From Verrucomicrobiaceae bacterium (GTDB lineage Bacteria > Verrucomicrobiota > Verrucomicrobiia > Verrucomicrobiales > Verrucomicrobiaceae): a stretch of DNA of 64,000 nt. Each line of letters begins with the position of its first letter. Positions within the stretch are counted from its first letter, which is position 1. The position numbers and the translations under genes were made by a program. Below are positions 1-64,000 of this stretch, one piece after another. The stretch spans positions 90,955-154,954 of the forward strand of contig JAIYDW010000245.1 in the NCBI GenBank assembly GCA_027487315.1. The letters are read 5' to 3'. Below the pieces are notes generated by a model. It made no database searches, was not told the origin of the DNA, and worked only from the letters and a program-made list of their open reading frames with translations.

Positions 1-430
1 TCAGCTCTCCAAGAAGACCGCCAAATGCCTGTGAGAGGCCGTCATCGTCTGACATTCCCTGTCCTACTTTTTTGCCGACCCATCCACTTGGTTTTGCCCA
101 GTTTCTTCCTTCCTGATAGGCATCACTGTACGCTTCGCCAGCACGAGTGCGGTGAGCAGGATATGAGGCAGTCCATCGCTTGACTGCACTAATGTGTGCC
201 GCGACGCGCGGATCGAGGCCGTTGAGAGAAATGGAGTTCAATTCCTCACTCAGGTTCCTCACCACCGTGATCGAGTCACTGGTGCTATATGAAAAAGGAC
301 TCGCGTGGAGATACCGTTGCCAAGCCGAGGGCGTCGGACCAGACACGGCTTGGCCGACTCCTGCACAGCTTGTGAGGAGCGCCGCCAACATGGCACAGCA
401 TACGACTCGAAGTGTTTTGATCAGATTCAT
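1..430 (-). CDS. Putative lipoprotein, partial at the left edge
   Basis: The ORF track omits this frame because it runs off the window, but the minus strand is open from an ATG at 430 to base 1 with no stop. The protein starts with a lipoprotein signal peptide: a short basic N-terminus, a hydrophobic stretch and a lipobox LTSC at about residues 20-23. After cleavage it would be anchored in a membrane facing the periplasm. The mature part has an Ala/Ser-rich start and then a soluble segment ending in a Gly-rich portion (AFGGLLGEL) at the edge. I recognise no family. The start lies 19 bp after the stop of the glycine-zipper gene, so the two are probably co-transcribed. There is no clear Shine-Dalgarno sequence. 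Confidence 0.6.
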   Translation of the reverse strand, partial: MNLIKTLRVVCCAMLAALLTSCAGVGQAVSGPTPSAWQRYLHASPFSYSTSDSITVVRNLSEELNSISLNGLDPRVAAHISAVKRWTASYPAHRTRAGEAYSDAYQEGRNWAKPSGWVGKKVGQGMSDDDGLSQAFGGLLGEL

Positions 431-449
431 AGTTGGAAGGAGAGTGGGG

Positions 450-794
450 TTATCTGCCTGAAGTTGCTTGTCTCTGACGATCAGCTTCTATTTGGCGATC
501 TTGCTGTTCGCCGCTGCGGATAACGGAGTCCTGCGCTGTTTGCCCAGCGATGGAACCAAGCACTCCGCCGAGCACCGCGCCCTCAAGGCCACGGCCACGT
601 TGATTGCCAATGATGCCACCGACAATTGCACCACCAATCGTAGTGCCTGTTTTCAATTTCCCACTATGGGCGGCTTCGTTGGTAGCAAATCCCGAGCACG
701 GGACGAGCCCGACCGGGATAACAACAGAGGCCAAAGCAGCGAACAGCGAAACTTTGATGATGCGCGTTTTCAGATGTGTAAGCGTGATGTTCAT
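450..794 (-). CDS. Glycine-zipper envelope protein
   Basis: A small exported or membrane-associated protein of 114 aa with a glycine-zipper domain, of the type in 17-kDa surface antigen / YMGG-like outer-membrane proteins. I prefer the internal ATG at 794 over the track's 884, because it places a hydrophobic signal segment (VSLFAALASVVIPVGLVPC) at the N-terminus; a Cys ends that segment and could be a lipidation site. The Gly-rich repeat GGAIVGGIIGNQRGRG, followed by GGVLGSIAG, forms two zipper helices. The C-terminus is polar (QDRQIEADRQRQ). Such proteins usually sit in the envelope; the precise role is unknown. It lies upstream of the partial lipoprotein gene on the same strand. Confidence 0.7.
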   Translation of the reverse strand: MNITLTHLKTRIIKVSLFAALASVVIPVGLVPCSGFATNEAAHSGKLKTGTTIGGAIVGGIIGNQRGRGLEGAVLGGVLGSIAGQTAQDSVIRSGEQQDRQIEADRQRQATSGR

Positions 795-1275
795 AGGAGC
801 GGTTGGAGTGGGTTGATGACCACACCAGACTTCTGCACCCAAACTTCTCTCACTGACAGGTAGCGAAGGCTTTTCCAGAGTCATCGGAGGCCCAGAGAAA
901 AGGGGAAGTCATCGTGGAAAGGAAGGGAGGCACTAGCCCAAAATCCGGCATCTGTGACGTGCGCAAGGGAGGTCGGGGCAACAGATGGTCTGCCACTAGG
1001 GGCGACGCAGGAGCCGATGTCAGACTGGCTGTTGGGGGGCAGGTCCATAGGTGCATATTGGAATACTACCTGTGAGGTGTAGTGAGGCGAGGCCTGCGGC
1101 AGGCTGGTAGCGATCACTGATGCACCACTAAAGCGGCAGAGTGAGCTGGATCAAAAATGGGGCGAACTGAGACTGGTCAGACATTGAGGGGCTTTACAAA
1201 CAAGGGAAACCTGCCCGCTCGAAGGAACAGCGGCTCATTCAGTAGCCGCGAGGGGAAGACATTCCCCAGCGTAGC
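795..1275. other. Intergenic region without a convincing gene
   Basis: About 480 bp between the glycine-zipper gene and the end of the large propeller-like gene, both on the minus strand. The listed ORFs here (850..1056, 881..1117) have no recognisable features and overlap one another. Near the right end are two small inverted repeats: GCGGCT/AGCCGC at 1230-1249 and GGGGAA/TTCCCC at 1252-1267. They lie just after the stop of the minus-strand gene but have no T-tract, so a terminator role is only a guess. The left part probably carries the promoter of the glycine-zipper gene. Confidence 0.4.
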
Positions 1276-4032
1276 CTACTTCTGAAGTCGAAAAGAAATG
1301 CCCTGGTCAGGCACGACCATTCCTTCCTGGGTGAACTGAAAATTGACAGCTTTACCAACCATCGCTTCCGCGTTTGTCCCACATAAACGCACGAACTCAG
1401 GTGTTCCGAGTTTTCGTTCCCAGCCTTGTGAACCGACATAGATTTGGGCCGATTTGCGGTCTTGGGAGACACCCACGCGGCCATTGTAAATAGCCCGACA
1501 AGTATTGAGAATCTTTCCGTCCGGAGCCAATTCCAGGTAGGTACGGTGCCAGGTGATGCCCTTCACGAAGCTAATTTGGTCGGTGAACTCGATGGGTCGC
1601 GCGTCACCGACCCGTGTCGTTGAGATATAGTACGGCTTTGGCACTGTGCTGGAAATCCCCTGGGGTTGCTTCGGTGCAGGCGGGTTGGGAGGTGGCGCTG
1701 CGGAAGTTTGTTTGCTACTGGACACATTAAAAATCAAAGCTCGCTGCGCGGTGATAGATAGCCTCCCACCCTCGTTTTTCACAGTCATCGAAAGATCGGC
1801 CTGGCCTTTGTACCAGTCGCCAACTGCACTCTCATTGGAGAATGAAATCGTATAGGTGGCCTTCCAGACGCCCGACACGTTAATCACAGAAATCGATCCG
1901 ACCACCTCCTCGGTACCTTTGTGCCACTTTTTGCGATATTCCGCCTCCTCAGCTTGGATTTGGCTGACTGGAATGAATCCCTTATCGAGGAAATCCACCC
2001 TCTGATCATAGTCAGACATCATCCCGGCGACATCACCACGTGAGGCTTTGGCGTGATGTTCGCTCAAAAAGATCTTCACATCCTCCTCCATTATCGCACG
2101 AGGAGCCTCTGGAGCGGTCTTTTTCACAGCCTTCATTACCAGCAATGAAGTCGAATCCTGGCTTAGATTGAAAATTTGCGGAGATTCAAGTTCGGGGAGC
2201 TTGGCAGGCAGGGCAGCAGAACTGGGATTAATGGAAGCCCACCATTTGCGGGTGATGGCTGGCTTCCACTCCGCCATGCTCCCAAGCCTCCAAAAGTGCA
2301 GTGTGGAGGCAATAGCTTCCGTCATGCTGCTCCCATCATGTGTCTGCACGATGAAAACGGCCCGGCGACCTTTCCACTCACTCAAGCGAGCCAGCGCCCG
2401 CACCTGCTTGTAATCGGGCCCGACAGTCGCGTTGTTCAGCGGATTTCGAAGAGGTGCATACACTAGCAAGCATAGCTCCTTGGATTCGATCTGGTTATGC
2501 GGGCCGAGGTCAGCGATTTCTTCCACCGGCAGTGGCATGTCCACCTCAAAAATGAACTCCGGACAGGTTGCCTTCCTCATAAATGTCACCTCGATCTGCC
2601 CGTTCTGGAGTCGAACGAACTTGGATCCGTCCGCTGAGCAAAGCACCCTATCGCCCTCGTTCGCGAGAAGTGACTTGAAACCGAAGCCTAAAGGCAGCTT
2701 GGGATGATCAAAAGCGAAAACGGTCTGGCCTGAAAACTCCCAATTTGAGTTGGGTTCCCGCCGTGAGGGAGGAATCCCTGATTTGACCATGGTTCGGAGA
2801 CCCAACCGCCAGCCAGTCTGCTCCGGCCAATTCAACCTGGGACCTTCAATCCAGCTTTTCTTCCCGGCGTCATCCAATTTCTTGAAACTCGGGGACTCTT
2901 TGAACTCCCCGAGTTCCAACTTTTCAAGATCAAAAGTAAGCGGAGCCTCATCCTCGGGAAAGAAAGCGAGTTCATGCTCCTGCCACCAGAATAGATCGCC
3001 GCCAGGAACATCTCCGCCAGGCGGACGAGGAAGCTCTATTGCTACACCGGTCTCAATTTTCAAAATCCAGATGCGTCGGGCTGCCCCATCGCCAAGTGTA
3101 CATGCGATGGATTTCTGATCAGGTGCCCAAGCTAGAACGCCGTGGGGAAAAGATGGCACGCCTATGGATGCCACCTTGGTAAAGCGATGCAGGTCATAAA
3201 CCCCGACGGCAGTTGTCCCTCCAGCAGCATCGCCAAAAGCAATCATCACGCCATCGGGAGACAATGCAACCGGGGACGAACTTTGCACATTTGGGATAAT
3301 CTTAGCGAAGTCGGGCTGGAGTTCTCCCAAACCCGCAGTTTTGATGCCCTCAGGAACGGCATAGCGGAAAGGCGGGGGAGCAGGAGGTGGAGGCGGGGCT
3401 TTTAGAACAGGTGGAGCGGGTGGTGGGGGATCCACAGCCATCGGTTGACCTACTCGCGAGAGTGGCGACGCGTAGGCGAGCACGGCCACTGCCGCAATGC
3501 ACCTTCTCATCCATTTCAACCAGGGTAGCGGCGTGGACTGCAAATCTGACTTTTGAACCGATAGGTTTTTTGGGGCAATTCCAGCGCCCACAATTCCACC
3601 CACGAAGCCGCAAAGCACACTCGGAAGCACAGAGGCCAAACCGACCGCCAAGATCATCCACATTTGCGCTCGACGCAGAATATCTAGGGCCGCTGTAGTG
3701 GCGGAATAGGAGGCTAGCGTCGCCATTAAGATCAGTACACTTCCTGCGGCCACGGCCGCCCAGATACCTGCACTCATTCCAATTCTCGCACCAACTCCGG
3801 AGGCTTGCTCGCTCCCCGCAAGCTGCTTACAGCTTAACAGAACGGCCATGCAGCCAGACATGAAACTCAATGCTAGAGTGACCAGAAGAAGCACGTGAGC
3901 CAAATTCAATCCGATAGCGGGACTTTGCAGGAACTCCACAAAAAGTGGGGCTGGAACTCCTCCGCATAGCCCGGTTATCAACACCGTCAGGCGGGATTTG
4001 TCTGTGATTGATGATTCGAGCGAGTCAGTCAC
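1276..4032 (-). CDS. Membrane-anchored propeller-like protein, unknown function
   Basis: A 918-aa protein read from a GTG start. Residues 1-195 contain four or five hydrophobic helices (for example LAHVLLLVTLALSFMSG and ILAVGLASVLPSVLCGF). A proline-rich linker (PPPPAPPVLKAPPPPPAPPP) at about 200-222 leads into a large soluble region. That region starts with WD40/TolB-like blades (VALSPDGVMIAFGD, VLAWAPDQKSIACTL), so part of it is probably a beta-propeller. Residues about 655-770 resemble an NTF2/SnoaL-like fold (LSEHHAKASRGDVAGMMSDYD). A second proline-rich linker and a further C-terminal domain follow. I cannot assign a function; sensing or scaffolding at the membrane is plausible. Third codon positions are less C-biased than in genes after 20 kb, which suggests accessory DNA. 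Confidence 0.65.
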   Translation of the reverse strand: MTDSLESSITDKSRLTVLITGLCGGVPAPLFVEFLQSPAIGLNLAHVLLLVTLALSFMSGCMAVLLSCKQLAGSEQASGVGARIGMSAGIWAAVAAGSVLILMATLASYSATTAALDILRRAQMWMILAVGLASVLPSVLCGFVGGIVGAGIAPKNLSVQKSDLQSTPLPWLKWMRRCIAAVAVLAYASPLSRVGQPMAVDPPPPAPPVLKAPPPPPAPPPFRYAVPEGIKTAGLGELQPDFAKIIPNVQSSSPVALSPDGVMIAFGDAAGGTTAVGVYDLHRFTKVASIGVPSFPHGVLAWAPDQKSIACTLGDGAARRIWILKIETGVAIELPRPPGGDVPGGDLFWWQEHELAFFPEDEAPLTFDLEKLELGEFKESPSFKKLDDAGKKSWIEGPRLNWPEQTGWRLGLRTMVKSGIPPSRREPNSNWEFSGQTVFAFDHPKLPLGFGFKSLLANEGDRVLCSADGSKFVRLQNGQIEVTFMRKATCPEFIFEVDMPLPVEEIADLGPHNQIESKELCLLVYAPLRNPLNNATVGPDYKQVRALARLSEWKGRRAVFIVQTHDGSSMTEAIASTLHFWRLGSMAEWKPAITRKWWASINPSSAALPAKLPELESPQIFNLSQDSTSLLVMKAVKKTAPEAPRAIMEEDVKIFLSEHHAKASRGDVAGMMSDYDQRVDFLDKGFIPVSQIQAEEAEYRKKWHKGTEEVVGSISVINVSGVWKATYTISFSNESAVGDWYKGQADLSMTVKNEGGRLSITAQRALIFNVSSSKQTSAAPPPNPPAPKQPQGISSTVPKPYYISTTRVGDARPIEFTDQISFVKGITWHRTYLELAPDGKILNTCRAIYNGRVGVSQDRKSAQIYVGSQGWERKLGTPEFVRLCGTNAEAMVGKAVNFQFTQEGMVVPDQGISFRLQK

Positions 4033-4105
4033 ACTTTGACCACTATCACATCAGCGGTTTTCGGACAAGTGGCGTGGCGATCTGCTGGATTTTTGCCAGC
4101 ATAAC

Positions 4106-4450
4106 CTAAGGCGGTTCAGTCACTCCATGCTCCCATTTTCGGACATTGTCGGCGTCAGTGTGAATCTTCCGACTAAACCCATACTGGCTCAAACCTAGCA
4201 ATCTGCGTCCTTTCAACACGAGATCAGCGGAGGTTTCGGAGGCGCCTGGATATTGCTCAAGAAACCCAATCAGGCGTGGCCAGTATGAAGCAATTGGAGC
4301 GACTTCATCCCGCTCCCAGCGTTCGTAGCTTTTTCGCACGGTGTTCGAACGATACGCTGCCTGTTTCTGTGTGAGTTTCAAAAGAAGTCGCCTAGATCGG
4401 AGATACTGTCCCAAAATTTCTAAGTTCAACTTAAACCCTTTGTGAACCAA
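4106..4450 (-). CDS. Truncated double-HTH regulator copy, possible pseudogene
   Basis: A shortened copy of the double XRE-type helix-turn-helix gene at 18517..18975. The two align without gaps at a constant offset of 14,468 bp from about 4116 to 4489. This copy stops right after GVTEPP, whereas the other continues about 20 residues, so the last helix is lost. It has no ATG in frame near the matching start; the track uses TTG at 4450, although the frame stays open upstream. Identity to the other copy is very high over the 3' 210 bp and falls clearly in the 5' part. It could still bind DNA, but loss of both ends suggests a relic left when the downstream island arrived. Confidence 0.55.
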   Translation of the reverse strand: MVHKGFKLNLEILGQYLRSRRLLLKLTQKQAAYRSNTVRKSYERWERDEVAPIASYWPRLIGFLEQYPGASETSADLVLKGRRLLGLSQYGFSRKIHTDADNVRKWEHGVTEPP

Positions 4451-4598
4451 AGTTCGAAACCTCAGGGCTTCTGTAGAAGCCTGATCGTGAACTGGCGGAA
4501 TAGGCTGATGTATTGATGTGATCGTAGACGTGTCATTTTTGGCACAAAAGGACTTTTTTCTTTCGCGAGAGAAGCAAATCCATTAGATAAGTCTTTGT
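4451..4598 (+). promoter_or_regulatory. Probable promoter/operator region of the conflict operon
   Basis: The only sizeable upstream gap for the eight-gene operon. It contains a 16-bp near-palindrome, TTCTTTCGCGAGAGAA at 4558-4573, with one mismatched pair between its half sites, ending 25 bp before the first start codon. A direct repeat TGATGT..TGATGT lies near 4506-4519. A palindrome this close to the start would suit binding by an HTH dimer such as the double-HTH proteins encoded on either side. I could not identify convincing -35/-10 boxes. Confidence 0.35.
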
Positions 4599-5588
4599 AT
4601 GGCAAAAAAGGAAACTATCACGAAACAGTCAGATTCAGGAGCGGCACAGGTCAACTTTATGGAGCTCCAGAAACGTGTAATAGAGGGTTCCATTGAGGAG
4701 GATGAATTGAAAAAATTCTTCGTGCGCACCCCAAATAATGAGGAATCCCTAGAGCCACATTTCCAACTTGATCCTGCCCGGGTAAAGGTCCCACCTGAAG
4801 AGGCAACGCTGGAGTCGGCGCAGATGATGAACACTGCCAATGCCTGGTGCTACCTAATGCGCAAAAACGAGTATTATCGACGAATCAATAAGCCCGGCGG
4901 CAACAAGCTTATCCGCGTCATGGCGGAGGGGGACTCCTGGTTTCAATATCCTTTCATCCTGCATGATGTGATCGATCACATCGCCGAACGCAAGGACGTT
5001 GCTGTTCGCTGCTTCAGTGCAGCAGGGGATGTGCTGAGCAACATGGTTGCTCGACCGCAGTTTCTGGAAACGATTCGAACGGAGCGTCCGAAATACTTCC
5101 TGCTAAGCGGCGGTGGCAACGACCTCGTGGATGGCGACGGTCTGCGCAAACTACTGAAGCCCTTTGACCCAAAGCTGAAGCCAAAAAACTACATGAATGC
5201 AGAATACTCAGCTTTTAAGGCACGCCTCTTGCGCCTTTTCAAGGACATATTCAACCTGATCTACCATGAAGATCCGACTATCCACATCATCTGCCATGGC
5301 TACAGTTACGCTATCCCAAATAGTAAGCGCGGCCCATGGCTGGGACGGCCCATGGAGGACATCGGCATCACTGACCGGGCGTTGCAGATGCAGATTATGA
5401 CCCTCATCGTGGATGACATCAACACTGCTGTTAGTAGGGCCGCCACCGCCGCCCGCAAGGCCGGGATCACCGTTTCTTTTGTGGACAATCGCAAGCTGGT
5501 TCCCGCCGACGGCTGGCATGACGAGTTTCACCCGAACTCCAAATGGTTCGGCAAGGTGGCCGCGACTATCAGCGCGCTGATCAAGTGA
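4599..5588 (+). CDS. SGNH/GDSL-type esterase, first gene of the conflict operon
   Basis: A 329-aa SGNH-fold hydrolase. Block I is EGDSWF with the nucleophile at Ser113, block III is GGGND with oxyanion Asn174, and block V is DEFHP with Asp308 and His311. The Gly of block II is probably in AAGDVLSN near residue 143. Family members hydrolyse esters of lipids, acylated sugars or small molecules. There is no signal peptide, so it should act in the cytosol, for instance on membrane lipids from inside. Residues 1-100 are a charged N-terminal extension containing VIEGSIEEDELKKFF, which resembles a segment near the N-terminus of the next protein and may be a short adaptor. It is followed after 60 bp by the protease-EEP gene. 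I infer an effector role within the operon; the substrate is unknown. Confidence 0.8.
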   Translation: MAKKETITKQSDSGAAQVNFMELQKRVIEGSIEEDELKKFFVRTPNNEESLEPHFQLDPARVKVPPEEATLESAQMMNTANAWCYLMRKNEYYRRINKPGGNKLIRVMAEGDSWFQYPFILHDVIDHIAERKDVAVRCFSAAGDVLSNMVARPQFLETIRTERPKYFLLSGGGNDLVDGDGLRKLLKPFDPKLKPKNYMNAEYSAFKARLLRLFKDIFNLIYHEDPTIHIICHGYSYAIPNSKRGPWLGRPMEDIGITDRALQMQIMTLIVDDINTAVSRAATAARKAGITVSFVDNRKLVPADGWHDEFHPNSKWFGKVAATISALIK

Positions 5589-5648
5589 CGGCGCGTCCAC
5601 TTTCAGGCTAACTAAATCCAGTTCAAAAATCAAACCACGTCTACCCTT

Positions 5649-7682
5649 ATGAGTTCTCCCATCCAGCCCAGCTTCCTTCGTGAAACCCCACTTTCCTCTC
5701 CTTCCCCCGCACCCACTTTTGAGATTTCCGGTTTCGAAAGTGCAGGGGCGGCCCCCCTCGCCATCATTGATCGGCCGGCGGCGGACATACCTGCGGACAA
5801 GGCGCAAAAGCACCGGGCGCGGGATTTGTTCATCCGCGGCGTCCTGACGGAGGATCAGATGAAGGAAGCCTCTTCCTCCATGGGCGGGTTTGAGGCCATC
5901 ATCGGCAAGGCGGACTTTCTGCCGGCCTATTTCCTGGAGCAGGGCGTTGTGGTCAGCCGGGCCACCTGTCTGATCAAGGCCTCCGGCGTGGCCTACAACG
6001 GGGTGTATCTGCCGGAATGGACGGGCACTGGCTTCCTCATCGGCGGAAACATCCTGGTAACGAACAACCACGTGCTGAACAGCCGCGATGTGGCCACCAG
6101 TGGGGAGTGCGTCTTCAATTTTCAAAAGACCGTGGCCGGTCTCAATGCACCCACAAAGAGCTTCCGCCTGCGGCCGGACATCCTCTTTATCACGAGTCCT
6201 GCTGTGGGCGGGCTGGACTACACCTTTGTGGCGGTGGACGGGGACCCCGCGCGGGAGTTCGGCAGCGTGCCGGTCACCCGCAAGGCCTTCGAAATCGCCA
6301 AGACTGAGTATGCCAATGTGGTCAGCCACCCGAACGGCAAACCGAAGGTGGTCAGCATCAAGGAAAACGAGGTCAAAGGGCAGGACAAGCTGGTGGTCCA
6401 CTACACCTCTGACACGATGCCCGGCAGCTCCGGTGCCGGAGTGACCAATAACATGTGGCAGCTCGTGGCCCTGCATCATGCCTCTCAGCCCACCGACATT
6501 CCCGGCTTCCCCATTCTGAATGAAGGCATCAAGTTTTCCGCTATCGCCGCGGACCTAGAGAACCGTGTGCAGGCCAGGGCGGCGGACGCGGCCATGGCCG
6601 CACGCGTGCTGGGGGTGTTTGACGGGGTGGATGAGCGGCTCGGCTTCTTTGGCACGCTAGGGCGTCCGTCGCAGGCCGCCGGCAGCGGGCTGGAGCAACT
6701 GGTGAATACCTACCAGGGCGGGGACAAGGACATCGATGTCGGCTTTTGGAATGTGGAATGGCTCAGCAACCGCTATGAAGGGAAAGCCGCCGCCGTGGCA
6801 CAGGTCATCTATGACATGCGGCTGGATGTCTGGTGCCTGGAGGAGTCCTCCCCGAATGGCCTGCAGGCAGTGGTGGATGAGTTGAAAAGCGCCTACGACC
6901 TTGACTTTGCCTACGCTGCGGCCGAACCGGATGCAGCGGATAGCAAACAAAGCTGCACCCTGCTGTGGAATACGACCACGGTGGAAGGCGGCCAGGTACC
7001 CTGGGGGGAGCCCGCTGAGACCTGGATCAGCCTGCACAGCAGGGACTTTGCCCAGACCGGGCTGGAGGCCGTGCATGGCCAGATCTTCAACCGCTATCCG
7101 GCACTGTTCCGCTTCCGCAGCGTGGCGGATGCCGCCCCGGGCAAAAAGCTGGACTTCCACATCGTGCCCCTGCACCTGAAGGCCATGGATGAAGGCAGCC
7201 TCAGACGGACCATGGCGTCCAAGATCATTGCCGCCGCTGTCAACCAACGCCTGGCCGCAGAACCGGATTCCGAATACATCATCGGCGGCGACTTCAATGC
7301 CGAGATCGCCAGCCAGGACTTCGCCGCACTCTCAGACGGCGGTTTCGTGGCGATCAGCGCGGAGGATGAGGCCAACGGCGTCTTCACCTACCTGAAGCGC
7401 CCCTACCTGTCCCTGATCGATCACATCTACCTCTCTCCGAACCTGGCCGCTGGGTCTGGAGCGGACAGCTTTTTTGTCGTGGCTGCGGACAGCGCCTACC
7501 CGGACTACATCCGAACCATCAGCGACCACCGGCCCATAGTCTTTCGCATGAGTCTGGGCGGCAGCAGTGATGGGGGCAGCGGATTTGAGGGCACGGCCAC
7601 CCCGGGCCCGGATGCCGCCCGGCAGCAGGCCGTGGCCACGCTGAAGGCCCTGTGGGAAAAGGCAGGCGTGAAGACTGCCTGA
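5649..7682 (+). CDS. Trypsin-like protease fused to an EEP nuclease/phosphodiesterase domain
   Basis: A 677-aa cytosolic two-domain enzyme. Residues about 100-310 are a chymotrypsin-fold serine protease with what looks like a complete triad: His141 in VTNNHVL, Asp190 in GGLDYTFV, and Ser261 in MPGSSGAG. Residues about 360-635 form an endonuclease/exonuclease/phosphatase (EEP) domain with its conserved positions present: Asn368 in FWNVEW, Glu399 in CLEE, His509 in VPLHLKA, Asp548/Asn550 in GGDFNAE, Asp591 in LIDHIYL, and Asp626-His627 in SDHRPI. EEP enzymes cut nucleic acids or phospho-lipids such as sphingomyelin, so the target is open. The N-terminal 95 residues are a low-complexity leader and a short helical segment. 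It lies second in the operon. The protease might release or activate the EEP domain, or both may be effectors. Confidence 0.85.
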   Translation: MSSPIQPSFLRETPLSSPSPAPTFEISGFESAGAAPLAIIDRPAADIPADKAQKHRARDLFIRGVLTEDQMKEASSSMGGFEAIIGKADFLPAYFLEQGVVVSRATCLIKASGVAYNGVYLPEWTGTGFLIGGNILVTNNHVLNSRDVATSGECVFNFQKTVAGLNAPTKSFRLRPDILFITSPAVGGLDYTFVAVDGDPAREFGSVPVTRKAFEIAKTEYANVVSHPNGKPKVVSIKENEVKGQDKLVVHYTSDTMPGSSGAGVTNNMWQLVALHHASQPTDIPGFPILNEGIKFSAIAADLENRVQARAADAAMAARVLGVFDGVDERLGFFGTLGRPSQAAGSGLEQLVNTYQGGDKDIDVGFWNVEWLSNRYEGKAAAVAQVIYDMRLDVWCLEESSPNGLQAVVDELKSAYDLDFAYAAAEPDAADSKQSCTLLWNTTTVEGGQVPWGEPAETWISLHSRDFAQTGLEAVHGQIFNRYPALFRFRSVADAAPGKKLDFHIVPLHLKAMDEGSLRRTMASKIIAAAVNQRLAAEPDSEYIIGGDFNAEIASQDFAALSDGGFVAISAEDEANGVFTYLKRPYLSLIDHIYLSPNLAAGSGADSFFVVAADSAYPDYIRTISDHRPIVFRMSLGGSSDGGSGFEGTATPGPDAARQQAVATLKALWEKAGVKTA

Positions 7683-7723
7683 GATCAGGATCTCTTCGCC
7701 GAAAAGTCAAAAGAGCGAGATTC

Positions 7724-8863
7724 ATGGCGCACCCCTTTTTCCAAGTTCCAGCCTATCCTTGGCATCGGGAGGAAGCGCGCGCTTTCCACAAGCTCCTATA
7801 TCAGACTCTTCGCGGCATTCCGCTAATCGACAGATATTATAACGCCTGCTCGGCCGAATTGGTTCCGCTTCATTTGGGCCAGCCCGTCGACTTTGTCTGG
7901 AAGGAGTTTTTGGAAAATATCACCGCTAAGGGCGTGTTGCAGGCCTTTGTGGAAAAAGTGGAGGTGGACTTCAAAAAGACCCCCGGCATGGGAGAGGTAA
8001 TTGCCAGGATCCAGGCGGCCATTCCGGCGGTCCGGAAAAAAGTCATCTCGGAGGATGTCGTGGTCCTGGACCAGGAGGAGCTGCGCACGCAAATGGAGCT
8101 GATCGAGTCTTCGACCAGTCTGAAAAAAGTGCTGGTGGTGCGTGGTGGCTCACGAAGCGGCAAGAGCCATGGCCGGTATGTGTTTGACAGCGTGGCGCAG
8201 GACATGTCGGCCGTTTCCGTCTATGTCTGCCAGGACCTGGTGGTCACGGTGGATGATGTCGTGAACCTGCTTTTCAGCACGCTGGAGTCATCGAATGAAA
8301 TGCCCGCGAGACACACGAGCCCGGAGGCTTGGTATCGCCAGGTCTGCTTCAAGCTCAAGGAGTGTGCATCGAAAGGCAAAAAGCAGGTCTGGATCGCCGT
8401 GGACGATCTCGGCCCAGCACTGGATGGAACCGCCAGACTGGACGAGGAGATCCGCAATTTCTTTGACCAGTTTGTCCTGCAGATGCCTAACCATGATTTC
8501 AGGAAATGGTTCCGTCTGATGTTTATCCACTATCCGGACAGCGTGCCCGTCAGATGGAAAAAGGAGCATTGGATCGCGGAGCGGATGGACGCCTCCAAGG
8601 TGACGGCCAAGGAGGTCAAAGAAGCGCTCAAGGTCTGCGCGGACAGTTATGATCTGAAGATGCTGGATGCCGACCTGGAGAAACGGGCGCAGGAGATCGT
8701 TGCCAACGCAGACAAACCCGTGCCTCCGGGTGAGGACCAGGCAGACCGGCTGCAGAGGATTCATGACGCAGTCATCCAGGCGATAAATCTCATGAAGGCG
8801 ACGGCTGCCAGTTACGCCGCTGCCGCCCCGCAGACACCCCGAATGGAAGGAGGTGGGATATGA
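7724..8863 (+). CDS. EAD-containing P-loop ATPase
   Basis: The ATG at 7724 is preferred over the track's 7652: it avoids overlap with the upstream gene and starts right at the conserved domain. The 379-aa protein begins with an all-helical effector-associated domain (EAD, residues about 8-80), with YPW, GQPVDFVWKEFL and a final GVLQAFV. The protein at 12434 carries a clearly related domain. A P-loop NTPase follows, with Walker A GGSRSGKS at 141-148 and Walker B QVWIAVDDLG at about 221-230. In bacterial conflict systems EADs act as homotypic adaptors that link sensors to effectors. The stop overlaps the next start (ATGA), so expression is probably coupled to the large STAND protein. I infer that it links nucleotide-dependent signalling to the EAD-trypsin. 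Confidence 0.75.
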   Translation: MAHPFFQVPAYPWHREEARAFHKLLYQTLRGIPLIDRYYNACSAELVPLHLGQPVDFVWKEFLENITAKGVLQAFVEKVEVDFKKTPGMGEVIARIQAAIPAVRKKVISEDVVVLDQEELRTQMELIESSTSLKKVLVVRGGSRSGKSHGRYVFDSVAQDMSAVSVYVCQDLVVTVDDVVNLLFSTLESSNEMPARHTSPEAWYRQVCFKLKECASKGKKQVWIAVDDLGPALDGTARLDEEIRNFFDQFVLQMPNHDFRKWFRLMFIHYPDSVPVRWKKEHWIAERMDASKVTAKEVKEALKVCADSYDLKMLDADLEKRAQEIVANADKPVPPGEDQADRLQRIHDAVIQAINLMKATAASYAAAAPQTPRMEGGGI

Positions 8864-11800
8864 TTATCGGACGCCGCAGCATTCATGATGTCACCGCCTT
8901 TTCCCAGGGACTGGAAAAAGCGGCCCGGGGGGTGATCCGCATCACCAGTGACGTTGCCGAAGATGCGAGCGTGTGCTCCGGCTTTTTGATCACTGATTCC
9001 CTGGTCATCGTGCCAGCCTATGCGCTGGCCAATAATCCAAGTAAAGTTTTCCTAACCGGAAGTTTCACAGACGATGACGACAGGTTTGAAATGGAGTTGA
9101 TCAGCAAGGACCTGCCTTCAGCGATCCTTTCAGCCGAAGTGCGTCCTGTCGTGCTGCGTCTTCAGAGCGCCTTCCCTGAGCGCGTTTTGACCTTGGGGAT
9201 GGAAAGCTCTGTGGTGGATGAACCGATGTTTGTGCTTCATTTTCCCCAGGGCATGCGAAAGGTAAGTCTGAGCATCGGTCGTATGGTTGAAGCTGAGGCC
9301 GGGTGGCTGCACTATGATGCGGATACCGAAGGTGGCTCGGGCGGCGGGGCTATTTTCAGCGAAAGGAACTGGGCGGTGATCGGCATGCATGTCGTGTCAG
9401 ATCATGAGCGCCAGTTGAACAAGGGTGTGACCCTATCGGCCATGCTGGACGCGCTACGGATTTCTCCGGCCTGGGGGGAGATCGCCGCCTACCATCGGCT
9501 GGCGGATGTATCGGTCGCCAGACCCGATCCGGAATGTTCCCGGCCTCAGGAGACCGTTGTGGAAATCGAGTCCCTCATCAAAGCGGCGGTGCAGTGGAGC
9601 TTTGACCCGGGGACGCTGGAGCATGCCGCCCAGGTGCAGCCTTTGGTGGTGGTGCAGCCGGGCGCATCGAACTGGATGTTGAAGGCGTCTGAAAGGCAGC
9701 GGATCCTTTCCCAGGCGGGTGATCTGCACGCGCTGCGGGGCGTGTATGAAAAGCTCGATGAAGTGATCTCTTCTCCGGGCCAGCAGGTGATCGACCGCAT
9801 CCTGGAAGGCCCGCCCTATGATCTGGACCGAATCAAGGAGGAACTGCTGCCCTACTGGCAGCAGGCGGTGCGCTGGTTCGGGCCGGTCGAGCCGCAACTG
9901 CCCACGGCGGTGGAGGTGAACCAGAACCTGGAAAAACGCCGGGTGCGCAGCCGGCTGGAAAAAATCACCGGGCAGGACTTCCGGGGCCGTAGGCAGGAGC
10001 TGGCCTTGCTGAAGGCCTGGTATGAAAACGATGAGATGGGGCCAATGGTAGTCAGCGGCATTGGCGGGATGGGAAAGTCAGCCCTGGTCGCCAAATTCGC
10101 CCTCAGCCTGCCAGAGACCGCGGTGCTGTTGTGGCTGGACTTTGATCGGGCGGATCTAGCCCCTGATGACGCCGTGTCCATCCTCAGCCTAATGATGGAG
10201 CAGATGGCCCTGCAGTTGCCGGACTTTACCGGCAGGACCATCTCGGAGGCGGACTGGAAAAGGTTTGCCGGGGAAATCGGAACCGCCATCGCCGAAGGCC
10301 CCGGTTGCCTCCTCGTGCTGGACGGCTTTGAGGTGGCGCAGCACTTCAAGCAGTATCAGGAGATCTGGGAGGTGCTGGAGATCATCCTATCCCAGGCTTC
10401 GAATCTTCGGGTCATTGTCAGCGGCCGCGCCCCGGTCAGGGAGCTGAAGCTGAATGATCGGAAGGCAGGCAGCCTGCCTCTCGAAAAGCTGGCCGAAGAA
10501 GACGTCGTTTCATGGCTAAGGACCCACGGCATCGAAGACCCGGAGGTGGTGATGAAGATCACCCGAATCTCTAGGGGGATGCCCCTGATCCTGCGGATGG
10601 CCGTTTATCTCGTGGACAAGGGGGAAGTCAAAGTAATCGAAGACCTGCCTCAGAATCTCCACGACATCCTGATTGAAGGTTATCTCTACCAGCGCATCTT
10701 GGACCGGGTGGTCGATCCTGAACTGATGTCCGTGGCCAGGGAGGCGCTGGTGTTGCGTCGGCTCGATCCCCAGATCCTGAACGCGGTGATAACGGGAAAA
10801 GCCCTCAAAGGCATGGAGGTGGAAGACGTTTACACTCGGCTCCAGCATGAGATCAGTCTGGTGGATGATGAAGCATTGACCCTTCCAACGGGGGGGGATG
10901 GCAGCCTAGCTCTGAGACCGGAGGTGCGTTGCGCCACCCTCTGCCTGCTGGAGCACGAAGACCAAGCCTTGGTCAGGGAACTGGATACCCGGGCCGTCGC
11001 CTGGTATGCGGAGCAGGATCTGACTCAGCCAGAGAATGCGGCGGAACTCGTGTATCATAGTTTGCGACTGAAGAACCTAGCCAGGGCTAAGGCCGCCTGG
11101 CTGCCGGAATGCGCTAGCCTGCTGAAATTCGCAGAAGAGGAACTGCCGGAAGACGCCAAGGCAGAGCGCAAGTGGTTGCGTGAGCAACTCGCTGGGACCG
11201 GTGGGGACGGGGACTTGAAAATTTGGGAGCAGGAGGCGGTCCAGCGGATTCGGTCATCCCTGAGCCGAGGCCTGGAGCGGACTCTTTTCGGCATTTTGGG
11301 GGAAAAGACGCAGCGCAGTGAAAACAGTCCCCTCATATTCTATGATGCCTGGGCGTGCTTCAAAGTAGGGGATTTGCAAGCAGCTTGGAACATCCTCAAT
11401 GCTGCTGAAGAAAGTGCCGGACATATTCGACGTGATCGGACGGTGCTGGGTGCCCTGTTGGCACGAGAGTTGGGTAAGTTAGAGACCGCCGACCAATGGC
11501 TGGCAAAAATTCTGGCGGATGACTGGCCTTCTGGCAACGAACATCCGATAAGAATTGAGGCTCTAGCTATCCGTTCGGCGCGCATTCGGCTGACCATAGA
11601 CCTCCAGGGGGAAAAGACGCTCGCGGAAGAACTAAAAGGAGCGCCGGAATTCTTATTTCATGAGTTGAGAAGGATTCTGACCGAGGCAGACGTCACGCTG
11701 CCGAGCCTAAACTTCCTTTTTGATCGGAATCGCAATATCGAGTCCTACAGGAGATCGACGGTGATTCCAATGCACCACGAGGCTTTGACACACTTCCGGC

Positions 11801-12450
11801 ACAGCATCGAGAGAATAAGATCCTACAAGGCCACGAGCATGGATAACAATCTACAGGTGTTCAATCCTGGAGATTTAAACAACATGGACACATCATCTTT
11901 GGGCTGGCATCTACAGGCTCTTGCCACCCGACGTTGGGACCTAGTAACCACGGACCTATATCTGGCCGAGGTGTGCGAACACGCTCTCGCCAGACACGGA
12001 TATCCGGATGAGCTCCAGCTCTCCGTCGTCGCCAGTCTGATGCCTTTCCGTGGCGTCCCTCTGTCCACCCCGGATGCTCGCTTTGAGTCTTTAGATGAAC
12101 TGCTACTACATCTCTACTTTGAGCGTGAGTTGCAAAAGGTTACCCTTCCCGGCAACAGGATCAGGAAGAACAAGGAACTGATCCTATCACAAATTCCCCG
12201 TCTCCTCTCGGTTCCTTCCTTTTTGAGGTGCCTGGAGCGAGGCATGGAATCATCCGTCTCGCTGAAAGAAAACGACGCAGTCCGTTTGTTTGAATTATTC
12301 GAACTCGAACTCGATCCCGCTAAAATCTTCTTCATGTTTTACGTGCTGGCCCCCGACCCGCTGGAGGCTCTCTGCGAGCACCTAGCCCATCCTGTCAATT
12401 CTACCGATTCAGTTCCTTTTCCCTCCTCCTCATATGGCCTTCAATCTTGA
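8860..12450 (+). CDS. Degenerate trypsin domain-STAND NTPase with helical repeats
   Basis: A 1196-aa protein that is the likely sensor of the system. Residues about 25-210 have a trypsin-like fold with the serine motif EGGSGGGAIF (Ser160) intact. The site of the catalytic His reads IVPAYALAN instead of a TNHHVL-type motif, and no Asp is obvious in AEVRPVVLRL, so proteolysis is doubtful. Residues about 375-700 are a STAND-type P-loop NTPase: Walker A GIGGMGKSA near 399-407, Walker B CLLVLDGFE near 485, sensor RVIVSGRAP, and RGMPLIL resembling the GxP motif of the winged-helix region. The remaining 450 residues are helical and TPR-like, a typical ligand-sensing tail. The gene has the clearest Shine-Dalgarno in the operon (GGAGGTG before the ATG) and overlaps the upstream gene by 4 bp. 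Confidence 0.8.
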   Translation: MIIGRRSIHDVTAFSQGLEKAARGVIRITSDVAEDASVCSGFLITDSLVIVPAYALANNPSKVFLTGSFTDDDDRFEMELISKDLPSAILSAEVRPVVLRLQSAFPERVLTLGMESSVVDEPMFVLHFPQGMRKVSLSIGRMVEAEAGWLHYDADTEGGSGGGAIFSERNWAVIGMHVVSDHERQLNKGVTLSAMLDALRISPAWGEIAAYHRLADVSVARPDPECSRPQETVVEIESLIKAAVQWSFDPGTLEHAAQVQPLVVVQPGASNWMLKASERQRILSQAGDLHALRGVYEKLDEVISSPGQQVIDRILEGPPYDLDRIKEELLPYWQQAVRWFGPVEPQLPTAVEVNQNLEKRRVRSRLEKITGQDFRGRRQELALLKAWYENDEMGPMVVSGIGGMGKSALVAKFALSLPETAVLLWLDFDRADLAPDDAVSILSLMMEQMALQLPDFTGRTISEADWKRFAGEIGTAIAEGPGCLLVLDGFEVAQHFKQYQEIWEVLEIILSQASNLRVIVSGRAPVRELKLNDRKAGSLPLEKLAEEDVVSWLRTHGIEDPEVVMKITRISRGMPLILRMAVYLVDKGEVKVIEDLPQNLHDILIEGYLYQRILDRVVDPELMSVAREALVLRRLDPQILNAVITGKALKGMEVEDVYTRLQHEISLVDDEALTLPTGGDGSLALRPEVRCATLCLLEHEDQALVRELDTRAVAWYAEQDLTQPENAAELVYHSLRLKNLARAKAAWLPECASLLKFAEEELPEDAKAERKWLREQLAGTGGDGDLKIWEQEAVQRIRSSLSRGLERTLFGILGEKTQRSENSPLIFYDAWACFKVGDLQAAWNILNAAEESAGHIRRDRTVLGALLARELGKLETADQWLAKILADDWPSGNEHPIRIEALAIRSARIRLTIDLQGEKTLAEELKGAPEFLFHELRRILTEADVTLPSLNFLFDRNRNIESYRRSTVIPMHHEALTHFRHSIERIRSYKATSMDNNLQVFNPGDLNNMDTSSLGWHLQALATRRWDLVTTDLYLAEVCEHALARHGYPDELQLSVVASLMPFRGVPLSTPDARFESLDELLLHLYFERELQKVTLPGNRIRKNKELILSQIPRLLSVPSFLRCLERGMESSVSLKENDAVRLFELFELELDPAKIFFMFYVLAPDPLEALCEHLAHPVNSTDSVPFPSSSYGLQS

Positions 12451-13513
12451 CATGTTCCCCTATCCTTGGACCGAACCGGCGGCACAGGAGCTGCTGACCC
12501 GGCTCAGCCAGATTCACCCCACGTCCAAGGCCGCCCAGTTTGTGGCCACAACGGTCGGCATGGATCCCGGTTACATTCACTGGGAACAGCCCGTGGTTTA
12601 CGTCTGGATCGAGATCCTCACGAAAGCCTCCACGGAGGGACTACTTCGGGCGATGGTCCAGAAGCAGCATGACCTGCTGAAGGACAGCAGCCCCCACAAA
12701 GTCTTCTTGGCAGACCTGCTGGAAAACAAGCGGCCCGCCTATGGCTCCGATCCTCGAGACTTAGTCGGTGCGCCGAACTTCATCGCCAACGACGACGAGG
12801 TGATGGAGCCGGAGGCCCTGCTGTATTACGATGACCTGACCCTGCCGATCGGCAAGGTGCGGGGCCTGATCAGCACCCTGCAAAAACTCATGGAGTATGC
12901 GCCCTCCGTCTGCCGGTTGGTGGTGGATTTTAACGGCCAGACCGGCCATGGCACGGGTTTTCGCATCGGGCCGGACCTATTGCTGACCAACTGGCATGTG
13001 CTGACCAATCCCTACACGAAACAGAGATGCTCGACCGTCACAGCAGAGTTTGGCTATGAGGACAATGGCCAGGGCGGGGCGCTGTCATCCACCCTCATCC
13101 CTTGCGATGTCGCCAGCATCGTCACCGACAAGGCGGACGACTGGGCCGTCATCAAGACAACGACCGCGATGCCCGATGCCTGGCCCATCCTAAAACTCAG
13201 TGAAGCCTGCGAGCCGAAGCTCCATGAGCCTGCTTACATCATCCAGCACCCCGGGGGTGAGCGGAAACGGATGGGCTTTGTGCGCAACCAAGTCTCCTTC
13301 TTTGATACCCGCGTGACCCATTACCTGACGGACACCCAGGCCGGCTCCTCAGGTTCCCCGGTCTGGAATGCCGATGGCTGCCTCATCGCCCTGCACCATG
13401 CCGGTGGTCGGCCGCAGGAGGTGGTGGGGAAACCGCCAGTCAGCAAGAATGAAGGCATCCGCATCTCCCGCGTGGTCGCCGGACTGCAGGCCGCCGGGGT
13501 GGACATCGCCTAG
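12434..13513 (+). CDS. EAD-trypsin-like serine protease
   Basis: A 359-aa protein. Residues 8-80 are an effector-associated domain (PYPW, EQPVVYVWIEIL, EGLLRAMV) related to that of the ATPase at 7724; the two share the YPW, QPV and VW landmarks. After a linker, residues about 155-355 are a trypsin-like protease with a complete triad: His188 in LLTNWHVL, Asp236 in ADDWAVIK, Ser306 in AGSSGSPVW. There is no signal peptide, so it should cut cytosolic proteins. It is the best candidate for the active protease that the EAD-ATPase and STAND proteins recruit. The start overlaps the end of the STAND gene by 17 bp, which suggests translational coupling. The target protein is unknown. Confidence 0.85.
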   Translation: MAFNLDMFPYPWTEPAAQELLTRLSQIHPTSKAAQFVATTVGMDPGYIHWEQPVVYVWIEILTKASTEGLLRAMVQKQHDLLKDSSPHKVFLADLLENKRPAYGSDPRDLVGAPNFIANDDEVMEPEALLYYDDLTLPIGKVRGLISTLQKLMEYAPSVCRLVVDFNGQTGHGTGFRIGPDLLLTNWHVLTNPYTKQRCSTVTAEFGYEDNGQGGALSSTLIPCDVASIVTDKADDWAVIKTTTAMPDAWPILKLSEACEPKLHEPAYIIQHPGGERKRMGFVRNQVSFFDTRVTHYLTDTQAGSSGSPVWNADGCLIALHHAGGRPQEVVGKPPVSKNEGIRISRVVAGLQAAGVDIA

Positions 13514-13551
13514 GTCACGTGAACGTCATCCCGAAGGCTGACTGACCCACT

Positions 13552-14868
13552 ATGGCACTCACAGACGCTCAGATCGGCACGGTCGTCACCGTGGTGGGGA
13601 AGGTCTTTTCACCGACGGACCCAGGGCTTTATCTCCTGGTGCTGACCCGCGTAGGACTGGACATGTCAAAGATCGTGGTGCTGAACAGTAATTGGTATCA
13701 GCAGGTGATCGATTTGGTGAAGGAGCTTCAACGACGCGGGGCCCTGCGGGTATTCATCCTTGCCGTGTTGGATAAGTTGCCCGGCAATCCCGAAGTCCAG
13801 TCCACCCTGCCGCCGCTGCTGTCTGACCTGGAGCAGGAGGATGTCCACCCGGCGCAGACCGTGGCCCAGGGGCTGGGTGGTCTGCAGGCCAGCTTGCATG
13901 ACGCTGCTGTCAAAGCTGCAGCCAAGACCCTGGAGAGCAGTCTGGAATCGCTCACCCAGGACATCTTCACCATGAATGCCTACAAGTTGCTGCATGACTG
14001 CCTGCACCGGCTGCCGGCACAATTGAAAATCATTGAGCCGGCCATACGGAATATCTCGGCTCCGACCTTCAAACTGACCGCCGCACAATGCCAGGATGAG
14101 ATCAAAAGCCTAGTCAATCTGGGACGAAGTGTCCTCAACGGCATCCATCCCTCTCTGGCCGCTGAACGCGCGACTGAGCAGGACTGGCTGGACGAACTGG
14201 CCGGGATCGGGGCCAGGCTCGGGGCGCTACGTAAGGATCCGCTGGTTCCTAGCCCCAACCCCGGAGGCCCCCCGCGACCCAATCCCCTGGGGATCCAGAT
14301 CATCCATAACCTCCGCTCCATGCACCTCCGGCAGCCCTCACGGATCGATGGACTGCTGACCGCCTATGCCAGCACGTTGGAGCTGGAAAGGCTGGAGAAG
14401 CTCTTCGACGATATCATCGCCGTGCCTGCCGCAGCGGCATCGTTAAAAGACTCTCTGCAAAGCGCCAGCACCTCCCTCAACCAGATCAAGCTGCAGATCC
14501 AGGCGCTGATCCACCGGCATCGATACTGGCAGAAGATCGACAAGGAACTCCTGGTCGCGGCGGATGAACTGCCCAAAAATTCGGCGGATCCCGGGGACTT
14601 TCCCGCCCTTTGGGAGGGCATCCGCAACGAGGTGGATAACATGATCATGATCGAGCCGAACACGGAGGTCAGCACTACCCTGAAAGACTTGGCCACGGCC
14701 ATCGACACGCATGGTCTCTCCGACTGGTCCGCCGCCAGGGATCCGTTTGAAAGCCACCGGGCCTGGTGCATGATCTACTTCTTTTCGGTCGATACGGAAC
14801 TGAAGGATAAGTGCAAGGAAGCTGCTGATATAGGGGCTTCCCTGAGAAACCTGCTCAATAACCTCTAA
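13552..14868 (+). CDS. EAD1-like domain protein with a long helical region
   Basis: A 438-aa protein. Its N-terminal ~80 residues look like an EAD1-type death-like adaptor: helices ending in GLYLLVLTRVGLD, then NWYQQVIDLVKELQRRGALRVFI, and a closing LPGNPE. The rest is predicted helical, with a segment MNAYKLLHDCLHRLPAQ near residue 142, a Pro/Gly-rich linker (NPGGPPRPNP) near 230, and further helices to the C-terminus. No catalytic motif is visible, so an adaptor or scaffold role is likely. The downstream membrane protein starts only 3 bp after its stop. Its EAD differs from the two in the neighbouring genes, which suggests it addresses another partner. Confidence 0.65.
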   Translation: MALTDAQIGTVVTVVGKVFSPTDPGLYLLVLTRVGLDMSKIVVLNSNWYQQVIDLVKELQRRGALRVFILAVLDKLPGNPEVQSTLPPLLSDLEQEDVHPAQTVAQGLGGLQASLHDAAVKAAAKTLESSLESLTQDIFTMNAYKLLHDCLHRLPAQLKIIEPAIRNISAPTFKLTAAQCQDEIKSLVNLGRSVLNGIHPSLAAERATEQDWLDELAGIGARLGALRKDPLVPSPNPGGPPRPNPLGIQIIHNLRSMHLRQPSRIDGLLTAYASTLELERLEKLFDDIIAVPAAAASLKDSLQSASTSLNQIKLQIQALIHRHRYWQKIDKELLVAADELPKNSADPGDFPALWEGIRNEVDNMIMIEPNTEVSTTLKDLATAIDTHGLSDWSAARDPFESHRAWCMIYFFSVDTELKDKCKEAADIGASLRNLLNNL

Positions 14869-14871
14869 TCT

Positions 14872-17181
14872 ATGTCCCAGCCTTCTCAAACACTCGCCCC
14901 TGAGGCCTTCCGTTCCGCGGGAGAGGTGCGCACGGAGCACTCCAATCTGCTTCAGCGTCGCGGTTCCACGGGGCCCATCGCAGAGGCCGAGGTGATCGCC
15001 TTTCTCAAGGCGGTCAGTGCCACAGGCCACCTCCTACCCGACAGCGATCCCGACGCGCGTGAGTCGGTTCGGGGCATCCTGGACTACTGGACCGCCACCC
15101 TCCTGAGCATGAATCCGCAACTGGCCCGGGAGGCTCCGTCCTATCTACTGCTACAGCCCTATCAGCAGGAGGAGGTCCAGGCCCTGGAGGCCCATTTTGA
15201 GAGCCAGGACGCAGAGCTGAGCCAGGTCATCGACCTGGCCGGACTCTTCACCGACCAGGCGTCAAAAAAACAGAAGCAGCTTCTCGGCAAACTACTGCTG
15301 CGGTTGGTGCATCTCAAAAAAGGCTCCGTGGAGCCCTACACCGCCCTGGTGCAGCCCTCCGATCTGGACGATCTGGCGGAGAAGGCGGTCTGCGATGAGC
15401 TTTTGAAAATGAAGATCCTGGTCTCACGGCAGGAGGATGGGCAGCTCACCCTGCGGCATGAAAAGCTCTTCACGGAATGGCCTTTCCTGGCGGAACGCAT
15501 CAAGCACCGCCGTGAGTTCCGGGAATTTGCCATCAGTTGGCGAAAAGGGAACCGCTCCGCCGCAGCGCTGCTAAACCGGGGTAAGGAACTCGAGGAAGCC
15601 AAAAGCTACCGCGATCTGGAGCCCGTAGAAAACGACTTTTTGGCGGGGAGCCTTGCCCGCGAGAAGGGCGTCTGGAATGACCGACTGATCGCTGCCGGCA
15701 TCGCTATTGTGGTGCTGCTCGGCATGACTGTGTGGATCTATATGAAGTATCAGGATGTGGACAAAAAAAATATCGAGGTGACTACCCAGGCCGACCAACT
15801 TGAGGACCAGAAAAAGGAACTTGAAGTGCTGGTCAAAGACCGGGACAAGGCCATCGCAGGTCTTCGAGCGAAGGAAATAATCGATCAACAGCAGAAGGAG
15901 GAACTGCAAAAGCAAAAAGTCGAACTCGAAGCCAGGGGCAGGGATCTAACGTCGGCCAGGGACAAACTCGCCGCCGAAAAAGATGAGGCGCTGGAGAAAC
16001 TGAAACTGCTGACCACGAGCCTGGAAGATGCCGCAAAATACAAGGTTAAGGCGGATCTCTTAGAGCAGCAGATAACCCAGGTGGCCAACAATATCGCCGA
16101 GGGGAAAAGCTTTGCCCCGCAGGCCCGGGAGATCCTCACGACTTACCGGACCGGTGTCCAGGATGATACGAAAAAGGCCACCGAAGAAATCACCCACGCC
16201 CCACTGGCGCAATCCTTGGCCAATTTTGACTTGGGCACACAGCAGGCCCTGCAGCCAGGTAACGGCATCTCTACCCGGTCCAAGTCCGGGGAGAGCCGCG
16301 GCAGCCTGGGCGTCTTCGTCCAGGATGCGGCCAATAACCTCTACATCGTCTCCCCGGCCTACATCCTCTCCGGCGGTGCGGGCACACCCGTTTTTACCGG
16401 ACGTGAGAAAAAGGAGGCGCAGATCGGCACTGTCAGCGGCATCACCAGCCTGGATGCCTCCGACCTGACCAATCTGGGCCTGGTGAAGCTAAATGCCGGA
16501 GTGCCCGCCTCCAATGTGGTGGACGGGTTGGGAGAGATCAAGGGGATCGAGCCCAATCCAGTGCACGGCATGGAGGTCATCCTCCTCGGCAGCGGCTCCG
16601 GCATCAGTGAGGGGAAGATCCTCGACACCCGTAACGACGGCACTATCGTTACGGACCGACGGATTTCCCAGCCAGGTGATGAAGGCGCTCCTGTTATCGC
16701 CAAAGGAAGCAAAAGGCTCGTGGGGTTGCTGATTTCATCTACCACGGACACGTCCATTTTGAAATCCATCAAGCCTTTACTGGCCGAACATGGCCTGAAG
16801 ATCTATCAGACCACTCCGGCCACTAAAAACGACTTCTCCGGTGTTCTGGCGGAGATCTTTGTCTCGGCGGACAACGCCCTTAATATCACCCGCGCGGCGA
16901 AGTATGTGAAGGCTTTGCAAATGGCCGGCGTTCGCCTGCCTGTGCCGGAGGCCCAGCCGCGCAACAAGGTCCCCTCGACGATCAGTGAAGTCCGTTATTT
17001 CTACGAAAATTCGGAGAACAAGGCCATCGCGGAAAAGGTGATGGCGGAACTCATTCAGGCTGGCCTTCCCGCCAATAAAGTCCGCGTCTACCCGACGCCG
17101 GATGCCACGGCCCCTCAACGCTTCATCCAGATCTCCCTAGCCAAGGCCGCCTTCGCTGCATCGCCTCCGCGCCGCCGCTGA
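14872..17181 (+). CDS. Membrane-anchored STAND-tail/coiled-coil protein with a dead protease-like domain
   Basis: A 769-aa multidomain protein. Residues 1-260 resemble the winged-helix and helical segment that normally follows a STAND (nSTAND1-type) ATPase (LTLRHEKLFTEWPFLAERIK, then SWRKGNRSAAALLNRGKELEEA), but no P-loop precedes it. One transmembrane helix lies at about 272-291 (AAGIAIVVLLGMTVWIYM), followed by a ~110-residue coiled coil rich in Lys/Glu. Residues about 440-660 have a trypsin-like layout with lost catalytic residues: SPAYIL at the His site and GDEGAPV where GDSGSPV is expected, so Ser became Glu. The C-terminus (RYFYENSENKAIAEKVMAEL) resembles LytR_C/SPOR-like domains. It is probably a membrane receptor or scaffold, with the coiled coil and protease-like part on the far side. 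Confidence 0.7.
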   Translation: MSQPSQTLAPEAFRSAGEVRTEHSNLLQRRGSTGPIAEAEVIAFLKAVSATGHLLPDSDPDARESVRGILDYWTATLLSMNPQLAREAPSYLLLQPYQQEEVQALEAHFESQDAELSQVIDLAGLFTDQASKKQKQLLGKLLLRLVHLKKGSVEPYTALVQPSDLDDLAEKAVCDELLKMKILVSRQEDGQLTLRHEKLFTEWPFLAERIKHRREFREFAISWRKGNRSAAALLNRGKELEEAKSYRDLEPVENDFLAGSLAREKGVWNDRLIAAGIAIVVLLGMTVWIYMKYQDVDKKNIEVTTQADQLEDQKKELEVLVKDRDKAIAGLRAKEIIDQQQKEELQKQKVELEARGRDLTSARDKLAAEKDEALEKLKLLTTSLEDAAKYKVKADLLEQQITQVANNIAEGKSFAPQAREILTTYRTGVQDDTKKATEEITHAPLAQSLANFDLGTQQALQPGNGISTRSKSGESRGSLGVFVQDAANNLYIVSPAYILSGGAGTPVFTGREKKEAQIGTVSGITSLDASDLTNLGLVKLNAGVPASNVVDGLGEIKGIEPNPVHGMEVILLGSGSGISEGKILDTRNDGTIVTDRRISQPGDEGAPVIAKGSKRLVGLLISSTTDTSILKSIKPLLAEHGLKIYQTTPATKNDFSGVLAEIFVSADNALNITRAAKYVKALQMAGVRLPVPEAQPRNKVPSTISEVRYFYENSENKAIAEKVMAELIQAGLPANKVRVYPTPDATAPQRFIQISLAKAAFAASPPRRR

Positions 17182-17234
17182 CCCGCCGATCTTCCTGCCC
17201 ACCTCAAATCTCCCAACTCCACCCCACCACCTCC

Positions 17235-18266
17235 ATGCCCACCACGGACGCCACCTGCCTCACTCGTTCCGGTTTCAACCTAGACATCGCCGTCTTCCTC
17301 GCCGAAGCCTCCGCCGCCGCCTACGGCGAGAAGGCAGTCACTGAAACCTGGGCTCGGGGGCGCGGTTTCAAAGTGCATGAAGCCTTTGACCGGTCTAACA
17401 TCCAGGGCTTCTGGTGCACGGCGGGGGATATGGCCCTGCTCGCGTTCCGAGGCACCAGCAACATTAAACAATGGATCCGAGATGCCCAGCTTCTGACTGT
17501 GGCCCATCCCTGGGGCCAGACGCACAAAGGCTTTACTGAGGGGTTGGCACTGGTGGAGCAGGATCTCCAGCTTTTTGACGTGGCGGCTGCCAAGGCCAGG
17601 CATGTCTGGATCACCGGTCACAGTTTGGGAGGCGGTCTCGCCCTGCTTGCCGCAGCCCGCCAGAAGATGAAAGGAATCCGTTCCTCCATCTACACTTACG
17701 GTCAGCCCAGGGTGGGCCTGAGCGGCTTTGCTGAACGCTTCGCAATAGAATTGCCAGGGCGGCTGCATCGCTTCGTCAATCAAAGTGACATTGTGACCCG
17801 GCTGCCGCCGGAAGCGTTTTTCTACAACCACACGGGCATCGTCAAGCGCATCGTGCGGCCCGGGGTCCTGGAGCTTGCCTTGGAGTCGGCCCGTATCACA
17901 CGCACGCTTCAAATGGAATGGTCAATCAAGGCGACCAGCGCGCTGGGACTGGGCTTGGAAAGCTCCTTAGTGCCAGCATCAAGCATGGCCTCGCTGGCGC
18001 AGAATGCCACACTGGACAGCAAGGTCTTTGAGACAGCCCTGGCCGTCGTCGGCGCAGGGCTGACGGAGTCCATGTTCATTGACTGCGAGTTGCCCTCACT
18101 AACAGCCGGAGAATTTGCCACCTTGCAACTCAGCTTGCAGACGGATTCGGGAATTCTCGGTATGGAGGGCATGATGCTGGAAGGTCTCCTGCCATGGTTT
18201 GATGACCACAGCATCACGGAATACATCCGTCTGCTTACTGAAATACGAGATCAGGAAACTTCCTGA
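17235..18266 (+). CDS. Class 3 lipase, last gene of the conflict operon
   Basis: A 343-aa alpha/beta hydrolase of the lipase class 3 family. Features seen are the AFRGTSNIKQWIRD segment typical of the family, the nucleophile elbow GHSLGGG with Ser130, YGQPRVG at about 155, a probable catalytic Asp185 in NQSDIVTRLPP, and His199 in FYNHTGIVK. The family usually hydrolyses triacylglycerols or phospholipids. There is no signal peptide, so it should meet the inner membrane from the cytosol. With the SGNH esterase at the other end of the operon, it makes a membrane-damaging effector plausible. The last ~130 residues are helical and unassigned. It starts 53 bp after the preceding gene on the same strand. 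Confidence 0.85.
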   Translation: MPTTDATCLTRSGFNLDIAVFLAEASAAAYGEKAVTETWARGRGFKVHEAFDRSNIQGFWCTAGDMALLAFRGTSNIKQWIRDAQLLTVAHPWGQTHKGFTEGLALVEQDLQLFDVAAAKARHVWITGHSLGGGLALLAAARQKMKGIRSSIYTYGQPRVGLSGFAERFAIELPGRLHRFVNQSDIVTRLPPEAFFYNHTGIVKRIVRPGVLELALESARITRTLQMEWSIKATSALGLGLESSLVPASSMASLAQNATLDSKVFETALAVVGAGLTESMFIDCELPSLTAGEFATLQLSLQTDSGILGMEGMMLEGLLPWFDDHSITEYIRLLTEIRDQETS

Positions 18267-18516
18267 ATTAAATTTTCAATTTCTTAAGATATGTCAAAAG
18301 GTTAGAGATATGCCATTTTGAATCCGAACGTATGCTACTTGAGTACGTGTGGGAGCGGGCATCGAGAATCAGTAACTTACATTAGCGGGCAAGGGATAGA
18401 AAAATGGGATCACTAAGGATGAGAGTACTGGATTTGGATCTATGCAGGACCAGATTCGGGGGTGAAGGAAGCGTTAAACGGAAAGTAGCCGGTTTGGAAT
18501 CAAATTCCTTGTGAGA

Positions 18517-18975
18517 TCAGTGCTTTGCGCGTTGCGATTTAGATGCAAGAACCTTGATCATCTTCAGCATCTCAAGGTTAGGCTCAGTCACTCCATGCTC
18601 CCATTTTCGGACATTGTCGGCGTCAGTGTGAATCTTCCGACTAAACCCATACTGGCTCAAACCTAGCAATCTGCGTGCTTTCAACACGAGATCAGCAGAA
18701 GTTTCGGAGGCACCTGGATATTGCTCGAGAAACCCAATCAGGCGTGGCCAGTATGAAGCAATTGGAGCGACTTCATCCCGCTCCCAGCGTTCGTAGCTCT
18801 GTCGCACAGTGTTCAAAAGATTAGCTACCTGCTCCTGGGTGAGTTTCAAAAGAAGTCGCCGAGCTAGCAGGTGCTCTCCCAAAGTCTCGGGGTTCAACTT
18901 GAACCCTCTGTGAACAAGATTTCGGAACCTGAGGGCTGTTTTGGAGGCCTTGATGGTGAAGTAGCAAAATGGCAA
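18517..18975 (-). CDS. Double XRE-type helix-turn-helix regulator
   Basis: A 152-aa protein with two tandem helix-turn-helix units. The first is about residues 32-75 (LLARRLLLKLTQEQVANLL, then WERDEVAP); the second is about 100-145 (LKARRLLGLSQYGFSRKI, then VRKWEHGVTEPNLEML). Proteins with this layout are common small transcription factors in accessory DNA. It is transcribed toward the conflict operon, convergent with the lipase gene. A truncated near-copy in the same orientation sits on the other side of the operon (4106..4450), so the pair brackets the island. A likely role is control of the island; the near-palindrome before 4599 is a candidate target. Neither its upstream region nor the gap to the lipase contains an obvious terminator. 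Confidence 0.75.
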   Translation of the reverse strand: MPFCYFTIKASKTALRFRNLVHRGFKLNPETLGEHLLARRLLLKLTQEQVANLLNTVRQSYERWERDEVAPIASYWPRLIGFLEQYPGASETSADLVLKARRLLGLSQYGFSRKIHTDADNVRKWEHGVTEPNLEMLKMIKVLASKSQRAKH

Positions 18976-19033
18976 AATAGGGCGATACCTTTTTCAGCTA
19001 ATTCCGAACGGGCAATTCATCCAACGAACCTCT

Positions 19034-19528
19034 TCACTCTGCAGCAGCACCGATGAAGATCCCAGCCAGCTTCCCCTTCTCAAATTCAAAGATCACTCCA
19101 CCATAAACAGAACCCGCCACAAACGTCTCCCCTTCGCGACTCTCCTCGGCGTTATAAACCTTCCCGTAGGCTGTCTTGACCTCAGCCTCACTGCTTCCGA
19201 TTCGCACACCTCTCTCAGTCGCCAGTTCGCATTTTTCATCGGCCGTGATGCTCCAAACCGTCTTCTTCCCGCCCTTCTCAGTGGCACCCATCATCAGCGT
19301 CAACCCCTGCGAGGGAAACGCCCACTCCTGAACCCACTCTCCCGTCGCCGCCATCAGCACATCCGCGCCTTTGGATTCGGGCTCCCCGAGGAGTTCAAGC
19401 ACGACCACCGCCTCCTTATCGAGCGCCAGTTTTCCTAGACCCTCGCCCGAAACATCCGCCTGCAATCCTTGGCAAGATACGACGCCAAAAGACAGGAGAA
19501 CCACAAACAAAAGGTTGAGCGTTTTCAT
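19034..19528 (-). CDS. Small putative lipoprotein
   Basis: I start this at the ATG at 19528 rather than the track's 19627, because it gives a clear lipoprotein signal peptide (MKTLNLLFVVLLSFGVVSC) with a lipobox ending at Cys19. The mature protein of about 145 aa is soluble and has a region GVRIGSSEAEVKTAYGKVY, a pattern seen in envelope proteins of the BamE/SmpA-like or DUF-type fold. I cannot name a family with confidence. It follows the radical SAM gene on the same strand after a 95-bp gap. Confidence 0.65.
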   Translation of the reverse strand: MKTLNLLFVVLLSFGVVSCQGLQADVSGEGLGKLALDKEAVVVLELLGEPESKGADVLMAATGEWVQEWAFPSQGLTLMMGATEKGGKKTVWSITADEKCELATERGVRIGSSEAEVKTAYGKVYNAEESREGETFVAGSVYGGVIFEFEKGKLAGIFIGAAAE

Positions 19529-19623
19529 CGTGCCAAAACCAAACTCGCCCCACCCACCAAACGCAACCCCCACTTCCAAAAAACACCCCTCCTCAGTCCT
19601 CCCCTCCACCGCGTAAGAGCCCG

Positions 19624-20853
19624 TCACTTTCCAGGCGAATGCGCCGCCGGATCCAGCTCCTTGTACACGCCAAAGTCGTTGTAGAAAAACCGTTTCGCCA
19701 CCTTATACATCCAGTGCTGCTCAGGGATCTCTTCTTCCTCCCTCCACTGACTCGTCCTAGGCTGCATCCGGCTCACCTCCGCAAACGCCGCCTGCCGAAT
19801 CGTCGTGTCCTTCGCACCATGCCGCTCCGCCAAACTCTTCACCAAATCCGGCCTCTCCAGCACAATGCAACCACGTGTATGCTTGGCCGCCGTCTCCCGA
19901 AAATCCTTCAAAAACGCCGAACCCGTCAGCACATCAAACAAATCCCGATCCGTCCGCACACTGTCCGTCGCAAATTGAATGATCGGACAAGGCTCCACCC
20001 CTCCCGTCGGCCCAATGTGGTGACTGATCCCCGTCGCCATCGGACATAGCGCCTTGCCATTGTGGTCGTAATACGCATCCACGATCGCAATCGGCATCGT
20101 CGCCCGCATGCTCGTCACAAACCGTCGCACCTGCGTGATCTGCTCCGGACTCAACGCAAGCTGCTCATTGATCTGCGGACCCACGGGCCGGTAAGTGTGA
20201 TACCAGGTGTAGTGCACCCCCATGTCGATCAGCTTTTGCAGCCACTCCTTCGTTAGCAGATCATCAATGTTCGTCTGACAAAGACTAGTCGCCACCCCAG
20301 TCATCAACCGCGCATCCAAACAATTCTGCAACCCCCGCAACGTCCGGTTCAGTACATCCTTCCCACCACGACGTTCATTCGAAACCGTCGATGTCCCCTC
20401 CACACTCACCAGCGGTGTCGCATTGCCCAACTTCCTCAAGGTCTCCGCCGCCTTCGGCGTTATCATCTGCCCATTCGTGAAAATCTGAAAGTAACAATCC
20501 GGATGCGTCGCCAAAAAATCAAACAACTCCGGATGCATGAACGGCTCCCCACCCAAGACCCCAAAAAACGCATTCCCACGCCGCTTGGCATCATGAACAA
20601 TTTTGTTCAACTCATCCAAATTCATCGACTCCCTCGGCTTGTCCACATCCACCCAGCAGCCCTGGCAGCGCAAATTGCATGAGTTCAGAATCGAAAGGTA
20701 AAGAAACGGCGGAAACACCTCGCCCGTCGTGTCGAACCGCTTCTTGAACATCATGACCGACCTCGCCCCCTTGAACCCAAAGTTCCAACCAATCTTAGCC
20801 AAACAAACCGGATCAACCGTGCGCAGAATGCGGGAGGAGAGAGAAAAAATCAT
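19624..20853 (-). CDS. Radical SAM protein
   Basis: A 409-aa radical SAM enzyme. The cluster-binding motif is CNLRCQGC (Cys59, Cys63, Cys66) and binds a 4Fe-4S cluster that cleaves S-adenosylmethionine. GGEPFMHPELF matches the family's GGEP motif. Later cysteines (ALCPMATGISHHIGPTGGVEPC, residues about 270-292) suggest a SPASM-like auxiliary-cluster region. The closest families are the SPASM/peptide-modifying or hopanoid-HpnH-like groups; the substrate is not evident. A short N-terminal segment precedes the barrel. No peptide substrate gene is visible next to it; the downstream lipoprotein is the only candidate partner. Confidence 0.8.
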   Translation of the reverse strand: MIFSLSSRILRTVDPVCLAKIGWNFGFKGARSVMMFKKRFDTTGEVFPPFLYLSILNSCNLRCQGCWVDVDKPRESMNLDELNKIVHDAKRRGNAFFGVLGGEPFMHPELFDFLATHPDCYFQIFTNGQMITPKAAETLRKLGNATPLVSVEGTSTVSNERRGGKDVLNRTLRGLQNCLDARLMTGVATSLCQTNIDDLLTKEWLQKLIDMGVHYTWYHTYRPVGPQINEQLALSPEQITQVRRFVTSMRATMPIAIVDAYYDHNGKALCPMATGISHHIGPTGGVEPCPIIQFATDSVRTDRDLFDVLTGSAFLKDFRETAAKHTRGCIVLERPDLVKSLAERHGAKDTTIRQAAFAEVSRMQPRTSQWREEEEIPEQHWMYKVAKRFFYNDFGVYKELDPAAHSPGK

Positions 20854-20930
20854 GGGCGTGAAAAAAGGCGCGTTCAGAAGTACAAACGCACGCCACCCTT
20901 AACTCCTCCCCTCAATTTCTCAACCCCTCC

Positions 20931-21494
20931 TCACTTCCCTTCCGCCGCCGCCTTCGCCTGCGCCTGACTCGCCGCATTCAACTTCGCCAGCGGATACGGT
21001 ATCTCCTGTCCATTGGCAGGCATCTTCAGCACCACATTCTCCCCGTCCAAACGCACAAACCCAGCCTTGATCGTCCTCCCCTCCGTGTTCGTCCAATCCA
21101 ACGGACCCGCCGGCGCCGCCGCTCGCGCCGGCAACGTCGCCGCGCCCTCCCCTTCCAGCAACGCCCCCTCCGCGATCCACTCCCGGATCTTCGCAATGTC
21201 CTTCGCACTCATCGTTTCCTTCGGCGGCATGTGCGCTTTCTCGCTCACATCCATCGTCATCACCTCTAGCAGATAACTCTCCTCCGGCATTTTCGGAACA
21301 ATGATGCCCTTCGGTTGAATATCCAGTTTCAGCGTTTCCAAATCATCAAAGATGTAACCCGCCTTCTCCTTCCCTGACTCTTTGCTGTGACACTCATAGC
21401 AGTTCTCCTTGAGGATCGGACGAATGTCCTTTTTGAAATCAATGGCCAGCAACGCAGTGGAACCAAAAACAAAGAAAAACAGAACAGGCTTCAT
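20931..21494 (-). CDS. Secreted c-type cytochrome with SHD1-like domain
   Basis: The ATG at 21494 is chosen over the track's 21602 because it begins a signal peptide (MKPVLFFFVFGSTALLA). The 187-aa product has a single haem-binding motif CYECH at about residue 32-36 and a downstream HMPP segment that can supply the Met ligand, as in the planctomycete-type cytochrome C domain. After an Ala/Pro linker, the C-terminal ~50 residues (RTIKAGFVRLDGENVVLKM, then IPYPLAKLN) look like an SLA1 homology domain 1 (SHD1). The DUF1549 protein at 26588 carries a similar domain. It probably acts in periplasmic electron transfer; its partner is unknown. Confidence 0.8.
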   Translation of the reverse strand: MKPVLFFFVFGSTALLAIDFKKDIRPILKENCYECHSKESGKEKAGYIFDDLETLKLDIQPKGIIVPKMPEESYLLEVMTMDVSEKAHMPPKETMSAKDIAKIREWIAEGALLEGEGAATLPARAAAPAGPLDWTNTEGRTIKAGFVRLDGENVVLKMPANGQEIPYPLAKLNAASQAQAKAAAEGK

Positions 21495-21637
21495 GCAAAA
21501 ACACTTAGGGGTCATCGGACTCCGAATCAAACGACTCCACCCGTCAAATATTAGGATCTCAGGCCAAAACAAAGCACAAAGATCCCTTGTGAGTTTTGTC
21601 ATCCATCCGCCACCTCCGGTCCATCTCCTTCCACACT

Positions 21638-22354
21638 TCAGCGAAAAAGCTCCTTGAAGAATCCACCCGTCTCACGCCCAGCCTTTTCCGTCCAATCCCA
21701 CGCCTTGCGCGCACCCTGTTTCACTGCCTTCGCAGCATCTTCCCCACTCTCAATGGCCTGACCGCTTTTCTCACGCTGGCCTCCCGCCACAGGCGGAGGC
21801 GCCACCACTCCAAAATCCTGATGAATCACCGCCCCCGTCTCAGCTGACACCACCACAAATCCCACCTCAATTCCCCGAGAATCAAACAACGTCAGTCCCC
21901 ACTCAGGCACTCCCGACGTCGGCTGAGTCGCCAGTTGAAACTCCACCTGCTCAAACGTGGACTTCGCTAACTTGGCTCCCTGTTCCGCCGTCAGCCTCGC
22001 CTCCGCCGGTCCCACCTTCACCTTCGCCCAATCCAACCGCATCGGCGGCACCCTTTGCAGCAACTCGCCAGCTCCCCCTGAAGTAACCTGCCACCCTTCC
22101 TTCCCTGGTTGCCGGTCCAACCGAACCTTCACCAAGTTCTCCTTCCGGTGCAAATCCTCGGCAAAGACCAGCCAGACAAAAGGATCCACCTTGGACCGCT
22201 CACTCTTCACCAATCGCGTCGCTGTCACGGTCGCCTTGCCAAAAACTTCCGCCACCGCCTCTCGCTGCGAAAGCAACGGCTCTGCCGCCACCAAAGATCC
22301 CACACCCATCTCAATCGCAATACCCAGAACAGAAAGTGTTAAACTCAGTCTCAT
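21638..22354 (-). CDS. Secreted hypothetical protein
   Basis: A 238-aa protein if started at the ATG at 22354, which opens a signal peptide (MRLSLTLSVLGIAIEMGVGSLVAA). An ATG at 22405 overlapping the stop of the ligase gene is the alternative and would suggest coupling. The mature part has an alternating polar/hydrophobic pattern and a short PepSY-like segment near SAETGAVIHQDFG. The C-terminal helix is amphipathic and charged (KAVKQGARKAWDWTEKAGRE). I recognise no family with certainty. It lies directly downstream of the exonuclease-ligase fusion on the same strand. Confidence 0.6.
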   Translation of the reverse strand: MRLSLTLSVLGIAIEMGVGSLVAAEPLLSQREAVAEVFGKATVTATRLVKSERSKVDPFVWLVFAEDLHRKENLVKVRLDRQPGKEGWQVTSGGAGELLQRVPPMRLDWAKVKVGPAEARLTAEQGAKLAKSTFEQVEFQLATQPTSGVPEWGLTLFDSRGIEVGFVVVSAETGAVIHQDFGVVAPPPVAGGQREKSGQAIESGEDAAKAVKQGARKAWDWTEKAGRETGGFFKELFR

Positions 22355-22404
22355 GGTGGCATTATAAGAATTCCAGCCACTTTTCGCAAGCTCGTTCAGT
22401 TCCA

Positions 22405-25158
22405 TCAAGACACCCCAGCCAAACGCCTCGCATGCGCCAAGGTGTCGATCTCCCCAACCGCCTTGTCCCGCCGAATCGCTTTGATCCGGGGAAACCGCAA
22501 AGCCAAGCCGCTGTCGTGCCTCGCACTCGCCTGAATCGAATCAAACGCGACTTCCAAGACCACATTCGGTAAAACCTCCCTAACTCGCCCTTTCTCACTC
22601 ACCGTGTTCTCCAGGAAAACCTGCGTCAGTTCCTCAATCTCCACATCCGTCAGCCCAGAATACGCCTTCCCAATCACTCGCAAGCCGCCTCCCCCCTCAT
22701 CTCTAACCGCAAACGTGTAGTCGCTCAGCATGTGACTCCGTTTGCCGTGCCCTTGTTCCACTTTCACCACCACCACATCGAGTGTCGCAAAGGCCTTTTT
22801 CAACTTCAACCACACCTTCCCTCGTCGTCCCGGTTGATACCCTCCCGCCGGGTCTTTCGCTATCAACCCCTCATTCCCACGCCTCCGTGCGGCCATGAAC
22901 GCTGCCTCAACTTCTTCAACCGTTCCCGCCCGCCTCACCTCCAACCGCCGAACCCACGCCCCGTCATCCCTCATCAACCCCTCCAGCACTTCCCTCCGCC
23001 TCTTCAAACTCCGCTTCAAAAGCGACTCTCCATTCCTCCACATGACATCGAAAACCACATAGCGAACCGTCACCTCGCTAGGCAAAAACAAATCCGCCTG
23101 ATCCCGCCTCCCCAACCTCTTCTGCAGATCAAAAAACGACAGCTTCTTGTCCTCCGCATATGCAATGATCTCGCCATCCAACATCACCTCTTCCTTCCCC
23201 AGACTCTCTCGCAAAGCTGCCACGATCTCTGGAAACGAATCCGTCAACCGTTTCAAATCCCTCGAGTAAATCTCCACCCGCCCCACACCACAGTGAGCCT
23301 GCGCCCGGATCCCATCATACTTGTCCTCTAGCCACACCCCGTCCCCCACCGCGTCCGCATCCCGCATCCTCTCCCAAATCGCCTCAGCCGTCTCTTCCGG
23401 ACTCGCCAACATCACCTTCACTGGCACAAACAACCGGGCTTGCGCTTGATCCAACCGATTTTCCTTTGCCATCACCGCCGCCCTGCCAGGATCTCCGCCC
23501 AACATCACTGCCTCACGCACCGTTTCCACCGGACGCTCAAACGCCAGTGCAATCGCTTCATCCACCAACCCTTCCTTCAATCCCATTCGCAAATCCCCCG
23601 TGATCAATCGAATCAACCAACTCCCATCCCGCGCCGTCAGCCTATCCAACTGATCCCGCAAAAGCTTGGACTTCGCCACCCCACCCGACACCGAACGCAA
23701 GGTTTCAAAAAAGCCACCCATCTCCTCCAAAGTCGGCCCCCTTTCCAAAATCGGTCGCCCACGCAACTCATCCCGCCTGCGCAGCATCAGGAAAGCCGTC
23801 CTCCCAGCGTCATTCTGCGTCCGCGAAAGTGCTTTATACTCCACTTCGGGACACGCCGCCAAATCCATCAACACACGACGCACCAAAGCCCAACCCACCT
23901 GCAACGCTCCCCCATCATCCACCGGATCAAACACCAATCCCGCTGCAAATCTCGCTCCAGCCATGAGGTCGCCCCCCTCTAACTGCCGCAACCAATCCGC
24001 CAGCACCGCCACCTTTCGCCCCCGCGCAGACTCCGCCATGGCTGACTCACAAGCCGCCACCCATCCAGCAAACCCGCCCTCCATCACCACCTCCCCCGCC
24101 GCCTCCCCGATCGCCCTTTCGCGCATCGCACCCACCACACCCGCATCCAACCCCAGTTCCAATTGGTCCACCTGCCCCAACGCCCACGCCTCATGCCCCC
24201 GCCGACGCAAGTCCGCTGCAAACTCCCGGGTGAAGCCATGCACCAGCCAGATCTTCCTGGGCTCCACCTCCTCCACCGTCTGAAGCAACTCAGGGTAGTC
24301 CGCGTGATCACTCAACGGAAACGCCGCATCCACCTGATAGCGAAAACGCGCCCCCGATTGCAGCGCCCACCCCGAAAGCATCGCCGTCCGGCAAATCTTC
24401 AGCTTTCGCAGCACCGTCGACTTCACTGCGCTGGGAGGAAACACCAAAACATGCCCGTCTGCTTCACTTGCCTCAAACAACCGCATCTCCGGCAGTTCCC
24501 CCAACTCCTCCCTCAACTCGTTCGTCATCTTCCACACGGCAGAATGCAGCATCACCGGCACTCCAAGCGGCTTCAGCGCGCGCAGGATCTCCTGCGCCTT
24601 CCCCAGAGAATAGCCCAACAATACGGGGATTTCCCCATCATCAAGGGTCTCCCTCACCCACTTCAGCACCTGCTCCACCACTTCCTTCAAGGGTGGAAAC
24701 ACATACTGCGGCAGCCCGAACGTGGTCTCCATGATCAAGGTATCGGCTTTCGGCAAATCACATCGCTCCGCACTCAGCCCCTGCCTCAGCTTATAATCCC
24801 CCGTGTAAAGCAAAGTCGCCCCATCCCGAACCCGCGTCAGATGCAGCATCGCTGAACCCACAATATGACCCGCCGGATACAACCGCATCTCCCACCCCTC
24901 CCAGCAATACGCCTCCCGCATGAGTAACAAGCGCAAATCCTCCGCTTCCTTCACCCCAAACCGCGCCCTCATCAAACGTCCCGTCAAAGCCGAACAAAAC
25001 GTCACTCCATGCCGCGCCACATGGTCCGAGTGCGCATGGGAAACAAACGCCCGTTCCACCCCGAAGTGAGGATCCAACCAAAGATCCGCCTCAGGCAGGT
25101 AGATCCCGCGCGGATACTCCACCACAATCAAGTCTCCCGGCCTGTCGAACGATCCCAT
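22405..25158 (-). CDS. Fusion of ligase-associated exonuclease and ATP-dependent DNA ligase
   Basis: A 917-aa bifunctional DNA-repair enzyme. The first ~340 residues are a metallo-beta-lactamase/beta-CASP nuclease with the metal motif HAHSDH at residues 41-46 and a later GDYKLRQG segment, as in ligase-associated exonucleases. Residues about 370-917 are an ATP-dependent DNA ligase with an N-terminal DNA-binding domain, nucleotidyltransferase motif I DKYDGIRA at about 610 (catalytic Lys), DGEIIAY, and a C-terminal OB region. In many bacteria these are two neighbouring genes, often with a large Lhr-type helicase and a phosphoesterase. Here they are fused, and no helicase gene is adjacent. The enzyme should process and seal DNA breaks in the cytosol. 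Confidence 0.9.
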   Translation of the reverse strand: MGSFDRPGDLIVVEYPRGIYLPEADLWLDPHFGVERAFVSHAHSDHVARHGVTFCSALTGRLMRARFGVKEAEDLRLLLMREAYCWEGWEMRLYPAGHIVGSAMLHLTRVRDGATLLYTGDYKLRQGLSAERCDLPKADTLIMETTFGLPQYVFPPLKEVVEQVLKWVRETLDDGEIPVLLGYSLGKAQEILRALKPLGVPVMLHSAVWKMTNELREELGELPEMRLFEASEADGHVLVFPPSAVKSTVLRKLKICRTAMLSGWALQSGARFRYQVDAAFPLSDHADYPELLQTVEEVEPRKIWLVHGFTREFAADLRRRGHEAWALGQVDQLELGLDAGVVGAMRERAIGEAAGEVVMEGGFAGWVAACESAMAESARGRKVAVLADWLRQLEGGDLMAGARFAAGLVFDPVDDGGALQVGWALVRRVLMDLAACPEVEYKALSRTQNDAGRTAFLMLRRRDELRGRPILERGPTLEEMGGFFETLRSVSGGVAKSKLLRDQLDRLTARDGSWLIRLITGDLRMGLKEGLVDEAIALAFERPVETVREAVMLGGDPGRAAVMAKENRLDQAQARLFVPVKVMLASPEETAEAIWERMRDADAVGDGVWLEDKYDGIRAQAHCGVGRVEIYSRDLKRLTDSFPEIVAALRESLGKEEVMLDGEIIAYAEDKKLSFFDLQKRLGRRDQADLFLPSEVTVRYVVFDVMWRNGESLLKRSLKRRREVLEGLMRDDGAWVRRLEVRRAGTVEEVEAAFMAARRRGNEGLIAKDPAGGYQPGRRGKVWLKLKKAFATLDVVVVKVEQGHGKRSHMLSDYTFAVRDEGGGGLRVIGKAYSGLTDVEIEELTQVFLENTVSEKGRVREVLPNVVLEVAFDSIQASARHDSGLALRFPRIKAIRRDKAVGEIDTLAHARRLAGVS

Positions 25159-25210
25159 GTCTCGCTATGATACGCCACTCGCACTTCCCTCGACAACCTC
25201 TCCTCTCCGA

Positions 25211-25252
25211 AACACAAAAAGGGCTGTGACGGAGAACCCATCACAGCCCTTT
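25211..25252 (-). terminator. Rho-independent terminator after the DUF1501 gene
   Basis: Perfect 12-bp inverted repeat AAAGGGCTGTGA (25218-25229) / TCACAGCCCTTT (25241-25252) with an 11-nt loop. Read on the minus strand, the stem runs into a T-rich tail (CCCTTTTTGTGTT). It lies just past the stop of the DUF1501 gene at 25272 and before the ligase gene. Confidence 0.85.
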
Positions 25253-25271
25253 CGAACTTCAAATCGTCGAC

Positions 25272-26549
25272 TTAAACGAAGAGATCCTTCACTGGCACAC
25301 CCTTGTGTCCCACTGTGAACGGACGACCCGAAGGCGACATGACGACTTCGCCAATCGGCAGGCCCATTGCGTAAGCAATCGTCGCCACAAAATCTTCAGG
25401 TGCGGTTTGCTTGTCAGCCACACGCTTGCCATCCTTGTCGGACGATCCATAAATGAATCCACCCTTGGTTCCACCACCTGCGAACACGGTGCTGTAGCAA
25501 AGCGGGTAGTGGTCACGTCCGGCGTTCTCGTTGATTTCAGGCGTCCGCCCGAACTCAGAACCCAGAACCACCAGCGTGTCCTTCAACATGCCCTTCGCTT
25601 CCAAGTCCTCCACCAACGCGCTGAATGCTGTGTCAAGCATCTCACCGTTGTTCGTCATGGCCGTGTCAATGTTGTTGTGCATGTCCCAGCCACCCGCTTG
25701 AACTTCCACAAAACGCACCCCATTCTCAACCAACCGGCGGGCAAGCAAACAACCCTGACCAAAGCCACTGTTGCCATACTTCTCACGCACGTTCGCAGGC
25801 TCTTGGGAGATATCAAAAGCACCCAGGTCCTTGCTCTTCAGCAACTTCATCGTTTCATCGTAAAACTCCGTGTAAGCCTTCACATCATCGCTCTGGAATT
25901 TCTTCCGGAAAGCCGTGTCGAACTCGTCCATCAAAGCCACACGCTTGGTGAACATTTCATCACCAATGGCCGACTTCGTGTTCTGCAATCCACTCGCAGC
26001 ATTCGTGATCGGAATCGGGCTTAGCGCGGGCGGGAAAAAGCCAGCTCCAGGGTGCGCCCCGTTGCCGATCGTCACGCTGTCCGGCAGGGTCACGCCTTCA
26101 ATGCGCCCTTTGAAGTGAGATGCCCAAGCACCCATCGAAGGGTGAACGATGGTTCCCCTTGGCTCATACGCCGTGCGCATGATGTAACGACCACTCTCAT
26201 GCACCCCTGTCTTCGATGACATGGAGCGAATGATCGATAGCTTGTTGGCTTGCTTCGCCAGTTTCGGCATGTACCCACCCAGGAAGTCGATGTTCCCCGA
26301 CCCTGCGTTGGCCTTGACCGGATCAGACGCCCCCTTTGTAGCACCTGTCTTTGGATCGAAGGTGTCAATATGGGACATCCCCCCTTCCATGAACAAATAA
26401 ATCACCCGCTTCGCTGAGCCACCTTCCGCCGCAGCTCGCGCCACTTGCGCTCCCACAGGAAGAAGGGTCACGCCCAGGGCCGTCTTGGCAACCCGTTCCA
26501 TGAATTGGCGGCGGGAGAATTCGTCGAATTTGTTGAGTGTCGTTTTCAT
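25272..26549 (-). CDS. DUF1501 protein with Tat signal
   Basis: A 425-aa protein of the DUF1501 family, part of the alkaline-phosphatase/sulfatase-like superfamily. The N-terminus carries a twin-arginine-type signal (FSRRQFMERVAKTALGVTLL), so it is probably exported folded. Family landmarks seen are FMEGGMSHIDTFDPKTG near residue 55, SGRYIMRTAYEPRGT, VGIW-type region VEVQAGGWDMHNN, and GSEFGRTPEIN near the C-terminus. In Planctomycetota and Verrucomicrobiota it is usually encoded next to a DUF1549/DUF1553 protein, as here (38 bp apart, same strand). The biochemical role is unknown. A strong terminator follows it. Confidence 0.9.
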   Translation of the reverse strand: MKTTLNKFDEFSRRQFMERVAKTALGVTLLPVGAQVARAAAEGGSAKRVIYLFMEGGMSHIDTFDPKTGATKGASDPVKANAGSGNIDFLGGYMPKLAKQANKLSIIRSMSSKTGVHESGRYIMRTAYEPRGTIVHPSMGAWASHFKGRIEGVTLPDSVTIGNGAHPGAGFFPPALSPIPITNAASGLQNTKSAIGDEMFTKRVALMDEFDTAFRKKFQSDDVKAYTEFYDETMKLLKSKDLGAFDISQEPANVREKYGNSGFGQGCLLARRLVENGVRFVEVQAGGWDMHNNIDTAMTNNGEMLDTAFSALVEDLEAKGMLKDTLVVLGSEFGRTPEINENAGRDHYPLCYSTVFAGGGTKGGFIYGSSDKDGKRVADKQTAPEDFVATIAYAMGLPIGEVVMSPSGRPFTVGHKGVPVKDLFV

Positions 26550-26587
26550 ATCTTTGATTTTCGCGTTGGTTCGAATGAGAGGTTTGA

Positions 26588-28846
26588 TTACTGGATGAAG
26601 ATGAATTCGCGGGTGTTGATCAAGGCCCAGATCATGCTGGAATAACCTTCTTCCCCATGAGTCCCGATCTCGCGTTTGGCGATGTCCTTCTCCTGAAGGG
26701 TCGGCTTGCGGTTCATGACACTCAGGAACAGGGTCTCAACCTTGTCTGCTGGATTGGTCACCTTGTCCATCGTGCGGAAGATCAACGACTGACGATTCGT
26801 CAGCATCTCTTGAGCACCGCCGTTCATCATCATCAACACCTGTGGCACCGAACCCACCTTGGAGCCACCGTCGATCAACGACCGAGGAGACTGCCCAAAC
26901 TCCGCAAGGAAGTGCCCCCCACGTTCAGGTTGCGACAACTCAGACGCCCGCAGCAGCCGCCATCCGCCATAACTAAGATACTTGCCCGCTCCACCAGCAG
27001 CAGCCGCAGGCTCTTCCTTCGCCATCCCACCTTTGTCTTCCCCACCCATCATCATCATCGAGTCACCACCCGCCGCATCCAGACCACCACCCATCAGTGC
27101 CCGCTGTTTGTCGGCCATTTGACGATAAGCGCTGTACTTGATCAGCACGTCCTTTGCAGTCAGTTTTTCATTGTTCAGATTCAGGTCAATCGACTTTCCA
27201 TACAGATCGCTCAAAGGCGCCTTGTAAGCCTCTGGCTTGCCGAGAACCAGCGCCATGTAGCTGTCCCAGGTCTGCTCGGCACTCATGCGGCGAAGTTGTG
27301 GCCCTTGGAAGAAATACATGCTGCCCATTGCGATCGCCTCGGTTGTGGCTTCCGACTGGTAAGCACGCGTGTTGAGGATGATCCGTTGAAACTCCTTCAT
27401 GTCGAACTTCACCTTCTTCATCACTTCAGCCAGGTACTTCAGCAACTCAGGATTCGCAGACGCTTCTGGATCATCAATGTTGGTCACAGGCTCAGCCACG
27501 CCCACACCAAACGCACGCTTCCACAGACGATTCGCAATCGTCATCGCGAATCGAGGATTCTCCGGATGAGTCATCCAGCTGGCAAAAGACTGCCGAAGCT
27601 TCTCACTGTCGCCCTTGCTGACCTTGTAAGCCGGATTGCCCTTGTCCTTGTCGGACCACATAATCAATTTAGGCTTTACCGGATCACCAGGCTTCGCGTC
27701 AGGGTACTGGTAGTCGTGAGGCAACTTCATGTCGTTCATGTCCACATCTTCCACGGCATAGCTGTTGGCTTGAACGTAGTTGCGCAGACCATTCCGAAGA
27801 CGGGTGATGTCTTGACCCGATTCCGTGACCATCGCCTCAACCTCTCCCATCAGACCTTGATTCCGGTCCCGCGTGCGGGTCTTCGTGGCTCCAAAGAACG
27901 ACGCCACCTCATAGAACTGCATCTGGGTCCATTCGGCAAAGGGGTGGTCGTGACATTGAGCACACGCTACATCCGTTCCAAGGAACACCGTTAAAGTGTT
28001 CGCCAAGTTATCGAGCGGCATGCCTGCATCGCGCAGCAAGTAACCCGCCGCTCCCTTGTCGTCCCAGCCATCCGCCTTGTTGCTGTCCTCTGTCCACATC
28101 TTGCCTTCCGCAACCATCATCGCCTTGACCATTTGATCCCATGGGCGATTGCCGTCCATCTGCCGGCGCAACCAGTTCACATAGTCATCACCTTGCAGGT
28201 TCGCCTGCTCAAGATTGTGCTTCACTCGAAGCATCTCGGCAAAGTAGTTGAACATGTGGCTGGCATACCCTTCGGAATCCAACAACGTGTTGATCAAAGT
28301 CGTCCGCTTCATCGGATCCGCGTTCTTCAAAAAGACCATCGTCTCTTCGTAACTGGGAATCCGTCCGATCACGTCCAAATACACTCGGCGAACAAATTGC
28401 TCGTCATTCGCCGCAGGATTGAACCCCTTAAGTGGAGGCAACCCGTCCTCCGCACGCTGCTTGTTGCCCTTCGTCACAATCCCCTTCGCTACCAGGGTAT
28501 CAACCTGCCGCGCCGCCGCACCATAGCCTTCTTTCGGATAGGGAAAACCTGTGATGCCAGTTCCAACCGCCGGAGTCTCAGGCGAGACCTCTACTGCAGG
28601 CGCCGCCGAAGCCATCATTTTCTTCGCAATCCCCTGATCCTCTGTCGACAACCGAGCCAACGGAAACTGGTGAAACTGACCATCTGCCGTCTGCAGTTGG
28701 ATGTCGTCGCCGATCATTTTCACAAACGACGCTTCAACTTGACGCCCTTGGACGTCCGTCCAGGTACGCAGATCCGCCCCAAAGGCGCTGGCACTGGCCA
28801 TTACAAGGGCACTGAGCCCGGTGAGCATGATGCGATTTCTTTTCAT
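26588..28846 (-). CDS. DUF1549/DUF1553 protein with SHD1-like domain
   Basis: I use the ATG at 28846, which begins a signal peptide (MKRNRIMLTGLSALVMASASAFG); the track's 28921 adds an unlikely leader. In the 752-aa product, an SHD1-like domain lies near residues 25-75 (RTWTDVQGRQVEASFVKMIG). It is followed by DUF1549, with RRVYLDVIGRIPSYEE and the haem-like motif CAQCHDHPF, and then DUF1553, with NRLWKRAFGVGV and the C-terminal region LFLSVMNRKPTLQE. Such secreted proteins pair with DUF1501 proteins and are suspected to act in surface or polysaccharide metabolism. A Met/Gly-rich low-complexity insert (GGDSMMMMGGEDKGGMAKEE) is odd. Confidence 0.9.
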   Translation of the reverse strand: MKRNRIMLTGLSALVMASASAFGADLRTWTDVQGRQVEASFVKMIGDDIQLQTADGQFHQFPLARLSTEDQGIAKKMMASAAPAVEVSPETPAVGTGITGFPYPKEGYGAAARQVDTLVAKGIVTKGNKQRAEDGLPPLKGFNPAANDEQFVRRVYLDVIGRIPSYEETMVFLKNADPMKRTTLINTLLDSEGYASHMFNYFAEMLRVKHNLEQANLQGDDYVNWLRRQMDGNRPWDQMVKAMMVAEGKMWTEDSNKADGWDDKGAAGYLLRDAGMPLDNLANTLTVFLGTDVACAQCHDHPFAEWTQMQFYEVASFFGATKTRTRDRNQGLMGEVEAMVTESGQDITRLRNGLRNYVQANSYAVEDVDMNDMKLPHDYQYPDAKPGDPVKPKLIMWSDKDKGNPAYKVSKGDSEKLRQSFASWMTHPENPRFAMTIANRLWKRAFGVGVAEPVTNIDDPEASANPELLKYLAEVMKKVKFDMKEFQRIILNTRAYQSEATTEAIAMGSMYFFQGPQLRRMSAEQTWDSYMALVLGKPEAYKAPLSDLYGKSIDLNLNNEKLTAKDVLIKYSAYRQMADKQRALMGGGLDAAGGDSMMMMGGEDKGGMAKEEPAAAAGGAGKYLSYGGWRLLRASELSQPERGGHFLAEFGQSPRSLIDGGSKVGSVPQVLMMMNGGAQEMLTNRQSLIFRTMDKVTNPADKVETLFLSVMNRKPTLQEKDIAKREIGTHGEEGYSSMIWALINTREFIFIQ

Positions 28847-28978
28847 GGTTTGATAGGAACTGAGTGATTTAAAAAACTGAGAAAGCCGGAATCCATACGG
28901 CAAACGAGACAACAGCACCAAGTATTAGAGGGAAATTGACAAAAAAGTCCAGAAACTTGCCCAACATCCCCTCTTTTC

Positions 28979-31942
28979 TCATTTCACCTGCAGGTCCACT
29001 CGCCCAGAGCGGAGCGAGACAGACCCATCGCTTGCCGTCACCGTCCTCAAAAACCACCCCATCCCCAGCTTCCTTTCAGGCACCAACATCCCATACCAAA
29101 GCACCTTCCTCCCGCTTCCCCGCTGACTAAACTCTCCCCTGAATAGCCCAGATTGCGCCGACAAACCCGTCACACTCACCAAGTCTGGATTCTCATCAGA
29201 ATCCGGCGGCTGGATCCGGTTGGCGCTCGAGATCCCCAATAAGACATCAAAATATCCGTTATCCACTACCCCTCCACCCCACCCACCTTCAAACGATAAC
29301 CGAGCATTGGGCACTACGTCTTCCAATCCCAACTGCTCCATGACAGGCCGATTGGCAACATACGCTCCCCCGGTCACCGTCAGCGTATGCAAAGGAAAAC
29401 CTTCGCGGTAGTTCGTCGAACGTGAATTCTCCTGCGCATTTTTGACCCAATTCAATTCGCCATCCACTTCAGATTGCGATGGCGTCACCAAGTCGGGCCG
29501 AATCGTCACCCACCCTTGCACCGAACCCGTGCCACTGAAAAGCAAGCCGTGCAGCGAGATCTGCCCCTCTCGCCCCAATCGCAGACTGCGCGTCAATGTT
29601 GTGCCTTCAGCCAGCCTTCCCACCCAACTCACCACCCCTCCCGTCGTGACGGTTAAGGCTGCATACCCCACTCCCTCCGGAATAAAGATTTCCGAATCAG
29701 CTGCGTTCGTCACTTCAGGGGACTGCAGCCCAATCGTGTAACCTCCCTTGAACCCATCTGCTGGAAGACTCCTCGCGTTCCAATCACTTTGCCACGCCTC
29801 CACCCCAGCCAGCTCAACCTCATTTTCACAAACATGCCCAGTCACCCTTCCCGTTTCCGCATCCAACTCCATCTGCAGAACCCAGGGTGTCACTCCCCTA
29901 CCTCTTCCGATCGCGATTTCCGCTGTCAAATTTGGCCCCGGCAGACTCTCCCAAACCCCTCGAAAACTCCTGACTTCACTCCCCATCGATACCGATCCAC
30001 TCAATCCTCCGCTCGAACTCACACTGAACGAAAGCGCCCCTCCCAGCCCTCCATTCGATGCCTCACGGTCCACCAATCCGGCAAAGATCCCTTTCCCTCG
30101 CGCAACCAGATCGTCGCATACAACATCAATGTACTGAACCGGACTCCAACCCGCCAAATTGCCTGCCGCAATCCCCAATCGATAGGTCCCTGGACTCATG
30201 GGTCGCCCACTCAGTCGACCATCAATTCGATTCAACACCACCCCGCTAGGCAAACCCGCCACTCGGAACTGGGTCGGTCCATTTCGTGCAGCTAAAACCT
30301 CAGAGAGGCTACCACTCACTTTCCAAGGCCCCAAACTCCGAGTCTCCACCACGGGACGCAAACGGACCGCCACTCTCTTTGCCGGACCCAACAGCTCGCG
30401 CTCCTCACCTCCCACCGCATCCGGCATCCTCACCCGACATTGGAAAAGCCCGTCAAACAACGCCGAACTCCTCTTGATCCTCAACGTCGAGCTGCGAGCC
30501 CCCGAAATCCCTAGCGCCACATCATCACTCAACAGCTCATTCCCAAGGCACCATTGATACTGCACTCCAGGACCAACCGCCGTCTGCGTCAAAGTGATCG
30601 CCCCATCTTCATTCACTATGTCAGGACCCGCCACCCCGCCTACCACACCCACATTCATGTTCTTCGTTGCTGCGGTCCCACCTGCCGATTTGACCTCCAC
30701 GATGTAAATCCCAGCATGACTCGTTTGAACCGAATTTATCCCATAGCTGGATGATTGAACTCCCGGCAAAACTTTACCTGCCCGCTTCCAAACATAATTC
30801 AATGTGGCACCTCCAGCCTCTGCTCCCACTTCCAATTTCACATTCGCCCCCACATTCACCAAACACGACTCGGAAACTTGCAATACCTTGGGCACCGGCA
30901 CCGGCACATAATCGCAATTCACAACCGTCGTTACACCCGACTCCACCTGCACCACCCGCGACTCCGGCGTGAAGTAACCCGGCACCGCTTTGAACGCTAT
31001 GGTGTACTGCCCCTCACTCAATCCCGATGCCACCACGCCACTCGCTCGTTCAGCGCCCCCATTCAACGTCCACCGAGCCCCGGCACTCACTGCCGCCGCA
31101 GGTCCCAGCACCACCTTCACTCCGCTCGCTGCCACATACCCCAAGTCACGCAGCACCGAAACATCCAGTGGACTCAATTCCACTCGCTCGCCCGTTGTCG
31201 TGTTCGGCCTCATCACCAATCCTTTCCCTTCAAATCGCAAGCCATTCGGCCAATGCCCGTCTCCCCTGATCTCTGGCGCTTGCCCATAAACCGCCACCGT
31301 ACGCTCCCCGTTGAATTTCCCTCCCAAACTAAGCCGATTGTAGGCGGCCGATCCCGGATTGAACCCCATCAAATGCCCGATCTCATGCAGTGCTAACGTG
31401 TAGAAATCCAAAAGCTGCGGAAAGGCCTCCGTCGTGCTCGGATCCGAGTCGAAATACCACCCGGCATCCGAATCAAAGGCAATCGCTCCCCCGAAACTGC
31501 AAAACCGCGTGCCTGTGTTCCGACTCGATATCTGCTCCACCCAGGCCGACGTCCCAAACATGGTGTACTCATATTCCGCATACCCCGCAAACCCTCCATA
31601 CACATCAGGTCGACCTCCCACATAAATAATAACCGTGTTTTCGGGCAGAGGCTTGTTCACCAGACTTGTGTTTTGCGCTCCCAAGTCCGCCGCTGTGTCC
31701 GGCCGATTGAATTTCAAAGACCAGGTGTTGATGCCTGTTCCCAAGGGTATAGCAGGCAATGGCACTCCCTCTAACTTGGACTCCCAAGACTTCGCCGCAG
31801 CCTCCAAAACTTGCTTCCTTAATGGTTCCGCAAAAAAACCCTGAGTGTCATACGAATAGTCAAACTGGATATCCAAAGCACCGACAGCCCCAGCCAGACC
31901 AAAGGCAAAGCCAAAAAAAAGTGATGGAAATGACAGCTTCAT
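28979..31942 (-). CDS. Large secreted zincin-like protein with Ig-like domains
   Basis: A 987-aa exported protein; the ATG at 31942 gives the signal peptide MKLSFPSLFFGFAFGLAGAVGA. The N-terminal ~250 residues contain a metalloprotease-type zinc motif ALHEIGHLMGFNPGS at about 200, preceded by an IYVGGRPDVYGGFAGYAE segment, so an extracellular peptidase is likely. Two immunoglobulin-like modules follow (NYVWKRAGKVLPGVQSSSY, then VQYQWCLGNELL), then a cadherin/putative-Ig style linker (FRVAGLPSGVVLNRIDGRLSG) and beta-rich repeats to the C-terminus. I see no clear PEP-CTERM or T9SS sorting tag. It is probably cell-surface or secreted; the substrate is unknown. It sits alone on the minus strand. 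Confidence 0.7.
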   Translation of the reverse strand: MKLSFPSLFFGFAFGLAGAVGALDIQFDYSYDTQGFFAEPLRKQVLEAAAKSWESKLEGVPLPAIPLGTGINTWSLKFNRPDTAADLGAQNTSLVNKPLPENTVIIYVGGRPDVYGGFAGYAEYEYTMFGTSAWVEQISSRNTGTRFCSFGGAIAFDSDAGWYFDSDPSTTEAFPQLLDFYTLALHEIGHLMGFNPGSAAYNRLSLGGKFNGERTVAVYGQAPEIRGDGHWPNGLRFEGKGLVMRPNTTTGERVELSPLDVSVLRDLGYVAASGVKVVLGPAAAVSAGARWTLNGGAERASGVVASGLSEGQYTIAFKAVPGYFTPESRVVQVESGVTTVVNCDYVPVPVPKVLQVSESCLVNVGANVKLEVGAEAGGATLNYVWKRAGKVLPGVQSSSYGINSVQTSHAGIYIVEVKSAGGTAATKNMNVGVVGGVAGPDIVNEDGAITLTQTAVGPGVQYQWCLGNELLSDDVALGISGARSSTLRIKRSSALFDGLFQCRVRMPDAVGGEERELLGPAKRVAVRLRPVVETRSLGPWKVSGSLSEVLAARNGPTQFRVAGLPSGVVLNRIDGRLSGRPMSPGTYRLGIAAGNLAGWSPVQYIDVVCDDLVARGKGIFAGLVDREASNGGLGGALSFSVSSSGGLSGSVSMGSEVRSFRGVWESLPGPNLTAEIAIGRGRGVTPWVLQMELDAETGRVTGHVCENEVELAGVEAWQSDWNARSLPADGFKGGYTIGLQSPEVTNAADSEIFIPEGVGYAALTVTTGGVVSWVGRLAEGTTLTRSLRLGREGQISLHGLLFSGTGSVQGWVTIRPDLVTPSQSEVDGELNWVKNAQENSRSTNYREGFPLHTLTVTGGAYVANRPVMEQLGLEDVVPNARLSFEGGWGGGVVDNGYFDVLLGISSANRIQPPDSDENPDLVSVTGLSAQSGLFRGEFSQRGSGRKVLWYGMLVPERKLGMGWFLRTVTASDGSVSLRSGRVDLQVK

Positions 31943-32159
31943 CGGGTTTCGGCACAACCAACTTTAATAGTTTAACATAATCTTATAATTTTCATAGTTA
32001 ATTTCCAGAAACACCCCGTTTTCCTCAGCCCTTTTACCAAATCTCCCCTCGCCCCAACCCATCCCCCCTTCATTCACACTCAAAAGAACACCAGAGTTGC
32101 GCTCCCCACCGTTCCCGTTATTCTCACCCCCTTTCCCAAACCTTTCCTGATTTTTCACA

Positions 32160-34190
32160 GTGGCCAAAAAAGCTTCCAAGTCCAAATCCAGCGGCGCATT
32201 TGACAAACCCGTCTTCGAAGACACCGCGCCCGTCGAAATCCGTCCAATCGACGATCTCTATGGCGACTGGTTCCTCGAATACGCTTCCTACGTCATCCTC
32301 GAACGCGCCGTCCCCCACATCTATGACGGCCTCAAACCCGTCCAGCGCCGCATCCTCCATTCCATGGACGAACTCGAAGACGGCCGCTACAACAAGGTCG
32401 CCAACGTAGTCGGCAACACCATGAAATACCACCCCCATGGCGACGCCTCCATCGGCGACGCCATGGTCCAACTCGGGCAAAAGGAACTCCTCATCGATAC
32501 CCAGGGCAACTGGGGCAATATCCTCACGGGCGACAACGCCGCCGCCCCCCGCTACATCGAAGCCCGCCTCTCCAAGTTCGCGCTCGACGTCGCCTTCAGC
32601 CCCAAAGTCACCCACTGGGCCGCTTCCTATGACGGACGCAACAAGGAACCCGTCACCCTGCCCATCAAATTCCCGCTCCTCCTCGCCCAAGGCGTCGAAG
32701 GCATCGCCGTCGGCCTCTCCTGCCGCATTCTCCCCCATAACTTCATCGAACTCTGCGACGCCTGCGTCTCAGCTCTCCGCAAAGAGGACTTCAACATCCT
32801 CCCAGACTTCCCCCAGGGTGGCATCATGGACGCCTCCGACTACAACGGAGGCCTCCGCGGCGGCCGCGTCCGCGTGCGCGCCCGCATCGAACTTGGGGAT
32901 AAAAAGAACGTCCTTCGCATCGTCGAAGTCCCCTTCGGCACCACCACCGGTTCCCTGATGGACTCCATCGTTGCCGCCAATGAAAAGGGTAAAATCAAAG
33001 TCCTCCGCGTCGAAGACAACACCGCCGCTGAAGTCGAAATCCTGGTCCACCTGCCCCCGGGCATCGACGCCGACCAAACCATCCAGGCCCTCTACGCATT
33101 TACCGACTGCGAACTCTCCCTCTCCCCGAACGCTGTCGTCATCCACGACAACAAACCCCGCTTCATCTCCGTCAACGACCTCGTCAAAGTCTGCGCCGAA
33201 CACACCCGCGAAATTCTAGGTCAGGAACTCGAGATCAAACTCAGCGAACTCGAAGAAAAATGGCACTTCTCCTCCCTCGAGAAGATCTTCATCGAAAAAC
33301 GCATCTATCGCGACATCGAAGAATGCACCACCTGGGAGGCCGTCATCGCCGCCATCTGGAAAGGCCTCAAACCTTACCTGAAACTCCTCAAACGCGAAGT
33401 CACCGACGACGACATAGCCCGCCTCACCGAGATCCGCATCAAACGCATCTCCAAGTTCAACTCCTTCGAGGCTGACGAACACATCGCCGCCCTCGAAAAA
33501 GACATCGCCGAAGTCGAACGTCACTTGAAGCAACTCACCCGCTTCACCATCGCCCACTTCGAGCGCCTCAAAAAAACCTACGGCCCAGGCCAGGAACGCC
33601 GCACCGAAATCACCACATTCGACCGTGTCGCCGCCTCCGAGGTCATAATGGCCAACGAGACCCTCTACCTCAATGCCAAGGACGGCTTTGCCGGCTACGG
33701 CCTGAAACGCGAAGGCGAGCCCCTCTTCAAGTGCTCCCCCCTCGACGACATCATCTACTTCTCCCCTGAAGGCAACGTCACCGTCTCCAAAGTCGTCCCC
33801 AAACTCTTCGTCGGCAAAAACCCTCTCCATCTCGAACTCTTCAAAAAGGACGACGAAGCCATCTATACCGTCATCTACCGCGACGGCCGTGCCGGCCGCA
33901 CCTACGCCAAGCGCTTCCGCATGGGAGGCATCACGCGCGACAAAGCCTACACAATCACCCAAGGCACCCCCGGCTCACGCATCCTCTACTTCCAAAAGCA
34001 CACCACCGAAGCCGAAAGCGACGCCCAAAACCTCTCTGTCATCCTCAAGCCCGCCCTCTACCTGCGCAACCTCACCCTGACCATCCCCATGGCCTCCCTC
34101 GCCATCAAAAGCCGCGGCTCCCTCGGTAACATCGTCACCAAACACGCCGTCGACCGCGTCATACGCCAAAAGAAAGAGGCCGCCGAATAG
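32160..34190 (+). CDS. parC: DNA topoisomerase IV / gyrase subunit A
   Basis: A 676-aa type IIA topoisomerase A subunit that relaxes or decatenates DNA with an ATPase B subunit. The translation starts at a GTG. Landmarks are the breakage-reunion core VPHIYDGLKPVQRRILHSM, HPHGDASIGDAMV, and the catalytic Tyr132 in AAAPRYIEARLS. A coiled-coil tower region follows at about 400-460, with a short C-terminal part in place of a full beta-pinwheel. That shortness favours ParC-like over GyrA. The matching B subunit gene is not next to it in this window. Third codon positions are overwhelmingly C, typical of the host core. Its stop abuts the stop of the convergent oxidase gene. Confidence 0.85.
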   Translation: MAKKASKSKSSGAFDKPVFEDTAPVEIRPIDDLYGDWFLEYASYVILERAVPHIYDGLKPVQRRILHSMDELEDGRYNKVANVVGNTMKYHPHGDASIGDAMVQLGQKELLIDTQGNWGNILTGDNAAAPRYIEARLSKFALDVAFSPKVTHWAASYDGRNKEPVTLPIKFPLLLAQGVEGIAVGLSCRILPHNFIELCDACVSALRKEDFNILPDFPQGGIMDASDYNGGLRGGRVRVRARIELGDKKNVLRIVEVPFGTTTGSLMDSIVAANEKGKIKVLRVEDNTAAEVEILVHLPPGIDADQTIQALYAFTDCELSLSPNAVVIHDNKPRFISVNDLVKVCAEHTREILGQELEIKLSELEEKWHFSSLEKIFIEKRIYRDIEECTTWEAVIAAIWKGLKPYLKLLKREVTDDDIARLTEIRIKRISKFNSFEADEHIAALEKDIAEVERHLKQLTRFTIAHFERLKKTYGPGQERRTEITTFDRVAASEVIMANETLYLNAKDGFAGYGLKREGEPLFKCSPLDDIIYFSPEGNVTVSKVVPKLFVGKNPLHLELFKKDDEAIYTVIYRDGRAGRTYAKRFRMGGITRDKAYTITQGTPGSRILYFQKHTTEAESDAQNLSVILKPALYLRNLTLTIPMASLAIKSRGSLGNIVTKHAVDRVIRQKKEAAE

Positions 34191-35585
34191 CTAACCTAGA
34201 TCAAAAATCTTCCCCGGATTCAACAACCCCGCCGGGTCCAGCGCCCGCTTGATGCTCCGCATCAACTCGTAACTCCCCTCCCCCAGTTGCCGTTTCACAA
34301 ACGCTTTCTTCGCCAGCCCCACCCCGTGCTCACCCGTCACCGTCCCGCCCAACCGGATGGTCTCATTCACAATCTCCTCCAGCGCCGCCTCCACCCGGTG
34401 CATCTCCTCCGCATCCCGCTCATCCGTCAAAAACGTCGGATGCAAATTCCCATCTCCCAGGTGCCCAAACGTCCCCACCTGCAACCGGTGCCTCACCGCC
34501 ACCTCCGCGATGAAACCCACCATCCGCGCCAACTCACTTCTCGGCACCGTCACATCCTCTAAGATCGTCGTCGGACGGATCCTCGCCAGCGCACTGAACG
34601 CATTCCGCCGCGCCGCTGCCAACTGCGCCCCTTCCGCCTCATTCGCCGCCGCCTTCACTTCCCGCGCCCCGCATTGCCTCGCAATCCGCATCATCGCCTC
34701 CGCCTCTTCCTCCACCACCACCGGATGCCCATCCGTCTCCATCAGCACCAGCGCCTCCACATCCGTCGGCAACCCGATCTTCGCGTAATCCTCCACGCAC
34801 CCCACTGTCACCTTGTCCAGAAACTCCAAAGTGCACGGTATGATCTTCGCCGCAATGATCGCCGAAATAGTCTCCGCTGCCGCCCCCATCGAATCATAAA
34901 GCGCCAGCATCGTACGCCGCGCCACCGGCTTCGGCACCAACTTCAAAATCACCTCCGTGATGATCCCCAGTGTCCCCTCACTCCCCACAAAAAGATCCTT
35001 CATCGAATACCCAGCCACATCCTTCACACACTTGTTCCCCAACCACGTCACCGTCCCATCCGGCAACACCACCCGAATCGCCATCACATAATCCCGAGTC
35101 ACCCCATACTTCAAACCCCTCAACCCCCCGCTGTTCTCCGCCACATTTCCACCAATAGTCGAAATCTTCATCGACCCCGGATCCGGCGGATAAAAAAGCC
35201 CCACCGCCTGGGCCGCATCGTCGATCGCCTTCGTGATAACCCCACACTCCGCATGCAACGTCAGATTCTTCTCATCCACCTCCACGATCCGATCCATCTG
35301 CGCCACGCAAACCACCAGACACCCCTCGATCGGCACACTCCCCCCGCTCAATCCCGTCCCCGATCCCCGCGTCACCACCGGCACACCCCGTTCCCTCGCC
35401 AGTCGCACACACCCCGCCACCTCCTCCGTCGAATGCGGAAAAACCACCGCCCCGGGCCTCGCTTTTAAGGCTGCCGTCCCATCAAACCCATAAGGAATCA
35501 CATCTTCCCGTTCCACAAGCACATGCGCTTCCCCCACGACCGCCCGCAGCGCCTCCACCAAACTCAAATCAACAACAGTTGCCAT
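34191..35585 (-). CDS. glcD: GlcD-like FAD-linked oxidase
   Basis: A 464-aa flavoprotein of the FAD_binding_4/FAD-oxidase C-terminal family, the group of glycolate oxidase subunit D and D-lactate dehydrogenases. The PP-loop-type FAD site reads TRGSGTGLSGGSVP at about 75, followed by PPDPGSMKISTIGGNVAENSGG. The C-terminus carries GTVTGEHGVGLAKK with the conserved His. The ATG at 35585 is preferred over the upstream GTG. It oxidises a 2-hydroxy acid; glycolate is likely but not provable here, as GlcE/GlcF partners are not adjacent. Its last base abuts that of the topoisomerase gene, so the genes converge with no spacer. Confidence 0.85.
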   Translation of the reverse strand: MATVVDLSLVEALRAVVGEAHVLVEREDVIPYGFDGTAALKARPGAVVFPHSTEEVAGCVRLARERGVPVVTRGSGTGLSGGSVPIEGCLVVCVAQMDRIVEVDEKNLTLHAECGVITKAIDDAAQAVGLFYPPDPGSMKISTIGGNVAENSGGLRGLKYGVTRDYVMAIRVVLPDGTVTWLGNKCVKDVAGYSMKDLFVGSEGTLGIITEVILKLVPKPVARRTMLALYDSMGAAAETISAIIAAKIIPCTLEFLDKVTVGCVEDYAKIGLPTDVEALVLMETDGHPVVVEEEAEAMMRIARQCGAREVKAAANEAEGAQLAAARRNAFSALARIRPTTILEDVTVPRSELARMVGFIAEVAVRHRLQVGTFGHLGDGNLHPTFLTDERDAEEMHRVEAALEEIVNETIRLGGTVTGEHGVGLAKKAFVKRQLGEGSYELMRSIKRALDPAGLLNPGKIFDLG

Positions 35586-35917
35586 CCCCAACACTCAAAG
35601 CACTCCCCCCAAAGATCAATCCCAGAAACACACCCCTGCAAATTCCCATTCCCCTGCAAATGAAAGCCATCTCAAGACACCGCGAGAACCCACCATTCAC
35701 TGGTGGGCCCCATTTCGATAAACGCAGTGCTTCAGTCGCGACTCGTCAGCATTCAAGACCACCGCTACCCCACTGCAACCAGTCACCATGACGCTTCACC
35801 ATGGGATCCGGTCGCCTGATGCCACTCAACCTGCGCTCCCGAGTTCAATCTTTTTCACTCCGCCTCTTGGTCCGGCTTGCAGAAGTAATTTTCACATTCT
35901 ATATTTTATGAATACTA
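35586..35917. other. Divergent intergenic region with a small hairpin
   Basis: This 332-bp spacer separates the GlcD-like gene from the 35918 gene, so it should hold promoters for both. It contains a perfect 7-bp inverted repeat CCCACCA/TGGTGGG with a 5-nt loop at 35689-35707, without a T-tract. An AT-rich stretch (TTTTCACATTCTATATTTTATG) directly precedes the plus-strand gene and may hold its -10 region. I see no gene here. Confidence 0.4.
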
Positions 35918-36961
35918 ATGATAATTTGCCTCGAATCCTCCGTCCTGGGCGGCTACCTTTCTAACGAAGTCCCTGGGCTCATCACCGGTCTATTCCATCT
36001 CGCCGGGCGCTCCACCCCCATGCGCATCGAACTTGAAGGCAACTTTCTCCAAGACATCGCCGGATGCCGCGTCGACTTCCACAACCCCTGCCCGGAGGCC
36101 GACACCCAAGCCCTCTCTTCTCTTCAATTGGTCCAAAACGGCCACGCTGGCCTCATGACCGGCTCCTATCGAGTCGCCACCTTGCCCCGCCGCCGCTCCG
36201 CTCAACGCAGCAGCCTCCCAGGCCTCACCGTCCTCCATGAACCTCCCGGTCTCAAAAACCTCGTCTTCTTCGAGTGGTTCAACGAGCAAAACCAGCGCAT
36301 CCTCATGCAGTCCTGGCACCTGCAACTCACTGTCTCCCCACCCCGCTGGCAACTGACACGTGAACAAGAATCCCGCCTCCTTCGGGCCAATCGCGCCCGT
36401 CGAAGAGACTATCTCCTCAAAAGTCGCAACAATTCCGCGACCAAAAACAACCCTGCCGATCCCTTCTCAGGCAATCTGTTGGACCTCCCTCCCGAAGCCG
36501 ATACCGCCGCCGACCCCTTCACCACCAAACCTAAGCCGACCCGCTCAAATCCCAAATCCCAGACTCCAGAAAACACCAGCGAGTCCTCACCTCTCCCGGA
36601 TCCATTCCAACGCAGCGAAGCCCTCGGAACCGAGTTGCGTCGCTTTGAACGACTGCTCCTTTTCCAAAACGAGATCAGCTCCCAGCCCGCCGTTCTCAAA
36701 CTCCTCTCCACGGTCGCAGACCTCGCCGCTCACCTCGGCCATGCCCTCCGCCAGTTCGTGACCTCACGGCGTGAAAAGTGGGATTACCTTATCATCGACC
36801 TCGAACAATCACTTCCCCTGTTCAGCGCCGCCCTGAGCGCAACCGAACGCCTTGCCCAACAACACGATATCACCATGGATCGCAATTGGCTCGGCCTCGT
36901 CCAATCTTGCCTCTTGAGCATCGAACTCCGCATGCGCGAACTTCTCGCACTCCTGCGCTAG
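35918..36961 (+). CDS. Hypothetical protein
   Basis: A 347-aa protein I do not recognise. The first ~150 residues are beta-rich with a motif RIELEGNFLQDIAGCRVDF and several Pro/Arg turns (TLPRRRSAQ). The middle (about 185-240) is a low-complexity linker rich in Pro, Lys and Thr. The last ~110 residues are helical (LLSTVADLAAHLGHALRQF, then ESLRM-type helices). No signal peptide or transmembrane helix is evident. It is a single gene opposite the TPR protein gene, convergent with it. Codon use matches the host core. Confidence 0.6.
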   Translation: MIICLESSVLGGYLSNEVPGLITGLFHLAGRSTPMRIELEGNFLQDIAGCRVDFHNPCPEADTQALSSLQLVQNGHAGLMTGSYRVATLPRRRSAQRSSLPGLTVLHEPPGLKNLVFFEWFNEQNQRILMQSWHLQLTVSPPRWQLTREQESRLLRANRARRRDYLLKSRNNSATKNNPADPFSGNLLDLPPEADTAADPFTTKPKPTRSNPKSQTPENTSESSPLPDPFQRSEALGTELRRFERLLLFQNEISSQPAVLKLLSTVADLAAHLGHALRQFVTSRREKWDYLIIDLEQSLPLFSAALSATERLAQQHDITMDRNWLGLVQSCLLSIELRMRELLALLR

Positions 36962-37005
36962 AGTTCCAGAGCCACCTTTGACCACCCTAGACTGGATGAT
37001 TCGGG

Positions 37006-39504
37006 CTAAGGCCTGAAAGCCGGATACTTCTCTTGCAATTCCTTCCGCAACTGCCGCGCCCGATCCACTTCCCCGGATTTTTCCAAGGCCAGGATCGTCT
37101 TCCAAACAGCCATCGGCGTGATCACCGGATCCACAAAGAATTGACTCGGCACAATGTACTTCGCCGCCGCTGCCCGATACTCCTCTATGGCCAGATTCGT
37201 TTTCCCCGACTTCTCAAGCATCGCCGCCTTCGCAAACAAGATGTCCCCTTCGAGAATCAAAAGATCGGCGTGCAGTCGTCCCGTCTTGATGAACCCCAAA
37301 GCCTCATCCGCAGACGCCACCGCCTCTTCATACTTGGCTTGCCCCAGAAGCGCCCTGGACTGGTAAAGCAGTCCCTTCCCCCGCTCCGAACTGGGTTGCG
37401 GCGTCACCGCCAAAAAGTTCTTCATTGAAACCTCTGCTCCCTTGAAATCCCCCGTCTCCACCTGGGCCATCCCCAAGTAATTCCAAATCGCTGCCTGCGT
37501 GTTCTCCGGCGCGTCAAGAGTCGCCGCCATCGTCAAATACCGCGCCGCCTCCTTGAACTGGTCCTTCGAAAACTTCGTCAACCCCAGCCATCCCAGAACA
37601 TTCGGCGGCACCACCGCAGACGGCAACTTCGCTACAAACTCGTCAATGGCCGCCGCCAACCCATCGTCGTCCTCCTGCGCATAGTAAGTCAGCAACAACA
37701 TCTGGCTCGCACTCTCCAAATAGGCCTTCGCATCCAGTCGAATCGCCCGGCGCAGCGCCTCCTGAGCTTTCGGCCAATCCTCGTTCTCATAGGCCGCCGT
37801 GCCAATCCCAAACCACGCCTGCGGCACCGCCTGACTCTGCGGATACAGCTTCACCAAATTCTCAAACGCCTGAATCTTCTCCGTTGGATTGCGCTCCGTG
37901 GTCGCAATCAACCCCAACTGATACCACGCCAACTCCGCGGGCCCGCTCTTCGGAAACTCCTTCACCACCTTCCGAAAATCCTCCTTCGCCTTCGCAAAAT
38001 CTTTCACTTCCCGATACGCCAACCCCCGATGCGCCAGCGCATTCTCAGTGAACTCATGGTTCGAGTTATCATTCAAAAAGCGCGTCAATGTGCCAATCGC
38101 CTCCTGAAACCGCTTCGCCTCCACCTGGGAATAACCCATGTTGAACAGCGCATTCGATCGCAAAGCGGGTGACAATCCCTCCATCGGCACATCCAGAAAT
38201 GCCCCCGCTGCCTCTTCATAAGCTCCCGTATTGAAAAAATGATCCGCCCTCATCAGAGCCGCCTTCGCCACAAACTCGTGACTCTCCTTCGTCTTCGCCC
38301 AACGCTTCAAAAACGCATTTGCAAACTCACCCAGATCCTTGTCCTCCAACAGATAAAAGCAATACAGCTTCCAATAACCCGCTTCAAACGCCACGTCCTC
38401 ATCAGGATACTCCTGCTCCACCATCAAATACAACTCCACCGCGCGCGAATACGTCTTCTTCATCCGATACGCGTTCCCAACCAAAAGCAGCATCTTACCC
38501 CGCGTCGTTCCATTGGGCAGCACGCTTGCATTCCGGGTATACTGCTCAATGACCCCATTGTAGTCCCCTTTGTCGTAAAGCGACTGCACCACTCCCACCA
38601 AGGCCAGCGCCCGGTTCTCAACCGTCGTGTCCTTCATCAGCAATGCCTTGTCAAACAGCGCCACCGCTTCTTCAGGCCGTTTCAACTCGCCCATCAACAC
38701 CGCCACATTCACAGTCGCTTCCGCCTTCAACGACCCATCCGCCGCCGTATCCATCAAGTCTTGGAACAGAGCCAGCGCCGACTCCAACTTGTCCGCTGCC
38801 AACTCGCTCTTCGCCAAAGTCATCAATGCCGCATCTCGGTAAGGATTGTCCGTCTTCACCTGAATCACCCTCTGCAACGCCTCCAACTGCTTCCGCGTCT
38901 GCCCCATCATCTGATAACCCCGACTCATGTTGTAGGCCGCCGCCAAGGCTACCTGAGGCACCTTGGTCGTCCGCTCACAGAATCCGAAGTAATTCACCGA
39001 GCCCTCAAAATCTCTCACATTGAATCGAATCGCTCCCAATCGATAAGCCGCCGACGGTGCGCCTTCGCTTTTGGCGTGACTCCTCACCACCTCCTCATAA
39101 TACCCCGCCGCCTGATCTTCCTGCCCTTGCTTGATCAAACACTCACCTATGCGGAACAAAGCCGTCCCCGCATGTCGACGCCCCGGATAAGTCTCCACGT
39201 AGTTTGAATACGACTTGATCGCCAAGCCATATTCACCCCGCTCATAAAGCAGCGTCCCATAGGAAAACAAATCCTCATCCGGCCCCTTCGGCTTGGGGGC
39301 CTCGTCCACCACATTCGCCCGCGGCACCTGACCGTTCGGCCCCACCGGCACCGCGCGCGGAATCGAACCATTCGCCGGCGTCTCATCCTCCACCACCTGC
39401 GCCCTGGGCACTCCCTGGCCAAACCCTACTGTCACACTCACCATCAGGAACACTGTCACCAGTGCCCTCCATCCATTCCTCGTCCAGCCTGCAATCATGC
39501 TCAT
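37006..39504 (-). CDS. TPR-repeat protein of an ExbB/ExbD cluster
   Basis: An 832-aa exported protein. The ATG at 39504 is used because it lies 1 bp after the ExbD stop and opens a signal sequence (WRALVTVFLMVSVTVGFGQG). A low-complexity stretch with repeated (P)RA.VVD units follows. Residues about 85-830 are a long array of tetratricopeptide repeats (for example YERGEYGLAIKSYSNYVETYPG, FRIGECLIKQGQEDQAAGYYEEVV, LGYSQVEAKRFQEAI-type units). TPR proteins of this kind are common with ExbB/ExbD-type energising complexes in this phylum and resemble YbgF/CpoB-like periplasmic partners. It likely scaffolds or regulates envelope assembly. Confidence 0.8.
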   Translation of the reverse strand: MSMIAGWTRNGWRALVTVFLMVSVTVGFGQGVPRAQVVEDETPANGSIPRAVPVGPNGQVPRANVVDEAPKPKGPDEDLFSYGTLLYERGEYGLAIKSYSNYVETYPGRRHAGTALFRIGECLIKQGQEDQAAGYYEEVVRSHAKSEGAPSAAYRLGAIRFNVRDFEGSVNYFGFCERTTKVPQVALAAAYNMSRGYQMMGQTRKQLEALQRVIQVKTDNPYRDAALMTLAKSELAADKLESALALFQDLMDTAADGSLKAEATVNVAVLMGELKRPEEAVALFDKALLMKDTTVENRALALVGVVQSLYDKGDYNGVIEQYTRNASVLPNGTTRGKMLLLVGNAYRMKKTYSRAVELYLMVEQEYPDEDVAFEAGYWKLYCFYLLEDKDLGEFANAFLKRWAKTKESHEFVAKAALMRADHFFNTGAYEEAAGAFLDVPMEGLSPALRSNALFNMGYSQVEAKRFQEAIGTLTRFLNDNSNHEFTENALAHRGLAYREVKDFAKAKEDFRKVVKEFPKSGPAELAWYQLGLIATTERNPTEKIQAFENLVKLYPQSQAVPQAWFGIGTAAYENEDWPKAQEALRRAIRLDAKAYLESASQMLLLTYYAQEDDDGLAAAIDEFVAKLPSAVVPPNVLGWLGLTKFSKDQFKEAARYLTMAATLDAPENTQAAIWNYLGMAQVETGDFKGAEVSMKNFLAVTPQPSSERGKGLLYQSRALLGQAKYEEAVASADEALGFIKTGRLHADLLILEGDILFAKAAMLEKSGKTNLAIEEYRAAAAKYIVPSQFFVDPVITPMAVWKTILALEKSGEVDRARQLRKELQEKYPAFRP

Positions 39505-39505
39505 C

Positions 39506-39940
39506 TTATTTTCGGGCCGCGGCCTCCTCCGGGGGTTGGGCCGCAAAGGCCACATTCCAAATCCCAGCCTTCTGGCAGGTGTCCAGCACCCGGATAATGT
39601 GATCATACTCCGTCTTCACATCCCCCCGTAAAATCACCGCCTGATCTTTGTACACTTCAGCAATGTTCTTCAACTTCTGCTCCAATTCCACCACCGTCAG
39701 GGTCTGCCCATTCACCAGAATCGCTCCATCACTCTTCACATTCACAATGATCTCTCCCACCGTCGACCTCGGCCGATCCTCCCCAGTCTCCGCCGCCGGC
39801 ACACTCACATCCAGCAAGGTCTCATGCCTCGCGTAGTGCTGGGTCACCGCAAAAAAGATCACCAGCAAAAACAACACGTCCACCAGAGGCGCCAACTGCA
39901 TCGGCGTCGGTTCAATCGTGTTCTGTTTGCGAAAATTCAT
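39506..39940 (-). CDS. exbD: ExbD/TolR-family protein
   Basis: A 144-aa inner-membrane protein with one N-terminal transmembrane helix that contains the proton-relay Asp (APLVDVLFLLVIFFAVT, about residues 17-33), and a periplasmic ExbD/TolR domain (GAILVNGQTLTVVELEQKL, VILRGDVKTEYDHIIRVLDTC). It forms a proton-driven motor with the ExbB-like protein encoded 50 bp upstream. The TPR gene follows after 1 bp, so these are an operon. Whether it serves TonB-type uptake or a Tol-like role is not decidable here. Confidence 0.9.
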   Translation of the reverse strand: MNFRKQNTIEPTPMQLAPLVDVLFLLVIFFAVTQHYARHETLLDVSVPAAETGEDRPRSTVGEIIVNVKSDGAILVNGQTLTVVELEQKLKNIAEVYKDQAVILRGDVKTEYDHIIRVLDTCQKAGIWNVAFAAQPPEEAAARK

Positions 39941-39990
39941 CTTGTTGAATTCAGATCAACAGCACTCATCCAGTGCCGCCAAAGTCCCTC

Positions 39991-40854
39991 TCACATCACC
40001 GGCCCCTCGCCTCCGCCTCCTCCACCCTGACGCCCCGCTACCGCACGCGCAGCCCTTTTGTACTGCACCGCCAATAGCGCCATCAAGTGCGTCGTCGCCG
40101 CCTCCATCTCCGAAATCAACCGATTCGCCTTACCCCGAAAAATCGCATAGCCGATGAGCGAAGGAATCCCAATCACCAACCCCGATGCCGTGCAAAGCAA
40201 CGCTTCGGACACCCCCTGCGCCAATCCCAACTGATTTGATCCCCCAAACTCCTTCCCCGAGATTTCATGGAACGTCGTGATCATCCCCAAAGTCGTCCCC
40301 AACAACCCCAGCATCGGCGCCACCGCCCCCGCATCTCCCAGGTAGGCAATCCTCGACAGCATCATGCTCGATTGCCGATTCCCCTCCGCCTCCGTCACTT
40401 CTTTCACCTCTTCAAAACTCGCCGTTGGATTGCGCGTCGCAAAATCCAGCGTCTTCGATGTGATGCGCGCAATCGCCTCATTCCGCCGATTGCAGACAGC
40501 CAGCAAACCAAGGTAATCCTGCTTCCGAATCAGCGAGTCCGCCGAATTCATAAACGCATCACTCACCACCGCCCCTTGCCGAATCGTGAAGGTGTAGAGC
40601 ACCAGCAAAAACACCGCGACCAGCGACAGCGCGATCAACGGATACGCCATGATGCCCGTCCGCTTGATGAACCCATTGATCGTCAAAGCATCCGCATACG
40701 GATTGCTCGGCACCGCTTCACCCGCAGGAAAAGTCACCTGCGCACCTGGTGGAACCTTGCCAGCAGCGGAGCCAGCCTCTTGAGACCAACCCACACCACC
40801 GCAGCCAAACCAGATCAAAGCCACCAGGGCCGCTGAAAGAAGAAAACGATGCAT
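39991..40854 (-). CDS. exbB: ExbB/TolQ/MotA-family proton channel
   Basis: A 287-aa membrane protein. The ATG at 40854 gives a signal peptide (MHRFLLSAALVALIWFGC) and is preferred over the track's 41025, whose leader overlaps a terminator and the cytochrome gene. Three transmembrane helices are seen: IMAYPLIALSLVAVFLLVLY, DAGAVAPMLGLLGTTLGMI, and CTASGLVIGIPSLIGYAIF. The second and third carry the conserved GLLGTTLGM and proton-path positions of MotA/TolQ/ExbB. It works with the ExbD protein downstream. The Gly-rich C-terminus is unusual but short. Confidence 0.88.
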   Translation of the reverse strand: MHRFLLSAALVALIWFGCGGVGWSQEAGSAAGKVPPGAQVTFPAGEAVPSNPYADALTINGFIKRTGIMAYPLIALSLVAVFLLVLYTFTIRQGAVVSDAFMNSADSLIRKQDYLGLLAVCNRRNEAIARITSKTLDFATRNPTASFEEVKEVTEAEGNRQSSMMLSRIAYLGDAGAVAPMLGLLGTTLGMITTFHEISGKEFGGSNQLGLAQGVSEALLCTASGLVIGIPSLIGYAIFRGKANRLISEMEAATTHLMALLAVQYKRAARAVAGRQGGGGGGEGPVM

Positions 40855-40945
40855 CGCGCCGGATAGTACGCTTCGTTTGCGCCCTTGCAAGCACGCAAGC
40901 AATGAACGCCAAGGGATTCTCACAACCCAATCCCCAATTCTCCCC

Positions 40946-40982
40946 AAAAAAAAGCCGCACACCCGGATGGATGAACGGCTCT
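40946..40982 (-). terminator. Probable Rho-independent terminator after the cytochrome gene
   Basis: On the minus strand AGCCG (40976-40980) pairs with CGGCT (40953-40957) and runs into eight T's (CGGCTTTTTTTT). The loop is long (18 nt) and the stem short. It lies between the cytochrome gene stop (41022) and the exbB start (40854), which fits separate transcripts. Confidence 0.55.
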
Positions 40983-41021
40983 TAAATGGGAAAGCTTCAG
41001 GCCCGAAGCCCGACATCAACC

Positions 41022-41375
41022 TCAATCAGGCTTGTGCGCAGTGTGGCAGGACCTGCAGTTGCCCGCCTTCTGAGCCGCCATCATGCCCTGCTTGTTGCCC
41101 TTGGCCAGCATCTCAACCGCCGCCAGCAACTCACCCGTCTTCTTGTCCCAAGACGCCTTTTCTCCCTTGGGTGGCTCATTTTGAGTCAGGGTCTTCACAT
41201 ACCCGGCCAACCGCTTGGCATCCGCCTCCGTCCCCTTGCCTGTTGCGACCTTTTTGTAGAGGCTCGTGTCTCCCTTGAAGGCATCCTTCATCACAGATTC
41301 AATAGCCGGATTGGCCAGTCCGAGTCCGGTGGAAGTCAGGAGCGATGCGATTGCGAGTAGGGTGGCTTTTTTCAT
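41022..41375 (-). CDS. Class II-like (cytochrome c') periplasmic cytochrome
   Basis: A 117-aa exported protein with a signal peptide (MKKATLLAIASLLTSTGLGLA) and a haem-binding CRSCH motif at the extreme C-terminus (about residues 106-110). A C-terminal haem site on a four-helix bundle is typical of class II/cytochrome c'-like proteins. The helices are amphipathic with many Lys (KKVATGKGTEADAKRLAGYVKTL). It should bind one haem in the periplasm; electron transfer or gas binding is likely. It stands alone, with a terminator behind it. Confidence 0.8.
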   Translation of the reverse strand: MKKATLLAIASLLTSTGLGLANPAIESVMKDAFKGDTSLYKKVATGKGTEADAKRLAGYVKTLTQNEPPKGEKASWDKKTGELLAAVEMLAKGNKQGMMAAQKAGNCRSCHTAHKPD

Positions 41376-41669
41376 GAATATCTAGGCTTGTGGGATTTGA
41401 ATGGTAAACGGGAGTTCTCGATCACAGTGTTGAGGCAACCAGCCCAAAAAGAGCCCTCTGAACAGGTCCCAAACACGGATTTACAGCGGAATAAGGGATT
41501 TCGGCCAAATTGGCAAGCCTTACTACTCCCTAATCGTCAATTTCCCCAAAACACCCCTCCCCGAAAACCCTTTCCCAAAAAAAGTTCGAATATTTTCTCC
41601 ACTAACTTATCTCATCTACAGACGTTCTTTGTAGGCGTCTAAGTTCAATCTCATTCCAAATTCATCACG

Positions 41670-42122
41670 ATGAAAAAACTCCTCCTCGCTCTCGCAGCCG
41701 TTTCCCTCGCCCTCCCCACCCTCGCCAAGGACTTCCCCAAAGGCAGCCCCAAGTTCGAAGACAGCTACCGCAAGGTCATGGCTGATGCCAAAAAAAGCGG
41801 CAAACCCGTCGTCCTCGTCTTCTCCGCCTCCTGGTGCCCTCCTTGCCAGTCCATGAAAAACGAAGTTTACCCCAGCAAGGAAGTCCAAGCCTTCCACGAC
41901 AAGTTCGAATGGGCCTATATAGACATCGAAGACGGCGACAACAGCAACGAGAAAGCCGCTGAAACCTTCGGCGTCTCCGGCATCCCCCACATCCAGTTCG
42001 TCGACGCGGAAGGCAAGCCCCTCGAGAAACAAGTCGGCGGCAACAGCCCGGAAGCTTTCGCTGCCAAATTGACAAACGTCCTCGCCCTCGCTCCCAAAGC
42101 TGAACCCGCTGCCGCCAACTAG
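41670..42122 (+). CDS. Secreted thioredoxin-fold protein
   Basis: A 150-aa protein with a signal peptide (MKKLLLALAAVSLALPTLA) and a thioredoxin domain. The active site is WCPPC at about residues 54-58, and the cis-Pro loop is GVSGIPH near 107. It probably acts as a periplasmic thiol-disulfide reductase, of the DUF953/TlpA-like or DsbD-gamma-like kind. The C-terminus is Ala/Pro-rich. It stands alone, about 100 bp before the SGNH/hydrolase fusion, on the same strand. Codon use is host-like. Confidence 0.85.
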   Translation: MKKLLLALAAVSLALPTLAKDFPKGSPKFEDSYRKVMADAKKSGKPVVLVFSASWCPPCQSMKNEVYPSKEVQAFHDKFEWAYIDIEDGDNSNEKAAETFGVSGIPHIQFVDAEGKPLEKQVGGNSPEAFAAKLTNVLALAPKAEPAAAN

Positions 42123-42226
42123 AAAGTCGACCCCTCCAAACCACGTTTCCTCCCGGCCCGCCACCAGCGAACCCGCCCACCCGGACGGTCCCTGGATGAC
42201 GGGCCGGTTGTTTATTCCCCTCCACC

Positions 42227-43909
42227 ATGCGTCTCCTCCTCCTTTTTCTCGCCTTCGTCACCCTCTCTCAGGCCGAACTCCCCAAGGCCAAACGCATCGT
42301 CTTCCTCGGCGACAGCATCACCTACGGTGGCACCTACATCGCAGACATCGAAGCCGCCCTCATCGCCAAACACCCGGATCTCACATTCGAACTCCTCAAC
42401 CTCGGCCTCTCCAGCGAAACCGTCTCCGGCCTCTCCGAGGAAGGCCACGCCGGCGGCAAATTCCCCCGCCCGGATCTCCACGAACGCCTCGACCGCGTAC
42501 TCTCCCAGACCAAACCCGACCTCATCATCGCCTGCTACGGCATGAACGACGGCATCTACTTCCCGCTCTCTGACGATCGCCTCGCCTCCTATCAAAATGG
42601 CATCATCAAGCTCCGGGAAAAAGTCAGCGCCGCCGGTGCCCAAATCATCCACCTCACTCCTCCCGTCTTCGACCCTCTCCCCATCCAGTCCCGCACCCTC
42701 CCAGCCGGACTCGATGCCTACCCAACTCCCTTCGAAGGCTACAACTCAGTCCTTGATGCCTACTCCGATTGGCTTCTCTCAAAAGCCAAATCGGACGCCT
42801 GGACCGTGCTCGACATCCATGGCCCCATGAACGCCGCCATCACCGAGGCCCGCAAAACCAATCCCTCCTTCACCTTCTCCAAAGACGGCATCCACCCCGA
42901 CAGCGCCGGCCACCTCGTCATGGCACGCCCTCTCCTCTCCACCTGGAACCTTCCCGTCTCACCCGATGGCTCGCCCGATCACCCCAACGGCCCTGCCATT
43001 CTCGCCCTCATCAAAGAAAAACAAGCCCTCCTCCGCGACGCTTGGCTCACCCAAACCGGTCACAAACGCCCCGGCGTCAAACCCGGGCTCCCCCTCGCCG
43101 AAGCCCAAACCAAATCCGCTGAACTCGACTCCAAAGCCCGCCAACTCGCCAACCTCTCCACCGCCACCTTCCCCGGCAAAACCAGCGACTGGCATGGCTT
43201 CACCAAACACGAATTCGAAATCGACTCCAAACTCGCCACGGTCGTCGCCCCCAAACAACCCGCTCCCGGCACCCCATGGGTCTGGCACGGCGAATTCTTC
43301 GGTCATAAACCCAACCCCGACATCGCCCTCCTCGGCAAAGGCTACCACATCGTCTACCTCAAAGTCCCTGACATGCTCGGCAGCCCCCAGGCCATGAAAC
43401 ACTGGGACACGCTCTACTCTGAACTCACCACCCGCTACGCCTTCGCCAAAAAACCCGCCCTCGTCGGCCTTAGCCGCGGCGGCCTCTACTGCTACCAGTG
43501 GGCCATCGCCCATCCCGACCGCGTCGCCTGCATCTACGGCGACGCCCCCGTCTGCGACTTCAAGAGCTGGCCCGGCGGCAAGGGCAAAGGCAAAGGCGAC
43601 CCCAAAAACTGGGCACTCGTCCTCAAACTCTGGAACTTCCCCGACGAAGCCGCCGCTCTCGCCTGGCCAGGCAATCCCGTCGACCAACTCGCTCAGCTCG
43701 CCCCTCACAAAATCCCCCTCCTCCATGTCTATGGCGACGCCGATGACGTCGTCCCCTGGGATGAAAACACCAAACTCATCCACGACCGCTACACCGCCCT
43801 CGGCGGCCCCATCCAACTCATCTGCAAACCCGGCGTCGGCCATCATCCTCACGGACTCGATGACTCCCAACCCATCATCGACTTCATCCTCGCCAATACC
43901 AAAAGCTAG
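42227..43909 (+). CDS. SGNH esterase fused to an alpha/beta hydrolase
   Basis: A 560-aa exported two-domain hydrolase with a signal peptide (MRLLLLFLAFVTLSQA). Residues about 20-240 are an SGNH domain: GDSITYGG (Ser near 31), GLSSETVSG, GMNDGIYF with the Asn, and the block V DGIHPDSAGH. Residues about 320-560 are an alpha/beta hydrolase with the nucleophile elbow GLSRGG, acid GDADDVVP, and His in PGVGHHPHGL. The two domains could remove acyl groups from one polysaccharide or a glycoconjugate. Such esterase fusions occur in polysaccharide degraders, but no carbohydrate gene cluster surrounds it. The product is likely periplasmic or secreted. Confidence 0.82.
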   Translation: MRLLLLFLAFVTLSQAELPKAKRIVFLGDSITYGGTYIADIEAALIAKHPDLTFELLNLGLSSETVSGLSEEGHAGGKFPRPDLHERLDRVLSQTKPDLIIACYGMNDGIYFPLSDDRLASYQNGIIKLREKVSAAGAQIIHLTPPVFDPLPIQSRTLPAGLDAYPTPFEGYNSVLDAYSDWLLSKAKSDAWTVLDIHGPMNAAITEARKTNPSFTFSKDGIHPDSAGHLVMARPLLSTWNLPVSPDGSPDHPNGPAILALIKEKQALLRDAWLTQTGHKRPGVKPGLPLAEAQTKSAELDSKARQLANLSTATFPGKTSDWHGFTKHEFEIDSKLATVVAPKQPAPGTPWVWHGEFFGHKPNPDIALLGKGYHIVYLKVPDMLGSPQAMKHWDTLYSELTTRYAFAKKPALVGLSRGGLYCYQWAIAHPDRVACIYGDAPVCDFKSWPGGKGKGKGDPKNWALVLKLWNFPDEAAALAWPGNPVDQLAQLAPHKIPLLHVYGDADDVVPWDENTKLIHDRYTALGGPIQLICKPGVGHHPHGLDDSQPIIDFILANTKS

Positions 43910-43975
43910 TTCCGCTGCGATCCAGCGCAAAACACAGGCAACTTCTGCCCCCCAGCCCACGTTCCTAACGGCGAA

Positions 43976-45010
43976 ATGAAACCCGCCTGCCTCGTCGCCT
44001 TCCTTCTCCTCACCCTGACAACCATCGCCAGTGACGTCTGCGCATGCACCATCCCCGTTTTCCGCTACGCCCTCGACCGCTGGGAATCGGACAAATTCGA
44101 ACTGATTCTCCCCCCCGACACGGCAGCCAACCCTGACCTATCAGACCTCCTCCGCCCCCTGCGCGCCAACGGCATCGCAAACCTCGCCATCACCACAGCC
44201 AAAGACCCCTCCATCACCTCCCCTCAACTCCGCACCGCCCGCCTCGGGGGACAAACCATCTGGTCCGGTGAACTCAACGCCACCACCCTCTCCCAGATCC
44301 TCGACTCCCCGGCACGCCAGCAAATCCTCTCCCGCATTCTCGTCGGCGAATCCGTCATCTGGGTCATCGCCCACAGCGACACCCCCGAAGACCTCGCCGA
44401 AGCCGAACGCATCGAAAAACGCCTCCGCTTCCTCGAACAAGTCGCCGCCCTCCCCATCCAGGACCCCAACGACCCCGACTCCCAACTCGGCCCCGGCCCC
44501 GCCCTCCTCCTCAAGTTCACCGCCCTCCGCCTCAACCGCAACGACCCCGCCGAAGCCCTCCTCCTCAAAATGCTCGCCGGTCCATCCGGTGACATCGACC
44601 CCACCAAGACCAGTTTCGCCGCCGCCATCTTCGGACGTGGCCGCGTCCTCGGTGCTTGGGCCCTCGATTCCCTGGACGACGCCAGCCTCGAAGAAGCTTC
44701 CATGTTCCTCATCGGCCGCTGCTCTTGCCGAGTGAAAGACCAAAACCCCGGCTGGGACATCCTCATGAACACCGACTGGACCCAAGCCCTCGCCCAAGCC
44801 ACCGCCAGCAAAGACAAAACGCCCAACCCAGAACCCTCATCTCCCACCAAACCACAGCAATCCCAAGCCACTCCCGTCACCGTCAAAACCTCAGCACCCA
44901 GCACTCCCGAACCACCCGCCACAGCCCAAAGCAAACCCACCCCTCTCATCATCGGTGCCTCACTCGCCCTCGCCATCACCGCCTTCTTCCTCCTCCGCCC
45001 CAAACGCTAA
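43976..45010 (+). CDS. Exported hypothetical protein with C-terminal anchor
   Basis: A 344-aa protein that I cannot assign. It has a signal peptide (MKPACLVAFLLLTLTTIAS) followed at once by a Cys-rich start VCACTIPVFRYALDRW. The middle region is helical and charged (EAERIEKRLRFLEQVAALPI) and contains GRCSCRV near 245. A Pro/Thr-rich linker leads to a single C-terminal transmembrane helix (LIIGASLALAITAFFLL) with a short basic tail, so the bulk probably faces the periplasm. It lies upstream of the binding protein-permease-ATPase genes and may belong to the same transport unit. The two CxC pairs may bind a metal or form disulfides. Confidence 0.6.
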   Translation: MKPACLVAFLLLTLTTIASDVCACTIPVFRYALDRWESDKFELILPPDTAANPDLSDLLRPLRANGIANLAITTAKDPSITSPQLRTARLGGQTIWSGELNATTLSQILDSPARQQILSRILVGESVIWVIAHSDTPEDLAEAERIEKRLRFLEQVAALPIQDPNDPDSQLGPGPALLLKFTALRLNRNDPAEALLLKMLAGPSGDIDPTKTSFAAAIFGRGRVLGAWALDSLDDASLEEASMFLIGRCSCRVKDQNPGWDILMNTDWTQALAQATASKDKTPNPEPSSPTKPQQSQATPVTVKTSAPSTPEPPATAQSKPTPLIIGASLALAITAFFLLRPKR

Positions 45011-45016
45011 CCACTC

Positions 45017-45044
45017 ACTGATCACTGATCACTGATTACTGATC
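45017..45044 (+). repeat. Four tandem 7-nt repeats, ACTGAT(C/T)
   Basis: ACTGATC ACTGATC ACTGATT ACTGATC, 28 bp in the 50-bp gap before the binding-protein gene. It also contains TGATCA palindromes. Function unknown. Confidence 0.8.
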
Positions 45045-45060
45045 GCTTCCCCCTCCCCAA

Positions 45061-46590
45061 ATGCGCCGCCTCCTAGCCCTCCTCCTCCTCGCCATCGCCA
45101 CCCTCATCGCCTGGCAGGCCTTCACTCCCAAACCCAATCCCACCCCACCCCTCACCGTCTACTGCGCCGCCGGACTCAAAAAACCCATCGAAGCCCTCGC
45201 TCTCCAATTCGAGCAAGAAACCGGCACCCCAATCTCCCTCCAATACGGCGGCACCGGCACCCTCCTCAGCCAAATCCAAGTCGCTAAAACAGGCGACCTC
45301 TTCATCGCCGCCGATGACGCCTCCCTGGCTGACGCCACCCGACTCAACCTCATCAACGAGACCCTCCCCATCGCCGTCCAACACCCCGTCATCGCCGTCA
45401 AAAAAGGCAATCTAAAAGCCATCACCGACCTCACCACCCTCCAGGCCTCCAAATTCGCCCTCGCCAATCCCGACGCCGCCAGCATCAGCAAAGTCACCCG
45501 CAAACTCCTCGGCGACGCCCGCTGGACCACCCTCGCCAGCGCCGCCACCGTCATGAAACCCAGCGTCACCGAAGTCGCCGCCGACATCACCCTCGGTGCC
45601 ATCGACGCCGCCATCGTCTGGGACTCCACAGTCCATCAATTCAAGGACCTTGAAGCCATCGAATTCCCCGAAGGCAGTGGCCACCGCGAAAACGCCAGCG
45701 CCGCCATCCTCACCGCCTCCACCCAAGCCCCCCTCGCTCTCCAGTTCGCCCGCTACCTCGCCTCCCCCAACAAGGGCGCCCCCACCATGCAGGCCCACCA
45801 CTTCATCCCAGCCCTCGGCGATCCCTACACGCCCAAACCCGAACTCGTCCTCTACTCCGGCGGCGTCAATCGCCCCGCCATCGAAAAACTCGTCCAACAG
45901 TTCGCCGACCGCGAAGGCGTCGATGTCACCACCGTCTTCAACGGCTGCGGCATCCTCTGCGCCACCATGAAAGCCCTCGACAAAACCTCCGGCTCCAAAA
46001 TGCCCGATGCCTATTACGCCTGCGATGTCTGCTTCGTCCCTCCCGTCGCCGACCAGTTCCCCGAAGCCGTCCTCCTCACCGAGACCGCCATCATCATCGC
46101 CACCCCCAAAGGCAACCCGAAAAAAATCGCCACCCTCGCCGACCTCGCCCAACCCGGCCTCAAACTCGGCGTCTGCAATGCCGAACAATCCACCCTCGGC
46201 TTCATGACCCAGGCCATGCTCAAGTCCACCAACCTCCTCGACAGCGTCATGAAAAACGTCGTCGTCCAAGTCCCCACCGCCGACTTCCTCGTCAATCAAA
46301 TGCGCGCCGGTGCCCTCGACGCCGCCATCGTCTACCAGGTCAGCATCCAGCAGGTCGCCGAACACTTCGACGCCATCCCTCTCCCCAAAGACATCGCCCG
46401 CGCCGTCCAACCCTTCGCCGTCCGCAAAGACTCCCATCACTATCACCTCAGCCAGCGCCTCTTGGCCTACCTCCGCGCCCACCGCTCCGCCTTCGAAGAC
46501 GCCGGCTTCATCTGGAAAGGCGAATCAAAACCCATCCCCAGCAACCAACTCGAAATCCCCGCCCACCTCAAAGGTGCCGGAGGTTCATAG
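45061..46590 (+). CDS. Double ModA-like substrate-binding protein
   Basis: A 509-aa protein with an N-terminal membrane/signal helix (LLALLLLAIATLIAWQA) and two tandem periplasmic-binding domains of the molybdate/tungstate (ModA/SBP_bac_11) type. Domain 1 is residues about 32-255 (YCAAGLKKPIEALA, GTGTLLSQIQVAKTGDLFIAADDASL). Domain 2 is about 260-485 (YSGGVNRPAIEKLVQQF, FNGCGILCATMKAL). Domain 2 is unusual in having Cys pairs (GCGILC and ACDVC), which could hold a metal or a disulfide. A two-lobed tandem is rare for this family, where a single ~250-aa domain is usual. It is followed by permease and ATPase genes of one ABC importer. The substrate is probably an oxyanion. Confidence 0.8.
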   Translation: MRRLLALLLLAIATLIAWQAFTPKPNPTPPLTVYCAAGLKKPIEALALQFEQETGTPISLQYGGTGTLLSQIQVAKTGDLFIAADDASLADATRLNLINETLPIAVQHPVIAVKKGNLKAITDLTTLQASKFALANPDAASISKVTRKLLGDARWTTLASAATVMKPSVTEVAADITLGAIDAAIVWDSTVHQFKDLEAIEFPEGSGHRENASAAILTASTQAPLALQFARYLASPNKGAPTMQAHHFIPALGDPYTPKPELVLYSGGVNRPAIEKLVQQFADREGVDVTTVFNGCGILCATMKALDKTSGSKMPDAYYACDVCFVPPVADQFPEAVLLTETAIIIATPKGNPKKIATLADLAQPGLKLGVCNAEQSTLGFMTQAMLKSTNLLDSVMKNVVVQVPTADFLVNQMRAGALDAAIVYQVSIQQVAEHFDAIPLPKDIARAVQPFAVRKDSHHYHLSQRLLAYLRAHRSAFEDAGFIWKGESKPIPSNQLEIPAHLKGAGGS

Positions 46591-46632
46591 CCTCCATTTA
46601 CTTCGCCGCCACGACCGCCTAGAGTACTTCCA

Positions 46633-47403
46633 ATGCACCGTCCGTTCTGGATCGCACTCAGCCTCATCTGCGCCGCCTACCTCCTCTTCTGGGGATTCAT
46701 GCTCGGCGCCACCGCCACCTACACCTCCCCCACCGAGATCTGGTCCGTCCTCATCTCCCGCGAAATCCGCTACGCCACCGGTCTCTCTCTCATCACCTGC
46801 ACCCTCGCCGCCCTCGCCTCTCTCATCGTCGCCGTCCCCATAGGATACCTGATGTCCCGCGCCCGATTCCCCGGCCGCTCCCTCGTCGATGCCGCACTCG
46901 ATATCCCCATCGTCCTCCCCCCCATGGTCGTCGGCCTCTGCCTGCTGATCTTCTTCCAAACCCCCATCGGCCAGGGCATCGAGAAACTCATCCCCTTCAC
47001 CTACACGGTCGCCGGTGTCGCCCTCGCCCAATTCGTCATCGCCGCCGCCTTCGCCATCCGCACCATGCGCGGCGTCTTCGACCACCTCTCCGCCCGCCCC
47101 GAAGACGTCGCCATGACCCTCGGCTGCACCCGCGCCCAAGCCGTCTGGCACGTCACCCTCCCCGCCGCCCGCCGCGGCATGTTCGCCGCCGCCTCCGTCG
47201 CCTGGGCCCGCAGCCTAGGCGAGTTCGGTCCCGTCCTGGTCTTCGCCGGCGCCACCCGCATGAAAACCGAAGTCCTCCCCACCTCCGTCTGGCTCGCATG
47301 GTCCGTCGGCGAACTCGAACAAGGCGTCGCCGTCTCCCTCCTTATGATCGCCCTCTCCATGGCCGTCCTCATCGCCATCCGCCTCACCGGCGAACGCGCC
47401 TAA
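46633..47403 (+). CDS. ABC permease, ModB-like
   Basis: A 256-aa inner-membrane protein with about six helices and the ABC importer permease fold. The cytoplasmic EAA-type loop reads SARPEDVAMTLGCTRAQAVWHVTLPAARRGM. It belongs to the ModB/CysT-type group for molybdate, tungstate or sulfate. The GPVLVFAGATRMKTEVLPTSVWL segment is typical of these permeases. It follows the double binding protein by 42 bp and precedes the ATPase by 18 bp, all on the plus strand. Confidence 0.88.
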   Translation: MHRPFWIALSLICAAYLLFWGFMLGATATYTSPTEIWSVLISREIRYATGLSLITCTLAALASLIVAVPIGYLMSRARFPGRSLVDAALDIPIVLPPMVVGLCLLIFFQTPIGQGIEKLIPFTYTVAGVALAQFVIAAAFAIRTMRGVFDHLSARPEDVAMTLGCTRAQAVWHVTLPAARRGMFAAASVAWARSLGEFGPVLVFAGATRMKTEVLPTSVWLAWSVGELEQGVAVSLLMIALSMAVLIAIRLTGERA

Positions 47404-47421
47404 CTCCCTTCCACCACCCGC

Positions 47422-48066
47422 TTGATCCGACTCCAAAACATCTCCTGGAAAGCCGGCGCCTTCGCCCTCGAAAACGTCTCCTTCGATGTCCCCGCCGCCT
47501 CCTACGCCGTCCTCATGGGCCGCACCGGCACCGGCAAAACCTCCCTCGTCGAAATCATCTGCGGCCTACGCTCCCCTCACCACGGCCAAGTCTGGCTCAA
47601 CAACCGCGACGTCACCCGCATCCCCCCCGGCCAACGCGGCCTCGGCTTCGTCCCCCAGGACGGCGCCCTCTTCCCCACCATGACCGTTGCCGACCAAATC
47701 GGCTTCGCCCTCCGCATCCAAAAAGCCCCACCCAACACCATCAACGCCACCGTCCAGGAACTCGCCTCCGAAATGGCCATCACCCACCTCCTCGACCGCA
47801 AACCCACCGGCCTCTCCGGTGGCGAAAAACAACGCGTCGCCCTCGCCCGCGCCCTCGCTGCCAAACCCGCTGTCCTCCTCCTCGACGAACCCCTCGCCGC
47901 GGTCGACGAAGACACCCAGAGCGACCTCATCCAACTCCTCAAACGCACCCAGCAACAGCACCAAATCACCGTCCTCCACGTCACCCACTCCCGCCGTGAA
48001 ACCGAAGCCCTAGCCACCCTCCGCCTCCGCCTAGAAAACCACGCCGTCCACATCGACTCCCCCTGA
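47422..48066 (+). CDS. ABC transporter ATPase, ModC-like without TOBE domain
   Basis: A 214-aa ABC ATPase read from a TTG start; no ATG lies in frame between the permease stop and the first conserved strand. Walker A is GRTGTGKTS, the Q-loop region is GFVPQDGALFP, the signature is LSGGEKQRVALARAL, Walker B is VLLLDEPLAAVDE, and the switch His is in LHVTHSRRE. It couples ATP hydrolysis to the permease encoded 18 bp upstream. ModC proteins often have a C-terminal TOBE domain of about 140 aa that binds oxyanions; it is absent here. Confidence 0.88.
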   Translation: MIRLQNISWKAGAFALENVSFDVPAASYAVLMGRTGTGKTSLVEIICGLRSPHHGQVWLNNRDVTRIPPGQRGLGFVPQDGALFPTMTVADQIGFALRIQKAPPNTINATVQELASEMAITHLLDRKPTGLSGGEKQRVALARALAAKPAVLLLDEPLAAVDEDTQSDLIQLLKRTQQQHQITVLHVTHSRRETEALATLRLRLENHAVHIDSP

Positions 48067-48096
48067 CCACTCACGACTTACCACTCACACCTCCCC

Positions 48097-48840
48097 ATGC
48101 CCCTCCCCGACCTCACCCCAGATGACCGCTCCCGCTACGAGTGGCAAATGTGGGTCCCCGGTGTCGGCGAAGAAGGCCAGCGCAAACTCAAAGCCTCCAC
48201 GGTCCTCATCTCCCGCGTCGGCGGCCTCGGCGGTCTCGTCGCCCTCGAACTCGCCGCCGCCGGTGTCGGTCGCCTCATCCTCGCCCACGGCGGCACCCTG
48301 AAACCCGCCGACCTCAACCGCCAACTCCTCCAAACCACCGACCACATCGGCCAGCCCCGCATCGACTCCATCCTCCGCCGCCTCCGCGATCTCAACCCCA
48401 CCCTTATCCTCGAAGGCCACCCCTCCAACATCACCCCCGACCTCGCCGAAGCCCTCGTCCCTCAGGCCGACATCATCGTCGACGCCGCCCCCCTCTTCCA
48501 GGAGCGCCTCACCCTCAACGACGCCGCCATGCGCCATCGCAAACCCATGGTCGAATGCGCCATGCACAACCTCGAAGCCAGCGTCACCACCTTCATCCCC
48601 GGCCGCACCGGCTGCCTCCGCTGCTACGTCCCCGAAGTCCCCGCCTCCTGGACCCGCCAATTCCCCGTCTTCGGCGCCGTCTCAGGCACCGCCGCCTGCC
48701 TCGGCGCCATGGAAGTCATCAAACTCATCACCGGCATCGGCGAACCCCTCGCCGGTCACCTCCTGACCATCGACCACTCAACAGCCCGCAGCCGCTCCAT
48801 CAAACTCCCCCATCGTCCCGACTGCCCGTCCTGTTCTTAA
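48097..48840 (+). CDS. ThiF/MoeB-like adenylyltransferase
   Basis: A 247-aa E1-like protein that adenylates the C-terminus of a sulfur-carrier protein. The nucleotide motif is SRVGGLGGLVALELAAAGVG. The next conserved segment, normally LDxDxVxxSNLxRQ, reads LAHGGTLKPADLNRQ, so the usual acidic pair is absent while the Arg/Gln is kept. Zinc-binding CLRC (about 178-181) and CPSC at the end are present, and GTAACLGAMEVIKL matches the family. No MoaD/ThiS-like gene is in the window. It lies 30 bp after the transporter ATPase, which suggests a link with molybdenum or tungsten cofactor assembly. The altered ATP site may mark a divergent subfamily. Confidence 0.8.
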   Translation: MPLPDLTPDDRSRYEWQMWVPGVGEEGQRKLKASTVLISRVGGLGGLVALELAAAGVGRLILAHGGTLKPADLNRQLLQTTDHIGQPRIDSILRRLRDLNPTLILEGHPSNITPDLAEALVPQADIIVDAAPLFQERLTLNDAAMRHRKPMVECAMHNLEASVTTFIPGRTGCLRCYVPEVPASWTRQFPVFGAVSGTAACLGAMEVIKLITGIGEPLAGHLLTIDHSTARSRSIKLPHRPDCPSCS

Positions 48841-48844
48841 GTCT

Positions 48845-51800
48845 TTAATGAGCCGGTGAACCATCAGCAACCGCAGGCGGCGCCACTTTCTTCCCGCCTC
48901 GCTCGATGATCTTCTGCACGAACACATAACAGACCGGGATCAAAAACAATCCAATCACGGTCGCAATCGTCATCCCATACACCACCCCGGTTCCCATCGT
49001 GCTCCTCGAAGCCGCCCCGGAACCCGTCGCCAGCATCAAGGGCACGCAACCCAAAATGAACGCAAACGATGTCATCAAAATCGGCCTCAACCGCAGCCTC
49101 GCCCCCTCAATCGCCGCGTCCAAAATCGGCACACCTTCATCCCGTTTCATCTTCGCAAACTCCACAATCAAAATCGCATTCTTCGCCGACAATCCAATCA
49201 ACATGATCAGCCCGATCTGCGCATACACATTCAAATCAAAGTGCCGCAAAAACATCCCCACCATCAATCCTAATATCACCGTCGGTGTCGCCAGCAACAC
49301 CGCAAACGGCAGTCCCCAACTCTCATACTGCGCCGCCAGCAACAAGAACACAAAAAGCACCGCCGCACCAAAAACCACCGCCGCTTGCCCTTCCGATTTC
49401 TTCTCCTGCAGTGTCAGACCCGACCACTCGTAACCCACCTCACTCGGCATCGTCTTCATCACCTCCTCGATCGCCTTGATCGCCTCTCCCGAACTGTAAC
49501 CTGGAGCGGGTGCCCCCATGATCTCCGCCGAGTTGTACAAATTGAAGCGACTCACAAAATTCGGTCCCGACATCTTACTAACCTTCACCAGCGTGTTCAA
49601 CGGCACCATCTGCCCACCGCTGTTCCTAACATAAAAATCGCCCAGCTTCTCCGGCTGATTGGAAAACTCCGGCTCCGCTTGCAGGAACACCTTGTACACC
49701 TTCCCAAACCGCACGAAATCATTCACATACATGCCGCTCAAATACGCCTGCAACGTTTGGAAAATACTGTCCACCGGCACCCCCAGCGTCCGCGCTTTTT
49801 CCCGATCCAACTCCACACTCACCTGAGGTGTCGCTGGGTTAAACGTCGTATTGATCCCGGCCAACTCAGGCCGCTTCGACACCTCCATTTGCAACTGCTT
49901 GATATAAACCGCCAATTGATCCACCGACCCACCCGAACGATCCTGCAATTGCATCGTGAAACCCGACACGTTGCCATAACCCGGCAGCGGCGGCGGGCCA
50001 AATGCCATCACCCGCGCCCCGGGGATCGCCGCAAACTTCTTGTTCCACCCCTGCGCAATCGCCTTGGCATGCAATGCCGGATCCTTCCGCTCCTCCCAAG
50101 GGTCCAGACCCACAAACATCATGGCCGAATTGGGAAAGTTCAGCGTGTTCAGAATATTCAACCCCGCCAGCCCCAAGCCCGACCTCACGCCTTCCGTGCT
50201 CAACACAATCCCTTCCACTTGCTTGAGGATCTCATCAGAGCGCTGCAAAGACGCCCCCTCGGGAAGCTGCACCGCCACAAACAAGAACCCCTTGTCCTCG
50301 TCCGGAATAAACCCACCGGGCACATGCTTGCCCAACACAAAAATCCCACCCATCACCACCACCAGCAACAGCATCGAAAAGGTCGCCTTCCGCACCATCC
50401 CAGCCACGATCCGCCCATAGCGCTCCGTCACCCAGTCAAACATCCGGTTGAACAGCTTGAAGAATGCCGCAATCGGCCCCCGTCCAGGTGTCGGCTTCTT
50501 CAACAGCAACGCCGACAGCGCCGGACTCAGCGTCAACGCGTTGATCACTGAGAATACCACCGCCACCGCAATCGTCAGCGCAAATTGACTGTACAACTGC
50601 CCCGTCACCCCGCCCATGAACGCCACCGGCACAAACACTGCGCACAACACCAAACCAATCGCCACCACCGGCCCCGACACTTCCTTCATCGCTTGTCGCG
50701 TCGCCTCCACCGGACTCATCCCATGCTCAATGTGATGCTGCACCGCCTCGACCACCACAATCGCGTCATCCACCACAATCCCAATCGCCAACACCAGCCC
50801 AAACATCGTCAGCACGTTGATGCTAAAACCGAGTGCCGGGAACAAGATGAATGCCCCCAGCAAAGAGACCGGCACCGTGCACATCGGGATGATGGTCGCC
50901 CGGAAACTCTGCAAAAACACATAAACCACCAGCAGCACCAGCAGCACCGCCTCAAACAACGTGTGCACAATCTCCTCCATCGACGCCTTGATCGGCAGTG
51001 TCGAATCAAGAGTCACCTCATACTCCATGTCGGCCGGAAACCGCGTCTTCGCCTCTTCCAAAATCTTCCTCACATTCCCTGCCGTCTCGATCGCATTCGC
51101 CCCCGGCGCCAGATAAATCCCAATCGCGCCCGCTGGCGTCTTGTTCAGTCTCGCCCGCAAATCATAAGTCTGCGCCCCAAGCTCAACCCGCGCCACATCC
51201 TTGATCTTCACCTGCGAACCATCCGCATTCGAACGAACAATGATCTCTTCAAACTCCTTCGGATCCTTCAGCAATCCCTGCGCACGCACGTTGAACTGCA
51301 TCTCCTGCCCTGCCGGCGCCGGCTCCGCCCCTACCCGACCCGCAGGCGATTGCGCATTCTGCTCCCGAATCGCATTGGCAATGTCCTGGGGAGTCACCCC
51401 CAAAACCATCAACTTGTCTGGCCTCAACCACACTCGCATCGCGTAGTCCTGAGCCGTGAAATTCTTCACGTCCCCCACCCCTTTCACCCGCTTGATCCCA
51501 TCCACCAAATTGATGTCGCAGTAGTTGCCCAGAAAGGTGGCATCGTAAGTTCCCTTGGGCGAATTCAACCCGATCACCATCAAAATGTCCGGACTGGATC
51601 GATTGACAATCACCCCCTCTTTCTTGACCGCCTCCGGCAACTGCGCTTCCGCCTGCCCCACGCGATTCTGCGCATTGACCTGCATGATGTCCACATCCGT
51701 CCCGACATCGAAATACATGTTCAATGTCATCTTGCCATCGTTGGCATTGAACGACTGCATGTAGAGCAGCTTGTCCACTCCATTGACCTTGGATTCGATC

Positions 51801-51991
51801 GGCGTCGCCACCGATTCCATCACCGCCTCAGCTGCCGCACCCCGATACGTCGTGGTCGCCTGAATCATCGTCGGACTGACCGGCGGATACTCCGCAATCG
51901 GCAGCCGAGCCAGCGATATCAAACCGACAATCACCGTCAGGATGGCAATGACCATCGCAACAATTGGGCGACGAATAAAGAAGTCAGCCAT
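48845..51991 (-). CDS. RND efflux transporter, AcrB/MexB-like
   Basis: A 1048-aa inner-membrane efflux pump of the hydrophobe/amphiphile RND family (HAE1). The N-terminal hydrophobic helix ([20 protein letters not shown]) starts the classic repeat. The proton-relay pair in TM4 is [15 protein letters not shown]. Two large periplasmic loops and the second half ([21 protein letters not shown]) complete the family's usual 1,030-1,050 residues. It forms a trimer with the membrane-fusion protein encoded 5 bp upstream. No outer-membrane factor of the TolC type is adjacent, so one must come from elsewhere. Confidence 0.93.
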
Positions 51992-51996
51992 AGTCG

Positions 51997-53208
51997 TTAT
52001 TCCTTACCCTTCTTGGTTTCGTCTTTCGCTTCCTGCGCCTTTGCTGCATTCGCGGCAGCCGCCGCTGCCATCCCCTCCGCTGTCATCGCCTGCACCGGCG
52101 CTCCCTCACGCAACTTCTGCAATCCCTCGACCACGATTCGCTCCCCGACCTCCAGCCCTTTCAAGACGATCACATTCGAACCATAGCGTTTCGCCGCCAC
52201 TTCCACCGGTCTCTGACTGCCCTTCCCTTCCGCACTGACAACCCACACAAAACTCTTCCCCTGAAGTTCCACCAGGGCACGCTCAGGAATCAAAATGTGT
52301 TCCTCCTCGCTCGGCAGACTCACCTGAACCCGCGCAAACATCCCCGGACGCAAGGCCCTGCGGGAATTCGGAAACTCGGCTCGCACCCGAATCGTCGCTG
52401 TCGTGATGTCCACCACGCGATCCACAAAAACCCACTTGCCCGCGTCCGGATGCTTTGATCCATCGGCAAGAATCAAATGCGCTGGCAGTTCACCCAATTT
52501 GCGTCCCGCCTCACTCGCCATCCTCTCAGCATTCAAGTAGTCCACTTCACTGATGGAACAGTAAAACCAAATCGGATCGACCTGCGAGATCGTCGCCAAC
52601 AGGGTGGGCTCTCCTTTCCCGACCAGACTCCCCACCGAAACCGACTTCGCCCCAATCCGTCCCGACAACGGTGCCCTCACCTCGCAATACCCCAGATCCA
52701 ATTCCGCCGACTTCACCTTCGCCTCTGCCGAAGCCACATTCGCAGCGTTCGCTTCCTCGGTCGAAAGCGCCGCATCCAACTCCCGCTTAGGTGCTGCATT
52801 CTGCTCCACGAGCACCTTGAGCCTCGGCACATCAATCTTGCTCTTGCTCAACCCTGCTTGCGCCTGCGCCAAAGCTCCCTTGGCCGCCGCCAACTGCTCC
52901 TCATATGGCTTCTTATCCAATTCAAACAGTAGGTCACCCGCTTTGACTTCACTACCTTCCTCAAACAAAATCTTGTCCAAAAAAGATTCCACACGGGCTC
53001 TCACTTCAACATTCTGCGGTGAGTCCAATTTCCCAATGAACGTGGTTGAGCGTTCCACCTTCGATTTGGAAACCTCCTGAACTTGCACCACTGGTGGCGG
53101 GGGCACAGGGACTGTCGGTTTCTCGCAGTGGCTTAATAAAACCCCTGCCAGCAATCCAATTGCCCATTTTGTCGGCAGCTCAAACCTGTTCTTTTGGTTC
53201 CCGTTCAT
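51997..53208 (-). CDS. RND periplasmic adaptor (membrane-fusion protein)
   Basis: A 403-aa HlyD/AcrA-family adaptor. I use the ATG at 53208: it is preceded by GGGAGGG at good spacing and starts a lipoprotein-like signal ([14 protein letters not shown]). The lipoyl/biotinyl half-motifs are [26 protein letters not shown] and [18 protein letters not shown], split by a helical hairpin rich in Ala/Glu ([18 protein letters not shown]). The beta-barrel and membrane-proximal domains follow. The Ala-rich charged C-terminal tail ([21 protein letters not shown]) is a low-complexity end. It precedes the RND pump by 5 bp. Confidence 0.9.
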
Positions 53209-53281
53209 AAGACCCTCCCTTGTCCCATGTTCCCGCCCCATCGTCAATTCCTTAGACACCAGAAAAAACAGGACGGCCCGA

Positions 53282-56098
53282 TCAACCCGTGGTTCTCAAC
53301 CCCGACGCCAACGCATTGATCGATACCAGCAAATCCGGAATCATCCCTTCTGCGCCCACCGCATCGCCCTCCGCCACCTTCGCTCGCCATACCTTCAGCA
53401 ACTCGATCTGCTGCCGATGCAAGACATGCAATGGTTGCTCCCGCAACGCCAACGTGAACGCCAACCTCGGACGCCTCTCCGCGAACGGACGTTTGAACAA
53501 ATGATTCACCATCTCCTGCGTCAGCGCCAACTCCGCCAAGATCTGTGCCAAAAACCGATCCCTCACCGCCACATCCGGCACCAAACTCGAGTACTCCCGG
53601 ATCCAATCCAAGTTCACACTCACCAACGAACTCTCAATGTTCGTCATCACATACCGCAAAAACGGATCCTTCTTCATGTTCCCCTCCACCAGCGCCCATC
53701 CCTCGGAGTCCTCCGTCATCAGCCGCTTCAAAGCCGAACCCGCCCCATACCACCCCGGCAGATAAAACCGACTCTGCGTCCAGGAGAACACCCACGGAAT
53801 CGCCCGCAAATCCTCCAACGACGGCTGCCCCGTCCGCCGCGCCGGCCGCGACCCAATCCGCGAATTCTCCAACGCATCAATCGGCGTCGCATTCCGGTAA
53901 AACGTCATGAACCCCTCCGCGTGCAACAAGGCCCGATACGTCTCCGTGCTCCACCCCGCCAACTTCTCCACCACCGCTCCCATCGACTCAACCTGCCCTT
54001 GTCCCGACCGATGCCTCGCCGTCGTCGAGGCCGCCGACGCCATCAAAACCTCCACGTTGTAAACCGCCGAATTCATGTGCGCATACTTCTGCGCAATCGT
54101 CTCCCCCTGCTCCGTCATCCGCAAAAAGCCTCCCAATGCCCCTTGCGGCATCGCATCCATAAACCAATGCGTCGGCCCCGCCCCACGCCCCACGGTCCCA
54201 CCGCGACCATGGAAAAACACGGCGTTAACCCCCAACTTCGCCGTCGCCTCGCTCAACTCCCGTTGCGCCCGGTGAATCGCCCACTGACTCGCCAAAATCC
54301 CGCAATCCTTGTTCGAGTCCGAATAGCCCACCATCATCTGAAAACTCGGCGCTTCCTGACCTGCCATGCTGCGGACCGTCACCGGATGCTTCAAAAACGC
54401 CTCCGTAATCCCAGGCCCAGCTTCCAAATCCCCCATCGTCTCAAACAACGGCGTCACCGGCATCGAACAACACAACCCGCCATCCTTCCAATCCGCCAGC
54501 CCCGCCTCACGCGCCAGCACATACACCGTCAGCAAATCCTCCACATTGCGTGTCATCGACACAATCAACGACCCCAACGCCGCCAACCCATACTGATCCC
54601 GATGCTCCACCAACACTCGGTAACAAGCCAGCACCGTGTCCGCCTCCGGTCCCGCCGATAGCCCAGGCGCCAAGAACGGCCTCGGCGATTTCAATTCCTC
54701 TTCCAGCAATGCCCGCTTCTTCTCAAGCGGCCACGTCGCAAAACTCGCCCCATCAGGCACTCCCGCCATCGCCAGCAACTGCGCCATCGCCTTCTCGTGA
54801 AACGCCGAATTCTGTCTCACATCCAACACCGCCGAATGAAAACCAAACGCATGGATCTGCCGCTTCAACGGCACAATCCATTGCTCCACCAAAGCCTCGC
54901 TCCCCACTTCACGCAGCGACTCCGCCAGCAACTCCACATCCGCTAACAACTCTTCCGGATGCCGATACCCCGCCGCCGATGTCGGATGCTCCGACGCCAC
55001 CACCAGTTTCGCCCGCATCAAAAACGCCACTTCGCGCCAGGGCTCTTCCCGGTTCCGCTCCCGAATGTAATCCACATCCACCCCCGGTGCCTCCTTCAAC
55101 TCCGCCACCAATCGCTCCTTCAGCTTCACCAACACCTCCGGCACCTTCTGAAACAACACGCTCAACGGCAAGTGATGCCCCAGCTTCTCCATCGCCCGCC
55201 TCTGCACCCTCAGCGCATTCTTCCGCAGGGACCTCAAAGACGCGCGCGTCACCTCATGCGTCACAAACGGATGCCCATCCCGGTCCCCGCCAATCCACGT
55301 CCCAAAGCGCACCAACGGTGGCAACTCATCCACCGCCTTCGGATCCAGCCCCGCGGCCTCCCACGCCTCCCGCAAATGCACATGCGCTCTCGCCAGCGCT
55401 TCCGGAAACACCTCCCGCAAATAGTGCATCGCATTCTGCAACTCCGCCTGAATCGATGGCCGCGTCACATGAATCTCTCCCGTCCGCCACAACGCCTCCA
55501 ACTCCACCTCAATCTGCCTCCCCAATCGCTCCTGTTCCCGATCCGTATACGCCGAGTTCTCATGGCGGTTCATCAGGCTGTAAAGTTCCCGATGCCGCTC
55601 CCCCACCGTCTCCCGCTTCGCTTCCGTCGGATGCGCCGTCAACACTGGCTCCACCCGCACCGACTTCAAAGCCTCCAACACTTCCTCCACCGCCAACCCC
55701 TGTGCCAGCATCTGCTTCAAATTGTCCGCCCACAGCCCCTTCTCCGCCTCCGGCCCCGACTCCTTTTCCCGCAACCGCCGCACCTGCGCCGCCGCACGCT
55801 CTTCCACGATGTTCAGCAACTGAAACGCGATCGAATACGCCTGTCCCAGCGCCCGCCCATTCACTCCTTCCGGCGCCACAATCTCATCATCACCCCAAGG
55901 CAACCGATCCGCCAACGCCCCCTCACCCAGACGCCTCAACGTCTTGCGATACGCGTCCATCAAATAACGCAGGTCAGCTTGCAGAAGATCAAAGCCCAAA
56001 TCCCGCAACGCGGCAGGTTGGAGCACGGCAGAAGAGTCAGTTTGTGGCATTCCAGGAAAGAAGGTTAGCATCTTTAATGCCGGACCTCCCACATTCAA
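53282..56098 (-). CDS. ppc: Phosphoenolpyruvate carboxylase
   Basis: A 938-aa cytosolic enzyme that makes oxaloacetate from phosphoenolpyruvate and bicarbonate, an anaplerotic step. The motif LTAHPTEAKRET holds the catalytic His156, and FFHGRGGTVGRGAGPTH the Gly/Arg-rich catalytic loop. The region VMVGYSDSNKDCG is also typical, and the C-terminus ends in SVNALASGLRTTG, the conserved end of the family. Length is within the usual 880-950 range. Start candidates at 56098, 56071 and 56050 cannot be separated; a weak AGGTGG precedes the first. It lies downstream of a short anchored protein gene on the same strand. Confidence 0.95.
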   Translation of the reverse strand: MNVGGPALKMLTFFPGMPQTDSSAVLQPAALRDLGFDLLQADLRYLMDAYRKTLRRLGEGALADRLPWGDDEIVAPEGVNGRALGQAYSIAFQLLNIVEERAAAQVRRLREKESGPEAEKGLWADNLKQMLAQGLAVEEVLEALKSVRVEPVLTAHPTEAKRETVGERHRELYSLMNRHENSAYTDREQERLGRQIEVELEALWRTGEIHVTRPSIQAELQNAMHYLREVFPEALARAHVHLREAWEAAGLDPKAVDELPPLVRFGTWIGGDRDGHPFVTHEVTRASLRSLRKNALRVQRRAMEKLGHHLPLSVLFQKVPEVLVKLKERLVAELKEAPGVDVDYIRERNREEPWREVAFLMRAKLVVASEHPTSAAGYRHPEELLADVELLAESLREVGSEALVEQWIVPLKRQIHAFGFHSAVLDVRQNSAFHEKAMAQLLAMAGVPDGASFATWPLEKKRALLEEELKSPRPFLAPGLSAGPEADTVLACYRVLVEHRDQYGLAALGSLIVSMTRNVEDLLTVYVLAREAGLADWKDGGLCCSMPVTPLFETMGDLEAGPGITEAFLKHPVTVRSMAGQEAPSFQMMVGYSDSNKDCGILASQWAIHRAQRELSEATAKLGVNAVFFHGRGGTVGRGAGPTHWFMDAMPQGALGGFLRMTEQGETIAQKYAHMNSAVYNVEVLMASAASTTARHRSGQGQVESMGAVVEKLAGWSTETYRALLHAEGFMTFYRNATPIDALENSRIGSRPARRTGQPSLEDLRAIPWVFSWTQSRFYLPGWYGAGSALKRLMTEDSEGWALVEGNMKKDPFLRYVMTNIESSLVSVNLDWIREYSSLVPDVAVRDRFLAQILAELALTQEMVNHLFKRPFAERRPRLAFTLALREQPLHVLHRQQIELLKVWRAKVAEGDAVGAEGMIPDLLVSINALASGLRTTG

Positions 56099-56130
56099 CC
56101 ACCTATCCCAACTCAGCCTCCTGAACGGCT

Positions 56131-56562
56131 CTAATACAGCAAATAAGCAATCTCACGATCCGATAACGCACTGGTATCTTCCAAGGCCAGCAACTCATCC
56201 AAATAATCCAAACTCTCCAACTGCGTCTCCACCTCAGGCACCAACGGCGCCTCCACCGCAGCGGCACTCGACTCCGGCTCAGCCACCGCCACGACCGGAA
56301 CCTCCACCGCCGACTCCTTCAACCCACTCACCGCAACCATCCCAAAAACCAACAGCACCGCCACACCAGCCACCAATCGGCCAACCGGCACCATCCCTGT
56401 CGTATCCGTCCACCACGCCTTCAACCCCACCCACCAACCACGCTCCTGCGGCGTCTGGCGCGCTTCCCTCACCACATTCTGCACAAAATTGGGCCGCACA
56501 TCCGCCTCCCGGCCTTTGCCGAGCAGCTTCCAAAGCGGATCTTGAGGTTCAAGTGGGTTCAT
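56131..56562 (-). CDS. Small membrane protein, anti-sigma-like layout
   Basis: A 143-aa protein with one central transmembrane helix (VPVGRLVAGVAVLLVFGMVAV) at about 60-80, an N-terminal cytosolic part of ~55 residues with basic residues (FVQNVVREARQTPQE), and an acidic Val/Glu/Ala-rich C-terminal part facing the periplasm. The end, DYLDELLALEDTSALSDREIAYLLY, is hydrophobic and helical. The architecture resembles membrane-bound regulators such as anti-sigma factors, but there is no sigma factor gene beside it and no zinc motif. I infer no specific function. I prefer the ATG at 56562 over the previous one. Confidence 0.6.
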   Translation of the reverse strand: MNPLEPQDPLWKLLGKGREADVRPNFVQNVVREARQTPQERGWWVGLKAWWTDTTGMVPVGRLVAGVAVLLVFGMVAVSGLKESAVEVPVVAVAEPESSAAAVEAPLVPEVETQLESLDYLDELLALEDTSALSDREIAYLLY

Positions 56563-56621
56563 CACAAACAGTCAAACCCCCGAACCCATCGGAGGTTTCA
56601 CACAAAAACACTTTTTCTTTC

Positions 56622-57077
56622 TCAAACCAACCGCTTGCCCACCGCTGCCGATAGCAACCGATTGTCCGCCCGCCCCGCCGCCTTCTCCTGCAGCACCTTC
56701 ATCACCGCTCCCATTTCCTTCTTCGAAGTCGCTCCCACCTCGGCAATCACCGCATCCACCAGGGCCTCCAGATCTTCCGCACTCATCGCCGCCGGCAAAT
56801 ACCGCTCCAGCACCGCAATCTCCGCCTTCGCCGCCGCCACCGCCTCAGGCCGATCCGCCTTCTCTGCTCCCTCCACGCTGTCCTGCATCTTCTTCATCTC
56901 CTTCCGCACCACCGCAATCGCTTCCACATCATCAAGCTCTCCTTCAGCCCCCAACTTCTCAATCGCCGCATACTTCAGCGCCGACTTCAAATTGCGCACC
57001 ACATTCAGCGTCACCGTGTCCTTGGCGCGCATCGCGGTTTTCATGTCTTCGGTCAGTTGGGTCGAAAAAGTGCTCAT
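56622..57077 (-). CDS. yqeY: GatB/YqeY-domain protein
   Basis: A 151-aa cytosolic all-helical protein of the YqeY family, related to the C-terminal domain of the GatB amidotransferase subunit that binds tRNA. The ATG at 57077 matches the usual start (MSTFSTQLTEDMKTAMRAKD). Typical motifs are RNLKSALKYAAIEKLG, VVRKEMKKMQDSVE, LERYLPAAMSAEDLEALV and AEVGATSKKEMGAVMKVLQEK. The length fits the family. Its precise role is unclear. It lies divergent from queG. Confidence 0.92.
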   Translation of the reverse strand: MSTFSTQLTEDMKTAMRAKDTVTLNVVRNLKSALKYAAIEKLGAEGELDDVEAIAVVRKEMKKMQDSVEGAEKADRPEAVAAAKAEIAVLERYLPAAMSAEDLEALVDAVIAEVGATSKKEMGAVMKVLQEKAAGRADNRLLSAAVGKRLV

Positions 57078-57197
57078 AAAGGTAAATTCCGCCCCTAGCT
57101 TGCCCATCCCCGCCCCCCTGTCCACCCCTTTGCCTCATTTTCCTCCACCCACCAAAAAAGCCCTCGCCCAACCCCCTCCAACCTCGCACCTTCACGA

Positions 57198-58238
57198 GTG
57201 CCCGACGACCTCAAGTCCCAAATCCGCCAGCGCGCCCTCTTCCTCGGGTTCGCCGACTGCCGCATCGCCCCTGCCGCCCCCGCCGCCCATCGCCACATCT
57301 TCGAAGAATGGGTCGCCGATGGCAAATACGGCGACATGGCCTGGATGGCCAAAAACCTCGACCGCCGCTCCGATCCCCGCCTCCTCGTTCCCGACGCCAA
57401 ATCCCTCATCGTCCTCGCCACCAATTACTGGCAGGGCCCCGCCCGCCCCGAACCCGACGACACCTATCGCATCGCCCGCTACGCCTGGAATGACGACTAC
57501 CACGACACCATCGAGAAGCGCCTCTGGCAGCTCGACGCCTTCCTCATCGAACTAGGCGGTCGCCAACGCCATTACGTCGACACTGGCCCCGTCCTCGAAC
57601 GTGATTTCGCCAACGAAGCCGGACTCGGCTGGAATGGCAAAAGCACCATGCAAATCCACCGCCAGCTCGGCACCTGGTTCTTCCTCGCCGAAATCATCAC
57701 CACCCTCGACCTCCCCCCCGACTCCCCCTCCCCAGACCACTGCGGCTCCTGCACCCGCTGCATCACCGCCTGCCCCACCCAGGCCATCACCGCCCCCCGT
57801 CGGATGGACGCCCGCCGCTGCCTCTCCTACCTCACCATCGAAAGCAAAGGCCCCATCCCCCTCGAGTTCCGCCGCGCCCTCGGTGGTCGCATCTACGGTT
57901 GCGACGACTGCCTCGACGCCTGTCCCTGGAACCGCTTTGCCCAGACCTCAAGCGACGCCACCTTCCAAGCCCGCACCACCATCTTTCAGCATCACCTCCG
58001 CGATTTCCTCGCCCTCGACGACCAGGCCTTCCGCTCCCTCTTCGCCAAAAGCCCCATCAAACGCATCAAACGCCCCGCCTTCCTCCGCAACGTCTGCGTC
58101 GCCCTCGGCAACACCGGCACCCCCGCCGACCTCCCCGCCCTCCAAATCGCCGCCACCGACCCCCATCCCCTCATCGCCGAACACGCCGCCTGGGCCATCG
58201 CTGAAATCAATTCCCGCTACGCCGAGAGCATCGGCTAA
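57198..58238 (+). CDS. queG: Epoxyqueuosine reductase
   Basis: A 346-aa cobalamin-dependent iron-sulfur enzyme that reduces epoxyqueuosine to queuosine, the last step of tRNA wobble-base modification. Two 4Fe-4S binding clusters are seen: CGSCTRCITACPTQAI near 186 and GCDDCLDACPWNRF near 235. The N-terminal region LGFADCRIA and the segment LEKDFANEAGLGWNGKST (seen here as LERDFANEAG) are family landmarks. A short HEAT-like C-terminal part (LGNTGTPADLPALQIAA) fits full-length QueG. Translation starts at GTG. Its stop overlaps the stop of the convergent PH-domain gene by 4 bp. Confidence 0.93.
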   Translation: MPDDLKSQIRQRALFLGFADCRIAPAAPAAHRHIFEEWVADGKYGDMAWMAKNLDRRSDPRLLVPDAKSLIVLATNYWQGPARPEPDDTYRIARYAWNDDYHDTIEKRLWQLDAFLIELGGRQRHYVDTGPVLERDFANEAGLGWNGKSTMQIHRQLGTWFFLAEIITTLDLPPDSPSPDHCGSCTRCITACPTQAITAPRRMDARRCLSYLTIESKGPIPLEFRRALGGRIYGCDDCLDACPWNRFAQTSSDATFQARTTIFQHHLRDFLALDDQAFRSLFAKSPIKRIKRPAFLRNVCVALGNTGTPADLPALQIAATDPHPLIAEHAAWAIAEINSRYAESIG

Positions 58239-58999
58239 TCATCGTCCCCGTCATTCATCCGCTGCAACCGCCGCACCAACTCCTTAATCCGGTGCGCCTT
58301 CCGCACATGATCAAACGCCACCTCAATCCCCGCGTTCGCTGACGACGAAAAATCCACGCTCCCCAGCCCCAGCAAACCCGTGATCCACCCTTCCCTCACA
58401 TCGATCGACCGGATATCCCGAATCCGCACCTCCTTCGAACTCCGCCCGATCAATCCCCACAGCACCTCCACCCGATCCTCCGTCACAAAATAATCCCGCG
58501 AGAACCTCGCAATCCCCACGCACAACACCACCGACGACGAGCAAAGAAATCCCAACGCAGCATACCGCAGCCCAAACGGCACCGCCAAAGCGCCCGACAC
58601 CGCCAGCAGCACCGCCAGAAAAAGCGCCTTCGAATAACTCAACCACGAAGGATTCCCGTGATACAAAATCCGCTCACCACTCGAGGTGTAAAGAAACCCA
58701 TCTTCCTCCTCCTGCTCCTCCCCTTCCTCATCCGTCACCTCATCATCATCAAATTCCTCACTCCGCACCCCATCCGCCCGAATCTCCACATACGAAGGCC
58801 GCCCAATCCGCGATCCACCGCTCGAACCTCCCACTCTCCCCTGAGTCAATTCCCCAACCGTGTGCGACCGCCCGCTCTCCACATCCTCACAAATCTCCCC
58901 CCGTCCCAGCGATCCCCTCTCCACCAGCACCGCCAAATCTTCCCGGCTCAACGTTTCCGTGAAGTCAGGATGTTCAGCAAGTCGATAGCGCGATGGCAT
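58235..58999 (-). CDS. Membrane protein with bacterial PH domain
   Basis: A 254-aa protein. The N-terminal ~50 residues (YRLAEHPDFTETLSREDLAVLVERGSLGRG) resemble a GYF_2-like protein-interaction domain. An acidic linker (DDDEVTDEEGEEQEEEDG) leads to two transmembrane helices (ALFLAVLLAVSGALAVPFGL and AALGFLCSSSVVLCVGIA). A bacterial pleckstrin-homology domain of the YdbS/bPH2 type follows (RDYFVTEDRVEVLWGLIGRSSKEVRIRDIRSIDVREGW). The C-terminus is a short charged helix. The function is unknown; the PH part should be cytosolic near the membrane. It is convergent with queG. Confidence 0.7.
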   Translation of the reverse strand: MPSRYRLAEHPDFTETLSREDLAVLVERGSLGRGEICEDVESGRSHTVGELTQGRVGGSSGGSRIGRPSYVEIRADGVRSEEFDDDEVTDEEGEEQEEEDGFLYTSSGERILYHGNPSWLSYSKALFLAVLLAVSGALAVPFGLRYAALGFLCSSSVVLCVGIARFSRDYFVTEDRVEVLWGLIGRSSKEVRIRDIRSIDVREGWITGLLGLGSVDFSSSANAGIEVAFDHVRKAHRIKELVRRLQRMNDGDDD

Positions 59000-59317
59000 G
59001 CAGCAAAAATCCCCCTACTCTGACACCTCTGCAGGTCTTGGTCTAGGACGTGTTTAAAAACTTGGGATGCCGTGGCGGTGAGTGCAGGAGGGTGAATGGC
59101 AAGGCTCAGGGTGCTGCCGCTATTGATGAATAACGGCAAACCCTGGAACGAAGCCAGTCGCCCACCTCCACCGCCGCAGAGGCGTGCCAAGTTTTTAAAC
59201 ACGCCCTCATGCCAATCCATTCCGCACGCCCTCCCAACTCCGCACCCGGCGGCGTCGCGCATTCCCGTCCCTCCCCGCTTGACAGTCCCGCCCCCTGCCG
59301 TTCCACTGCACCCGTCC
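59000..59317. other. Intergenic region, mostly filled by a palindromic element
   Basis: 318 bp between the PH-domain gene and the Agl23-like start codon. Over half is the near-palindromic element at 59045-59207. The rest is presumed divergent promoter sequence. The track's 59096 start for the next gene would run through the element and is disfavoured. Confidence 0.6.
59045..59207. repeat. 163-bp near-palindrome, MITE-like
   Basis: Outer arms CGTGTTTAAAAACTTGG (59049-59065) and CCAAGTTTTTAAACACG (59187-59203) are perfect 17-bp inverted repeats; they extend outward with one mismatch (AGG.CG). Inward, the two halves keep matching imperfectly (for example GGCGGTG, GGGTGAATGGC against GGGCGACTGGC) down to a central TGCCGCTATT/AATAACGGCA pair around GATG. 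The whole could fold into one long hairpin. Size and structure suggest a miniature inverted-repeat element; no transposase gene is present and no clear target-site duplication is seen. Confidence 0.8.
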
Positions 59318-61033
59318 ATGGCTCAGAAAAACGACCGCCTCTCATTGCCCGCCCTCATCCTTTTGTTGGCGCTCTCCCTCGGTCTTGGCACCTACTACCG
59401 CACCATCGCGCTCGATGCCCGCCCAATGCACACCGACGAGGCCATCCTCGCCACCAAATTCGCCGACTTCTGGACCGGCAAAGGCTTCGACTACGACCCC
59501 TCCGACTACCACGGCCCCGGCCTCCATCAGGCCTCCTGGCTCTACGCCAAACTCGCCCGCTGGGGCGCCCCCGACACCTGGACCGAAGCCGACCTCCGCC
59601 ACATCCCCGCCCTCTGCGGCATCGCTGTCATCCTCACCACCCTCCTCTTCTTCTCTCTCCTCGGCGGCCGCGCCACCCTCATCGCCATGCTCCTGACCGC
59701 CGTCTCGCCGATGATGGTCTTCTACAGCCGCTACTACATCATGGAGATGCTCTTCGCCCTCCTCGTTGCCCTCTCCCTCGCCTCCTGGTGGCGCTGGTCT
59801 CTCACCGGCAATCGACTCTGGCTGATCCTCTGCGGCGCCTCCGTCGGCTTCCAGCATGCCACCAAGGAAACATTCGTCCTCAATGTCGCCTCCGCCCTCA
59901 TCGCCTGGACCCTCGCCTGCTTCTTCATCCAGGAACGCGATACCTCACGCCTCCGACTCTCCAGCTTCAACCGCCGCCCCTCTCAGTGGAAACCCTGGCA
60001 CATCCTGTTCATCTCCTCCGTCCTCGTCTCGGTCGCTTCCTACTCCGGCTTCTTCCGCGACTGGTTCAGCGTCAAAGAAAGCATCGTCACCTACGCGAAC
60101 TACCTCCATCGCTCCGAAGGCAGCGGCCATGAAAAACCCTGGCACTACTACCTGACTCTCATCTTCTGGCGCAAAGACGGCCTCGTCTGGACCGAAGCCC
60201 TCATCGGTGGCCTCGGTCTCGTTGGCATCCTGCATGCTTTCTTCGGCACCCACAAAGACGGCAAAAAACACCGCTTCCTCATCTTCCTCAGCCTCTACAC
60301 CCTCGGCCTCTTCACCGCCTACTCCATCCTCGCCTACAAAACCCCCTGGTCCATCCTCACCGCCCAGTCCGCCCTCACGCTCCTCGCCGGTGTCGGTGCC
60401 GCCGCTCTCTGGGGCCTCTTCAACAAAGGCTTCCCCAACCTCTGCTTCCAAGTCGCCATCGGCCTTGGCGTCTACCACCTCTGCGATGAATCCATGCTCG
60501 CCATCGGCCCCTACAAAGCCGATCCCCGCAACCCCTACGTCTACTCCCACACCACCACCAATCTCCTCCAACTCGTCACCACCGTCCGCGAACTCGCCGA
60601 TCTCAAACCCGATTCCCCTCCTTCCATCCAGGTCATCAATCGCGACCAAGGCTGGCCCCTCCCCTGGTACTTCCGCACCCTCCCCAATGTCGGTTACCAC
60701 GCCATCCCTCCTGCCCATCTGAAGGGCGACATCATCATCGCCGAAGCCACTCAACGCGACGCCATCCTCGCCCAAATCGACCTCGCCGACTATCAAGACA
60801 CCGGCCTCCACGGCCTCCGCCCCGGCGTCCCCCTCATCATGCTCGTCAAGCACGACCTCTGGGATCACCTCATGGCCAAACGCCAGGGCCTCCCGCCTCC
60901 AAAACCCAAACCCGCCCCCCTCCCCGAACCCCCTCCTCCTCCCGCCCCCCTCATCGGCCCCCCATTCCCCACTCCCAGCACCCTTCAAGGCCCACCCGCC
61001 TCCGTCAGCCCCGGCCCCGCGTCACCTCCATGA
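59318..61033 (+). CDS. Agl23-like (TIGR03663) polytopic membrane protein
   Basis: A 571-aa integral membrane protein started at the ATG at 59318, which removes a Pro-rich non-conserved leader. It has ten or so hydrophobic helices and the GT-C/ArnT-like first-loop motif RPMHTDEAILATKFADF, followed by FDYDPSDYHGPGLHQ. These match the TIGR03663 'flippase activity-associated' family. Members are suspected to act on lipid-linked sugars. The soluble C-terminal part ends in a long Pro-rich tail (PPPKPKPAPLPEPPPPP). It overlaps the ApbE gene by 4 bp (ATGA), so the two are probably co-translated. The MITE-like element lies 110 bp upstream. Confidence 0.8.
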   Translation: MAQKNDRLSLPALILLLALSLGLGTYYRTIALDARPMHTDEAILATKFADFWTGKGFDYDPSDYHGPGLHQASWLYAKLARWGAPDTWTEADLRHIPALCGIAVILTTLLFFSLLGGRATLIAMLLTAVSPMMVFYSRYYIMEMLFALLVALSLASWWRWSLTGNRLWLILCGASVGFQHATKETFVLNVASALIAWTLACFFIQERDTSRLRLSSFNRRPSQWKPWHILFISSVLVSVASYSGFFRDWFSVKESIVTYANYLHRSEGSGHEKPWHYYLTLIFWRKDGLVWTEALIGGLGLVGILHAFFGTHKDGKKHRFLIFLSLYTLGLFTAYSILAYKTPWSILTAQSALTLLAGVGAAALWGLFNKGFPNLCFQVAIGLGVYHLCDESMLAIGPYKADPRNPYVYSHTTTNLLQLVTTVRELADLKPDSPPSIQVINRDQGWPLPWYFRTLPNVGYHAIPPAHLKGDIIIAEATQRDAILAQIDLADYQDTGLHGLRPGVPLIMLVKHDLWDHLMAKRQGLPPPKPKPAPLPEPPPPPAPLIGPPFPTPSTLQGPPASVSPGPASPP

Positions 61034-61896
61034 CGGCAGACTCCCATCACACCAATCACTTCGACGCCATGGCCACCACCTTCTCCGTGGTCATCGCCCA
61101 ACCCGACATCGACGCCACTTACGCCGCTCAAGTCACCAACGCCATCCGCCTCGAAGTCGAACGCCTCGAAGAAGAACTCAGCCGCTTCCGCCCCACCAGC
61201 GAGATCTGGCGCCTCGGCAACCTCAAAACCGGACAGCGCAGCCGCATCACCCTCGCCACCTGGGACTGCCTCTCCCTCGCCCAAGCCCTCCATCAGGAAA
61301 CAGCCGGCGCCCTCGACATCACCATCGCCCCCCTCATGCGCCTCTGGCGCAACCCCGATGGCTCCCCGCGCACGCCACAAGATTCCGAACTCGAAGAAAT
61401 CAAACCCCTCATCGGCTGCCACCTCTTCGACCTCCATGAGGAAGACCTCTCCATCACCGTCCACACCTCCCCTCTAACGCTCGACCTCGGCGCCATCGGC
61501 AAAGGCTACGCCCTCGACCAAGCCGTCACCGTCCTCAATGACTGGGGCATTCAAAACGCACTCCTCAATGCTGGCGACAGCACCCTCCTCGCCCTCGGCA
61601 AACCCCCGGACGAACCCGCCTGGATCGTCCGCCTCGACGCCGAGCACGGCCACCGCGAAATCCCCCTCATCGACCAGGCCCTCAGCGCCACCGGCCAGGC
61701 CGAACAAGGCCAGCACATCATGGACCCCCGCACCCTCCGGCCCGTCCCCTTCACCACCCGCCGCCGCTACACCCTCGCCCCCACCGCCGCCCTAGCCGAC
61801 GGCCTCTCCACCGCCTTCGCCGTCATGACCGACCCCGAAGCCCAGTCCCTCTGCGCCCGCCACCCCACCCTCACCTTCCTCACCCCCGAAGCGTAG
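61030..61896 (+). CDS. apbE: FAD:protein FMN transferase (ApbE)
   Basis: A 288-aa flavin transferase that attaches FMN covalently to Thr/Ser of target proteins such as Na+-NQR or RNF subunits. Landmarks are HFDAMATTFSVVIA at the N-terminus, ELSRFRPTSEI, the central LDLGAIGKGYALD, and ALADGLSTAFAVM near the C-terminus. No signal peptide or lipobox is visible, unlike many periplasmic ApbE proteins. No RNF/NQR target is encoded nearby. It overlaps the upstream membrane protein gene by 4 bp. Confidence 0.9.
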   Translation: MTADSHHTNHFDAMATTFSVVIAQPDIDATYAAQVTNAIRLEVERLEEELSRFRPTSEIWRLGNLKTGQRSRITLATWDCLSLAQALHQETAGALDITIAPLMRLWRNPDGSPRTPQDSELEEIKPLIGCHLFDLHEEDLSITVHTSPLTLDLGAIGKGYALDQAVTVLNDWGIQNALLNAGDSTLLALGKPPDEPAWIVRLDAEHGHREIPLIDQALSATGQAEQGQHIMDPRTLRPVPFTTRRRYTLAPTAALADGLSTAFAVMTDPEAQSLCARHPTLTFLTPEA

Positions 61897-62010
61897 AGCC
61901 AAATCCTCCTATCCCCCCGTGTTGCAAGCCGCTGGCTTGCCCCCTCATTACAGAGCATGCAACGAAGACTACCCGGTTGCCATCACCGCGTTTTTGTCGC
62001 ATACTCCAGT

Positions 62011-62223
62011 ATGTCAGTCGCCCAAGTCACTGAAGAAATCGCACGAATGACAGAAGACGAGCAGTTCTACATTGCCGCTTTCATCCAACACCTCGTGGAT
62101 GTACGGGATCCGAATCACTCAGCAGCAATCGCGGCGGCAAATCAACGGATGGACAACGGGCAGAAAGTGTCGTTTGAGGAGTTAATCGAACGCCATGAAG
62201 CACTGGAGCGTCAGGGGAAGTGA
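62011..62223 (+). CDS. Small antitoxin-like protein
   Basis: A 70-aa protein started at the ATG at 62011. The helical N-terminus (SVAQVTEEIARMTEDEQFYIAAFIQHL) and an acidic C-terminal helix (SFEELIERHEALERQGK) resemble small type II antitoxins. The next gene starts 3 bp after the stop and encodes a RelE/ParE-like protein. Third codon positions are more mixed than in the preceding genes, which fits acquired DNA. I infer the role from pairing and size. Confidence 0.6.
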   Translation: MSVAQVTEEIARMTEDEQFYIAAFIQHLVDVRDPNHSAAIAAANQRMDNGQKVSFEELIERHEALERQGK

Positions 62224-62226
62224 TTC

Positions 62227-62499
62227 ATGGTCCTGTCGCCAAAGCTTGTTCTTGATGGCGAGGCTGTCGAAACGCTGTTAGCGCTTGCACCATCGTTTCG
62301 GCGGCGAATCCTGGGAATCCTTGATCAACTTCGCCAACAGTCGCCTCGATCCACCGAAGACTTTGCTGAGACAGACCAAACAGGCCGACACATCAGCGTG
62401 AAGGGCGTTCGTCCGGTTCTCATTCGTTACTGGCTGGATGGTCCTGCTAATGAGTTTCGCATCACACGCATCACAGTCTTAAAGCCTTGGACCAACTAG
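62227..62499 (+). CDS. RelE/ParE-like toxin
   Basis: A 90-aa basic protein. The pattern LAPSFRRRILGILDQLRQQSP, a central HISVKGVRPVLIRYWLDG and a C-terminal FRITRITVLKPW is consistent with the RelE/ParE fold, where the toxin inhibits translation or gyrase. It lies 3 bp after an antitoxin-like gene on the same strand. The family match is by pattern only, so confidence is moderate. Confidence 0.6.
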   Translation: MVLSPKLVLDGEAVETLLALAPSFRRRILGILDQLRQQSPRSTEDFAETDQTGRHISVKGVRPVLIRYWLDGPANEFRITRITVLKPWTN

Positions 62500-62518
62500 T
62501 TAGCCGGAAGTCCCCCCC

Positions 62519-63487
62519 TCAACAAGCCACCCCATCCGCCCGCATCTGACGGAACCACTCCACAAACCGTGGAATCCCCTCATGAATGTGCGTCGTCGGC
62601 TTGAAGTTCAGCAGTCGCGTCGCCTTGCTCACATCCGCCGAGGTCAAAGGCACATCCCCCGGCTGCTCCGGCAACTCATTCACAATCGCCTTTTTCCCCA
62701 CCGCCGCCTCAATCGTCGCGATCATCTCATTCAACGTCACCGTCTGCGAGCCCCCCAAGTTGAAGATATCACAAGTCGGCCCTTCGCTATACCGCAGCGC
62801 ACCCAAAATCCCGTCCACAATGTCCGTCACAAACGTGTAATCCCGCGCCGTGTGACCCGCACCATACTTGTCAATCGACAGCCCATCCTCAATCCGACGT
62901 GTGAACTTTGAAATCGCCAAATCCGGCCGCTGCCTCGGTCCATACACCGTAAAAAACCGCAAACACACCGTCTTCATCCCATACAGCTGCGAGTAATTCG
63001 AGCACATCTGCTCCCCCGCCATCTTCGTCATCGCATACGGACTGATCGTCTGCAAAATCGCATCCTCCTCACTGAACGGCACCTTCTTGTTCACTCCGTA
63101 AACCGATGAACTGCTCGCAAACACAAAGTGCTTCGTCCCCACCTTCCGCGCCGCCTCCAGCAGATAAAACGTCCCCTTGATGTTCACATCAATGTACAGC
63201 TCCGGCTGCTCAATCGAAGGCCTCACCCCGGCCCGACCAGCCAGGTGAATCACCGCATCCGGCTTGAAAGACTCCATCGCAGCCGACACAAACGCCGCAT
63301 CACTCAGTTCCCCCTCCAAAAGCGTCACCCGATCCGCAAACCCCCGCACATTCGACCTCTTGATCTCTGGGTTGTAGTAGTCGTTGAAGCTGTCCAAAAT
63401 CGCAATCTCACCCGCCTGCTCCTTGAGCAAACGTTCAACCGTATGGGAACCAATAAATCCGGCACCGCCGGTCACAAGAATCTTCAT
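62519..63487 (-). CDS. NAD-dependent nucleotide-sugar epimerase
   Basis: A 322-aa extended short-chain dehydrogenase/reductase. The ATG at 63487 starts the conserved NAD-binding motif VTGGAGFIGSHTVERL. Other landmarks are HLAGRAGVRPSIEQP, catalytic SSSSVYG, YAMTK (Tyr and Lys), and RFFTVYGPRQRPDLAI. The AGVRPS and FTVYGPRQRPD segments match UDP-glucuronate 4-epimerase-like enzymes, which supply UDP-galacturonate for surface polysaccharides. Other sugars such as UDP-galactose are possible. It is a single gene convergent with the small toxin pair. Confidence 0.85.
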   Translation of the reverse strand: MKILVTGGAGFIGSHTVERLLKEQAGEIAILDSFNDYYNPEIKRSNVRGFADRVTLLEGELSDAAFVSAAMESFKPDAVIHLAGRAGVRPSIEQPELYIDVNIKGTFYLLEAARKVGTKHFVFASSSSVYGVNKKVPFSEEDAILQTISPYAMTKMAGEQMCSNYSQLYGMKTVCLRFFTVYGPRQRPDLAISKFTRRIEDGLSIDKYGAGHTARDYTFVTDIVDGILGALRYSEGPTCDIFNLGGSQTVTLNEMIATIEAAVGKKAIVNELPEQPGDVPLTSADVSKATRLLNFKPTTHIHEGIPRFVEWFRQMRADGVAC

Positions 63488-63658
63488 GGAAAATAGAGGA
63501 AGCATGAAACCTCAACCCAATCCCCCTCTTTTGCAATCCCCATCTCCCATCTCTCCCGATCCTGCTAGCCGACCGCAGGAAGACAGCCCGCCATGGCCAA
63601 CCCGTAGGGAAGCGTAACGTAGCAATCCTGTCTACCCCACACCGCCCGCCCAAACCCC

Positions 63659-64000
63659 TCACCCCACCACCCGCCGCGCCTTCGCCGTCACCCACTTCCC
63701 AAGCTTCATCCGCCGCTCAATCACCAACCCCGCCGCCTCCCCCGCCTTCAAACACTCATCCGCCTGCGTGTGCAGAATCCCCGACAAAAACACCACCCCA
63801 CCCGGCTTGACCACCTTCAAAATCGTCGGGAACGCGTTCTCCAAAATGTCCGCAAACAAATTCGCCGCCACCACATCCCAGCGCTGCGCCTTCGTCGGCT
63901 TCCACTTCAACACATCCACCTCATCAAACCCCACCTCAAGCACCCCATTCCACAATCCATTCTCCCACAATACCAACACCGCCTTCGTATCAAAAGCACA
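63659..64000 (-). CDS. prmA: Ribosomal protein L11 methyltransferase-like protein, C-terminal part
   Basis: The frame is open through the right edge, so the start lies outside the window; the track's GTG start at 63979 is an artefact. The segment WDVVAANLFADILENAFPTIL followed by LKPGG-like VVKPGGVVFLSGIL is typical of the SAM-dependent PrmA family that methylates ribosomal protein L11. The C-terminus (GLVIERRMKLGKWVTAKARR) also fits. Upstream residues CAFDTKAVLVLWENG correspond to the end of the SAM-binding region with some divergence. The symbol is provisional. Confidence 0.7.
   Translation of the reverse strand, partial: CAFDTKAVLVLWENGLWNGVLEVGFDEVDVLKWKPTKAQRWDVVAANLFADILENAFPTILKVVKPGGVVFLSGILHTQADECLKAGEAAGLVIERRMKLGKWVTAKARRVVG

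Follow-up and report, generated by a model that had tools for sequence, protein, structure and literature searches.

Bacterial STAND/NLR receptors studied so far, such as those of the Avs, bNACHT, and CARD-NLR systems, mostly sense intracellularly and switch with ATP. In Hachiman and Avs, pro-nucleases are activated by proteases (PMC12799240), and in Caulobacter, the trypsin–CARD, NLR, and trypsin–endonuclease proteins of LypABC are required for lysis, as is the peptidase activity of LypA and LypC (PMC13236601). Thus, a step leading from protease to effector has experimental precedent. EAD8 is proposed to recruit trypsin to an nSTAND1 sensor (PMC10907252), and in the related VMAP systems, the trypsins that occupy the effector position are described as almost all inactive (PMC7159879).

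Here, we analyze an operon within a 64,000-nucleotide stretch of DNA from a Verrucomicrobiaceae bacterium (the window). The setting is already known, namely that of NucA-trypsin and CARD-NLR-like conflict systems. Our best reading is that one gene, w14872, encodes a transmembrane sensor of such a system, with a putative pathway running from a periplasmic sensor to a cytoplasmic adaptor, from there to a protease, and finally to effectors. The operon spans 4599–18266, with intergenic gaps of 60 bp or less, and contains the following genes:

4599..5588, + strand: hydrolase of the GDSL/SGNH type, with which the operon begins (PF13472, E 0.003, below the cut-off)
5649..7682, + strand: probable effector in which a trypsin with intact triad is joined to an EEP-family nuclease/phosphatase (PF13365, PF03372)
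7652..8863, + strand: EAD-like domain plus ATPase (P-loop GGSRSGKS); start probably at 7724
8860..12450, + strand: second pseudo-trypsin (Y54/R95/G161) plus P-loop STAND ATPase, NLR-like (GIGGMGKS at 400)
12434..13513, + strand: EAD1-like domain plus trypsin with intact triad H188, D236, S306 (domain match, alignment)
13552..14868, + strand: EAD1-like domain plus helical adaptor, a conserved partner, 3 bp upstream of w14872
14872..17181, + strand: w14872, membrane protein of 769 aa (ORF, domain matches, homologues)
17235..18266, + strand: class-3 lipase, likely effector (PF01764, E 1e-23)

Two trypsins of the operon, those at 5649–7682 and 12434–13513, retain intact triads. The EAD1 matches in the operon lie below the cut-off (E 0.003, that of w13552, and 0.05); w7652 and w12434 have a common N-terminal domain (z 10.2).

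Among described systems, System 3, the NucA-trypsin system of Kaur et al. 2020 (PMC7159879), resembles the window in its multiple trypsins, its trypsin–nuclease fusions, and possibly its EAD1 coupling, and, as presented there, also in having some parts fused to transmembrane (TM) segments and an occasional STAND ATPase. The window shares the fusion of nuclease and trypsin, but its nuclease domain is EEP (PF03372) instead of NucA-type (Endonuclease_NS); NucA itself, as in System 3, is found in the related loci of G551, G004, and Tahibacter. The section devoted to System 3 does not mention a P-loop-less STAND-tail receptor with a swappable sensor, a helical adaptor, or a lipase, and the word "lipase" is absent from the main text of that paper (PMC7159879). 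CARD-NLR systems, LypABC included, are described as combining a trypsin with a helical N-terminal domain, an NLR-like ATPase, and a trypsin–endonuclease, all of which have putative counterparts in the window, and variants carry phospholipase-type effectors, comparable to the window lipase (PMC13236601). By domain types alone, the content of the window matches the CARD-NLR list. The window differs from these systems in possessing a receptor module that lacks an NTPase and a single-pass membrane sensor, and the trypsin and ATPase halves described for LypA are separate genes in the window.

Parallels to w14872 itself exist among nSTAND1 proteins (PF20703; Kaur et al. 2021, PMC8195603; here L004), which share its winged-helix tail and juxtamembrane segment and, in L004, a TM helix; in w14872, a three-helix N-terminal domain stands in place of their ATPase core. 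EAD8–nSTAND1–sensor proteins (PMC10907252) likewise have a variable C-terminal sensor and a trypsin partner. The iSTAND and iSTAND2 proteins of MoxR-vWA systems (PMC7159879, PMC8195603) resemble w14872 as non-functional STAND signaling modules with trypsin partners, but their STAND domain is described as present and inactive, whereas in w14872 the core is absent. The window operon proteins scanned contained no MoxR or vWA domain, and Pfam gave no iSTAND match. No system model in PADLOC-DB 2.0 matched the locus; the only matches were generic ones to proteases, propellers, NACHT neighbors, and coiled coils. In the literature passages compared, we found neither a single-pass receptor that joins a P-loop-less STAND tail to an exchangeable outside domain nor NTPase-free cassettes built around one.

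The w14872 protein is ordered as N-terminal domain, nSTAND1 tail, TM helix, coiled coil, pseudo-trypsin, and C-terminal domain, with the following predicted parts:

14899..15141, + strand: N-terminal three-helix domain, about residues 10–90 (alignments, AF2 helices)
15238..15528, + strand: nSTAND1 C-terminal winged-helix tail, residues 123–219 (PF20703 columns 264–360)
15529..15663, + strand: juxtamembrane helical segment, residues 220–264 (alignment, tail matches)
15685..15744, + strand: TM helix, residues 272–291 (KD hydropathy 2.4)
15745..16116, + strand: coiled-coil-like stalk, residues 292–415 (composition)
16279..16791, + strand: triad-less trypsin-like domain, about residues 470–640 (profile evidence, alignment)
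16987..17166, + strand: C-terminal alpha/beta domain, residues 706–765 (common to G551 and G556)

An initial sequence-only reading of this gene had proposed an orphan STAND tail without a P-loop, a TM helix followed by a coiled coil, and a trypsin-like domain deprived of its catalytic triad; each of these elements was recovered. The tail matches nSTAND1 above the cut-off (E 6e-9), with the similarity confined to the C-terminal part of the profile. No Walker A motif (G-x4-GK[ST]) occurs anywhere in w14872, and between the N-terminal domain and the tail there is room for only about 30 residues. Thus, the ATPase core is missing altogether, not just mutated. An AF2 model of residues 1–303 places helices at 16–33, 38–54, and 60–85 (pLDDT about 80 at 11–50) and gives residues 132–195 the element order of a winged helix, H-E-H-E-E (pLDDT 50–60). 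This model has no significant match in the PDB, nor did the full-length protein yield one in a PDB sequence search. The juxtamembrane segment occurs in full-length nSTAND1 proteins as well. Residues 291–415 are proline-free, rich in E/K/Q/A/L, and heptad-like in composition, and the stalk matches only generic coiled coils (DndD, SMC).

The N-terminal domain is the defining part of the w14872 family; the sequence-only reading had picked up neither this domain nor the sensor exchange and the conserved gene cassette described below. It has no Pfam match and no recognizable homology to any EAD, and it is common to all P-loop-less members and to one Tahibacter protein, in which a version of the domain 42% identical to that of w14872 is joined to a TM helix and a NucA nuclease, with no STAND tail. 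At the other end of the protein, the alpha/beta domain is 34% identical to its G556 counterpart (E 2e-7). Assignment of this domain to LytR_C (PF13399) is not supported: the possible likeness arises via Tahibacter only, and a direct search was not significant.

The loss of the P-loop extends beyond this one protein. An order-level search of 387 genomes with a three-member profile returned six loci that match the whole N-terminal domain plus the tail (the window, G004, G015, G544, G556, and G551), and none of the six has a P-loop upstream of the tail. These members span two families, since G551 falls in a different family within the order. G004 and L007 encode the identical protein, G004 being the genome of Verrucomicrobium sp. 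BvORR034 (L007). The sequence-only reading had named, as one case that would speak against it, homologues that possess a P-loop lost only in w14872. Given that all six members, drawn from two families, are without one, the absence in w14872 is not a local loss, and the P-loop-less architecture is conserved. The tail-only matches that were opened all have a P-loop upstream, mostly about 290–300 residues before the tail. Across 289 sampled genomes of the phylum, strong nSTAND1 matches were full length or included the P-loop part, with tail-only matches coming from the window and G004; no complete nSTAND1 protein was found in the window's own genome. A tree of the tails, unrooted and weakly supported, agrees with the P-loop core having been lost once.

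Distribution of the family is patchy. The first, two-row profile found it in 2 of 388 phylum genomes, and three genus-mates have no homologue of w14872. Searching the 388 genomes with the N-terminal domain returned, beyond the window and G004, only weak matches (E 0.001–0.005), two of which, when opened, proved to be other frames or unrelated proteins. Plasmid tblastn searches with full-length w14872, the Tahibacter N-terminal domain, and the N-terminal half of the G015 protein gave no match.

The domain beyond the stalk is assigned through its relatives. With the w14872 sequence alone, the trypsin domain falls below detection in Pfam and PDB searches. The protein does match the NCBIfam Rv1815 serine proteinase (E 4e-4) and is 25–29% identical to L010 (E 6e-6), an active-type exported lipoprotein protease that carries a coiled coil and an intact triad. 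A family-level search added ten further active exported proteases, making eleven with L010, and the domain is closest to this exported group, lipoproteins or proteins with a signal peptide, from the bacterial family and order to which the window belongs. Because the A3 profile had matched the exported proteases partly via L010, the link was re-tested without the query. A profile of the 11 active proteins scored w14872 at 14.4 bits, against a maximum of 8.7 in 2000 shuffles of its C-terminus, and a profile of w14872 plus G551 matched the 11 active relatives with 90% probability (E 1.4e-6, profile–profile), scoring 48 where 100 column-shuffled controls scored at most 23. When the C-terminal domain was modeled with AF2 alongside six remote trypsins, the result was poor (pLDDT 42); its best PDB matches, TEV protease and granzyme H (E 0.07–0.5), are suggestive only. 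A trypsin fold is suggested by the profile evidence. The exported Verrucomicrobiota proteases (L010, L019–L028) belong to the same sequence family, and presumably share the fold, but unlike w14872, they keep the triad and lack the TM–STAND part.

None of the three catalytic residues remains in w14872. SPAYIL aligns to TAAHVL, with Y beneath the catalytic H; Tyr497, Asn534, and Glu604 thus occupy the positions of His, Asp, and Ser. The sequence-only reading had identified the change of Ser to Glu correctly but, off by one residue, had taken the His replacement to be Ala; the Asp is also lost. In a joint alignment with the pseudo-trypsin of G551, the His column holds Tyr in both proteins, the Asp column holds Asn in w14872 and Glu in G551, and the Ser column holds Glu in w14872 and Ala in G551. 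Since G551 is the sole other pseudo-trypsin member and has Ala there, the idea that Ser-to-Glu is a functional switch conserved across homologues was rejected.

The presence of a second pseudo-protease in the operon, as originally proposed, was confirmed at the N-terminus of the 8860–12450 product, where Tyr54, Arg95, and Gly161 sit at the triad positions. In sequence, this domain goes with the operon's cytoplasmic-type trypsins. It has no relative among viral contigs; on plasmids, the nearest sequences include serine proteases of Rhizobium that lie in NucA loci. Given that the kin of w8860 are cytoplasmic-type and those of w14872 exported, the two pseudo-proteases probably reside on opposite sides of the membrane, and the shared recognition role once suggested for them now appears weak. 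Both of them (9013–9030 and 16351–16368), together with G551, display the motif PAYxL where active relatives have xxHVL. The two that lie in the operon stem from different trypsin lineages. The motif possibly reflects convergent plugging of the active site; with so few members, convergence and chance look alike.

The position held by the pseudo-trypsin is an exchangeable slot. The window and G551 have the pseudo-trypsin there (33% identity over residues 460–765, E 5e-39), and G004 and G015 have a WD40 propeller with an SH3-like tail, the SH3 likeness being a reading of the sequence. G544 (L083 75–2755) has WD40 repeats in a frame separate from the N-terminal part of the receptor, owing to a frameshift, an assembly error, or a genuine split, and G556 has the C-terminal domain alone, with no sensor domain. 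The C-terminal domain has thus been swapped between relatives. Between the window and G015, the receptors are 26% identical, compared with 68% for w5649 and its cassette counterpart and 52% for the lipases (w17235 is likewise 52% identical to the G551 cassette lipase). A receptor that diverges faster than its effectors fits the expectation for a sensor.

Our best guess at topology is N-in/C-out. Three considerations lead to this placement: relatives have positive flanks on the N-side of the TM helix (N-side versus C-side, +3 versus +1 in L007, +4 versus +1 in L008, and +5 versus -1 in the full-length nSTAND1 protein L004), the partner proteins in the window operon have no strong N-terminal hydrophobic segment, and the kin of the pseudo-trypsin are exported. 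The flanks of w14872 itself carry +1 versus 0, a weak bias. With this orientation, the pseudo-trypsin would probably be periplasmic.

The partner genes form a conserved neighborhood of trypsin, helical adaptor, and receptor, in which the helical protein lies upstream of the receptor and the trypsin comes before or within the helical protein. Homologues of w13552 occur in L007 (7906–9573, z 12) and in G556 (E 2e-30), and w12434 has a homologue in G015 (35% identity, E 2e-33); the G015 helical adaptor was equated by position, not by significant similarity. How protease and adaptor are linked varies. In the window, the link consists of EAD1-type domains and is weak (z 3.3). In G015, the trypsin and the helical protein carry one common EAD-like N-terminal domain (z 8.4), unlike that of the window, and G004 and G551 encode the two as a single fusion protein. 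The four complete loci also have a trypsin–nuclease fusion and a Lipase_3 gene nearby, the nuclease being EEP in the window and G015 and NucA in G004 and G551. No P-loop protein or NTPase is present in the G015 and G551 clusters. Relative to these minimal cassettes, the window operon has three extra genes, which encode the GDSL-type hydrolase, the EAD-ATPase (w7652), and the pseudo-trypsin–STAND ATPase (w8860).

The anatomy, the triad loss, the conserved absence of the P-loop, the exchange of sensors, the gene cassette, and the EAD matching or direct fusion are established at the level of sequence; from them, we infer topology, ligand sensing, order of activation, and a defense function as follows. 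We propose, with a probability of roughly 0.6, that w14872 serves a trypsin-based conflict system, probably one for antiphage defense or cell death, as its transmembrane receptor, with the dead trypsin as its sensor in the periplasm. A periplasmic ligand would bind the exchangeable C-terminal domain, here a dead trypsin serving as a peptide- or protein-binding sensor whose groove could hold a peptide without cutting it. The coiled coil and the TM helix would relay the signal to the N-terminal domain and the STAND winged helix in the cytoplasm; transfer across the membrane, an idea already present in the sequence-only reading, is kept here as the natural interpretation. The cytoplasmic part of w14872 would then gather the adaptor w13552 and also draw in the active trypsin w12434 by way of the matched EAD domains. 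This closeness would activate the protease, which would in turn activate or release the trypsin–EEP nuclease w5649 and the lipase w17235. Because the ATPase core is missing and the minimal cassettes have no NTPase, this branch would not need an ATP-driven STAND switch.

A bolder formulation, which we hold tentatively and judge to have the odds somewhat against it, is that the system is a bacterial Toll-like arrangement, that is, an NTPase-independent immune receptor facing the periplasm, in which homotypic domains recruit a protease that acts on a nuclease and a lipase. Its parts, proposed just as tentatively, would be an exchangeable sensor (pseudo-protease or propeller), a single TM helix, and, in the cytoplasm, a STAND remnant with an adaptor domain.

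The chief challenge to a receptor role comes from the operon's own ATPases. w8860 and w7652 may drive activation, with w14872 merely an anchor, and this counts against the receptor model. Specifically, w14872 could be a scaffold that holds the protease–adaptor complex at the inner membrane beside the lipase substrate while w8860 does the sensing. The operon does hold a set of CARD-NLR-like parts, namely trypsin plus EAD, EAD plus ATPase, a STAND ATPase with a long C-terminus, and a trypsin–nuclease (w12434, w7652, w8860, and w5649), and the G556 member manages without any sensor domain. We nonetheless consider an anchor-only role unlikely: the G015 and G551 cassettes have receptor and effectors yet no NTPase, and C-terminal swapping with fast divergence suits a sensor better. 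Envelope-stress or developmental signaling in place of defense against invaders, for example programmed lysis, has a precedent in the related LypABC system, which is described as controlling host lysis for GTA release (PMC13236601). The patchy distribution, including the absence from all three genus-mates, and the fast divergence of the receptor fit conflict better, making signaling of this kind quite improbable.

The kinship of the pseudo-trypsin raises another possibility, that of a decoy: by mimicking active periplasmic proteases, the dead exported-type domain would trap inhibitors or effectors that invaders direct against them. Inactive enzymes have been proposed as decoys by Kaur et al. 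(PMC7159879), and the domain is indeed closest to active proteases that are exported in the same bacterial family. But the window's own genome holds no active relative at E 1e-4, and the WD40 propellers in the same slot mimic no protease; a general binding role therefore accounts for more, and we regard the decoy proposal as very unlikely. That w14872 is simply a decayed gene, a truncated nSTAND1 protein joined by chance to a degenerate protease, might seem to follow from the disappearance of both ATPase core and triad; it is scarcely credible when the same architecture recurs in open frames of independent genomes and a second family, at 33% identity, has the same His-to-Tyr change.

If w14872 is a receptor as we propose, part of an NLR would have been turned into a transmembrane receptor, with the winged helix kept, the ATPase lost, and a TM helix and swappable outside domains gained. 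Such a receptor could then detect an invader at the envelope, as its genome is being injected or even earlier. As defined cassettes of 4–5 genes, G551 and G015 make the role of the pseudo-protease or the propeller directly testable.

We note some further features of these loci. A ternary system of VMAP-C, MoxR, and vWA-Roc-COR-EAD1-trypsin (L007 73–6547) adjoins the G004 receptor cassette. In the window, a terminator-like hairpin at 18251–18266, at the end of the lipase gene, plausibly marks where the operon stops; in this sequence, such patterns often arise by chance. Finally, a 300-bp direct repeat (4113–4412 and 18581–18880, 92% identical) flanks the whole operon. The repeat is a gene for a two-HTH regulator, the upstream copy having one TAG stop inside, and it occurs in only two copies in the genome and in none of the three genus-mates. 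It may mark the insertion or duplication of the operon together with its regulator.
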